DNA from: Ricordea florida
Lineage: Eukaryota > Cnidaria > Anthozoa > Corallimorpharia > Ricordeidae
Direction of reading: 5' to 3'
DNA: 64,000 bases
Assembly: GCA_949710005.1 (NCBI GenBank)
Contig: OX453282.1
Coordinates: forward strand, 12,150,236-12,214,235
In this document: positions 1-64,000 of the stretch, piece after piece
Layout: the number at the start of each line of letters is the position of its first letter
How positions within the stretch are numbered: position 1 is the stretch's first letter
Program-made: the position numbers and the translations under genes
The notes under the pieces: model-generated
Told to the model about the DNA's origin: nothing
Seen by the model: only the letters and a program-made list of their open reading frames with translations
Databases searched by the model: none

Positions 1-101
1 TATACTACAAGTATGCAAAGTTTCAGAATTGCAAAGATTCTGCAAGCCGAGATATGATAGATTATCTTTCATTTTAAGGATTTAAAGGCAATTGTATGAA
101 G

Positions 102-113
102 TGCGCATGCGTA
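102..113. promoter_or_regulatory. Conserved palindrome-centred motif TGCGCATGCGTA (one per monomer; monomer 1 shown)
   Basis: The core CGCATGCG is an 8-bp perfect palindrome, found at the same offset in most monomers. It is the most GC- and CpG-rich spot in an AT-rich unit. It differs by one base from the consensus I recall for the animal factor NRF-1 (TGCGCATGCGCA). Some monomers have lost it (GCGCATCAGTAG near 25993, 27190, 31382 and 33180; GCATGCTTAG near 12825, 15817 and 19408). Binding by any factor is speculative. Confidence 0.3.
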
Positions 114-1887
114 GTAACAAAGAGTTCTTTCCTTAAATCACATGGAAATATAATCGTTTCAATTAAAATTTCATTCGTTATCTATACCTTCGTCTATATC
201 CTACTATGACAGATAGATAAAACATTCAAAATGATTCGATAACTTACCACGCTAGATGACGGTCCTCCTGCCCATACAATCTCTTATATGGTGTTTTGAC
301 AAAAATCTGTAAGGCTGAGTTTCCTTGCAACGATCTCTTTGTATTTTATCTTTTTCTTAAGAATGACTACAATCACGAGATAAAATGGATTTTAAATTAC
401 ATTTTAAATGCTACAAGGTGGTGAAAAATGCATGTTTGTCACTAATCTGTGTATTGAGGACTGATTTGATGAACTTTAGTACTGTCTGAGCAGTATGCTT
501 TACAATCAGCTGCCTTAAGCTAATATGTTGACAGCTGAAATACAATAGGATTGCGAATTACAATCAATTTTACTTTTTACGTAGATGTTAGCCTTTCGTT
601 ATACTACAAGTATGCAAAGTGTCAGAATTGAAAAGATTCTGCAAGCCGAGATATGATAGATTATCTTTCATTTTAAGGATTTAAAGGCAATTGTATGAAG
701 TGCGCATGCGTAGAGTCAAAGAGTTCATTCCTTAAATCACATGGAAATATAATCGTTTCAATTAAAATTTCATTCGTTATCGAAACCTTCGTCTATATCC
801 TACGATGACAGATAGATAAAACATTCAAAATGATTCGATAACTTACCACGCTAGATGACCGTCCTCCTGCCCATACAATCTCTTATATGGTGTTTTGACA
901 AAACTCTGTAAGGCTGAGTTTCCTTGCAACCATCTCTTTGTATTGTATCTTGTTTTAAAGAATGACTACAATCACGAGATAAAATGGATTTTAAATTACA
1001 TTTTAAATGCTACAAGGTGGTGAAAATTGAATGTTTGTCACTAATCTGTGTAATGAGGACTGATTTGATGAACTTTAGTATTGTCTGAGCAGTATAATTT
1101 ACAATCAGCTTCCTTAAGCTAATATGTTGACAGCTGAAATACAATAGGATTGCGAATTACAATCAATTTTACTTTTTACGTAGATGTTAGTTTTTCGTTA
1201 TACTACAAGTCTGCAAAGTTTCAGAATTACAAAGATTCTGCAAGCCGAGATATGATAGAATATCTTTCATTTTAAGGGTTTAAAGGCAATTGTATGAAGT
1301 GCGCATGCGTAGTAACAAAGAGTTCTTTCCTTAAATCACATGGAAATATAATCGTTTCAATTAAAATTTCTTTCGTCATCTAAACCTTCGTCTATATCCT
1401 ACTATGACAGATAGATAAAACATTCAAAATGATTCGATAACTTACCACGCTAGATGACGGTCCTCCTGCCCATACAATCTCTTATATGGTGTTTTGACAA
1501 AAATCTGTAAGGCTGAGTTTCCTTGCAACCATCTCTTTGTATTTTATCTTGTTCTTAAGAATGACTACAATTACGAGATAAAATGGATTTTAAATTACAT
1601 TTTAAATGCCACAAGGTAATGAAAATTGCATGTTTGTCACTAATCTGTGTAATGAGGACTGATTTCATGAACTTTAGTACTGTCTGAGCAGTATGCTTTA
1701 CAATCAGCTGCCTTAAGCTAATACGTTAACAGCTGAAATACAATAGGATTGGGAATTACAATCAATTTTACTTTTTACGTAGATGTTAGCCTTTCGTTAT
1801 ACTACAAGTATGCAAAGTTTCAGAATTGCAAAGATTCTGCAAGCCGAGATATGATAGAATATCTTTCATTTTAAGGGTTTAAAGGCA

Positions 1888-1889
1888 AT
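1888..1889. other. Left target-site duplication (AT)
   Basis: The intact monomer reads GGCAATTGTATG at this point. On the left the window reads GGCAAT then element AGGCCC; on the right it reads GGGCCT then ATTGTATG. Only AT as the duplicated dinucleotide restores the uninterrupted monomer sequence and its 599-bp length. A TA duplication would leave two extra bases. Confidence 0.93.
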
Positions 1890-2180
1890 AGGCCCTTTGC
1901 AGGATCTAGTCACGTGCCTCGATACCACTTAGCAACGCCATGCTGGGACGCAAGCGTTCCAGCGCCATTTGTAAAACAAAGGCTGAACACTGAGGTTGTT
2001 GCGTGCGATCAAGCGATACAAGTACCTTTCGAAAAGATTCCCATTACTACGATAGCGAATAATTTTTCTCTTACACAAGTTGGCTTTGACCTCTTGTGCT
2101 TTTTAACTGGATTCACCGGCAAATAAGCGACAATTTTTCTTCGATTCCTGCAGCAAGTCGGCGAGTGAACACGTGTCGAC
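1890..2180 (+). promoter_or_regulatory. Presumed promoter and 5' leader of the transposase gene, inside the TIR
   Basis: This is the 291 bp between the element end and the first start codon. It is richer in G+C and CpG than the satellite. No convincing TATA box is visible at a sensible distance, so a TATA-less promoter is likely. The context of the ATG at 2181 (GACATGG, purine at -3 and G at +4) is a strong Kozak match. An open frame at 1914-2126 falls here and is mirrored in the other TIR. I treat it as incidental, though it could act as an upstream ORF. Promoter function is inferred from position only. Confidence 0.5.
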
Positions 2181-2342
2181 ATGGCGAACTCTGAAGGTAG
2201 GGAATAACCTATAACTTTTTGTTATGAATTTTTACTTTCCTCTTTTCGCCACTTAACTTTCTTACTGTCTTTGGAGGCCTTCCAGAAAAGGTTATTGTAG
2301 CGTCGTTGAAAGTATTTGGTGGCCGCATCTGGTGGCAAAAAT
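1890..2342 (+). repeat. Left terminal inverted repeat (453 bp)
   Basis: It pairs with 6365-6817 in inverted orientation over 453 bp without indels and with about 16 mismatches counted by eye (about 96.5% identity). Identity stops at GGCAAAAAT. The outer ~290 bp would hold transposase binding sites and the promoter. The inner part holds the transposase gene start codon at 2181, a 16-nt coding exon and the splice donor GTAGGG at 2197, plus the first ~146 nt of intron 1. Most mismatches cluster toward the inner end, within intron 1. Confidence 0.95.
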
Positions 2343-4464
2343 TGATTACAGTAACAGTGATTTTTGTTTCATACTTGACACTTTCAAGTAAAACAACACA
2401 TCCCTCGATAAGGATTTCTTTGTGAAGATTCGAAAATAATAACTCTTCCTTGCACATGTACAGCTGGTGAAGGAACATCGAATATTCTGTTGGATCCGTG
2501 TGATGGCTCTCAGTCTCCAGTTCCCAAGAAGAAATCGAAAGGGGGAAGTTATCATTGTTGTGTGCCAAATTGTACTGGAGACTCACGGTATGACAGCTCT
2601 TTATCGTTTCATCGAATACCGAGCAGACCCAGTGATGACACTTTAAGAAAACTGTGGCTGGTCAAAATTAGGAGAGACATTGGACCATTTTTCAAGGTAC
2701 AACTATAACCAATATATATGTTTACCTCATGTTGCTGTGGTTCTTGTTTATTGCTGACATGGCCTTCTATTTCAATGTGAATGAGCTTTTCATCCGAATC
2801 CAACCGTTTACATGTTTGCTGGCTGTCTTTGTACATTTTTTTCGCGTTAGCAGTAAAGTCATTATACATTATTAAAGCGCATTGCAATACATGGCCCAAA
2901 GTATATGCTCCAACTTTTTTTTCTTACTTTATTTCCATATTTCTGGGTTACAGATTACTAACAAGACCAGAGTGTGCTCTAAACACTTCCTTCCTGAAGA
3001 CTATAAGCCATCTGACAATTCTGGACGCCGCCTATTAAAGGAAGGCACTGTTCCAACAATTTTTGACTGGACACTACCACCAAAGTCAAGAAGAAAACTT
3101 GTTCGTGTTGTTGACAGGTATGTTGCTTACTTACCTCTCATATACCCTGGGCATCATAAGACATTTCATAACAATGAATTTCAATGTAAGATTACATTCT
3201 CAATTCAACACATGACAGTCACCTCTCTCTAAAAAAACATAATCCTTTTCTTTTTGGTCCTTGTACATGTAGTGGCACTCAAACCGATGAGAGTGAGACT
3301 GATGAAGGAGATGGAATTCCTGGTGAGTGCAAAACAGCTATTATAGAACCAGAACTGTCAGAACTTGAGGCAACCAGATCTCAGCTCTTGGTTGTTCAAG
3401 CAGAACTGGAGGAACTGAGAAGGATATCTACCACTGCTGCCAGGGAAGCTGATTCAGCCATTCTTCAGGCTCAGCAAGAACTCAAGAGACAAAAGGAGCT
3501 TGCTGCACAGGAGCTTGCACTGAGCAGGTTTGGACTAGAGAGGTTCTCCACCAATGATGATCTCATTAAGTTTTATACAGGATTTTGTTCCTACAAACAC
3601 CTAACTATGTTTTACAATTTTGCCAAGCCTACTGCTGAAAAAATGACATACTGTTATGCTTCTGGTGTCTTAGATAGTCGCCCTAATTCCCGGGTAATGT
3701 TATTGATAGATGAATTATTTATGTTCTTGGTTAGAGTGAAATTAGGCCTCTTTGAGCAAGATCTTGCACAACGTTTCCATATCCATATTTCATCAGTGAG
3801 CAGGAAAATTACTACTTGGGCCAATTATATGTATTTTCTTTTGGGTTCTCAGTCTATTTGGCCTTCTAGGGATGACGTAAATGCAAACATGCCTGAGGAG
3901 TTCAAGGAACTCTATCCAACAACAAGAGTTATTCTAGACTGCACTGAGATTTTTGTGGAAACACCATCATCTCTTCTCTTACAGTCTCAGCTGTACTCGT
4001 CTTATAAAAGCAAAACCACCCTTAAAGGTTTAATAGGAATTGCACCACATGGTGCAATTACATTCATTTCTTCTTTATTTACAGGTGCCATATCAGATAA
4101 AGAAATAACTAGATGTTCTGGTATAATAGATCTATTAGAACCTAATGACTCAGTTATGGCAGACAAGGGTTTTGACATTGAAGGGATGTTAAGGGAAAGG
4201 GGGGTGGGACTTAATCTCCCTCCTTTTTTGCAAAGCAGGGACCAGTTTACGGCTAAACAAGTGCATGAAACTAAAACTATTGCCAAGCTTAGGATCCATG
4301 TAGAAAGAGCAATTAGAAGGATAAAAGAGTTCCACATTTTTGATTCACCAGTGCCCCTGTCGATGGTTGGCACTGTCAACCAAATATACACTGTTGTCTG
4401 TTTACTAACAAATTTTCAGGGACCCCTGATTCTGAAGGGTGGCGGTTCTATTGACAATGATTAG
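2181..4464 (+). CDS. THAP-domain DDE transposase (ISL2EU-like), four exons
   Basis: Proposed exons are 2181-2196, 2464-2696, 2954-3117 and 3273-4464 (TAG stop). All introns are GT-AG and the phases fit (1, 0, 2), giving 535 codons and 534 residues. The protein would bind the element ends and catalyse cut-and-paste transposition in the nucleus. Residues ~35-120 form a C2CH THAP zinc finger: C37, C42, W70, C91 and H94, with a TVPTIF box at 115-120, split by intron 2. Residues ~160-225 are rich in E, L, Q and A and look like a coiled coil, probably for oligomerisation. Residues ~297-325 resemble a helix-turn-helix. The catalytic domain shows D360 (in ILDCTE), D435 (in MADKGFD) and E482 (in HVERAIRRIK), a complete DDE triad in DDE_Tnp_4 style. 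No stop or frameshift is seen. An in-frame TTG at 2490 or 3388 is not the start; the ATG at 2181 is chosen because it splices in phase. Splice sites are predicted, not proven. Confidence 0.88.
2197..2463 (+). other. Intron 1 of the transposase gene
   Basis: The donor GTAGGG follows the 16-nt first coding exon. The acceptor TGTACAG ends at 2463. The phase-1 donor joins two bases of the next exon to give an alanine codon and then the long open frame running into the THAP domain. The first part of the intron lies in the TIR and the rest is unique sequence. No ATG lies in frame between the upstream stop at 2409 and the THAP domain, which supports an upstream start exon. Confidence 0.75.
2697..2953 (+). 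other. Intron 2 of the transposase gene, splitting the THAP domain
   Basis: The donor is AAG/GTACAA after 2696. The acceptor GGTTACAG ends at 2953 after a T-rich stretch. The phase-0 join places the two halves of the THAP finger in order: the first Cys pair and Trp before it, and Cys-x2-His with the TVPTIF box after it. The spacing is normal for the family. Confidence 0.85.
3118..3272 (+). other. Intron 3 of the transposase gene
   Basis: The donor is CAG/GTATGT after 3117 and the acceptor ATGTAG ends at 3272, preceded by a pyrimidine-rich run (TTTTCTTTTTGGTCC). The phase-2 join forms a serine codon and enters the frame leading to the coiled coil and catalytic domain. The intron contains in-frame stops, so it must be removed for a full-length product. 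Confidence 0.83.
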
Positions 4465-4483
4465 TTCTAAAAAACAAGTAATA

Positions 4484-4493
4484 TTTATTTATT
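4484..4493 (-). terminator. Two overlapping poly(A) signals (AATAAATAAA) for the nuclease gene
   Basis: On the minus strand this reads AATAAATAAA, two overlapping AATAAA hexamers, about 255 nt beyond the nuclease stop codon. Use of this site would make the nuclease 3' UTR span most of the intergenic region and overlap the transposase 3' UTR. Confidence 0.5.
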
Positions 4494-4568
4494 AGTCTAC
4501 AGCAATGGCTTACCACGATTATGTAAGAGGATCATAATATCGAAGAAGTGTTCACAGATGATATGTAT

Positions 4569-4574
4569 AATAAA
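4569..4574 (+). terminator. Poly(A) signal AATAAA for the transposase gene
   Basis: A canonical AATAAA lies 105 nt after the transposase stop codon on the plus strand. It is the first such hexamer downstream of the stop. Confidence 0.6.
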
Positions 4575-4858
4575 ACATTATAATTATCTTACACAAAACA
4601 GTGATTGAACCTACTAGTTACATGTGGGCAACTTAAAACATAACAACTCTCACTGGTGGGAAGAGGGGAGTAGAACAAAATGATATTAAGTATAATTTTC
4701 TCCTTTACTTACTTAAAAAATAATTACTAAGATTACTGTTGACAATTAGTTTAAGAAATAATTGAAGAAAAATGTGTCCACCTTATCCTTACTAGCTTGA
4801 AAGAAGTCTTTATCAAAGTAAATTCTTTGGCAAAAAAAATCTGTATCAGTCATGTAGG

Positions 4859-4863
4859 AAAAA
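4859..4863 (-). other. Apparent 1-nt deletion (frameshift 2) near the nuclease C-terminus
   Basis: After WCDIF the frame reads PT and stops (TGA at 4852-4850). In a neighbouring frame the sequence continues with FFCQRIYFDKDFF and runs to TAA at 4746, as expected for the C-terminal helices of this family. The switch falls at a five-base T run on the minus strand and one missing T explains it. Real decay and an assembly or base-calling error are both possible. Confidence 0.7.
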
Positions 4864-5337
4864 TATCACACCAATCAAGACCAGTCAGACCAAGCTGACA
4901 TTGAACCTGTGAGTAGTATTCATGATTTTCCTTCAATTTCCTCTCCTGGGTAAAAGGATCCACTCCTAAATATTTTACATTATTGAAACTGGTCTCCCCC
5001 TCTTTGACAACCTTAACTTCTAACAAACCGAATGGGTTACGGCCTTGGTTTGCTAAAGTTATATCATAAACCTTTCGGTCTGGACTACAACCAAGCCAAG
5101 GACATTTTGGATTGATGACCAGTCCTGATGGATAGAGTTTAACCATCCCCCCCTTTGCTACATTAGCATAGACCATTGAAGCTCTGGCCTCCAGCTGAAT
5201 ACCTCTCTTCATGGCAGGAGTGGTGACGTGACGGCTGGGATTAAGCTGTGCAACAAGACTCTCAAAGTTCGAAACCCTCTTTGCACACAAGCCAAATTTG
5301 CTTGCTGTGATACGTTTCTTGCGAAGAAGGTGCCACA

Positions 5338-5343
5338 AATTCT
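5338..5343 (-). other. Apparent 1-nt deletion (frameshift 1) at the start of the nuclease domain
   Basis: The upstream frame reads VAIDLQSKTVTQR and then drifts into non-family sequence. The YqaJ core, beginning LWHLLRKKRITASKFG, is in the -1 frame from the same point. One missing A in the AGAATTTG stretch accounts for it. No plausible GT-AG intron bridges the junction. Confidence 0.75.
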
Positions 5344-6080
5344 CTGCGTGACAGTTTTACTTTGCAGATCAATGGCAACTTCCCTTGTAACAAATAGAGA
5401 GTCCAATGATGCTTGCTTTTCAGGGCTCAAACAAATTGAAACCCTATTTTCAAACCGGTCACCAGCATCAGGCAGTGGTAACTCAGGGTATGCCTCGCAG
5501 AATAAGTCATTAATTACGTATTCTTCTGATAATTTCTGCTGGTATGAGAGGACACTGCCTCTAACAGCATGTCCAAATTTCGTTACAACAGAAGGTAATC
5601 CAGGGAGCTCTTGTACAGATGGAACAATAGAGGCCATCAATGGCTTGGGTGAGAGGTTGTTAAAATGACTCTTGCTAAGTATGCCATACACATTGGATGG
5701 GGAATATAGAGTGCTTTTAATGTACCTAGAGTAGTCAGCTCCCATCTGTGGTTTCTTGACCAACAAATCCTGGATTTCTTTTTGCTGAATAGTCTTACCC
5801 CTGGGAACACTCCACCGCTGTGGCAAACTGGTGCATGTTAAATCATCTGGCAAAGCCTTGAGACCATACAATTTACAGTGGGCCAGGTAGAAGAGTAAGG
5901 CTATTATATGATGGCAGTAGCCACTCATACCAGCAACACAGGAACACTTGGCATTGGTTATTTTGGGGTCCTCGTTTGCCTGTAGTGGCACAGACACTTC
6001 CAAAGAGTGTTGGGCTTCACTTTTCTTCATTGATCTGAAGCACTTGCCTTTGACTTTAGCTTTATCCGGAAAATATGTAA

Positions 6081-6153
6081 CTAAAAGGAGCAGCATACAA
6101 CAAAATCAGCGAATACTCGGTATCTGGGAAATACACCACTTGCGTAAGCTTAC
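6081..6153 (-). other. Intron 2 of the nuclease gene (73 nt)
   Basis: On the minus strand the donor is AAAG/GTAAGC and the acceptor TCCTTTTAG. The phase-1 join gives GYLHDIKG then V followed by TYFPDKAKV, leading straight into the SWIM region. At 73 nt it is short but within the animal range. Reading through would shift into an unrelated frame. Confidence 0.8.
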
Positions 6154-6324
6154 CTTTGATATCATGGAGATAACCTGGTTCTGCAAAGAATTTGTAGGCC
6201 TTTGCAGTATTTTCACAGCCAGAGGACTTTTTTGCATATTCCTCAACCTCACTGAAAGATAGACTGGGGAATAAACTCAGATCCTGGGTCGTTGCTTCTC
6301 TTGAGTCTGACGCGGAGTTACCAT

Positions 6325-6510
6325 CTGTACGATAAATATGGATTAAAGTCTCACAGAACATGTCATTTTTGCCACCAGATGCGGCCACCAAATACTTTCA
6401 ACGACGCTAAAATAACATTTTCTAGAAGGCCTCAAAAGACACTAAGAAAGTTAAGTGGCGAAAAGAGGAGAGTAAGAATGCATAACAAAAAGTTATAGGT
6501 TATTCCCTAC
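6325..6510 (-). other. Intron 1 of the nuclease gene (186 nt)
   Basis: It begins with donor GTAGGG, identical to that of the transposase gene because both lie in the TIR, and ends with acceptor CGTACAG in unique sequence. The phase-1 join completes an aspartate codon and enters the open frame DGNSASDSREATTQ. Confidence 0.75.
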
Positions 6511-6817
6511 CTCCAGAGTTCGCCATGTCGCTACGTGTTCACTCGCCGACTTGCTGCAGGAATCGAAGAAAAATTGTCGCTTATTTGCCGGTGAATCCAG
6601 TTAAAAAGCACAAGAGGTCAAAGCCAACTTGTGTAAGAGAAAAATTATCCGCTATCGTAGTAACGGGAATCTTTTCGAAAGGTACTTGTCTCGCTTGATC
6701 GCACGCAACAACCTCAGTGTTCAGCCTTTGTTTTACAAATGGCGCTGGAACGCTTGCGTCCCAGCATGGCGTTGCTAAGTGGTATCCAGGCAAGTGACTA
6801 GATCCTGCAAAGGGCCT
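6365..6817 (-). repeat. Right terminal inverted repeat (453 bp)
   Basis: It is the inverted partner of 1890-2342 and the same length. It carries the nuclease gene start codon at 6526, coding exon 1 (6526-6511) and its splice donor. Exon 1 differs from the left copy by one base, so the N-termini read MANSG here and MANSE on the left. The outer ~290 bp (6527-6817) is the presumed promoter and transposase-binding region for this end. Confidence 0.95.
6527..6817 (-). promoter_or_regulatory. Presumed promoter and 5' leader of the nuclease gene, inside the TIR
   Basis: This is the mirror copy of 1890-2180 and differs from it at only about seven positions. The ATG context (GACATGG) is the same. Because both genes start from near-identical TIR sequence, they are expected to be expressed at the same time and respond to the same factors, including possible repression by transposase binding. 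Function is inferred from symmetry. Confidence 0.5.
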
Positions 6818-6819
6818 AT
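6818..6819. other. Right target-site duplication (AT)
   Basis: This is the second copy of the AT dinucleotide, directly followed by TGTATGAAG, the continuation of the satellite monomer interrupted at 1889. Confidence 0.93.
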
Positions 6820-9722
6820 TGTATGAAGTGCGCATGCGTAGTAACAAAGAGTTCTTTCCTTAAATCACATGGAAATATAATCGTTTCAATTAAAATTTCA
6901 TTCGTTATCTAAACCTTCGTCTATATCCTACTATGACAGATAGATAAGACATTCAAAATGATTCGATAACTTACCACGCTAGATGACGGTCCTCCTGCCC
7001 ATACAATCTCTTATATGGTGTTTTGACAAAAATCTGTAAGGCTGAGTTTCCTTGCAACCATCTCTTTGTATTTTATCTTGTTCTCAAGAATGACTACAAT
7101 CACGAGATAAAATGGATTTTAAATTACATTTTAAATGCTACAAGGTGGTGAAAATTGCATGTTTGTCACTAATCTGTGTAATGAGGACTGATTTGATGAA
7201 CTTTAGTACTGTCTGAGCAGTATAATTTACAATCAGCTGCCTTAAGCTAACATGTTGACAGCTGAAATACAATAGGATTGCGAATTACAATCAATTTTAC
7301 TTCTTACGTAGATGTTACCCTTTCGTTATACTACAAGTATGCAAAGTTTCAGAATTGCAAAGATTCTGCAAGCCGAGATATGATAGATTATCTTTCATTT
7401 TAAGGATTTAAAGGCAATTGTATGAAGTGCGCATGCGTAGTAACAAAGAGTTCTTTCCTTAAATCACATGGAAATATAATCGTTTCAATTAAAATTTCAT
7501 TCGTTATCTAAACCTTCGTCTATATCCTACTATGACAGATAGATAAAACATTCAAAATGATTCGATAACTTACCACGCTAGATGACGGTCCTCCTGCCCA
7601 TACAATCTCTTATATGGTGTTTTGACAAAAATCTGTAAGGCTGAGTTTCCTTGCAACCATCTCTTTGTATTTTATCTTGTTCTCAAGAATGACTACAATC
7701 ACGAGATAAAATGGATTTTAAATTACATTTTAAATGCTACAAGGTGGTGAAAATTGCATGTTTGTCACTAATCTGTGTAATGAGGACTGATTTGATGAAC
7801 TTTAGTACTGTCTGAGCAGTATAATTTACAATCAGCTGCCTTAAGCTAATATGTTGACAGCTGAAATACAATAGGATTGCGAATTAAAATCAATTTTACT
7901 TCTTACGTAGATGTTACCCTTTCGTTATACTACAAGTATGCAAAGTTTCAGAATTGCAAAGATTCTGCAAGCCGAGATATGATAGATTATCTTTCATTTT
8001 AAGGATTTAAAGGCAATTGTATGAAGTGCGCATGCGTAGTAACAAAGAGTTCTTTCCTTAAATCACATGGAAATATAATCGTTTCAATTAAAATTTCATT
8101 CGTTATCTATACCTTCGTCTATATCCTACTATGACAGATAGATAAAACATTCAAAATGATTCGATAACTTACCACGCTAGATGACGGTCCTCCTGCCCAT
8201 ACAATCTCTTATATGGTGTTTTGACAAAAATCTGTAAGGCTGAGTTTCCTTGCAACGATCTCTTTGTATTTTATCTTTTTCTTAAGAATGACTACAATCA
8301 CGAGATAAAATGGATTTTAAATTACATTTTAAATGCTACAAGGTGGTGAAAAATGCATGTTTGTCACTAATCTGTGTATTGAGGACTGATTTGATGAACT
8401 TTAGTACTGTCTGAGCAGTATGCTTTACAATCAGCTGCCTTAAGCTAATATGTTGACAGCTGAAATACAATAGGATTGCGAATTACAATCAATTTTACTT
8501 TTTACGTAGATGTTACCCTTTCGTTATACTACAAGTCTGCAAAGTTTCAGAATTGCAAAGATTCTGCAAGCCGAGATATGATAGAATATCTTTCATTTTA
8601 AGGGTTTAAAGGCAATTGTATGAAGTGCGCATGCGTAGTAACAAAGAGTTCTTTCCTTAAATCACATGGAAATATAATCGTTTCAATTAAAATTTCATTC
8701 GTTATCTAAACCTTCATCTATATCCTACTATGACAGATAGATAAAACATTCAAAATGATTCGATAACTTACCACTCTAGATGACGGTCCTCTTGCCCATA
8801 CAATCTCTTATATGGTGTTTTGACAAAAATCTGTAAGGCTGAGTTTCCTTGCAACCATCTCTTTGTATTTTATCTTGTTCTTAAGAATGACTACAATCAC
8901 GAGATAAAATGGATTTTAAATTACATTTTAAATGCTACAAGGTGGTGAAAATTGCATGTTTGTCACTAATCTGTGTAATGAGGACTGATTTGATGAACTT
9001 TAGTACTGTCTGAGCAGTATGCTTTACAATCAGCTGCCTTAAGCTAATATGTTGACAGCTGAAATACAATAGGATTGCGAATTACAATCAATTTTACTTT
9101 TTACGTAGATGTTAGCCTTTCGTTATACTACAAGTCTGCAAAGTTTCAGAATTGAAAAGATTCTGCAAGCCGAGATATGATAGAATATCTTTCATTTTAA
9201 GGGTTTAAAGGCAATTGTATGAAGTGCGCATGCGTAGTAACAAAGAGTTCTTTCCTTAAATCACATGGAAATATAATCGTCTCAATTAAAATTTCATTCG
9301 TTATCTAAACCTTCGTCTATATCCTACTATGACAGATAGATAAAACATTCAAAATGATTCGATATTTTACCACGCTAGATGACGGTCCTCCTGCCCATAC
9401 AATCTCTTATATGGTGTTTTGACAAAAATCTGTAAGGCTGAGTTTCCTTGCAACCATCTCTTTGTATTTTATCTTGTTCTTAAGAATGACTACAATCACG
9501 AGATAAAATGGATTTTAAATTACATTTTAAATGCTACAAGGTGGTGAAAATTGCATGTTTGTCACTAATCTGTGTAATGAGGACTGATTTGATGAACTTT
9601 AGTACTGTCTGAGCAGTATGCTTTACAATCAGCTGCCTTAAGCTAATATGTTGACAGCTGAAATACAATAGGATTGCGAATTACAATCAATTTTACTTTT
9701 TACGTAGATGTTAGCCTTTTGT

Positions 9723-12700
9723 TATACTACAAGTATGCAAAGTGTCAGAATTGAAAAGATTCTGCGAGCCGATATATGATAGATTATCTTTCATTTTAAG
9801 GATTTAAAGGCAATTGTATGAAGTGCGCATGCGTAGTAACAAAGAGTTCTTTCCTTAAATCACATGGAAATATAATCGTTTGAATTAAAATTTCATTCGT
9901 TATCTAAACCTTCGTCTATATCCTACTATGACAGATAGATAAAACATTCAAAATGATTCGATAACTTACCACGCTAGATGACGGTCCTCCTGCCCATACA
10001 ATCTCTTATATGGTGTTTTGACAAAACTCTGTAAGGCTGAATTTCCTTGCAACCATCTCTTTGTATTGTATCTTGTTTTAAGGAATGACTACAATCAGGA
10101 GATAAAATGGATTTTAAATTACATTTTAAATGCTACAAGGTGGTGTAAATTGCATGTTTGTCACTAATCTGTGTAATGAGGACTGATTTGATGAACTTTA
10201 GTACTGTCTGAGCAGTATAATTTACAATCAGCTTCCTTAAGCTAATATGTTGACAGCTGAAATACAATAGGATTGCGAATTACAATCAATTTTACTTTTT
10301 ACGTAGATGTTAGCCTTTCGTTGTACTACAAGTCTGCAAAGTTTCAGAATTACAAAGATTCTGCAAGCCGAGATATGATAGAATATCTTTCATTTTAAGG
10401 GTTTAAAGGCAATTGTATGAAGTGCGCATGCGTAGTAACAAAGAGTTCTTTCCTTAAATCACATGGAAATATAATCGTTTCAATTAAAATTTCATTCGTT
10501 ATCTAAACCTTCGTCTATATCCTACTATGACCGATAGATAAGACATTCAAAATGATTCGATAACTTACCAAGCTAGATGACGGTCCTCCTGCCCATACAA
10601 TCTCTTATATGGTGTTTTGACAAAAATCTGTAAGGCTGAGTTTCCTTGCAACCATCTCTGTATTTTATCTTGTTCTTAACAATGACTACAATCACGAGAT
10701 AAAATGGATTTTAAATTACATTTTAAATGCCACAAGGTAATGAAAATTGCATGTTTGTCACTAATCTGTGTAATGAGGACTGATTTGATGAACTTTAGTA
10801 CTGTCTGAGCAGTATGCTTTACAATCAGCTGCCTTAAGCTAATATGTTGACAGCTGAAATACAATAGGATTGCGAATTACAATCAATTTTACTTTTTACG
10901 TAGATGTTAGCCTTTTGTTATACTACAAGTATGCAAAGTTTCAGAATTGAAAAGATTCTGCAAGCCGAGATATGATAGAATATCTTTCATTTTAAGGGTT
11001 TAAAGGCAATTGTATGAAGTGCGCATGCGTAGTAACAAAGAGTTCTTTCCTTAAATCACATGGAAATATAATCGTCTCAATTAAAATTTCATTCGTTATC
11101 TAAACCTTCGTCTATATCTTACTATGACAGATAGATAAAACATTCAAAATGATTCGATATTTTACCACGCTAGATGACGGTCCTCCTGCCCATACAATCT
11201 CTTATATGGTGTTTTGACAAAAATCTGTAAGGCTGAGTTTCCTTGCAACCATCTCTTTGTATTTTATCTTGTTCTTAGGAATGACTACAATCACGAGATA
11301 AAATGGATTTTAAATTACATTTTAAATGCTACAAGGTGGTGAAAATTGCATGTTTGTCACTAATCTGTGTAATGAGGACTGATTTGATGAACTTTAGTAC
11401 TGTCTGAGCAGTATGCTTTACAATCAGCTGCCTTAAGCTAATATGTTGACAGCTGAAATACAATAGGATTGCGAATTACAATCAATTTTACTTTTTACGT
11501 AGATGTTAGCCTTTTGTTATACTACAAGTATGCAAAGTGTCAGAATTGAAAAGATTCTGCAAGCCGAGATATGATAGATTATCTTTCATTTTAAGGATTT
11601 AAAGGCAATTGTATGAAGTGCGCATGCGTAGTAACAAAGAGTTCTTTCCTTAAATCACATGGAAATATAATCGTTTGAATTAAAATTTCATTCGTTATCT
11701 AAACCTTCGTCTATATCCTACTATGACAGATAGATAAAACATTCAAAATGATTCGATAACTTACCACTCTAGATGACGGTCCTCCTGCCCATACAATCTC
11801 TTATATGGTGTTTTGACAAAAATCTGTAAGGCTGAGTTTCCTTGCAACCATCTCTTTGTATTTTATCTTGTTCTTAAGAATGACTACAATCACGAGATAA
11901 AATGGATTTTAAATTACATTTTAAATGCTACAAGGAGGTGAAAATTGCATGTTTGTCACTAATCTGTGTAATGAGGACTGATTTGATGAACTTTAGTACT
12001 GTCTGAGCAGTATGCTTTACAATCAGCTGCCTTAAGCTGATATGTTGACAGCTGAAATACAATAGGATTGCGAATTACAATCAATTTTACTTTTTACGTA
12101 GATGTTAGCATTTCGTTATACTACAAGTATGCAAAGTTTTAGAATTGCAAAGATTCTGCAAGCCGAGATATGATAGAATATCTTTCATTTTAAGGGTTTA
12201 AGGGCAATTGTATGAAGTGCGCATGCGTAGTAACAAAGAGTTCTTTCCTTAAATCACATGGAAATATAATCGTTTCAATTAAAATTTCATTCGTTATCTA
12301 AACCTTCGTCTATATCCTACTATGACAGATAGATAAAACATTCAAAATGATTCGATAACTTACCACGCTAGATGACGGTCCTCCTGCCCATACAATCTCT
12401 TATATGGTGTTTTGACAAAAATCTGTAAGGCTGAGTTTCCTTGCAACCATCTCTTTGTATTTTATCTTGTTCTTAAGAATGACTACAATCACGAGATAAA
12501 ATGGATTTTAAATTACATTTTAAATGCTACAAGGTGGTGAAAATTTCATGTTTGTCACTAATCTGTGTAATGAGGACTGATTTGATGAACTTTAGTACTG
12601 TCTGAGCAGTATGCTTTAAAATCAGCTCCCTTAAGCTAATGTGTTGACAGCTGAAATACAATAGGATTGCGAATTACAATCAATTTTACTTTTTACGTAG

Positions 12701-15700
12701 ATGTTAGCCCTTCGTTATACTACAAGTATGCAAAGTTTCAGAATTGCAAAGATTCTGCAAGCCGAGATATGATAGAATATCTTTCAGTTTAAGGGTTTAA
12801 AGGCAATTGTATGAAGTGCGCATGCTTAGTAACAAAGAGTTCTTTCCTTTAATCACATGGAAATATAATCGTTTCAATTAAAATTTCATTCGTTATCTAA
12901 ACCTTCGTTTATATCCTACTATGACAGATAGATAAAACATTCAAAATGTTCGATAACTTACCACTCTAGATGACGGTCCTCCTGCCCATACAATCTCTTA
13001 TATGGTGTTTTGACAAAAATCTGTAAGGCTGAGTTTCCTTGCAACCATCTCTTTGTATTTTATCTTGTTCTTAAGAATGACTACAATCACGAGATAAAAT
13101 GGATTTTAAATTACATTTTAAATGCTACAAGGTGGTGAAAATTGCATGTTTGTCACTAATCTGTGTAATGAGGACTGATTTGATGAACTTTAGTACTGTC
13201 TGAGCAGTATGCTTTACAATCAGCTCCCTTAAGCTAATGTGTTGACAGCTCAAATACAACAGGATTACGAATTACAATCAATTTTACTTTTTACGTAGAT
13301 GTTACCCTTTTGTTATACTACAAGTATGCAAAGTTTCAGAATTGAAAAGATTCTGCAAGCCGAGATATGATAGGATATCTTTCATTTTAAGGGTTTAAGG
13401 GCAATTGTATGAAGTGCGCATGCGTAGTAACAAAGAGTTCTTTCCTTAAATCACATGGAAATATAATCGTTTCAATTAAAATTTCATTCGTTATCTAAAC
13501 CTTCGTCTATATCCTACTATGACAGATAGATAAAACATTCAAAATGATTCGATAACTTACCACGCTAGATGACGGTCCTCCTGCCCATACAATCTCTTAT
13601 ATGGTGTTTTGACAAAAATCTGTAAGGCTGAGTTTCCTTACAACCATCTCTTTGTATTTTATCTTGTTCTTAAGAATGACTACAATCACGAGATAAAATG
13701 AAATTTAAGTTACATTTTAAATGCTACAAGGTGGTGAAAATTGCATGTTTGTCACTAATCTGTGTAATGAGGACTGATTTGATGAACTTTAGTACTGTCT
13801 GAGCAGTATGCTTTACAATCAGCTGCCTTAAGCTAATATGTTGACAGCTGAAATACAATAGGATTGCGAATTACAATCAATTTTACTTTTTACGTAGATG
13901 TTAGCCTTTTGTTATACTACAAGTATGCAAAGTGTCAGAATTGAAAAGATTCTGCAAGCCGATATATGATAGATTATCTTTCATTTTAAGGATTTAAAGG
14001 CAATTGTATGAAGTGCGCATGCGTAGTAACAAAGAGTTCTTTCCTTAAATCACATGGAAATATAATCGTTTGAATTAAAATTTCATTCGTTATCTAAACC
14101 TTCGTCTATATCCTACTATGACAGATAGATAAAACATTCAAAATGATTCGATAACTTACCACGCTAGATGACGGTCCTCCTGCCCATACAATCTCTTATA
14201 TGGTGTTTTGACAAAACTCTGCAAGGCTGAATTTCCTTGCAACCATCTCTTTGTATTGTATCTTGTTTTAAGGAATGACTACAATCAGGAGATAAAATGG
14301 ATTTTAAATTACATTTTAAATGCTACAAGGTGGTGTAAATTGCATGTTTGTCACTAATCTGTGTAATGAGGACTGATTTGATGAACTTTAGTACTGTCTG
14401 AGCAGTATAATTTACAATCAGCTTCCTTAAGCTAATATGTTGACAGCTGAAATACAATAGGATTGCGAATTACAATCAATTTTACTTTTTACGTAGATGT
14501 TAGCCTTTCGTTGTACTACAAGTCTGCAAAGTTTCAGAATTGAAAAGATTCTGCAAGCCGAGATATGATAGATTATCTTTCATTTTAAGGATTTAAAGGC
14601 AATTGTATGAAGTGCGCATGCGTAGTAACAAAGAGTTCTTTCCTTAAATCACATGGAAATATAATCGTTTGAATTAAAATTTCATTCGTTATCTAAACCT
14701 TCGTCTATATCCTACTATGACAGATAGATAAAACATTCAAAATGATTCGATAACTTACCACTCTAGATGACGGTCCTCCTGCCCATACAATCTCTTATAT
14801 GGTGTTTTGACAAAAATCTGTAAGGCTGAGTTTCCTTGCAACCATCTCTTTGTATTTTATCTTGTTCTTAAGAATGACTACAATCACGAGATAAAATGGA
14901 TTTTAAATTACATTTTAAATGCTACAAGGAGGTGAAAATTGCATGTTTGTCACTAATCTGTGTAATGAGGACTGATTTGATGAACTTTAGTACTGTCTGA
15001 GCAGTATGCTTTACAATCAGCTCCCTTAAGCTGATATGTTGACAGCTGAAATACAATAGGATTGCGAATTACAATCAATTTTACTTTTTACGTAGATGTT
15101 AGCATTTCGTTATACTACAAGTATGCAAAGTTTTAGAATTGCAAAGATTCTGCAAGCCGAGATATGATAGAATATCTTTCATTTTAAGGGTTTAAGAGCA
15201 ATTGTATGAAGTGCGCATGCGTAGTAACAAAGAGTTCTTTCCTTAAATCACATGGAAATATAATCGTTTCAATTAAAATTTCATTCGTTATCTAAACCTT
15301 CGTCTATATCCTACTATGACAGATAGATAAAACATTCAAAATGATTCGATAACTTACCACGCTAGATGACGGTCCTCCTGCCCATACAATCTCTTATATG
15401 GTGTTTTGACAAAAATCTGTAAGGCTGAGTTTCCTTGCAACCATCTCTTTGTATTTTATCTTGTTCTTAAGAATGACTACAATCACGAGATAAAATGGAT
15501 TTTAAATTACATTTTAAATGCTACAAGGTGGTGAAAATTTCATGTTTGTCACTAATCTGTGTAATGAGGACTGATTTGATGAACTTTAGTACTGTCTGAG
15601 CAGTATGCTTTAAAATCAGCTCCCTTAAGCTAATGTGTTGACAGCTGAAATACAATAGGATTGCGAATTACAATCAATTTTACTTTTTACGTAGATGTTA

Positions 15701-18700
15701 GCCCTTCGTTATACTACAAGTATGCAAAGTTTCAGAATTGCAAAGATTCTGCAAGCCGAGATATGATAGAATATCTTTCAGTTTAAGGGTTTAAAGGCAA
15801 TTGTATGAAGTGCGCATGCTTAGTAACAAAGAGTTCTTTCCTTTAATCACATGGAAATATAATCGTTTCAATTAAAATTTCATTCGTTATCTAAACCTTC
15901 GTTTATATCCTACTATGACAGATAGATAAAACATTCAAAATGTTCGATAACTTACCACTCTAGATGACGGTCCTCCTGCCCATACAATCTCTTATATGGT
16001 GTTTTGACAAAAATCTGTAAGGCTGAGTTTCCTTGCAACCATCTCTTTGTATTTTATCTTGTTCTTAAGAATGACTACAATCACGAGATAAAATGGATTT
16101 TAAATTACATTTTAAATGCTACAAGGTGGTGAAAATTGCATGTTTGTCACTAATCTGTGTAATGAGGACTGATTTGATGAACTTTAGTACTGTCTGAGCA
16201 GTATGCTTTACAATCAGCTCCCTTAAGCTAATGTGTTGACAGCTCAAATACAACAGGATTACGAATTACAATCAATTTTACTTTTTACGTAGATGTTACC
16301 CTTTTGTTATACTACAAGTATGCAAAGTTTCAGAATTGAAAAGATTCTGCAAGCCGAGATATGATAGGATATCTTTCATTTTAAGGGTTTAAGGGCAATT
16401 GTATGAAGTGCGCATGCGTAGTAACAAAGAGTTCTTTCCTTAAATCACATGGAAATATAATCGTTTCAATTAAAATTTCATTCGTTATCTAAACCTTCGT
16501 CTATATCCTACTATGACAGATAGATAAAACATTCAAAATGATTCGATAACTTACCACGCTAGATGACGGTCCTCCTGCCCATACAATCTCTTATATGGTG
16601 TTTTGACAAAAATCTGTAAGGCTGAGTTTCCTTACAACCATCTCTTTGTATTTTATCTTGTTCTTAAGAATGACTACAATCACGAGATAAAATGAAATTT
16701 AAGTTACATTTTAAATGCTACAAGGTGGTGAAAATTGCATGTTTGTCACTAATCTGTGTAATGAGGACTGATTTGATGAACTTTAGTACTGTCTGAGCAG
16801 TATGCTTTACAATCAGCTGCCTTAAGCTAATATGTTGACAGCTGAAATACAATAGGATTGCGAATTACAATCAATTTTACTTTTTACGTAGATGTTAGCC
16901 TTTTGTTATACTACAAGTATGCAAAGTGTCAGAATTGAAAAGATTCTGCAAGCCGATATATGATAGATTATCTTTCATTTTAAGGATTTAAAGGCAATTG
17001 TATGAAGTGCGCATGCGTAGTAACAAAGAGTTCTTTCCTTAAATCACATGGAAATATAATCGTTTGAATTAAAATTTCATTCGTTATCTAAACCTTCGTC
17101 TATATCCTACTATGACAGATAGATAAAACATTCAAAATGATTCGATAACTTACCACGCTAGATGACGGTCCTCCTGCCCATACAATCTCTTATATGGTGT
17201 TTTGACAAAACTCTGCAAGGCTGAATTTCCTTGCAACCATCTCTTTGTATTGTATCTTGTTTTAAGGAATGACTACAATCAGGAGATAAAATGGATTTTA
17301 AATTACATTTTAAATGCTACAAGGTGGTGTAAATTGCATGTTTGTCACTAATCTGTGTAATGAGGACTGATTTGATGAACTTTAGTACTGTCTGAGCAGT
17401 ATAATTTACAATCAGCTTCCTTAAGCTAATATGTTGACAGCTGAAATACAATAGGATTGCGAATTACAATCAATTTTACTTTTTACGTAGATGTTAGCCT
17501 TTCGTTGTACTACAAGTCTGCAAAGTTTCAGAATTACAAAGATTCTGCAAGCCGAGATATGATAGAATATCTTTCATTTTAAGGGTTTAAAGGCAATTGT
17601 ATGAAGTGCGCATGCGTAGTAACAAAGAGTTCTTTCCTTAAATCACATGGAAATATAATCGTTTCAATTAAAATTTCATTCGTTATCTAAACCTTCGTCT
17701 ATATCCTACTATGACCGATAGATAAGACATTCAAAATGATTCGATAACTTACCAAGCTAGATGACGGTCCTCCTGCCCATACAATCTCTTATATGGTGTT
17801 TTGACAAAAATCTGTAAGGCTGAGTTTCCTTGCAACCATCTCTGTATTTTATCTTGTTCTTAAGAATGACTACAATCACGAGATAAAATGGATTTTAAAT
17901 TACATTTTAAATGCTACAAGGTGGTGAAAATTGCATGTTTGTCACTAATCTGTGTAATGAGGACTGATTTGATGAACTTTAGTACTGTCTGAGCAGTATG
18001 CTTTACAATCAGCTGCCTTAAGCTAATATGTTGACAGCTGAAATACAATAGGAATGCGAATTACAATCAATTTTACTTTTTACGTAGATGTTAGCCTTTT
18101 GTTATACTACAAGTATGCAAAGTGTCAGAATTGAAAAGATTCTGCAAGCCGAGATATGATAGATTATCTTTCATTTTAAGGATTTAAAGGCAATTGTATG
18201 AAGTGCGCATGCGTAGTAACAAAGAGTTCTTTCCTTAAATCACATGGAAATATAATCGTTTGAATTAAAATTTCATTCGTTATCTAAACCTTCGTCTATA
18301 TCCTACTATGACAGATAGATAAAACATTCAAAATGATTCGATAACTTACCACTCTAGATGACGGTCCTCCTGCCCATACAATCTCTTATATGGTGTTTTG
18401 ACAAAAATCTGTAAGGCTGAGTTTCCTTGCAACCATCTCTTTGTATTTTATCTTGTTCTTAAGAATGACTACAATCACGAGATAAAATGGATTTTAAATT
18501 ACATTTTAAATGCTACAAGGAGGTGAAAATTGCATGTTTGTCACTAATCTGTGTAATGAGGACTGATTTGATGAACTTTAGTACTGTCTGAGCAGTATGC
18601 TTTACAATCAGCTGCCTTAAGCTGATATGTTGACAGCTGAAATACAATAGGATTGCGAATTACAATCAATTTTACTTTTTACGTAGATGTTAGCATTTCG

Positions 18701-20497
18701 TTATACTACAAGTATGCAAAGTTTTAGAATTGCAAAGATTCTGCAAGCCGAGATATGATAGAATATCTTTCATTTTAAGGGTTTAAGGGCAATTGTATGA
18801 AGTGCGCATGCGTAGTAACAAAGAGTTCTTTCCTTAAATCACATGGAAATATAATCGTTTCAATTAAAATTTCATTCGTTATCTAAACCTTCGTCTATAT
18901 CCTACTATGACAGATAGATAAAACATTCAAAATGATTCGATAACTTACCACGCTAGATGACGGTCCTCCTGCCCATACAATCTCTTATATGGTGTTTTGA
19001 CAAAAATCTGTAAGGCTGAGTTTCCTTGCAACCATCTCTTTGTATTTTATCTTGTTCTTAAGAATGACTACAATCACGAGATAAAATGGATTTTAAATTA
19101 CATTTTAAATGCTACAAGGTGGTGAAAATTTCATGTTTGTCACTAATCTGTGTAATGAGGACTGATTTGATGAACTTTAGTACTGTCTGAGCAGTATGCT
19201 TTAAAATCAGCTCCCTTAAGCTAATGTGTTGACAGCTGAAATACAATAGGATTGCGAATTACAATCAATTTTACTTTTTACGTAGATGTTAGCCCTTCGT
19301 TATACTACAAGTATGCAAAGTTTCAGAATTGCAAAGATTCTGCAAGCCGAGATATGATAGAATATCTTTCAGTTTAAGGGTTTAAAGGCAATTGTATGAA
19401 GTGCGCATGCTTAGTAACAAAGAGTTCTTTCCTTTAATCACATGGAAATATAATCGTTTCAATTAAAATTTCATTCGTTATCTAAACCTTCGTTTATATC
19501 CTACTATGACAGATAGATAAAACATTCAAAATGTTCGATAACTTACCACTCTAGATGACGGTCCTCCTGCCCATACAATCTCTTATATGGTGTTTTGACA
19601 AAAATCTGTAAGGCTGAGTTTCCTTGCAACCATCTCTTTGTATTTTATCTTGTTCTTAAGAATGACTACAATCACGAGATAAAATGGATTTTAAATTACA
19701 TTTTAAATGCTACAAGGTGGTGAAAATTGCATGTTTGTCACTAATCTGTGTAATGAGGACTGATTTGATGAACTTTAGTACTGTCTGAGCAGTATGCTTT
19801 ACAATCAGCTCCCTTAAGCTAATGTGTTGACAGCTGAAATACAATAGGATTACGAATTACAATCAATTTTACTTTTTACGTAGATGTTACCCTTTTGTTA
19901 TACTACAAGTATGCAAAGTTTCAGAATTGAAAAGATTCTGCAAGCCGAGATATGATAGGATATCTTTCATTTTAAGGGTTTAAGGGCAATTGTATGAAGT
20001 GCGCATGCGTAGTAACAAAGAGTTCTTTCCTTAAATCACATGGAAATATAATCGTTTCAATTAAAATTTCATTCGTTATCTAAACCTTCGTCTATATCCT
20101 ACTATGACAGATAGATAAAACATTCAAAATGATTCGATAACTTACCACGCTAGATGACGGTCCTCCTGCCCATACAATCTCTTATATGGTGTTTTGACAA
20201 AAATCTGTAAGGCTGAGTTTCCTTGCAACCATCTCTTTGTATTTTATCTTGTTCTTAAGAATGACTACAATCACGAGATAAAATGAAATTTAAGTTACAT
20301 TTTAAATGCTACAAGGTGGTGAAAATTTCATGTTTGTCACTAATCTGTGTAATGAGGACTGATTTGATGAACTTTAGTACTGTCTGAGCAGTATGCTTTA
20401 AAATCAGCTCCCTTAAGCTAATGTGTTGACAGCTGAAATACAATAGGATTGCGAATTACAATCAATTTTACTTTTTACGTAGATGTTACCCTTTCGT
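9723..20497. repeat. Higher-order repeat region A: three unequal copies of a 5-7 monomer block
   Basis: Block copies are 9723-13912 (4,190 bp, 7 monomers), 13913-16906 (2,994 bp, 5 monomers) and 16907-20497 (3,591 bp, 6 monomers). Diagnostic monomers recur in the same order. First is one with GTGTCAG and GATATATG, plus CAGGAGATA. Next comes one with GTTGTACTAC and GACCGATAG. Then one with CTCTAGATG and AAGGAGGTG, one with GTTTTAGAATTG, one with CAGTTTAAG and a 2-bp deletion (AAAATGTTCG at about 12944, 15938 and 19529), and one with TAGGATATC. Copies 2 and 3 lack one or two monomers of copy 1 and carry chimeric monomers at the missing positions. Confidence 0.85.
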
Positions 20498-23492
20498 TAT
20501 ACTACAAGTATGCAAGGTTTCAGAAATGAAAAGATTCTGCAAGCCGAGATATGATAGAATATCTTTCATTTTAAGGGTTTAAAGGCAATTGTATGAAGTG
20601 CGCATGCGTAGTAACAAAGAGTTCTTTCCTTAAATCACATGGAAATATAATCGTTTCAATTAAAATTTCATTCGTTATCTAAACCTTCGTCTATATCCTA
20701 CTATGACAGATAGATAAAACATTCAAAATGATTCGATAACTTACCACGCTAGATGACGGTCCTCCTGCCCATACAATCTCTTATATGGTGTTTTGACAAA
20801 AATCTGTAAGGCTGAGTTTCCTTACAACCATCTCTTTGTATTTTATCTTGTTCTTAAGAATGACTACAATCACGAGATAAAATGAATTTTAAATTACATT
20901 TTAAATGCTACAAGGTGGTGAAAATTGCATGTTTGTCACTAATCTGTGTAATGAGGACTGATTTGATGAACTTTAGTACTGTCTGAGCAGTATGCTTTAC
21001 AATCAGCTGCCTTAAGCTAATATTTTGACAGCTGAAATACAATAGGATTGCGAATTACAATCAATTTTACTTTTTACGTAGATGTTACCCTTTCGTTATA
21101 CTACAAGTATGCAAAGTTTCAGAATTGCAAAGATTCTTCAAGGCGAGATATGATAGAATATCTTTCATTTTAAGGGTTTAAAGGCAATTGTATGAAGTGC
21201 GCATGCGTAGTAACAAAGAGTTCTTTCCTTAAATCACATGGAAATATAATCGTTTCAATTAAAATTTCATTCGTTATCTAAACCTTCGTCTATATCCTAC
21301 TATGACAGATAGATAAAACATTCAAAATGATTCGATAACTTACCACGCTAGATGACGGTCCTCCTGCCCATACAATCTCTTATATGGTGTTTTGACAAAA
21401 ATCTGTAAGGCTGAGTTTCCTTGCAACCATATCTTTGTATTTTATCTTGTTCTTAAGAATGACTACAATCACGAGATAAAATGAATTTTAAATTACATTT
21501 TAAATGCTACAAGGTGGTGAAAATTGAATGTTTGTCACAAATCTGTGTAATGAGGACTTATTTGATGAACTTTAGTACTGTCTGAGCAGTATGTTTTACA
21601 ATCAGCTGCCTTAAGCTAATATGTTGACAGCTGAAATACAATAGGATTGCGAATTACAATCAATTTTACTTTTTACGTAGATGTTAGCTCTTCGTTATAC
21701 TACAAGTATGCAAAGTTTCAGAATTGCAAAGATTCTGCAAGCCGAGATATCATAGAATATCTTTCATTTTAAGGGTTTAAAGGCAATTGTATGAAGTGCG
21801 CATGCGTAGTAACAAAGAGTTCTTTCCTTAAATCACATGGAAATATAATCGTTTCAATTAAAATTTCATTCGTTATCTAAACCTTCGTCTATATCCTACT
21901 ATGACAGATAGATAAAACATTCAAAATGATTCGATAGCTTACCACGCTAGATGACGGTCCTCCTGCCCATACAATCTCTTATATGGTGTTTTGACAAAAA
22001 TCTGTAAGGCTGAGTTTCCTTGCAACCATCTCTTTGTATTTTATCTTGTTCTTAAGAATGACTACAATCACGAGATAAAATGGAATTTAAATTACATTTT
22101 AAATGCTACAAGGTGGTGAAAATTGCATGTTTGTCACTAATCTGTGTAATGAGGACTGATTTGATGAACTTTAGTACTGTCTGAGCAGTATGCTTTACAA
22201 TCAGCTGCCTTAAGCTAATATGTTGACAGCTGAAATACAATAGGATTGCGAATTACAATCAATTTTACTTTTTACGAAGATGTTACCCTTTCGTTATACT
22301 ACAAGTATGCAAAGTTTCAGAATTGCAAAGATTCTGAAAGCCGAGATATGATAGAATATCTTTCATTTTAAGGATTTAAAGGTTATTGTATGAAGTGCGC
22401 ATGCGTAGTAACAAAAAGTTCTTTCCTTAAATCACATGGAAATATAATCGTTTCAATTAAAATTTCATTCGTTATCTAAACCTTCGTCTACATCCTACTA
22501 TGACAGATAGATAAGACATTCAAAATGATTCGATAACTTACCACGCTAGATGACGGTCCTCCTGCCCATACAATCTCTTATATGGTGTTTTGACAAAAAT
22601 CTGTAAGGATGAGTTTCCTTGCAACCATCTCTTTGTATTTTATCTTGTTCTTAACATTGACTACAATCACGAGATAAAATGGATTTTAAATTACATTTTA
22701 AATGCCACAAGGTGGAGAAAATTGGATGTTTGTCACTAATCTGTGTAATGAGGACTGATTTGATGAACTTTAGTACTGTCTGAGCAGTATAATTTACAAT
22801 CAGCTCCCTTAAGCTAATATTTTGACAGCTGAAATACAATAGGATTGCGAATTACAATCAATTTTACTTTTTACGTAGATGTTAGCCTTTCGTTGTACTA
22901 CAAGTATGCAAAGTTTCAGAATTGAAAAGATTCTGCAAGCCGAGATATGATAGAATATCTTTCATTTCAAGGATTTAAAGGCAATTGTATGAAGTGCGCA
23001 TGCGTAGTAACAAAGAGTTCTTTCCTTAAATCACATGGAAATATAATCGTTTCAATTAAAATTTCATTCGTTATCTAAACCTTCGTCTATATCCTACTAT
23101 GACAGATAGATAAAACATTCGAAATGATTTGATAACTTACCACGCTAGATGACGGTCCTCCTGCCCATACAATCTCTTATATGGTGTTTTGACAAAAATC
23201 TGTAAGGCTGAGTTTCCTTGCAACCATCTCTTTGTATTTTATCTTGTTCTTAACAATGACTACAATCACGAGATAAAATGGATTTTAAATTACATTTTAA
23301 ATGCCACAAGGTGGTGAAAATTTCATGTTTGTCACTAATCTGTGTAATGAGGACTGATTTGATGAACTTTAGTACTGTCTGAGCAGTATGCTTTACAATC
23401 AGCTGCCTTAAGCTATTATGTTGACAGCTGAAATACAATAGGATTGCGAATTACAATCAATTTTACTTTTTGCGTAGATGTTAGCCTTTCGT

Positions 23493-26400
23493 TATACTAC
23501 AAGTATGCAAAGTTTTAGAATTGCAAAGATTCTGCAAGCCGAGATATGATAGAATATCTTTCATTTTAAGGGTTTAAGGGCAATTGTATGAAGTGCGCAT
23601 GCGTAGTAACAAAGAGTTCTTTCCTTAAATCACATGGAAATATAATCGTTTCAATTAAAATTTCATTCGTTATCTAAACCTTCGTCTATATCCTACTATG
23701 ACAGATAGATAAAACATTCAAAATGATTCGATAACTTACCACGCTAGATGACGGTCCTCCTGCCCATACAATCTCTTATATGGTGTTTTGACAAAAATCT
23801 GTAAGGCTGAGTTTCCTTGCAACCATCTCTTTGTATTTTATCTTGTTCTTAAGAATGACTACAATCACGAGATAAAATGGATTTTAAATTACATTTTAAA
23901 TGCTACAAGGTGGTGAAAATTGCATGTTTGTCACTAATCTGTGTAATGAGGACTGATTTGATGAACTTTAGTACTGTCTAAACAGTATGATTTACAATCA
24001 GCTGCCTTAAGCTAATATGTTGACAGCTGAAATACAATAGGATTGCGAATTACAATCAATTTTAATTTTTACGTAGATGTTAGCCTTCCGTTATACTACA
24101 AGTATGCAAAGTTTCAGAATTGCAAAGATTCTGCAAGCCGAGATATGATAGAATATCTTTCATTTTAAGGGTTTAAGGGCAATTGTATGAAGTGCGCATG
24201 CGTATTAACAAAGAGTTCTTTCCTTAAATCACATGGAAATATAATCGTTTCAATTAAAATTTCATTCGTTATCTAAACCTTCGTCTATATCCTACTATGA
24301 CAGATAGATAAAACATTCAAAATGATTCGATAACTTACCACGCTAGATAACGGTCCTCCTGCCCATACAATCTCTTATATGGTGTTTTGACAAAAATCTG
24401 TAAGGCTGAGTTTCCTTGCAACCATCTCTTTGTATTTTAACTTGTTCTTAAGAATGACTACAATCACGAGATAAAATGGATTTTAAAGTACATTTTAAAT
24501 ACCACAAGGTGGTGAAAATTGCATGTTTGTCACTAATCTGTGTAATGAGGACTGATTTGATGAACTTTAGTACTGTCTGAGTAGTATGCTTTTTAATCAG
24601 CTCCCTTAAGCTAATGTGTTGACAGCTGAAATACAATAGGATTGCGAATTACAATCAATTTTACTTTTTACGTAGATGTTAGCCTTTCGTTATACTACAA
24701 GTATGCAAAGTTTCAGAATTGCAAAGATTCTGCAAGCCGAGATATGATAGAATATCTTTCATTTTAAGGGTTTAAGGCAATTGTATGAAGTGCGCATGCG
24801 TAGTAACAAAGAGTTCTTTCCTTAAATCACATGGAAATATAATCGTTTCAATTAAAATTTCATTCGTTATCTAAACCTTCGTCTATATCGTACTATGACA
24901 GATAGATAAAATATTCAACATGATTCGATAACTTACCACGCTAGATAACGGTCGTCCTGCCCATACAATCTCTTATATGGTGTTTTGACAAAAATCTGTA
25001 AGGCTGAGTTTCCTTGCAACCATCTCTTTGTATTTTAACTTGTTCTTAAGAATGACTACAATCACGAGATAAAATGGCTTTTAAATTACATTTTAAATGC
25101 TACAAGGTGGTGAAAATTGCATGTTTGTCACTAATCTGTGTAATGAGGACTGATTTGATGAACTTTAGTACTGTCTGATTAGTATGCTTTACAATCAGCT
25201 CCCTTAAGCTAATGTGTTGACAGCTAAAATACAATAGGATTGCGAATTACAATCAATTTTACTTTTAACGTAGATGTTACCCTTTTGTTATACTACAAGT
25301 ATGCAAAGTTTCAGAATTGAAAAGATTCTTCAAGCCGAGATATGATAGAATATCTTTCATTTTAAGGGTTTAAGGGCAATTGTATGAAGTGCGCATGCGT
25401 AGTAACAAAGAGTTCTTTCCTTAAATCACATGGAAATATAATCGTTTCAATTAAAATTTCATTCGTTATCTAAACCTTCGTCTATATCCTACTATGACAG
25501 ATAGATAAAACATTCAAAATGATTCGATAACTTACCACGCTAGATGACGGTCCTCCTGTCCATACAATCTCTTATATGGTGTTTTGACAAAAATCTGTAA
25601 GGCTGAGTTTCCTTGCAACCATCTCTTTGTATTTTATCTTGTTCTTAAGAATGACTACAATCACGAGATAAAATGAATTTTAAATTACATTTTAAATGCT
25701 ACAAGGTGGTGAAAATTGCATGTTTGTCACTAATCTGTGTGATGAGGACTGATTTGATGAACTTTAGTACTGTCTGAGCAGTATGCTTTACAATCAGCTC
25801 CCTTAAGCTAATGTGTTGACAGCTGAAATACAATAGGATTGCGAATTACAATCAATTTTACTTTTTACGTAGATGTTAGCCTTTCGTTATACTACAAGTC
25901 TGCAAAGTTTCAGAATTGCAAAGATTCTGCAAGCCGAGATATGATAGAATATCTTTCATTTTAAGGGTTTAAAGGCAATTGTATGAAGTGCGCATCAGTA
26001 GTAACAAAGAGTTCTTTCCTTAAATCACATGGAAATATAATCGTTTCAATTAAAGTTTCATTCGTTATCTAAACCTTCGTCTATATCCTACTATGACAGA
26101 TAGATAAAACATTCAAAATAATTCGATAACTTACTACGCTAGATGACGGTCCTCCTGCCCATACAATCTCTTATATGGTGTTTTGACAAAAATCTGTAAG
26201 GCTGAGTTTCCTTGCAACCATCTCTTTGTATTTTATCTTGTTCTTAAGAATGACTACAATCACGAGATAAAATGGATTTTAAATTACATTTTAAATGCCA
26301 CAAGGTGGTGAAAATTGCATGTTTGTCATTAATCTGTGTAATGAGGACTGATTTGATGAACTTTAGTACTGTCTGAGCAGTATGCTTTACAATCAGCTCC

Positions 26401-29400
26401 CTTAAGCTAATGTGTTGACAGCTGAAATACAATAGGATTGCGAATTACAATCAATTTTACTTTTTACGTAGATGTTACCCTTTCGTTATACTACAAATCT
26501 GCAAAGTTTCAGATTTGCAAAGATTCTGCAAGCCGAGATATGATAGAATATCTTTCATTTTAAGGGTTTAAGGGCAATTGTATAAAGTGCGCATGCGTAG
26601 TAAAAAAGAGTTCTTTCCTTAAATCACATGGAAATATAATCGTTTCAATTAAAATTTCATTCGTTATCTAAACCTTCGTCTATATCCTACTATGACAGAT
26701 AGATAAAACATTCAAAATGATTCGATAACTTACCACGCTAGATGACGGTCCTCCTGCCCATACAATCTCTTATATGGTGTTTTGACAAAAATCTATAAGG
26801 CTGAGTTTCCTTGCAACCATCTCTTTGTATTTTATCTTGTTCTTAAGAATGACTACAATCACGAGGTAAAATGGATTTTAAATTACATTTTAAATGCCAC
26901 AAGGTGGTGAAAATTGCATGTTTGTCACTAATCTGTGTAATGAGGACTGATTTGATGAACTTTAGTACTGTCTGAGCAGTATGCTTTACAATCAGCTCCC
27001 TTAAGCTAATGTGTTGACAGCTGAAATACAATAGGATTGCGAATTACAATCAATTTTACTTTTTACGTAGATGTTAGCATTTCGTTATACTACAAGTATG
27101 CAAAGTTTCAGAAATGCAAATATTCTGCAAGCCGAGATATGATAGAATATCTTTCATTTTGAGGGTTTAAAGGCAATTGTATGAAGTGCGCATCAGTAGT
27201 AACAAAGAGTTCTTTCCTTAAATCACATGGAAATATAATCGTTTCAATTAAAGTTTCATTCGTTATCTAAACCTTCGTCTATATCCTACTATGACAGATA
27301 GATAAAACATTCAAAATAATTCGATAACTTACTACGCTAGATGACGGTCCTCCTGCCCATACAATCTCTTATATGGTGTTTTGACAAAAATCTGTAAGGC
27401 TGAGTTTCCTTGCAACCATCTCTTTGTATTTTATCTTGTTCTTAAGAATGACTACAATCACGAGATAAAATGGATTTTAAATTACATTTTAAATGCCACA
27501 AGGTGGTGAAAATTGCATGTTTGTCATTAATCTGTGTAATGAGGACTGATTTGATGAACTTTAGTACTGTCTGAGCAGTATGCTTTACAATCAGCTCCCT
27601 TAAGCTAATGTGTTTACAGCTGAAATACAATAGGATTGCGAATTACAATCAATTTTACTTTTTACGTAGATGTTACCCTTTCGTTATACTACAAATCTGC
27701 AAAGTTTCAGATTTGCAAAGATTCTGCAAGCCGAGATATGATAGAATATCTTTCATTTTAAGGGTTTAAAGGCAATTGTATGAAGTGCGCATGCGTAGTA
27801 ACAAAGAGTTCTTTCCTTAAATCACATGGAAATATAATCGTTTCAATTAAAATTTCATTCGTTATCTAAACCTTCGTCTATATCCTACTATGACAGATAG
27901 ATAAAACATTCAAAATGATTCGATAACTTACCACGCTAGATGACGGTCCTCCTGCCCATACAATCTCTTATATGGTGTTTTGACAAAAATCTGTAAGGCT
28001 GAGTTTCCTTGCAACAATCTCTTTGTATTTTATCTTGTTCTTAAGAATGACTACAATCACGAGATAAAATGGATTTTAAATTACATTTTAAATTTTACAA
28101 GGTGGTGAAAATTGCATGTTTGTCACTAATCTGTGTAATGAGGACTGATTTGATGAACTTTAGTACTGTCTGAGCAGTATGCTTTACAATCAGCTGCCTT
28201 AAGCTAATATGTTGACAGCTGAAATACAATAGGATTGCGAATTACAATCAATTTTACTTTTTACGTAGATGTTAACCTTTCGTTATACTACAAGTATGCA
28301 AAGTTTCAGAATTGCAAAGATTCTGCAAGCCGAGATATGATAGAATATCTTTCATTTTAAGGGTTTAAAGGCAATTGTATGAAGTGCGCATGCGTAGTAA
28401 CAAAGAGTTCTTTCCTTAAATCACATGGAAATATAATCGTTTCAATTAAAATTTCATTCGCTATCTAAACCTTCGTCTATATCCTACTATGACAGATAGA
28501 TAAAACATTCAAAATGATTTGATAACTTACCACGCTAGATGACGGTCCTCCTGCCCCTACAATCTCTTATATGGTGTTTTGACAAAAATCTGTAAGGCTT
28601 TGTTTCCTTGCAACCATCTCTTTGTATTTTATCTTGTTCTTAAGAATGACTACAATCACGAGATAAAATGGAATTTAAATTACATTTTAAATGCCACAAG
28701 ATGGTAAAAATATCATGTTTGTCACTAATCTGTGTAATGAGGACTGATTTGATGAACTTTAGTACTGTCTGAGCAGTATGCTTTACAATCAGCTGCCTTA
28801 AGCTAATATGTTGACAGCTGAAATACAATAGGATTGCGAATTATAATCAATTTTACTTTTTGCGTAGATGTTAGCCTTTCGTTATACTACAAGTATGCAA
28901 AGTTTTAGAATTGCAAAGATTCTGCAAGCCGAGATATGATAGAATATCTTTCATTTTAAGGGTTTAAGGGCAATTGTATGAAGTGCGCATGCGTAGTAAC
29001 AAAGAGTTCTTTCCTTAAATCACATGGAAATATAATCGTTTCAATTAAAATTTCATTCGTTATCTAAACCTTCGTCTATATCCTACTATGACAGATAGAT
29101 AAAACATTCAAAATGATTCGATAACTTACCACGCTAGATGACGGTCCTCCTGCCCATACAATCTCTTATATGGTGTTTTGACAAAAATCTGTAAGGCTGA
29201 GTTTCCTTGCAACCATCTCTTTGTATTTTAACTTGTTCTTAAGAATGACTACAATCACGAGATAAAATGGATTTTAAAGTACATTTTAAATACCACAAGG
29301 TGGTGAAAATTGCATGTTTGTCACTAATCTGTGTAATGAGGACTGATTTGATGAACTTTAGTACTGTCTGAGTAGTATGCTTTTTAATCAGCTCCCTTAA

Positions 29401-32400
29401 GCTAATGTGTTGACAGCTGAAATACAATAGGATTGCGAATTACAATCAATTTTACTTTTTACGTAGATGTTAGCCTTTCGTTATACTACAAGTATGCAAA
29501 GTTTCAGAATTGCAAAGATTCTGCAAGCCGAGATATGATAGAATATCTTTCATTTTAAGGGTTTAAGGGCAATTGTATGAAGTGCGCATGCGTAGTAACA
29601 AAGTGTTCTTTCCTTAAATCACATGGAAATATAATCGTTTCAATTAAAATTTCATTCGTTATCTAAACCTTCGTCTATATCGTACTATGACAGATAGATA
29701 AAATATTCAACATGATTCGATAACTTACCACGCTAGATAACGGTCGTCCTGCCCATACAATCTCTTATATGGTGTTTTGACAAAAATCTGTAAGGCTGAG
29801 TTTCCTTGCAACCATCTCTTTGTATTTTAACTTGTTCTTAAGAATGACTACAATCACGAGATAAAATGGATTTTAAATTACATTTTAAATGCTACAAGGT
29901 GGTGAAAATTGCATGTTTGTCACTAATCTGTGTAATGAGGACTGATTTGATGAACTTTAGTACTGTCTGATTAGTATGCTTTACAATCAGCTCCCTTAAG
30001 CTAATGTGTTGACAGCTAAAATACAATAGGATTGCGAATTACAATCAATTTTACTTTTAACGTAGATGTTACCCTTTTGTTATACTACAAGTATGCAAAG
30101 TTTCAGAATTGAAAAGATTCTTCAAGCCGAGATATGATAGAATATCTTTCATTTTAAGGGTTTAAGGGCAATTGTATGAAGTGCGCATGCGTAGTAACAA
30201 AGAGTTCTTTCCTTAAATCACATGGAAATATAATCGTTTCAATTAAAATTTCATTCGTTATCTAAACCTTCGTCTATATCCTACTATGACAGATAGATAA
30301 AACATTCAAAATGATTCGATAACTTACCACGCTAGATGACGGTCCTCCTGTCCATACAATCTCTTATATGGTGTTTTGACAAAAATCTGTAAGGCTGAGT
30401 TTCCTTGCAACCATCTCTTTGTATTTTATCTTGTTCTTAAGAATGACTACAATCACGAGATAAAATGAATTTTAAATTACATTTTAAATGCTACAAGGTG
30501 GTGAAAATTGCATGTTTGTCACTAATCTGTGTGATGAGGACTGATTTGATGAACTTTAGTACTGTCTAAACAGTATGCTTTACAATCAGCTGCCTTAAGC
30601 TAATGTGTTCACAGCTGAAATACAATAGGATTGCGAATTACAATCAATTTTACTTTTTACGAAGATGTTACCCTTTCGTTATACTACAAGTATGCAAAGT
30701 TTCAGAATTGCAAAGATTCTGGAAGCCGAGATATGATAGAATATCTTTCATTTTAAGGATTTAAAGGCAATTGTATGAAGTGCGCATGCGTAGTAACAAA
30801 GAGTTCTTTCCTTAAATCACATGGAAATATAATCGTTTCAATTAAAATTTCATTCGTTATCTAAACCTTCGTCGATATCCTACTAAGACAGATAGATAAG
30901 ACATTCAAAATGATTCGATAACTTCCCACGCCAGATGACGGTCCTCCTGCCCATACAATCTCTTATATGGTGTTTTGACAAAAATCTGTAAGGCTGAGTT
31001 TCCTTGCAACCATCTCTTTGTATTTTATCTTGTTCTTAAGAATGACTACAATCACGAGATAAAATGGATTTTAAATTACATTTTAAATGCCACAAGGTGG
31101 TGAAAATTGCATGTTTGTCATTAATCTGTGTAATGAGGACTGATTTGATGAACTTTAGTACTGTCTGAGCAGTATGCTTTACAATACGCTCCCTTAAGCT
31201 AATGTGTTGACAGCTGAAATACAATAGGATTGCGAATTACAATCAATTTTACTTTTTACGTAGATGTTAGCCTTTCGTTATACTACAAGTCTGCAAAGTT
31301 TCAGAATTGCAAAGATTCTGCAAGCCGAGATATGATAGAATATCTTTCATTTTAAGGGTTTAAAGGCAATTGTATGAAGTGCGCATCAGTAGTAACAAAG
31401 AGTTCTTTCCTTAAATCACATGGAAATATAATCGTTTCAATTAAAGTTTCATTCGTTATCTAAACCTTCGTCTATATCCTACTATGACAGATAGATAAAA
31501 CATTCAAAATAATTCGATAACTTACTACGCTAGATGACGGTCCTCCTGCCCATACAATCTCTTATATGGTGTTTTGACAAAAATCTGTAAGGCTGAGTTT
31601 CCTTGCAACCATCTCTTTGTATTTTATCTTGTTCTTAAGAATGACTACAATCACGAGATAAAATGGATTTTAAATTACATTTTAAATGCCACAAGGTGGT
31701 GAAAATTGCATGTTTGTCATTAATCTGTGTAATGAGGACTGATTTGATGAACTTTAGTACTGTCTGAGCAGTATGCTTTACAATCAGCTCCCTTAAGCTA
31801 ATGTGTTGACAGCTGAAATACAATAGGATTGCGAATTACAATCAATTTTACTTTTTACGTAGATGTTACCCTTTCGTTATACTACAAATCTGCAAAGTTT
31901 CAGATTTGCAAAGATTCTGCAAGCCGAGATATGATAGAATATCTTTTATTTTAAGGGTTTAAGGGCAATTGTATAAAGTGCGCATGCGTAGTAAAAAAGA
32001 GTTCTTTCCTTAAATCACATGGAAATATAATCGTTTCAATTAAAATTTCATTCGTTATCTAAACCTTCGTCTATATCCTACTATGACAGATAGATAAAAC
32101 ATTCAAAATGATTCGATAACTTACCACGCTAGATGACGGTCCTCCTGCCCATACAATCTCTTATATGGTGTTTTGACAAAAATCTATAAGGCTGAGTTTC
32201 CTTGCAACCATCTCTTTGTATTTTATCTTGTTCTTAAGAATGACTACAATCACGAGGTAAAATGGATTTTAAATTACATTTTAAATGCCACAAGGTGGTG
32301 AAAATTGCATGTTTGTCACTAATCTGTGTAATGAGGACTGATTTGATGAACTTTAGTACTGTCTGAGCAGTATGCTTTACAATCAGCTCCCTTAAGCTAA

Positions 32401-34872
32401 TGTGTTGACAGCTGAAATACAATAGGATTGCGAATTACAATCAATTTTACTTTTTACGTAGATGTTAGCATTTCGTTATACTACAAGTATGCAAAGTTTC
32501 AGAAATGCAAATATTCTGCAAGCCGAGATATGATAGAATATCTTTCATTTTAAGGGTTTAAAGGCAATTGTATGAAGTGCGCATGCGTAGTAACAAAGAG
32601 TTCTTTCCTTAAATCACATGGAAATATAATCGTTTCAATTAAAATTTCATTCGTTATCTAAACCTTCGTCTATATCCTACTATGACAGATAGATAAAACA
32701 TTCAAAATGATTCGATAACTTACCACGCTAGATGACGGTCCTCCTGCCCATACAATCTCTTATATGGTGTTTTGACAAAAATCTGTAAGGCTGAGTTTCC
32801 TTGCAACAATCTCTTTGTATTTTATCTTGTTCTTAAGAATGACTACAATCACGAGATAAAATGGATTTTAAATTACATTTTAAATGCCACAAGGTGGTGA
32901 AAATTGCATGTTTGTCATTAATCTGTGTAATGAGAACTGATTTGATGAACTTTAGTACTGTCTGAGCAGTATGCTTTACAATCAGCTCCCTTAAGCTAAT
33001 GTGTTGACAGCTGAAATACAATAGGATTGCGAATTACAATCAATTTTACTTTTTACGTAGATGTTAGCCTTTCGTTATACTACAAGTCTGCAAAGTTTCA
33101 GAATTGCAAAGATTCTGCAAGCCGAGATATGATAGAATATCTTTCATTTTAAGGGTTTAAAGGCAATTGTATGAAGTGCGCATCAGTAGTAACAAAGAGT
33201 TCTTTCCTTAAATCACATGGAAATATAATCGTTTCAATTAAAGTTTCATTCGTTATCTAAACCTTCGTCTATATCCTACTATGACAGATAGATAAAACAT
33301 TCAAAATAATTCGATAACTTACTACGCTAGATGACGGTCCTCCTGCCCATACAATCTCTTATATGGTGTTTTGACAAAAATCTGTAAGGCTGAGTTTCCT
33401 TGCAACCATCTCTTTGTATTTTATCTTGTTCTTAAGAATGACTACAATCACGAGATAAAATGGATTTTAAATTACATTTTAAATGCCACAAGGTGGTGAA
33501 AATTGCATGTTTGTCATTAATCTGTGTAATGAGGACTGATTTGATGAACTTTAGTACTGTCTGAGCAGTATGCTTTACAATCAGCTCCCTTAAGCTAATG
33601 TGTTTACAGCTGAAATACAATAGGATTGCGAATTACAATCAATTTTACTTTTTACGTAGATGTTACCCTTTCGTTATACTACAAATCTGCAAAGTTTCAG
33701 ATTTGCAAAGATTCTGCAAGCCGAGATATGATAGAATATCTTTCATTTTAAGGGTTTAAAGGCAATTGTATGAAGTGCGCATGCGTAGTAACAAAGAGTT
33801 CTTTCCTTAAATCACATGGAAATATAATCGTTTCAATTAAAATTTCATTCGTTATCTAAACCTTCGTCTATATCCTACTATGACAGATAGATAAAACATT
33901 CAAAATGATTCGATAACTTACCACGCTAGATGACGGTCCTCCTGCCCATACAATCTCTTATATGGTGTTTTGACAAAAATCTGTAAGGCTGAGTTTCCTT
34001 GCAACAATCTCTTTGTATTTTATCTTGTTCTTAAGAATGACTACAATCACGAGATAAAATGGATTTTAAATTACATTTTAAATTTTACAAGGTGGTGAAA
34101 ATTGCATGTTTGTCACTAATCTGTGTAATGAGGACTGATTTGATGAACTTTAGTACTGTCTGAGCAGTATGCTTTACAATCAGCTGCCTTAAGCTAATAT
34201 GTTGACAGCTGAAATACAATAGGATTGCGAATTACAATCAATTTTACTTTTTACGTAGATGTTAACCTTTCGTTATACTACAAGTATGCAAAGTTTCAGA
34301 ATTGCAAAGATTCTGCAAGCCGAGATATGATAGAATATCTTTCATTTTAAGGGTTTAAAGGCAATTGTATGAAGTGCGCATGCGTAGTAACAAAGAGTTC
34401 TTTCCTTAAATCACATGGAAATATAATCGTTTCAATTAAAATTTCATTCGTTATCTAAACCTTCGTCTATATCCTACTATGACAGATAGATAAAACATTC
34501 AAAATGATTTGATAACTTACCACGCTAGATGACGGTCCTCCTGCCCCTACAATCTCTTATATGGTGTTTTGACAAAAATCTGTAAGGCTTTGTTTCCTTG
34601 CAACCATCTCTTTGTATTTTATCTTGTTCTTAAGAATGACTACAATCACGAGATAAAATGGAATTTAAATTACATTTTAAATGCCACAAGGTGGTAAAAA
34701 TATCATGTTTGTCACTAATCTGTGTAATGAGGACTGATTTGATGAACTTTAGTACTGTCTGAGCAGTATGCTTTACAATCAGCTGCCTTAAGCTAATATG
34801 TTGACAGCTGAAATACAATAGGATTGCGAATTACAATCAATTTTACTTTTTACGTAGATGTTAGCCTTTCGT
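23493..34872. repeat. Higher-order repeat region B: two copies of a 9-10 monomer block
   Basis: Copy 1 is 23493-28882 (5,390 bp, 9 monomers) and copy 2 is 28883-34872 (5,990 bp, 10 monomers). Both start with a GTTTTAGAATTG monomer preceded by the rare TGCGTAGATG. Shared markers are GATTTTAAAGTAC with ATACCACAAGG (24481, 29272), TCGTACTATGAC with GGTCGTCCTG, GCGCATCAGTAG, CACGAGGTAAAATGG, ACAAATCTGC and AAATTTTACAAGG. Marker spacing between copies grows from 8 to 9 to 10 monomers along the block, showing local losses and gains. Confidence 0.82.
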
Positions 34873-37800
34873 TATACTACAAGTAGGCAAAATTTCAGAA
34901 TTGCAAAGATTCTGCAAGCCGAGATATGATAGAATATCTTTCATTTTAAGGGTTTAAAGGCAATTGTATGAAGTGCGCATGCGTAGTAACAAAGAGTTCT
35001 TTCCTTAAATCACATGGAAATATAATCGTTTCAATTAAAATTTCATTCGTTATCTAAACCTTCGTCTATATCCTACTATGACAGATAGATAAAACATTCA
35101 AAATGATTCGATAACTTACCACGCTAGATGACGGTCCTCCTGCCCATACAATCTCTTATATGGTGTTTTGACAAAAATCTGTAAGGCTGAGTTTCCTTGC
35201 AACCATCTCTTTGTATTTTATCTTGTTCTTAAGAATGACTACAATCACGAGATAAAATGGAATTTAAATTACATTTTAAATGCTACAAGGTTGTGAAAAT
35301 TGCATGTTTGTCACTAATCTGTGTATTGAGGACTGATTTGATGAACTTTAGTACTGTCTGAGCAGTATGCTTTACAATCAGCTGCCTTAAGCTAATATGT
35401 TGACAGCTGAAATACATTAGGATTGCGAATTACAATCAATTTTACTTTTTACGTACATGTTACCCTTTCGTTATACTACAAGTCTGCAAAGTTTCAGAAT
35501 TGCAAAGATTCTGCAAGCCGGGATATGATAGAATGTCTTTCATTTTAAGGGTTTAAAGGCCCTTGTATGAAGTGCGCATGCGTAGTAACAAAGAGTTCTT
35601 TCCTTAAATCACATGGAAATATAATCGTTTCAGTTAAAATTTTATTCGTTATCTAAACCTTCGTCTATATCCTACTATGACAGATAGATAAGACATTCAA
35701 AATGATTCGATAACTTACCACGCTAGATGACGGTCCTCCTGCCCATACAATCTCTTATATGGTGTTTTGACAAAAATCTGTAAGGCTGAGTTTCCTTGCA
35801 ACCATCTCTTTGTATTTTATCTTGTTTTTAACAATGACTACAATCACGAGATAAAATGGATTTTAAATTACATTTTAAATGCCACAAGGTAATCAAAATT
35901 GCATGTTTGTCACTAATCTGTGTAATGAGGACTGATTTCATGAACTTTAGTACTGTCTGAGCAGTATGCTTTACAATCAGCTGCCTTAAGCTAATATGTT
36001 GAGTGCTGAAATACAATAGGATTGCGAATTACAATCAATTTTACTTTTTACGTAGATGTTAGCCTTTCGTTATACTACAAGTATGCAAAGTTTCAGAATT
36101 GCAAAGATTCTGCAAGCCGAGATATGATAGAATATCTTTCATTTTAAGGGTTTAAGGGCAATTGTATAAAGTGCGCATGCGTAGTAACAAAGAGTTCTTT
36201 CCTTAAATCACATGGAAATATAATCGTTTCAATTAAAATTTCATTCGTTATCTAAACCTTCGTCTATATCCTACTATGACAGATAGATAAAACATTCAAA
36301 ATGATTCGATAACTTACCACGCTAGATGACGGTCCTCCTGCCCATACAATCTCTTATATCGTGTTTTGACAAAAATCTGTAAGGCTGAGTTTCCTTGCAA
36401 CCATCTCTTTGTATTTTATCTTGTTCTTAAGAATGACTACAATAACGAGATAAAGTGGATTTTAAATTACATTTTAAATGCTACAAGGTGGTGAAAATTT
36501 CATGTTTGTCACTAATCTGTGTAATGAGGACTGATTTGATGAACTTTAGTACTGTTTGAGCAGTATGCTTTAAAATCAGCTCCCTTAAGCTAATGTGTTG
36601 ACAGCTGAAATACATAAGGATTGCGAATTAAAATCAATTTTACTTTTTACGTAGATGTTAGCATTTCGTTATACTACAAGTATGCAAAGTTTCAGAAATG
36701 CAAATATTCTGCAAGCCGAGATATGATAGAATATCTTTCATTTTAAGGGTTTAAAGGCAATTGTATGAAGTGCGCATGCGTAGTAACAAAGAGTTCTTTC
36801 CTTAAATCACATGGAAATATAATCGTTTCAATTAAAATTTCATTCGTTATCTAAACCTTCGTCTATATCCTACTATGACAGATAGATAAAACATTCAAAA
36901 TGATTCGATAACTTACCACGCTAGATGACGGTCCTCCTGCCCATACAATCTCTTATATGGTGTTTTGACAAAAATCTGTAAGGCTGAGTTTCCTTGCAAC
37001 AATCTCTTTGTATTTTATCTTGTTCTTAAGAATGACTACAATCACGAGATAAAATGGATTTTAAATTACATTTTAAATTTTACAAGGTGGTGAAAATTGC
37101 ATGTTTGTCACTAATCTGTGTAATGAGGACTGATTTGATGAACTTTAGTACTGTCTGAGCAGTATGCTTTACAATCAGCTGCCTTAAGCTAATATGTTGA
37201 CAGCTGAAATACAATAGGATTGCGAATTACAATCAATTTTACTTTTTACGTAGATGTTAACCTTTCGTTATACTACAAGTATGCAAAGTTTCAGAATTGC
37301 AAAGATTCTGCAAGCCGAGATATGATAGAATATCTTTCATTTTAAGGGTTTAAAGGCAATTGTATGAAGTGCGCATGCGTAGTAACAAAGAGTTCTTTCC
37401 TTAAATCACATGGAAATATAATCGTTTCAATTAAAATTTCATTCGTTATCTAAACCTTCGTCTATATCCTACTATGACAGATAGATAAAACATTCAAAAT
37501 GATTTGATAACTTACCACGCTAGATGACGGTCCTCCTGCCCCTACAATCTCTTATATGGTGTTTTGACAAAAATCTGTAAGGCTGAGTTTCCTTGCAACC
37601 ATCTCTTTGTATTTTATCTTGTTCTTAAGAATGACTACAATCACGAGATAAAATGGAATTTAAATTACATTTTAAATGCCACAAGGTGGTAAAAATATCA
37701 TGTTTGTCACTAATCTGTGTAATGAGGACTGATTTGATGAACTTTAGTACTGTCTGAGCAGTATGCTTTACAATCAGCTGCCTTAAGCTAATATGTTGAC

Positions 37801-39664
37801 AGCTGAAATACAATAGGATTGCGAATTACAATCAATTTTACTTTTTACGTAGATGTTAGCCTTTCGTTATACTACAAGTATGCAAAATTTCAGAATTGCA
37901 AAGATTCTGCAAGCCGAGATATGATAGAATATCTTTCATTTTAAGGGTTTAAAGGCAATTGTATGAAGTGCGCATGCGTAGTAACAAAGAGTTCTTTCCT
38001 TAAATCACATGGAAATATAATCGTTTCAATTAAAATTTCATTCGTTATCTAAACCTTCGTCTATATCCTACTATGACAGATAGATAAAACATTCAAAATG
38101 ATTCGATAACTTACCACGCTAGATGACGGTCCTCCTGCCCATACAATCTCTTATATGGTGTTTTGACAAAAATCTGTAAGGCTGAGTTTCCTTGCAACCA
38201 TCTCTTTGTATTTTATCTTGTTCTTAAGAATGACTACAATCACGAGATAAAATGGAATTTAAATTACATTTTAAATGCTACAAGGTTGTGAAAATTGCAT
38301 GTTTGTCACTAATCTGTGTATTGAGGACTGATTTGATGAACTTTAGTACTGTCTGAGCAGTATGCTTTACAATCAGCTGCCTTAAGCTAATATGTTGACA
38401 GCTGAAATACATTAGGATTGCGAATTACAATCAATTTTACTTTTTACGTAGATGTTACCCTTTCGTTATACTACAAGTCTGCAAAGTTTCAGAATTGCAA
38501 AGATTCTGCAAGCCGGGATATGATAGAATGTCTTTCATTTTAAGGGTTTAAAGGCCCTTGTATGAAGTGCGCATGCGTAGTAACAAAGAGTTCTTTCCTT
38601 AAATCACATGGAAATATAATCGTTTCAGTTAAAATTTCATTCGTTATCTAAACCTTCGTCTATATCCTACTATGACAGATAGATAAGACATTCAAAATGA
38701 TTCGATAACTTACCACGCTAGATGACGGTCCTCCTGCCCATACAATCTCTTATATGGTGTTTTGACAAAAATCTGTAAGGCTGAGTTTCCTTGCAACCAT
38801 CTCTTTGTATTTTATCTTGTTTTTAACAATGACTACAATCACGAGATAAAATGGGTTTTAAATTACATTTTAAATGCCAAGGGGTAATCAAAATTGCATG
38901 TTTGTCACTAATCTGTGTAATGAGGACTGATTTGATGAACTTTAGTACTGTCTGAGCAGTATGCTTTACAATCAGCTGCCTTAAGCTAATATGTTGAGTG
39001 CTGAAATACAATAGGATTGCGAATTACAATCAATTGTACTTTTTACGTAGATGTTAGCCTTTCGTTATACTACAAGTATGCAAAGTTTCAGAATTGCAAA
39101 GATTCTGCAAGCCGAGATATGATAGAATATCTTTCATTTTAAGGGTTTAAAGGCAATTGTATAAAGTGCGCATGCGTAGTAACAAAGAGTTCTTTCCTTA
39201 AATCACATGGAAATATAATCGTTTCAATTAAAATTTCATTCGTTATCTAAACCTTCGTCTATATCCTACTATGACAGATAGATAAAACATTCAAAATGAT
39301 TCGATAACTTACCACGCTAGATGACGGTCCTCCTGCCCATACAATCTCTTATATGGTGTTTTGACAAAAATCTGTAAGGCTGAGTTTCCTTGCAACCATC
39401 TCTTTGTATTTTATCTTGTTCTTAAGAATGACTACAATAACGAGATAAAGTGGATTTTAAATTACATTTTAAATGCTACAAGGTGGTGAAAATTTCATGT
39501 TTGTCACTAATCTGTGTAATGAGGACTGATTTGATGAACTTTAGTACTGTTTGAGCAGTATGCTTTAAAATCAGCTCCCTTAAGCTAATGTGTTGACAGC
39601 TGAAATACATAAGGATTGCGAATTAAAATCAATTTTACTTTTTACGTAGATGTTACCCTTTCGT
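33675..39664. repeat. Higher-order repeat region C: tandem duplication of a 5-monomer block (2,995 bp)
   Basis: Copies are 33675-36669 and 36670-39664, each exactly 2,995 bp (5 x 599). Shared private markers sit exactly 2,995 bp apart: AAATTTTACAAGG, GCCGGGATATG (35520 and 38515), AGGCCCTTGTATG, GAGTGCTGAAATAC and AATAACGAGATAAAG (36441 and 39436). It overlaps the end of region B. The array was therefore rearranged in successive steps. Confidence 0.88.
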
Positions 39665-40263
39665 TATACTACAAGTATGCAAGGTTTCAGAATTGAAAAG
39701 ATTCTGCAAGCCGAGAGATGATAGAATATCTTTCATTTTAAGGGTTTAAAGGCAATTGTATGAAGTGCGCATGCGTAGTAACAAAGAGTTCTTTCCTAAA
39801 ATCACATGGAAATATAATCGTTTCAATTAATATTTCATTCGTTATCTAAACCTTCGTCTATATCCTACTATGACAGATAGATAAAACATTCAAAATGAGT
39901 CGATAACTTACCACGCTAGATGACGGTCCTCCTGCCCATACAATCTCTTATATGGTGTTTTGACAAAAATCTGTAAGGCTGAGTTTCCTTGCAACCATCT
40001 CTTTGTATTTTATCTTGTTCTTAAGAATGACTACAATCACGAGATAAAATGAATTTTAAATTACATTTTAAATGCTACAAGGTGGTGAAAATTGCATGTT
40101 TGTCACTAATCTGTGTAATGAGGACTGATTTGATGAACTTTAGTACTGTCTGAGCAGTATGCTTTACAATAAGCTGCCTTAAGCTAATATTTTGACAGCT
40201 GAAATACAATAGGATTGCGAATTACAATCAATTTTACTTTTTACGTAGATGTTAGCCTTTCGT

Positions 40264-42659
40264 TATACTACAAGTATGCAAAGTTTCAGAATTGCAAAGA
40301 TTCTGCAAGTCGAGATATGATAGAATATCTTTCATTTTAAGGGTTTAAAGGCAATTGTATGAAGTGCGCATGCGTAGTAACAAAGAGTTCTTTCCTAAAA
40401 TCACATGGAAATATAATCGTTTCAATTAATATTTCATTCGTTATCTAAACCTTCGTCTATATCCTACTATGACAGATAGATAAAACATTCAAAATGAGTC
40501 GATAACTTACCACGCTAGATGACGGTCCTCCTGCCCATACAATCTCTTATATGGTGTTTTGACAAAAATCTGTAAGGCTGAGTTTCCTTGCAACCATCTC
40601 TTTGTATTTTATCTTGTTCTTAAGAATGACTACAATCACGAGATAAAATGAATTTTAAATTACATTTTAAATGCTACAAGGTGGTGAAAATTGCATGTTT
40701 GTCACTAATCTGTGTAATGAGGACTGATTTGATGAACTTTAGTACTGTCTGAGCAGTATGCTTTACAATAAGCTGCCTTAAGCTAATATTTTGACAGCTG
40801 AAATACAATAGGATTGCGAATTACAATCAATTTTACTTTTTACGTAGATGTTAGCCTTTCGTTATACTACAAGTATGCAAAGTTTCAGAATTGCAAAGAT
40901 TCTGCAAGTCGAGATATGATAGAATATCTTTCATTTTAAGGGTTTAAAGGCAATTGTATGAAGTGCGCATGCGTCGTAACAAAGAGTTCTTTCCTTAAAT
41001 CACATGGAAATATAATCGTTTCAATTAAAATTTCATTCGTTATCTAAACCTTCGTCTATATCCTACTATGACAGATAGATAAAACATTCAAAATGATTCG
41101 ATAACGTACCACTCTAGATGACGGTCCTCCTGCCCATACAATCTCTTATATGGTGTTTTGACAAAAATCTGTAAGGCTGAGTTTCCTTGCAACCATCTCT
41201 TTGTATTTTATCTTGTTCTTAAGAATGACTACAATCACGAGATAAAATGGATTTTAAATTACATTTTAAATGCTACAAGGTGGATAAAATTGCATGTTTG
41301 TCACTAATCTGTGTAATGAGGACTGATTTGATGAACTTTAGTACTGTCTGAGCAGTATGCTTTACAATAAGCTGCCTTAAGCTAATATGTTGACAGCTGA
41401 AATACAATAGGATTGCGAATTACAATCAATTTTACTTTTTACGTAGATGTTAGCCTTTCGTTATACTACAAGTATGCAAAGTTTCAGAATTGCAAAGATT
41501 CTGCAAGTCGAGATATGATAGAATATCTTTCATTTTAAGGGTTTAAAGGCAATTGTATGAAGTGCGCATGCGTAGTAACAAAGAGTTCTTTCCTAAAATC
41601 ACATGGAAATATAATCGTTTCAATTAATATTTCATTCGTTATCTAAACCTTCGTCTATATCCTACTATGACAGATAGATAAAACATTCAAAATGAGTCGA
41701 TAACTTACCACGCTAGATGACGGTCCTCCTGCCCATACAATCTCTTATATGGTGTTTTGACAAAAATCTGTAAGGCTGAGTTTCCTTGCAACCATCTCTT
41801 TGTATTTTATCTTGTTCTTAAGAATGACTACAATCACGAGATAAAATGAATTTTAAATTACATTTTAAATGCTACAAGGTGGTGAAAATTGCATGTTTGT
41901 CACTAATCTGTGTAATGAGGACTGATTTGATGAACTTTAGTACTGTCTGAGCAGTATGCTTTACAATAAGCTGCCTTAAGCTAATATTTTGACAGCTGAA
42001 ATACAATAGGATTGCGAATTACAATCAATTTTACTTTTTACGTAGATGTTAGCCTTTCGTTATACTACAAGTATGCAAAGTTTCAGAATTGCAAAGATTC
42101 TGCAAGTCGAGATATGATAGAATATCTTTCATTTTAAGGGTTTAAAGGCAATTGTATGAAGTGCGCATGCGTCGTAACAAAGAGTTCTTTCCTTAAATCA
42201 CATGGAAATATAATCGTTTCAATTAAAATTTCATTCGTTATCTAAACCTTCGTCTATATCCTACTATGACAGATAGATAAAACATTCAAAATGATTCGAT
42301 AACGTACCACTCTAGATGACGGTCCTCCTGCCCATACAATCTCTTATATGGTGTTTTGACAAAAATCTGTAAGGCTGAGTTACCTTGCAACAATCTCTTT
42401 GTATTTTATCTTGTTCTTAAGAATGACTACAATCACGAGATAAAATGGATTTTAAATTACATTTTAAATGCTACAAGGTGGATAAAATTGCATGTTTGTC
42501 ACTAATCTGTGTAATGAGGACTGATTTGATGAACTTTAGTACTGTCTGAGCAGTATGCTTTACAATCAGCTGCCTTAAGCTAATATGTTGACAGCTGAAA
42601 TACAATAGGATTGCGAATTACAATCAATTTTACTTTTTACGTAGATGTTAGCCTTTCGT
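40264..42659. repeat. Higher-order repeat region D: tandem dimer (1,198 bp)
   Basis: Two-monomer copies at 40264-41461 and 41462-42659. The first monomer of each has CCTAAAATC, AATTAATATT and GAGTCGATAAC. The second has GCGTCGTAAC, AACGTACCACTC and GGTGGATAAAAT. The copies look nearly identical by eye, pointing to a recent duplication. Confidence 0.85.
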
Positions 42660-45055
42660 TATACTACAAGTCTGCAAAGTTTCAGAATTGCAAAGATTCT
42701 GCAAGCCGAGATATGATAGAATATCTTTCATTTTAAGGGTTTAAAGGCAATTGTATGAAGTGCGCATGCGTAGTAACAAAGAGTTCTTTCCTTAAATCAC
42801 ATGGAAATATAATGGTCTCAATTAAAATTTCATTCGTTATCTAAACCTTCGTCTATATCTTACTATGACAGATAGATAAAACATTCAAAATGATTCGATA
42901 ACTTACCACGCTAGATGACGGTCCTCCTGCCCATACAATCTCTTATATGGTGTTTTGACAAAAATCTGTAAGGCTGAGTTTCCTTGCAACCATCTCTTTG
43001 TATTTTATCTTGTTCTTAAGAATGACTACAATCACAAAATAAAATGAATTTTAAATTACATTTTAAATGCTACAAGGTGGTGAAAATTGCATGTTTGTCA
43101 CTAATCTGTGTAATGAGGACTGATTTGATGAACTTTAGTACTGTCTGAGCAGTATGCTTTACAATCAGCTGCCTTAAGCTAATATGTTGACAGCTGAAAT
43201 AAAATAGGATTGCGAATTACAATCAATTTTACTTTTTACGTAGATGTTAGCCTTTCGTTATACTACAAGTCTGCAAAGTTTCAGAATTGCAAAGATTCTG
43301 CAAGCCGAGATATGATAGAATATCTTTCATTTTAAGGGTTTAAAGGCAACTGTATGAAGTGCGCATGCGTAGTAACAAAGAGTTCTTTCCTTAAATCACA
43401 TGGAAATATAATCGTTTCAATTAAAATTTCATTCGTTATCTAAACCTTCGTCTATATCCTACTATGACAGATAGATAAAACATTCAAAATGATTCGATAA
43501 CTTACCACGCTAGGTGACGGTCCTCCTGCCCATACAATCTCTTATATGGTGTTTTGACAAAAATCTGTAAGGCTGAGTTACCTTGCAACAATCTCTTTGT
43601 ATTTTATCTTGTTCTTAAGAATGACTACAATCACGAGATAAAATGGATTTTAAATTACATTTTAAATTTTACAAGGTGGTGAAAATTGCATGTTTGTCAC
43701 TAATCTGTGTAATGAGGACTGATTTGATGAACTTTAGTACTGTCTGAGCAGTATGCTTTACAATCAGCTGCCTTAAGCTAATATGTTGACAGCTGAAATA
43801 CAATAGGATTGCGAATTACAATCAATTTTACTTTTTACGTAGATGTTAGCCTTTCGTTATACTACAAGTCTGCAAAGTTTCAGAATTGCAAAGATTCTGC
43901 AAGCCGAGATATGATAGAATATCTTTCATTTTAAGGGTTTAAAGGCAATTGTATGAAGTGCGCATGCGTAGTAACAAAGAGTTCTTTCCTTAAATCACAT
44001 GGAAATATAATGGTCTCAATTAAAATTTCATTCGTTATCTAAACCTTCGTCTATATCTTACTATGACAGATAGATAAAACATTCAAAATGATTCGATAAC
44101 TTACCACGCTAGATGACGGTCCTCCTGCCCATACAATCTCTTATATGGTGTTTTGACAAAAATCTGTAAGGCTGAGTTTCCTTGCAACCATCTCTTTGTA
44201 TTTTATCTTGTTCTTAAGAATGACTACAATCACAAAATAAAATGAATTTTAAATTACATTTTAAATGCTACAAGGTGGTGAAAATTGCATGTTTGTCACT
44301 AATCTGTGTAATGAGGACTGATTTGATGAACTTTAGTACTGTCTGAGCAGTATGCTTTACAATCAGCTGCCTTAAGCTAATATGTTGACAGCTGAAATAA
44401 AATAGGATTGCGAATTACAATCAATTTTACTTTTTACGTAGATGTTAGCCTTTCGTTATACTACAAGTCTGCAAAGTTTCAGAATTGCAAAGATTCTGCA
44501 AGCCGAGATATGATAGAATATCTTTCATTTTAAGGGTTTAAAGGCAACTGTATGAAGTGCGCATGCGTAGTAACAAAGAGTTCTTTCCTTAAATCACATG
44601 GAAATATAATCGTTTCAATTAAAATTTCATTCGTTATCTAAACCTTCGTCTATATCCTACTATGACAGATAGATAAAACATTCAAAATGATTCGATAACT
44701 TACCACGCTAGGTGACGGTCCTCCTGCCCATACAATCTCTTATATGGTGTTTTGACAAAAATCTGTAAGGCTGAGTTACCTTGCAACAATCTCTTTGTAT
44801 TTTATCTTGTTCTTAAGAATGACTACAATCACGAGATAAAATGGATTTTAAATTACATTTTAAATTTTACAAGGTGGTGAAAATTGCATGTTTGTCACTA
44901 ATCTGTGTAATGAGGACTGATTTGATGAACTTTAGTACTGTCTGAGCAGTATGCTTTACAATCAGCTGCCTTAAGCTAATATGTTGACAGCTGAAATACA
45001 ATAGGATTGCGAATTACAATCAATTTTACTTTTTACGTAGATGTTACCCTTTCGT
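42660..45055. repeat. Higher-order repeat region E1: tandem dimer (1,198 bp)
   Basis: Two-monomer copies at 42660-43857 and 43858-45055. The first monomer has AATGGTCTCAATT and CACAAAATAAAATG. The second has GGCAACTGTATG, GCTAGGTGACGG and AAATTTTACAAGG. Related monomers recur to about 51 kb in region E2. Confidence 0.85.
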
Positions 45056-48000
45056 TATACTACAAGTATGCAAAGTTTCAGAATTGCAAAGATTCTGCAA
45101 GCCGAGATATGATAGAATATCTTTCATTTTAAGTGTTTAAAGGCAATTGTATGAAGTGCGCATGCGTAGTAACAAAGAGTTCTTTCCTTAAATCACATGG
45201 AAATATAATCGTTTCAATTAAAATTTCATTCGTTATCTAACCCTTCGTCTATATCTTACTATGACAGATAGATAAAACATTCAAAATGATTCGATAACTT
45301 AGCACTCTAGATGACGGTCCTCCTGCCCATACAATCTCTTATATGGTGTTTTGACAAATTCTTTAAGGCTGAGTTTCCTTGCAACCATCTCTTTGTATTT
45401 TATCTTGTTCTTAAGAATGACTACAATCACGAGATAAAATGGATTTTAAATTACATTTTAAATGCTACAAGGTGGTGAAAATTGCATGTTTGTCACTAAT
45501 CTGTGTAATGAGGACTGATTTGATGAACTTTAGTACTGTCTGAGCAGTATGCTTTACAATCAGCTGCCTTAAGCTAATATGTTGAAAGCTGAAATACAAT
45601 AGGATTGCGAATTACAATCAATTTTACTTTTTTCGAAGATGTTACCCTTTCGTTATACTACAAGTATGCAAAGTTTCAGAATTGCAAAGATTCTGCAAGC
45701 CGAGATATGATAGAATATCTTTCATTTTAAGGGTTTAAAGGCAACTGTATGAATTGCGCATGCGTAGTAACAAAGAGTTCTTTCCTTAAATCACATGGAA
45801 ATATAATCGTTTCAATTAAAATTTCATTCGTTATCTAAACCTTCGTCTATATCCTACTATGACAGATAGATAAAACATTCAAAATGATTCGATAACTTAC
45901 CACGCTAGGTGACGGTCCTCCTGCCCATACAATCTCTTATATGGTGTTTTGACAAAAATCTGTAAGGCTGAGTTACCTTGCAACAATCTCTTTGTATTTT
46001 ATCTTGTTCTTAAGAATGACTACAATCACGAGATAAAATGGATTTTAAATTACATTTTAAATTTTACAAGGTGGTGAAAATTGCATGTTTGTCACTAATC
46101 TGTGTAATGAGGACTGATTTGATGAACTTTAGTACTGTCTGAGCAGTATGCTTTACAATCAGCTGCCTTAAGCTAATATGTTGACAGCTGAAATACAATA
46201 GGATTGCGAATTACAATCAATTTTACTTTTTACGTAGATGTTAGCCTTTCGTTATACTACAAGTATGGAAAGTTTCAGAATTGCAAAGATTCTGCAAGCC
46301 GAGATATGATAGAATATCTTTCATTTTAAGGGTTTAAAGGCAATTGTATGAAGTGCGCATGCGTAGTAACAAAGAGTTCTTTCCTTAAATCACATGGAAA
46401 TATAATGGTCTCAATTAAAATTTCATTCGTTATCTAAACCTTCGTCTATATCTTACTATGACAGATAGATAAAACATTCAAAATGATTCGATAACTTACC
46501 ACGCTAGATGACGGTCCTCCTGCCCATACAATCTCTTATATGGTGTTTTGACAAAAATCTGTAAGGCTGAGTTTCCTTGCAACCATCTCTTTGTATTTTA
46601 TCTTGTTCTTAAGAATGACTACAATCACAAAATAAAATGAATTTTAAATTACATTTTAAATGCTACAAGGTGGTGAAAATTGCATGTTTGTCACTAATCT
46701 GTGTAATGAGGACTGATTTGATGAACTTTAGTACTGTCTGAGCAGTATGCTTTACAATCAGCTGCCTTAAGCTAATATGTTGACAGCTGAAATAAAATAG
46801 GATTGCGAATTACAATCAATTTTACTTTTTACGTAGATGTTAGCCTTTCGTTATACTACAAGTCTGCAAAGTTTCAGAATTGCAAAGATTCTGCAAGCCG
46901 AGATATGATAGAATATCTTTCATTTTAAGGGTTTAAAGGCAACTGTATGAAGTGCGCATGCGTAGTAACAAAGAGTTCTTTCCTTAAATCACATGGAAAT
47001 ATAATCGTTTCAATTAAAATTTCATTCGTTATCTAAACCTTCGTCTATATCCTACTATGACAGATAGATAAAACATTCAAAATGATTCGATAACTTACCA
47101 CGCTAGGTGACGGTCCTCCTGCCCATACAATCTCTTATATGGTGTTTTGACAAAAATCTGTAAGGCTGAGTTACCTTGCAACAATCTCTTTGTATTTTAT
47201 CTTGTTCTTAAGAATGACTACAATCACGAGATAAAATGGATTTTAAATTACATTTTAAATTTTACAAGGTGGTGAAAATTGCATGTTTGTCACTAATCTG
47301 TGTAATGAGGACTGATTTGATGAACTTTAGTACTGTCTGAGCAGTATGCTTTACAATCAGCTGCCTTAAGCTAATATGTTGACAGCTGAAATACAATAGG
47401 ATTGCGAATTACAATCAATTTTACTTTTTACGTAGATGTTACCCTTTCGTTATACTACAAGTATGCAAAGTTTCAGAATTGCAAAGATTCTGCAAGCCGA
47501 GATATGATAGAATATCTTTCATTTTAAGGGTTTAAAGGCAATTGTATGAAGTGCGCATGCGTAGTAACAAAGAGTTCTTTCCTTAAATCACATGGAAATA
47601 TAATCGTTTCAATTAAAATTTCATTCGTTATCTAACCCTTCGTCTATATCTTACTATGACAGATAGATAAAACATTCAAAATGATTCGATAACTTAGCAC
47701 TCTAGATGACGGTCCTCCTGCCCATACAATCTCTTATATGGTGTTTTGACAAATTCTGTAAGGCTGAGTTTCCTTGCAACCATCTCTTTGTATTTTATCT
47801 TGTTCTTAAGAATGACTACAATCACGAGATAAAATGGATTTTAAATTACATTTTAAATGCTACAAGGTGGTGAAAATTGCATGTTTGTCACTAATCTGTG
47901 TAATGAGGACTGATTTGATGAACTTTAGTACTGTCTGAGCAGTATGCTTTACAATCAGCTGCCTTAAGCTAATATGTTGAAAGCTGAAATACAATAGGAT

Positions 48001-51000
48001 TGCGAATTACAATCAATTTTACTTTTTTCGAAGATGTTACCCTTTCGTTATACTACAAGTATGCAAAGTTTCAGAATTGCAAAGATTCTGCAAGCCGAGA
48101 TATGATAGAATATCTTTCATTTTAAGGGTTTAAAGGCAACTGTATGAATTGCGCATGCGTAGTAACAAAGAGTTCTTTCCTTAAATCACATGGAAATATA
48201 ATCGTTTCAATTAAAATTTCATTCGTTATCTAAACCTTCGTCTATATCCTACTATGACAGATAGATAAAACATTCAAAATGATTCGATAACTTACCACGC
48301 TAGGTGACGGTCCTCCTGCCCATACAATCTCTTATATGGTGTTTTGACAAAAATCTGTAAGGCTGAGTTACCTTGCAACAATCTCTTTGTATTTTATCTT
48401 GTTCTTAAGAATGACTACAATCACGAGATAAAATGGATTTTAAATTACATTTTAAATTTTACAAGGTGGTGAAAATTGCATGTTTGTCACTAATCTGTGT
48501 AATGAGGACTGATTTGATGAACTTTAGTACTGTCTGAGCAGTATGCTTTACAATCAGCTGCCTTAAGCTAATATGTTGACAGCTGAAATACAATAGGATT
48601 GCGAATTACAATCAATTTTACTTTTTACGTAGATGTTAGCCTTTCGTTATACTACAAGTATGGAAAGTTTCAGAATTGCAAAGATTCTGCAAGCCGAGAT
48701 ATGATAGAATATCTTTCATTTTAAGGGTTTAAAGGCAATTGTATGAAGTGCGCATGCGTAGTAACAAAGAGTTCTTTCCTTAAATCACATGGAAATATAA
48801 TCGTTTCAATTAAAATTTCATTCGTTATCTAAACCTTCGTCTATATCCTACTATGACAGATAGATAAAACATTCAAAATGATTCGATAACTTACCACGCT
48901 AGGTGACGGTCCTCCTGCCCATACAATCTCTTATATGGTGTTTTGACAAAAATCTGTAAGGCTGAGTTACCTTGCAACAATCTCTTTGTATTTTATCTTG
49001 TTCTTAAGAATGACTACAATCACGAGATAAAATGGATTTTAAATTACATTTTAAATTTTACAAGGTGGTGAAAATTGCATGTTTGTCACTAATCTGTGTA
49101 ATGAGGACTGATTTGATGAACTTTAGTACTGTCTGAGCAGTATGCTTTACAATCAGCTGCCTTAAGCTAATATGTTGACAGCTGAAATACAATAGGATTG
49201 CGAATTACAATCAATTTTACTTTTTACGTAGATGTTAGCCTTTCGTTATACTACAAGTATGGAAAGTTTCAGAATTGCAAAGATTCTGCAAGCCGAGATA
49301 TGATAGAATATCTTTCATTTTAAGGGTTTAAAGGCAATTGTATGAAGTGCGCATGCGTAGTAACAAAGAGTTCTTTCCTTAAATCACATGGAAATATAAT
49401 CGTTTCAATTAAAATTTCATTCGTTATCTAAACCTTCGTCTATATCCTACTATGACAGATAGATAAAACATTCAAAATGATTCGATAACTTACCACGCTA
49501 GATGACGGTCCTCCTGCCCATACAATCTCTTATATGGTGTTTTGACAAAAATCTGTAAGGCTGAGTTTCCTTGCAACCATCTCTTTGTATTTTATCTTGT
49601 TCTTAAGAATGACTACAATCACGAGATAAAATGGATTTTAAATTACATTTTAAATGCTACAAGGTGGTGAAAATTGCATGTTTGTCACTAATCTGTGTAT
49701 TGAGGACTGATTTGATGAACTTTAGTACTGTCTGAGCAGTATGCTTTAAAATCAGCTCCCTTAAGCTAATGTGTTGACAGCTGAAATACAATAGGATTGC
49801 GAATTACAATGAATTTTACTTTTTACGTAGATGTTAACCTTTCGTTATAATACAAGTATGCAAGGTTTCAGAATTGAAACGATTCTGCAAGCCGAGATAT
49901 GATAGAATATCTTTCATTTTAAGGGTTTAAAGGCAATTGTATGAAGTGCGCATGCGTAGTAACAAAGAGTTCTTTCCTTAAATCACATGGAAATATAATC
50001 GTTTCAATTAAAATTTCATTCGTTATCTAACCCTTCGTCTATATCTTACTATGACAGATAGATAAAACATTCAAAATGATTCGATAACTTAGCACTCTAG
50101 ATGACGGTCCTCCTGCCCATACAATCTCTTATATGGTGTTTTGACAAATTCTGTAAGGCTGAGTTTCCTTGCAACCATCTCTTTGTATTTTATCTTGTTC
50201 TTAAGAATGACTACAATCACGAGATAAAATGGATTTTAAATTACATTTTAAATGCTACAAGGTGGTGAAAATTGCATGTTTGTCACTAATCTGTGTAATG
50301 AGGACTGATTTGATGAACTTTAGTACTGTCTGAGCAGTATGCTTTACAATCAGCTGCCTTAAGCTAATATGTTGAAAGCTGAAATACAATAGGATTGCGA
50401 ATTACAATCAATTTTACTTTTTTCGAAGATGTTACCCTTTCGTTATACTACAAGTATGCAAAGTTTCAGAATTGCAAAGATTCTGCAAGCCGAGATATGA
50501 TAGAATATCTTTCATTTTAAGGGTTTAAAGGCAACTGTATGAAGTGCGCATGCGTAGTAACAAAGAGTTCTTTCCTTAAATCACATGGAAATATAATCGT
50601 TTCAATTAAAATTTCATTCGTTATCTAAACCTTCGTCTATATCCTACTATGACAGATAGATAAAACATTCAAAATGATTCGATAACTTACCACGCTAGGT
50701 GACGGTCCTCCTGCCCATACAATCTCTTATATGGTGTTTTGACAAAAATCTGTAAGGCTGAGTTACCTTGCAACAATCTCTTTGTATTTTATCTTGTTCT
50801 TAAGAATGACTACAATCACGAGATAAAATGGATTTTAAATTACATTTTAAATTTTACAAGGTGGTGAAAATTGCATGTTTGTCACTAATCTGTGTAATGA
50901 GGACTGATTTGATGAACTTTAGTACTGTCTGAGCAGTATGCTTTACAATCAGCTGCCTTAAGCTAATATGTTGACAGCTGAAATACAATAGGATTGCGAA

Positions 51001-52240
51001 TTACAATCAATTTTACTTTTTACGTAGATATTAACCTTTCGTTATACTACAAGTATGCAAAGTTTCAGAATTGCAAAGATTCTGCAAGCCGAGATATGAT
51101 AGAATATCTTTCATTTTAAGGGTTTAAGGGCAATTGTATGAAGTGCGCATGCGTAGTAACAAAGAGTTCTTTCCTTAAATCACATGGAAATATAATCGTT
51201 TCAATTAAAATTTCATTCGTTATCTAAACATTCGTCTATATCCTACTATGACAGATAGATAAAACATTCAAAATGATTCGATAACTTACCACGCTAGATG
51301 ACGGTCCTCCTGCCCCTACAATCTCTTATATGGTGTTTTGACAAAAATCTGTAAGGCTGAGTTTCCTTGCAACCATCTCTTTGTATTTTATCTTGTTCTT
51401 AAGAATGACTACAATCACGAGATAAAATGGAATTTAAATTACATTTTAAATGCCACAAGGTGGTAAAAATATCATGTTTGTCACTAATCTGTGTAATGAG
51501 GACTGATTTGATGAACTTTAGTACTGTCTGAGCAGTATGCTTTACAATCAGCTGCCTTAAGCTAATATGTTGACAGCTGAAATACAATAGGATTGCGAAT
51601 TACAATCAATTTTACTTTTTACGTAGATGTTAGCCTTTCGTTATACTACAAGTATGGAAAGTTTCAGAATTGCAAAGATTCTGCAAGCCGAGATATGATA
51701 GAATATCTTTCATTTTAAGGGTTTAAAGGCAATTGTATGAAGTGCGCATGCGTAGTAACAAAGAGTTCTTTCCTTAAATCACATGGAAATATAATCGTTT
51801 CAATTAAAATTTCATTCGTTATCTAAACCTTCGTCTATATCCTACTATGACAGATAGATAAAACATTCAAAATGATTCGATAACTTACCACGCTAGATGA
51901 CGGTCCTCCTGCCCATACAATCTCTTATATGGTGTTTTGACAAAAATCTGTAAGGCTGAGTTTCCTTGCAACCATCTCTTTGTATTTTATCTTGTTCTTA
52001 AGAATGACTACAATCACGAGATAAAATGGATTTTAAATTACATTTTAAATGCTACAAGGTGGTGAAAATTGCATGTTTGTCACTAATCTGTGTATTGAGG
52101 ACTGATTTGATGAACTTTAGTACTGTCTGAGCAGTATGCTTTAAAATCAGCTCCCTTAAGCTAATGTGTTGACAGCTGAAATACAATAGGATTGCGAATT
52201 ACAATGAATTTTACTTTTTACGTAGATGTTAACCTTTCGT
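45056..52240. repeat. Higher-order repeat region E2: three 4-monomer blocks with 2,395-bp period
   Basis: A monomer carrying CTAACCCTTCG, TTAGCACTCTAG, a shortened GACAAATTCT, TGAAAGCTG and TTTTTCGAAG recurs at 45056, 47451, 49846 and 52241, each exactly 2,395 bp apart. The one-base shortfall from 4 x 599 reflects indels in that monomer. The monomers between the anchors are related but not identical in every block, so only the period and the anchor are strictly kept. Confidence 0.85.
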
Positions 52241-52838
52241 TATAATACAAGTATGCAAGGTTTCAGAATTGAAACGATTCTGCAAGCCGAGATATGATAG
52301 AATATCTTTCATTTTAAGGGTTTAAAGGCAATTGTATGAAGTGCGCATGCGTAGTAACAAAGAGTTCTTTCCTTAAATCACATGGAAATATAATCGTTTC
52401 AATTAAAATTTCATTCGTTATCTAACCCTTCGTCTATATCTTACTATGACAGATAGATAAAACATTCAAAATGATTCGATAACTTAGCACTCTAGATGAC
52501 GGTCCTCCTGCCCATACAATCTCTTATATGGTGTTTTGACAAATTCTGTAAGGCTGAGTTTCCTTGCAACCATCTCTTTGTATTTTATCTTGTTCTTAAG
52601 AATGACTACAATCACGAGATAAAATGGATTTTAAATTACATTTTAAATGCTACAAGGTGGTGAAAATTGCATGTTTGTCACTAATCTGTGTAATGAGGAC
52701 TGATTTGATGAACATTAGTACTGTCTGAGCAGTATGCTTTACAATCAGCTGCCTTAAGCTAATATGTTGAAAGCTGAAATACAATAGGATTGCGAATTAC
52801 AATCAATTTTACTTTTTTCGAAGATGTTACCCTTTCGT

Positions 52839-54635
52839 TATACTACAAGTATGCAAAGTTTCAGAATTGCAAAGATTCTGCAAGCCGAGATATGATAGAA
52901 TATCTTTCATTTTAAGGATTTAAAGGCAATTGTATGAAGTGCGCATGCGTAGTAACAAAGAGTTCTTTCCTTAAATCACATGGAAATATAATCGTTTCAA
53001 TTAAAATTTCATTCGTTATCTAAACCTTCGTCTATATCCTACTATGACAGATAGATAAGACATTCAAAATGATTCGATAACTTACCACGCTAGATGACGG
53101 TCCTCCTGCCCATACAATCTGTTATATGGTGTTTTGACAAAAATCTGTAAGGCTGAGTTTCCTTGCAACCATCTCTTTTTATTTTATCTTGTTCTTAAGA
53201 ATGACTACAATCACGAGATAAAATGGATTTTAAATTAGATTTTAAATGCCACAAGGTGGTGAAAATTGCATGTTTGTCACTAATCTGTGTAATGAGGACT
53301 GATTTGATGAACTTTAGTACTGTCTGAGCAGTATAATTTACAATCAGCTCCCTTAAGCTAATATTTTGACAGCTGAAATACAATAGGATTGCGAATTACA
53401 ATCAATTTTACTTTTTACGTAGATGTTAGCCTTTCGTTATACTACAAGTATGCAAAGTTTCAGAATTGAAAAGATTCTGCAATCCGAGATATGATAGAAT
53501 ATCTTTCATTTCAAGGATTTAAAGGCAATTGTATGAAGTGCGCATGCGTAGTAACAAAGAGTTCTTTCCTTAAATCACATGGAAATATAATCGTTTCAAT
53601 TAAAATTTCATTCGTTATCTAAACCTTCGTCTATATCCTACTATGACAGATAGATAAAACATTCAAAATGATTCGATAACTTACCACGCTAGATGACGGT
53701 CCTCCTGCCCATACAATCTCTTATATGGTGTTTTGACAAAAATCTGTAAGGCTGAGTTTCCTTGCAACCATCTCTTTGTATTTTATCTTGTTCTTAACAA
53801 TGACTACAATCACGAGATAAAATGGATTTTAAATTACATTTTAAATGCCACAAGGTGGTGAAAATTGCATGTTTGTCACTAATCTGTGTAATGAGGACTG
53901 ATTTGATGAACTTTAGTACTGTCTGAGCAGTATGCTTTACAATCAGCTGCCTTAAGCTAATATGTTGACAGCTGAAATACAATAGGATTGCGAATTACAA
54001 TCAATTTTACTTTTTACGTAGATGTTAGCCTTTCGTTATACTACATGTATGCAAAGTTTCAGAATAACAAAGATTCTGCAAGCCGAGATATGATAGAATA
54101 TCTTTCATTTTAAGGATTTAAAGGCAATTGTATGAAGTGCGCATGCGTAGTAACAAAGAGTTCTTTCCTTAAATCACATGGAAATATAATCGTTTCAATT
54201 AAAATTTCATTCGTTATCTAAACCTTCGTCTATATCCTACTATGACAGATAGATAAGACATTCAAAATGATTCGATAACTTACCACGCTAGATGACGGTC
54301 CTCCTGCCCATACAATCTGTTATATGGTATTTTGACAAAAATCTGTAAGGCTGAGTTTCCTTGCAACCATCTCTTTGTATTTTATCTTGTTCTTAAGAAT
54401 GACTACAATCACGAGATAAAATGGATTTTAAATTAGATTTTAAATGCCACAAGGTGGTGAAAATTGCATGTTTGTCACTAATCTGTGTAATGAGGACTGA
54501 TTTGATGAACTTTAGTACTGTCTGAGCAGTATAATTTACAATCAGCTCCCTTAAGCTAATATTTTGACAGCTGAAATACAATAGGATTGCGAATTACAAT
54601 CAATTTTACTTTTTACGTAGATGTTCGCCCTTTGT
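52839..54635. repeat. Satellite sub-block with an alternating dimer pattern
   Basis: Two monomers 1,198 bp apart (near 52839 and 54037) share TCTGTTATATGG, AATTAGATTTTAAATGCC, GTATAATTTAC and TATTTTGACAG. The monomer between them has CTTAACAATG. The same pair of types appears around 22.3-23.4 kb, so this is a displaced copy of that segment or of a common source. Confidence 0.65.
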
Positions 54636-55239
54636 TATACTACAAGTATGCAAAGTTTCAGAATTGAAAAGATTCTGCAAGCCGAGATATGATAGAATAT
54701 CTTTCATTTTAAGGATTTAAAGGCAATTGTATGAAGTGCGCATGCGTAGTAACAAAGAGTTCTTTCCTTAAATCACATTGAAATATAATCGTTTCAATTA
54801 AAATTTCATTCGTTATCTAAACCTTCGTCTATATCCTACTATGACACATAGATAAAACATTCAAAATGATTCGATAACTTACCACGCTTGATGACGGTCC
54901 TCCTGCCCATACAATCTCTTATATGGTGTTTTGACAAAAATCTGTAAGGCTGAGTTTCCTTGCAACCATCTCTTTGTATTTTATCTTGTTCTTAACAATG
55001 ACTACAATCACGAGATAAAATGGATTTTAAATTACATTTTAAATGCTACAAGGTGGTGAAAATATCATGTTTGTCACTAATCTGTGTAATGAGGACTGAT
55101 TTGATGAACTTTAGTACTGTCTGAGCAGTATGCTTTACAATCAGCTGCCTTAAGCTAATATGTTGACAGCGGAAATACAATAGGATTGCGAATTACAATC
55201 AATTTATCTTTTTACGTACATGTTAGCCTTTCGTTATAC

Positions 55240-58200
55240 TACAAGTATGAAAAGTTTCAGAATTGCAAAGATTCTGCAAGCCGAGATATGATAGAATATC
55301 TTTCATTTTAAGGGTTTAAAGGCAATTGTATGAAGTGCGCATGCGTAGTAACAAAGAGTTCTTCCCTTAAATCACATGGAAATATAATCGTTTCAATTAA
55401 AATTTCATTCGTTATCTAAGCCTTCGTCTATATCCTACTATGACAGATAGATAAAACATTCAAAATGATTCGATAACTTACCACGCTAGATGACGGTCCT
55501 CCTGCCCATACAATCTCTTATATGGTGTTTTGACAAAAATCTGTAAGGCTGAGTTTCCTTGCAACCATCTCTTTGTATTTTATCTTTTTCTTAACAATGA
55601 CTACAATCACGAGATAAAATGGATTTTAAATTACATTTTAAATGCTACAAGGTGGTGAAAATTGCATGTTTGTCACTAATCTGTGTATTGAGGACTGATT
55701 TGATGAACTTTAGTATTCTCTGAGCAGTATGCTTTACAATCAGCTGCCTTAAGCTAATATGTTGACAGCTGAAATACAATAGGATTGCGAATTACAATCA
55801 ATTTTACTTTTTACGTAGATGTTACCCTTTCGTTACACTACAAGTCTGCAAAGTTTCAGAATTGCAAAGATTCTGCAAGCCGAGATATGATAGAATATCT
55901 TTCATTTTAAGGGTTTAAAGGCAATTGTATGAAGTGCGCATGCGTAGTAACAAAGAGTTCTTGCCTTAAATCACATGGAAATATAATCGTTTCAATTAAA
56001 ATTTCATTCGTTATCTAAACCTTCGTCTATATCCTACTATGACAGATAGATAAAACATTCAAAATGATTCGATAACTTACCACGCCAGATGACGGTCCTC
56101 CTGCCCATACAATCTCTTATATGGTGTTTTGACAAAAATCTGTAAGGCTGAGTTTCCTTGCAACCATCTCTTTGTATTTTATCTTGTTCTTAACAATGAC
56201 TACAATCACGAGATAAAATGGATTTTAAATTACATTTTAAATGCTACAAGGTGGTGAAAATTGCATGTTTGTCACTAATCTGTGTATTGAGGACTGATTT
56301 GATGAACTTTAGTATTCTCTGAGCAGTATGCTTTACAATCAGCTGCCTTAAGCTAATATGTTGACAGCTGAAATACAATAGGATTGCGAATTACAATCAA
56401 TTTTACTTTTTACGTAGATGTTACCCTTTCGTTACACTACAAGTCTGCAAAGTTTCAGAATTGCAAAGATTCTGCAAGCCGAGATATGATAGAATATCTG
56501 TCATTTTAAGGGTTTAAAGGCAATTGTATGAAGTGCGCATGCGTAGTAACAAAGAGTTCTTTCCTTAAATCACATGGAAATATAATGGTTTCAATTAAAA
56601 TTTCATTCGTTATCTAAACCTTCGTCTATATCCTACTATGACAGATAGATAAGACATTCAAAATGATTCGATAACTTATCACGCTAGATGACGGTCCTCC
56701 TGCCCATACAATCTCTTATATGGTGTTTTGACAAAAAACTGTAAGGCTGAGTTTCCTTGCAACGATCTCTTTGTATTTTATCTTATTCTTAAGAATGACT
56801 ACAATCACGAGATAAAATGGATTTTAAATTACATTTTAAATGCTACAAGGTGGTGAAAATTGCATGTTTGTCACTAATCTGTGTATTGAGGACTGATTTG
56901 ATGAACTTTAGTACTCTCTGAGCAGTATGCTTTACAATCAGCTGCCTTAAGCTAATATGTTGACAGCTGAAATACATTAGGATTGCGAATTACAATCAAT
57001 TTTACTTTTTACGTAGATGTTAGCTTTTCGTTATACTACAAGTATGCAAAGTTTCAGAATTGAAAAGATTCTGCAAGCCGAGATATGATAGAATATCTTT
57101 CATTTTAAGGGTTTAAAGGCAATTGTATGAAGTGCACATGCGTAGTAACAAAGAGTTCTTTCCTTAAATCACATGGAAATATAATCGTCTCAATTAAAAT
57201 TTCATTCGTTATCTAAACCTTCATCCATATCTTACTATGACAGATAGATAAAACATTCAAAATGATTCGATAACTTACCACGCTAGATGACGGTCCTCCT
57301 GCCCATAAAATCTCTTATATGGTGTTTTGAGAAAAATCTGTAAGGCTGAGTTTCCTTGCAACGATCTCTTTGTATTTTATCTTTTTCTTAAGAATGACTA
57401 TAATCACGAGATAAAATGGATTTTAAATTACATTTTAAATGCTACAAGGTGGTGAAAATTGCATGTTTGTCACTAATCTGTGTATTAAGGACTGATTTGA
57501 TGAACTTTAGTACTCTCTGAGCAGTATGCTTTACAATCAGCTGCCTTAAGCTAATATGTTGACAGCTGAAATACAATAGGATTGCGAATTACAATCAATT
57601 TTACTTTTTACGTAGATGTTAGCCTTTCGTTATACTACAAGTATGCAAAGTTTCAGAATTGAAAAGATTCTGCAAGCCGAGATATGATAGAATATCTTTC
57701 ATTTTAAGGGTTTAAAGGCAATTGTATGAAGTGCGCATGCGTAGTAACAAAGAGTTCTTTCCTTAAATCACATGGAAATATAATCGTCTCAATTAAAATT
57801 TCATTCGTTATCTAAACCTTCGTCTATATCTTACTATGACAGATAGATAAAACATTCAAAATGATTCGATAACTTACCACGCTAGATGACGGTCCTCCTG
57901 CCAATACAATCTCTTATATGGTGTTTTGACAAAAATCTGTAAGGCTGAGTTTCCTTGCAACGATCTCTTTGTATTTTATCTTTTTCTTAAGAATGACTAC
58001 AATCACGAGATAAAATGGATTTTAAATTACATTTTAAATGCTACAAGGTGGTGAAAATTGCATGTTTGTCACTAATCTGTGTATTGAGGACTGATTTGAT
58101 GAACTTTAGTACTGTCTGAGCAGTATGCTTTACAATCAGCTGCCTTAAGCTAATATGTTGACAGCTGAAATACAATAGGATTGCGAATTACAATCAATTT

Positions 58201-61200
58201 TACTTTTTACGTAGATGTTAGCCTTTCGTTATACTACAAGTATGCAAAGTTTCAGAATTGAAAAGATTCTGCAAGCCGAGATATGATAGAATATCTTTCA
58301 TTTTAAGGGTTTAAAGGCAATTGTATGAAGTGCGCATGCGTAGTAACAAAGAGTTCTTTCCTTAAATCACATGGAAATATAATCGTCTCAATTAAAATTT
58401 CATTCGTTATCTAAACCTTCGTCTATATCTTACTATGACAGATAGATAAAACATTCAAAATGATTCGATAACTTACCACGCTAGATGACGGTCCTCCTGC
58501 CCATACAATCTCTTATATGGTGTTTTGACAAAAATCTGTAAGGCTGAGTTTCCTTGCAACGATCTCTTTGTATTTTATCTTTTTCTTAAGAATGACTACA
58601 ATCACGAGATAAAATGGATTTTAAATTACATTTTAAATGCTACAAGGTGGTGAAAATTGCATGTTTGTCACTAATCTGTGTATTGAGGACTGATTTGATC
58701 AACTTTAGCACTCTCTGAGCAGTATGCTTTACAATCAGCTGCCTTAAGCTAATATGTTGACAGCTGAAATACAATAGGATTGCGAATTACAATCAATTTT
58801 ACTTTTTACGTAGATGTTACCCTTTCGTTATACTACATGTATGCAAAGTTTCAGAATTACAAAGATTCTGCAAGCCGAAATATGATAGAATATCTTTCAT
58901 TTTAAGGGTTTAAAGGCAATTGAATGAATTGCGCATGCGTAGTAACAAAGAGTTCTTTCCTTAAATCACATGGAAATATAATCGTCTCAATTAAAATTTC
59001 ATTCGTTATCTAAACCTTCGTCTATATCTTACTATGACAGATAGATAAAACATTCAAAATGATTCGATAACTTACCACGCTAGATGACGGTCCTCCTGCC
59101 CATACAATCTCTTATATGGTGTTTTGACAAAAATCTGTAAGGCTGAGTTTCCTTGCAACGATCTCTTTGTATTTTATCTTTTTCTTAAGAATGACTACAA
59201 TCACGAGATAAAATGGATTTTAAATTACATTTTAAATGCTACAAGGTGGTGAAAATTGCATGTTTGTCACTAATCTGTGTATTGAGGACTGATTTGATGA
59301 ACTTTAGTACTCTCTGAGCAGTATGCTTTACAATCAGCTGCCTTAAGCTAATATGTTGACAGCTGAAATACAATAGGATTGCGAATTACAATCAATTTTA
59401 CTTTTTACGTAGATGTTACCCTTTCGTTATACTACATGTATGCAAAGTTTCAGAATTACAAAGATTCTGCAAGCCGAAATATGATAGAATATCTTTCATT
59501 TTAAGGGTTTAAAGGCAATTGTATGAATTGGGCATGCGTAGTAACAAAGAGTTCTTTCCTTAAATCACATGGAAATATAATCGTTTCAATTAAAATTTCA
59601 TTCGTTATCTAAACCTTCGTCTATATCCTACTATGACTGATAGATAAAACATTCAAAATGATTCGATAACTTACCACGCTAGATGACGGTCCTCCTGCCT
59701 ATACAATCTCTTATATGGTGTTTTGACGAAAACGTGTAAGGCTGAGTTTCCTTGCAACCATCTCTTTGTATTTTATCTTGTTCTTAACAATGACTACAAT
59801 CACGAGATAAAATGGATTTTAAATTACATTTTAAATGCTACAAGGTGGTGAAAATTGCATGTTTGTCACTAAAATATGTAATGAAGACTGATTTGATGAA
59901 CTTGAGTACTGTCTGAGCAGTATGCTTTACAATCAGCTGCCTTAAGCTAATATGTTGACAGCTGAAATACAATAGGATTGCGAATTGCAATCAATTTTAC
60001 TTTTTACGTAGATGTTAGCCTTTCGTTATACTACAAGTCTGCAAAGTTTAAGAATTGAAAAGTTTCTGCAAGCCGAGATATGATAGAATATCTTTCATTT
60101 TAAGGGTTTAAAGGCAATTGTATGAAGTGCGCATGCGTAGTAACAAAGAGTTCTTTCCTTAAATCACATGGAAATATAATCGTCTCAATTAAAATTTCAT
60201 TCGTTATCTAAACCTTCGTCTATATCTTACTATGACAGATAGATAAATCATTCAAAATGATTCGATAACTTACCACGCTAGATGACGGTCCTCCTGCCCA
60301 TACAATATCTTATATGGTGTTTTGACAAAAATCTGTAAGGCTGAGTTTCCTTGCAACCATCTCTTTGTATTTTATCTTGTTCTTAACAATGACTACAATC
60401 ACGAGATAAAATGGATTTTTAATTACATTTTAAATGCTACAAGGTTGTGAAAATTGCATGTTTGTCAGTAATCTGTGTAATGAGGAATGATTTGATGAAC
60501 TTTAGTACTGTCTGAGCAGTATGCTTTACAATCAACTGCCTTAAGCTAATATGTTAACAGCTGAAATACAATAGGATTGCGAATTAATATAAATTTTACT
60601 TTTTACGTAGATGTTAGCCTTTCGTTATACTACAAGTATGCAAAGTTTCAGAATTGCAAAGATTCTGCAAGCCGAGATATGATAGAATATCTTTCATTTT
60701 AAGGGTTTAAAGGCAATTGTATAAAGTGCGCATGCGTAGTAACAAAGAGTTCTTTCCTTAAATCACATGGAAATATAATGGTTTCAATTAAAATTTCATT
60801 CGTTATCTAAACCTTCGTCTATATCCTACTATGACAGATAGATAAGACATTCAAAATGATTCGATAACTTATCACGCTAGATGACGGTCCTCCTGCCCAT
60901 ACAATCTCTTATATGGTGTTTTGACAAAAAACTGTAAGGCTGAGTTTCCTTGCAACGATCTCTTTGTATTTTATCTTATTCTTAAGAATGACTACAATCA
61001 CGAGATAAAATGGATTTTAAATTACATTTTAAATGCTACAAGGTGGTGAAAATTGCATGTTTGTCACTAATCTGTGTATTGAGGACTGATTTGATGAACT
61101 TTAGTACTGTCTGAGCAGTATGCTTTACAATCACCTCCCTTAAGGTAATGTGTTGACAGCTGAAATACAATAGGATTGCGAATTACAATCAATTTTACTT

Positions 61201-63620
61201 TTTACGTAGATGTTAGCCTTTCGTTATACTACAAGTATGCAAAGTTTCAGAATTGAAAAGATTCTGCAAGCCGAGATATGATAGAATATCTTTCATTTTA
61301 AGGGTTTAAAGGCAATTGTATGAAGTGCGCATGCGTAGTAACAAAGAGTTCTTTCCTTAAATCACATGGAAATGTAATCGTCTCAATTAAAATTTCATTC
61401 GTTATCTAAACCTTCGTCTATATCTTACTATGACAGATAGATAAAACATTCAAAATGATTCGATAACTTACCACGCTAGATGACGGTCCTCCTGCCCACA
61501 CAATCTCTTATATGGTGTTTTGACAAACATCTGTAAGGCTGAGTTTCCTTGCAACGATCTCTTTTTATTTTATCTTTTTCTTAAGAATGACTACAATCAC
61601 GAGATAAAATGGATTTTAAATTACATTTTAAATGCTACAAGGTGGTGAAAATTGCATGTTTGTCACTAATCTGTGTATTGAGGACTGATTTGATGAACTT
61701 TAGTACTCTCTGAGCAGTATGCTTTACAATCAGCTGCCTTAAGCTAATATGTTGACAGCTGAAATACAATAGGATTGCGAATTACAATCAATTTTACTTT
61801 TTACGTAGATGTTACCCTTTCGTTATACTACATGCATGCAAAGTTTCAGAATTACAAAGATTCTGCAAGCCGAGATATGATAGAATATCTTTCATTTTAA
61901 GGGTTTAAAGGCAATTGTATGAATTGCGCATGCGTAGTAACAAAGAGTTCTTTCCTTAAATCACATGGAAATATAATCGTTTCAATTAAAATTTCATTCG
62001 TTATCTAAGCCTTCGTCTATATCCTACTATGACAGATAGATAAAACATTCAAAATGATTCGATAACTTACCACGCTAGATGACGGTCCTCCTGCCTATAC
62101 AATCTCTTATATGGTGTTTTGACGAAAACGTGTAAGGCTGAGTTTCCTTGCAACCATCTCTTTGTATTTTATCTTGTTCTTAACAATGACTACAATCACG
62201 AGATAAAATGGATTTTAAATTACATTTTAAATGCTACAAGGTGGTGAAAATTGCATGTTTGTCACTAATCTGTGTAATGAAGACTGATTTGATGAACTTT
62301 AGTACTGTCTGAGCAGTATGCTTTACAATCAGCTGCCTTAAGCTAATATGTTGACAGCTGAAATACAATAGGATTGCGAATTGCAATCAATTTTACTTTT
62401 TACGTAGATGTTAGCCTTTCGTTATACGACAAGTCTGCAAAGTTTCAGAATTGAAAAGTTTCTGCAAGCCGAGATATGATAGAATATCTTTCATTTTAAG
62501 GGTTTAAAGGCAATTGTATGAAGTGCGCATGCGTAGTAACAAAGAGTTCTTTCCTTAAATCACATGGAAATATAATCGTCTCAATTAAAATTTCATTCGT
62601 TATCTAAACCTTCGTCTATATCCTACTATGACAGATAGATAAATCATTCAAAATGATTCGATAACTTACCACGCTAGATGACGGTCCTCCTGCCCATACA
62701 ATCTCTTATATGGTGTTTTGACAAAAATCTGTAAGGCTGAGTTTCCTTGCAACCATCTCTTTGTATTTTATCTTGTTCTTAAGAATGACTACAATCACGA
62801 GATAAAATGGATTTTAAATTACATTTTAAATGCCACAAGGTGGTGAAAATTGCATGTTTGTCACTAATCTGTGTAATGAGGACTGATTTGATGAACTTTA
62901 GTACTGTCTGAGCAGTATGCTTTACAATCACCTCCCTTAAGCTAATGTGTTGACAGCTGAAATACAATAGGATTGCGAATTACAATCAATTTTACTTTTT
63001 ACGTAGATGTTACCCTTTCGTTATACTACAAGTATGCAAAGTTTAAGAATTGCAAAGATTGTGCAATCCGAGATATGATAGAATATCTTTCATTTTAAGG
63101 GTTTAAAGGCAATTGTATGAAGTGCGCATGCGTAGTAACAAAGAGTTCTTCCCTTAAATCACATGGAAATATAATCGTTTCAATTAAAATTTCATTCGTT
63201 ATCTAAACCTTCGTCTATATCCTACTATGACAGATAGATAAAACATTCAAAATGATTCGATAACTTACCACGCTAGATGACGGTCCTCCTGCCCATACAA
63301 TCTCTTATATGGTGTTTTGACAAACATCTGTAAGGCTGAGTTTCCTTGCAACCATCTCTTTATATTTTATCTTGTTCTTAAGAATGACTACAATCACGAG
63401 ATAAAATGGATTTTAAATTACATTTTAAATGCCACAAGGTGGTGAAAATTGCATGTTTGTCACTAATCTGTGTAATGAGGACTGATTTGATGAACTTTAG
63501 TACTGTCTGAGCAGTATGCTTTACAATCAGCTCCCTTAAGCTAATGTGTTGACAGCTGAAATACAATAGGATTGCGAATTACAATCAATTTTACTTTTTA
63601 CGTAGATGTTAGCCTTTCTT
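55240..63620. repeat. Satellite sub-region rich in GTATTGAGG and CTCTCTGAGC variants
   Basis: Monomers here share ATCTTTTTC, AACGATCTC, CGTCTCAATT, GTATTGAGG and TACTCTCTGAGC in various combinations. Repeated long-range markers include GTTACACTAC in adjacent monomers (about 55836, 56435), TTATCACGC with AAAAACTGTAAGG seven monomers apart (about 56677, 60870), and GACGAAAACGTG four monomers apart (59726, 62123). The region is a mosaic of short duplications rather than one clean block. Confidence 0.7.
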
Positions 63621-64000
63621 TATACTACAAGTATGCAAAGTAACAGAATTGAAAAGATTCTGCAAGCCGAGATATGTTAGATTATCTTTCATTTTAAGGG
63701 TTTAAAGGCAATTGAATGAAGTGCGCATGCGTAGTAACAAAGAGTTCTTTCCTTAAATCACATGGAAATATAATCGTTTCAATTAAAATTTCATTCGTCA
63801 TCTAAACCTTCGTCTATACCCTCTTATGACAGATAGATAAAACATTCAAAATGATTCGATAACTTACCAGGCTAGATGACGGTCCTCCTGCCCATACAAT
63901 CTCTTATATGGTGTTTTGACAAAAATCTGTAAGGCTGAGTTTCCTTGCAACCATCTCTTTGTATTTTATCTTGTTCTTAAGAATGACTACAATCACGAGA

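Follow-up and report, generated by a model that had tools for sequence, protein, structure and literature searches.

Terminal inverted repeats as probable shared 5' gene ends in an ISL2EU transposon of Ricordea florida

A Two-Gene ISL2EU Element

The window analyzed here, 64,000 nucleotides of Ricordea florida (assembly GCA_949710005.1, contig OX453282.1, positions 12,150,236 to 12,214,235 of the forward strand), contains a transposon of 4928 bp at 1890–6817, whose exact limits follow from comparison with empty 599-bp satellite units (table 1). The element carries two convergent genes. One encodes a transposase with THAP (1e-17), HTH_Tnp_4 (6.5e-11), and DDE_Tnp_4 (1.6e-43) domains, all assigned by profile match, and the other encodes a second protein with a YqaJ nuclease domain (8.8e-15). 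Compared with the empty units (..GGCAATTGTATG..), the filled site has an AT target duplication at A/AT/T. These domains, the AT duplication, and a size near the average of ∼4.84 kb are as described for the ISL2EU group of the PHIS superfamily (Han et al. 2015, PMC4482050), to which the element belongs. Its end after the AT reads AGGCCC, and ISL2EU terminal inverted repeats (TIRs) usually start with GG.

The TIR arms align over 457 nt including some flank and are 96% complementary, the TIR proper having 16 differences between left and right. A sequence-only reading of this DNA had put the TIR at 453 bp; the empty sites give 452 nt instead, and the description of long, near-identical inverted repeats stands. 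At 452 nt the TIR lies outside the 6–259 bp reported for the group, a descriptive feature; since Han et al. list length among common characteristics and the other features tested agree with ISL2EU, we treat it as an extension of the described range and not as an exclusion from the group. The nuclease gene of the window copy is broken into two overlapping ORFs (5209–6105 and 4850–5356), and 26 of the 36 nuclease matches of its family (A) lie in an open frame of 455–456 aa, and one of these 26 matches is interrupted by a stop.

Table 1. Features of the element, in window coordinates
Feature	Position	Strand	Basis
Target site duplication AT, left, in target A/AT/T	1888..1889		Comparison with empty 599-bp satellite units
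Left TIR (452 nt), with conserved terminal block (∼80 nt), putative promoter, start exon and donor, and beginning of intron 1	1890..2341	+	Arm alignment, empty sites, family comparison
Transposase start exon, 16 nt, ATGGCGAACTCTGAAG, MANSE + phase 1; donor GTAGGG 2197–2202	2181..2196	+	Sequence; exon conserved across families
Transposase exon 2 (predicted), start of THAP domain; acceptor AG 2462–2463	2464..2696	+	Sequence, profile search, frame analysis
Transposase exon 3 (predicted), remainder of THAP	2954..3117	+	ORFs, profile search; exon ends by eye
Transposase exon 4 (predicted), HTH_Tnp_4 + DDE_Tnp_4, including stop	3273..4464	+	ORFs, profile search
Remaining YqaJ nuclease gene, frame-disrupted in window copy	4850..6105	-	ORFs, profile search
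Nuclease exon 2 (predicted), acceptor AG 6326–6325	6154..6324	-	Best-scoring open-frame acceptor; 3' end by eye
Alternative in-frame nuclease ATG, MFCETLIHIYRTDGN..., within proposed intron	6359..6361	-	Frame analysis
Right TIR, 452 nt, 96% identical to left TIR	6366..6817	-	Arm alignment, empty sites
Nuclease start exon, 16 nt, ATGGCGAACTCTGGAG, MANSG + phase 1; donor GTAGGG 6510–6505	6511..6526	-	Sequence; exon conserved across families
Target site duplication AT, right	6818..6819		Comparison with empty 599-bp satellite units

Start Exons in the Window Copy and Related Families

We confirm that each TIR contains an ATG, a 16-nt exon (MANSE left, MANSG right), and the donor GTAGGG, as the sequence-only reading had it. 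The phase-1 splices that it proposed, to 2463 with formation of an alanine codon and to 6325 with formation of an aspartate codon, are borne out as predictions; the acceptor at 2463 ranks third by score among the open-frame AGs, and all three are in phase 1. The claim that both gene bodies lack a usable in-frame ATG is correct for the transposase, whose open frame contains no methionine upstream of THAP, but not for the nuclease, which has one at 6361(-), within the proposed intron.

Ten families of the same genome were read at both ends (A, B, B2, C, C7, D, E, F, G, and H), B2 including a third copy (C14, at 9.7 Mb) with both exons present. Outside this count stand C9 (right end only, its left end having been looked for and not found), C15 (right end only, the left being degraded), C5_26 (neither end), and the B2-type C3_21 and C10_21 (left ends only). 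In seven of the ten families (A, B, B2, C, C7, E, and H), the start codons at the two ends are homologous, lie within the TIR or at its inner margin, and lead into both genes. In this comparison of related elements, the test set in advance for the earlier reading, the arrangement does not hold in D, where the transposase-side frame closes, or in F and G, which have no start codon common to both ends. In a search for relatives outside this genome, transposase scans of a viral contig set and a genome contig set returned 3 and 33 pattern matches, respectively, none of them a confirmed relative.

Reading Frames and Splice Phase

If the TIR exon were mainly an untranslated leader or an upstream ORF, the proteins would begin at internal ATGs and only the promoter and donor would be common to the two genes. 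Other in-frame ATGs do occur in the nuclease frames of A, B2, and C and in the transposase frames of C and D. On the transposase side of D the frame from the TIR exon closes, a stop lying between that exon and THAP and separating the exon from the gene's own ATG (MSKFHCCVP), as seen in both copies with a left end (three were fetched), and in G the TIR ATG opens an ORF of 7 codons, both genes using other ATGs. We nevertheless judge this alternative unlikely: no other in-frame ATG precedes THAP in A, B, B2, or C7, or the nuclease in B, C7, C9, or D, and the TIR-margin ATG of E and H continues directly, with no intron, into both reading frames.

Splice phase also argues against it. At 12 of the 15 ends scored, the best-scoring open-frame acceptor is in the phase of exon 1, a count that by our own arithmetic has a chance probability of ∼3e-4, ends of the same family not being independent. 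The matching ends are A, B, B2a, B2b, C, and C7 on the left (mismatch in D) and A, B, B2a, C, C15, and D on the right (mismatches in B2b and C7), the right end of C9 not being among the 15. The top-scoring acceptor differs from the predicted one at the left ends of A, B2b, and C, with identical phase, and the predicted acceptor of the C7 right end is absent from the four best-scoring. Spliced retrocopies across the left junction, which would be evidence of splicing, were searched for with up to 3 mismatches allowed, and none was found.

Conservation and Copying of the Ends

The exact exon and donor of the window copy are present at 8 of 8 left ends of family A (taken from 40 matches) and 29 of 30 right-side loci (taken from 36 family A rows, and including the window copy itself, L011); they were looked for and not found at the right-side locus L012. 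These copies are almost identical, and the comparison within family A is therefore uninformative on constraint, pointing instead to recent spread.

Between the ends of family B (the left from copy L039, the right from copy L045), exon and donor are identical at 21 of 22 positions, compared with 55.1% for the remainder of the aligned end once the terminal 80 nt are set aside. In five of six end comparisons no other 22-nt window beyond the start exon and terminal block matches the score of exon plus donor; in the sixth, between the right ends of A and B, three windows elsewhere tie with it. Compactness alone might still account for the arrangement, if genes simply begin close to the element ends and chance copying that takes in their starts produces long TIRs, with no constraint. 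The inner limits of the TIRs do range widely among elements, from ∼60 nt to >600 nt, and the family A copies are too young to reveal constraint. This explanation is nonetheless weakened by the window comparisons, and we consider it very improbable, given that in B and H the start block is still alike where the adjoining inner sequence has diverged, and that in B2 the first codons are similar even past the end of the TIR.

The left TIR of C contains the nuclease acceptor and start of exon 2, and the right TIR of C7 contains the transposase acceptor and start of exon 2. Each carries the acceptor of the other gene, in opposite directions, so the ends have been overwritten both ways. The earlier notion of a duplicated start exon survives in that the exon is common to both ends, but not as a single duplication, since the ends were homogenized in both directions. 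These comparisons suggest that the start piece is conserved among related elements and copied from end to end.

Signals around the Start Codon

The block around ATGGCG may alternatively be conserved because it is a YY1- or TISU-like signal for transcription, its coding sense being a by-product. YY1-like AANATGGCG sites (≤1 mismatch) number 23 in the 14 ends scanned versus 2.7 in shuffles, and 16 versus 2.5 without the ATG region, for a motif picked after the sequences had been viewed and in left and right ends that are not independent. Such motifs lie away from the ATG at 11 of the 14 ends. The start codons of A, C, C7, and E fit the motif with at most one mismatch; those in B, B2, and D exceed this threshold. 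TISU is known to combine YY1 binding with a start codon; the string SAASATGGCGGC, which we take to be its consensus and which has 0 occurrences in the TISU paper checked, is closely fitted only by the E starts, and TISU was rejected as a full explanation and retained within the broader signal hypothesis. The TIRs of ProtoRAG likewise carry a YY1 motif, GCCATCTTG (PMC7481187). We consider the signal hypothesis quite improbable, as donor and frame are also conserved, the B2 start exons (28 and 34 nt) differing by 6 nt in length while both remaining in phase 1.

Proposed Organization of the Ends

We conclude from the sequence comparisons that these ISL2EU TIRs probably double as near-identical 5' gene ends, with a start exon that fits both genes and ends that are copied both ways. 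The outer ∼80-nt block of each TIR would be the transposase binding site. Inward of it would come a promoter directed into the element, then the start codon at the head of a very short coding exon, and its splice donor. Transcription would converge from the two ends, with one and the same start exon spliced at the left end to the THAP exon and at the right end to the nuclease exon; in families whose start exon is 16 nt long, the predicted junction falls after the first codon base. Because exon and phase are common to both genes, a copy of one end could replace the other with neither gene broken, and copying by gap repair or gene conversion may keep the two ends alike in promoter, start codon, and binding site. 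Of the portable start cassette first proposed, what holds is that exon and donor form a unit conserved at the ends of diverged families, in a phase suiting both genes; it is not universal. We give roughly even chances to the wider proposal that each end is a start cassette, made up of promoter, start codon, short exon, and donor in a fixed phase, which serves two unrelated genes and can be exchanged by copying either way, that homogenization and splice phase co-evolved, and that there was more than one gain or loss of the arrangement within the ISL2EU families.

Such an organization would account for co-regulation of the gene pair in a cut-and-paste transposon of this kind while its ends remain matched, the end required for cutting doubling as the start of both proteins. 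The growth and homogenization of long TIRs would become testable, because copied splice acceptors reveal the direction of each event. It would also call for caution in annotation, as models beginning at internal ATGs would lose the N-termini of such proteins.

Comparison with Known Systems

Foldback/Galileo-type elements have long TIRs of variable length, with exchange between ends, and we know of no link between these TIRs and common gene starts. A limited literature search found no earlier description of a shared coding start exon and donor exchanged between ends, and the main text of the ISL2EU paper (PMC4482050) contains no occurrence of intron, promoter, or start codon.

TIR promoters for two convergent genes are already known from MuDR and ProtoRAG, and it is by analogy with these systems, and from the motifs above, that we assign a putative promoter role to the TIRs here. 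MuDR of maize has two convergent genes with promoters inside TIRs of ∼215 bp, which also hold a transposase binding site; unlike the element here, it has start sites both within the TIR and slightly inward of its inner edge and belongs to another superfamily, and the available text of these reports describes no common coding start exon (PMC3440606, PMC3310237). ProtoRAG of lancelet differs in being RAG-type with 5-bp duplications, and the available text of its report describes no common start exon and does not contain the term start codon (PMC7481187). It resembles the present element in being an animal DNA transposon with two tail-to-tail genes; both of its TIRs activate reporter transcription, and the YY1-like motifs that lie apart from the ATG in the ends described here have a counterpart in its TIRs (PMC7481187).

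Element Boundaries and Identity

The element sits in a 599-bp satellite that fills the window (G000:C11:12150236-12214235 of a 538-Mb genome), and empty units of the satellite reveal its target sequence. Empty sites read ..GGCAATTGTATG.. and filled sites ..GGCAAT[AGGCCC...GGGCCT]ATTGTATG.., and the element's limits and AT duplication therefore come from comparison with the empty units (table). Its inverted arms are 96% complementary. The left gene encodes the Pfam domains THAP, HTH_Tnp_4 and DDE_Tnp_4 and the convergent right gene YqaJ, which together with the target rule fit the ISL2EU group as described in PMC4482050. Because TIRs of the group are reported there to span 6-259 bp, those of the window element, at 452 nt, count as long.

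The anatomy in the sequence-only reading is right almost to the base: on rereading the window, start exons, donors, acceptors and phases at both ends are as it had them. Its claim that neither gene offers another usable in-frame ATG fails for the nuclease, which has one (table). On the transposase side of families A (that of the window element), B, B2 and C7 there is no other in-frame ATG upstream of THAP.

A nuclease search of the same genome returned at least 36 family A matches (93-100% identity), and a 455-456 aa open frame is present in 26 of 36 among the matches listed; the nuclease gene of the window copy is frame-disrupted. Nuclease and transposase searches also found many diverged families. 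The satellite array holds three family A elements, two of them preceding the window, spaced 7925 and 8524 bp apart. Since these spacings equal, by arithmetic, the element plus AT (4930) and five or six satellite units, one insertion has probably multiplied along with the satellite.

Start Codons across Families

The sequence-only reading had proposed checking start codon, phase and donor in related ends. Among ten families with both ends read (five further elements, with one readable end or none, lie outside this count), a homologous start is present for both genes in seven, for one gene in one and for neither in two. In family D, the right gene is compatible with the TIR start exon; on the left, a stop falls between the TIR exon and the gene's own MSKFHCCVP in both left-end-bearing copies (three were fetched). 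Directly upstream of the left ATG of this family stands GTTGCC-ATC-AGCAAC. The two family H ends share 14/16 of their first 16 nt.

Features of the window element and related loci, and starts by family (identity to the window nuclease or window transposase)
Feature	Position or exon length	Identity	Start peptides	Remarks
Element	1890-6817, 4928 bp			AT duplication in A(AT)T, from empty versus filled satellite units
TIRs	452 nt each			16 left/right differences
Terminal block	1890-1969, 6738-6817
Nuclease, frame-disrupted	4850-6105 (-)
Further nuclease ATG	6361(-)
Satellite array	1-64000			long, 599-bp units
L042, family E element	3216-3465, 5070-5345			additional inverted copies of nuclease 5' region
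L043 locus	1-425			copied acceptors
Family A			MANSE/MANSG
Family B	both 16 nt	74%	MASNG/MASNE	loci L039, L044, L045
Family B2	28 and 34 nt	73-75%	MAESVALSD and MAESVTTTGPE	TIR stops at ATG
Family C	16 nt	68%	MATSE, left and right
Family C7	16 nt	68%	MATSQ, left and right
Family D	26 nt	65%	MAAAWEEE, left and right	phase 2
Family E		51-52%	MAAYHCCVP and MADNTPLMP	TIR stops at ATGGCGG; no intron
Family H		transposase 50%	MTDER/MVDER	ATG ~25 nt inside 59-nt TIR; no intron
Family F		44%		ATGs within short diverged TIR, unlike each other
Family G		transposase 51%		TIR ATG opens 7-codon ORF; starts of both genes elsewhere

The transposase tree unites D with A, B and C (99/98), separate from E, F, G and H, and the nuclease tree places E and F outside the remaining twelve rows (99/97), both trees being midpoint-rooted with several inner branches open. 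Because shared starts are present in E and H but absent in F and G, at least two changes of state are probable.

Conservation of the Start Exon

In these sequence-level comparisons among families of one genome, start-exon conservation exceeds chance. Between two separate family B copies (left end of L039, right end of L045), 95% of the terminal 80 columns and 55.1% of the remaining ones are identical, versus 21/22 in exon plus donor (binomial 3.8e-5). In six end comparisons (B left/right, A/B left, A/B right, A/C, A/C7 and C/C7 left), the exons align ATG to ATG every time and are 68-95% identical where the remainder reaches 35-55%; in five, no alignment window away from the start exon equals its score, whereas three do in A/B right. 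For 12 of 15 ends, the acceptor picked by score alone among open frames agrees in phase with exon 1; at the left ends of A, B2b and C, the top-scoring acceptor differs from the predicted one. Families A, B, B2, C and C7 resemble one another in the terminal block surrounding CACGTG, GATACC and TTAGCAACGCC, motifs that are E-box-like and X-box-like.

Overwriting of Ends

The copied segments show that ends are overwritten in both directions. The family C left TIR runs beyond the start exon to include the nuclease intron, acceptor and first codons, which in the transposase intron form a fossil reaching a stop. Reciprocally, the transposase acceptor and first codons sit in the nuclease intron of the C7 right TIR, with a stop if used. 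Because the fossil acceptor scores best in C left, and best among open-frame acceptors in C7 right, mis-splicing is a real possibility in both families, and this prospect counts against tidy expression there. Loci L043 and L053 carry the other gene's copied acceptors within intron 1, where they score best; their use would yield products of 12-15 residues. Within one family E element, the 5' region of the nuclease occurs in additional, inverted copies (table).

Proposed Expression and Known Systems

Most likely, inward TIR promoters would drive two converging transcripts sharing leader, start codon and donor, with distinct acceptors yielding two different proteins. Among the literature matches listed for TIR start codons or first exons, ISL2EU and YqaJ (titles and abstract openings), the arrangement is unreported. 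For the inward promoters, MuDR provides a precedent (PMC3440606, PMC3310237).

Across 14 element ends, YY1-like sites, a motif picked after looking at the sequences and counted over non-independent left and right ends, number 23 versus 2.7 in shuffles, or 16 versus 2.5 without the ATG region; neither count was attained in any of 300 shuffles (0/300). The exact GCCATCTTG occurs at both ends of E and at F left, and near matches to it in A, B and D; the one B2 end scanned has no YY1-like site, and C7 has only the site at the ATG. In ProtoRAG, according to PMC7481187, both TIRs activate reporters and contain the YY1 motif GCCATCTTG, a precedent for the TIR promoters that we infer here.
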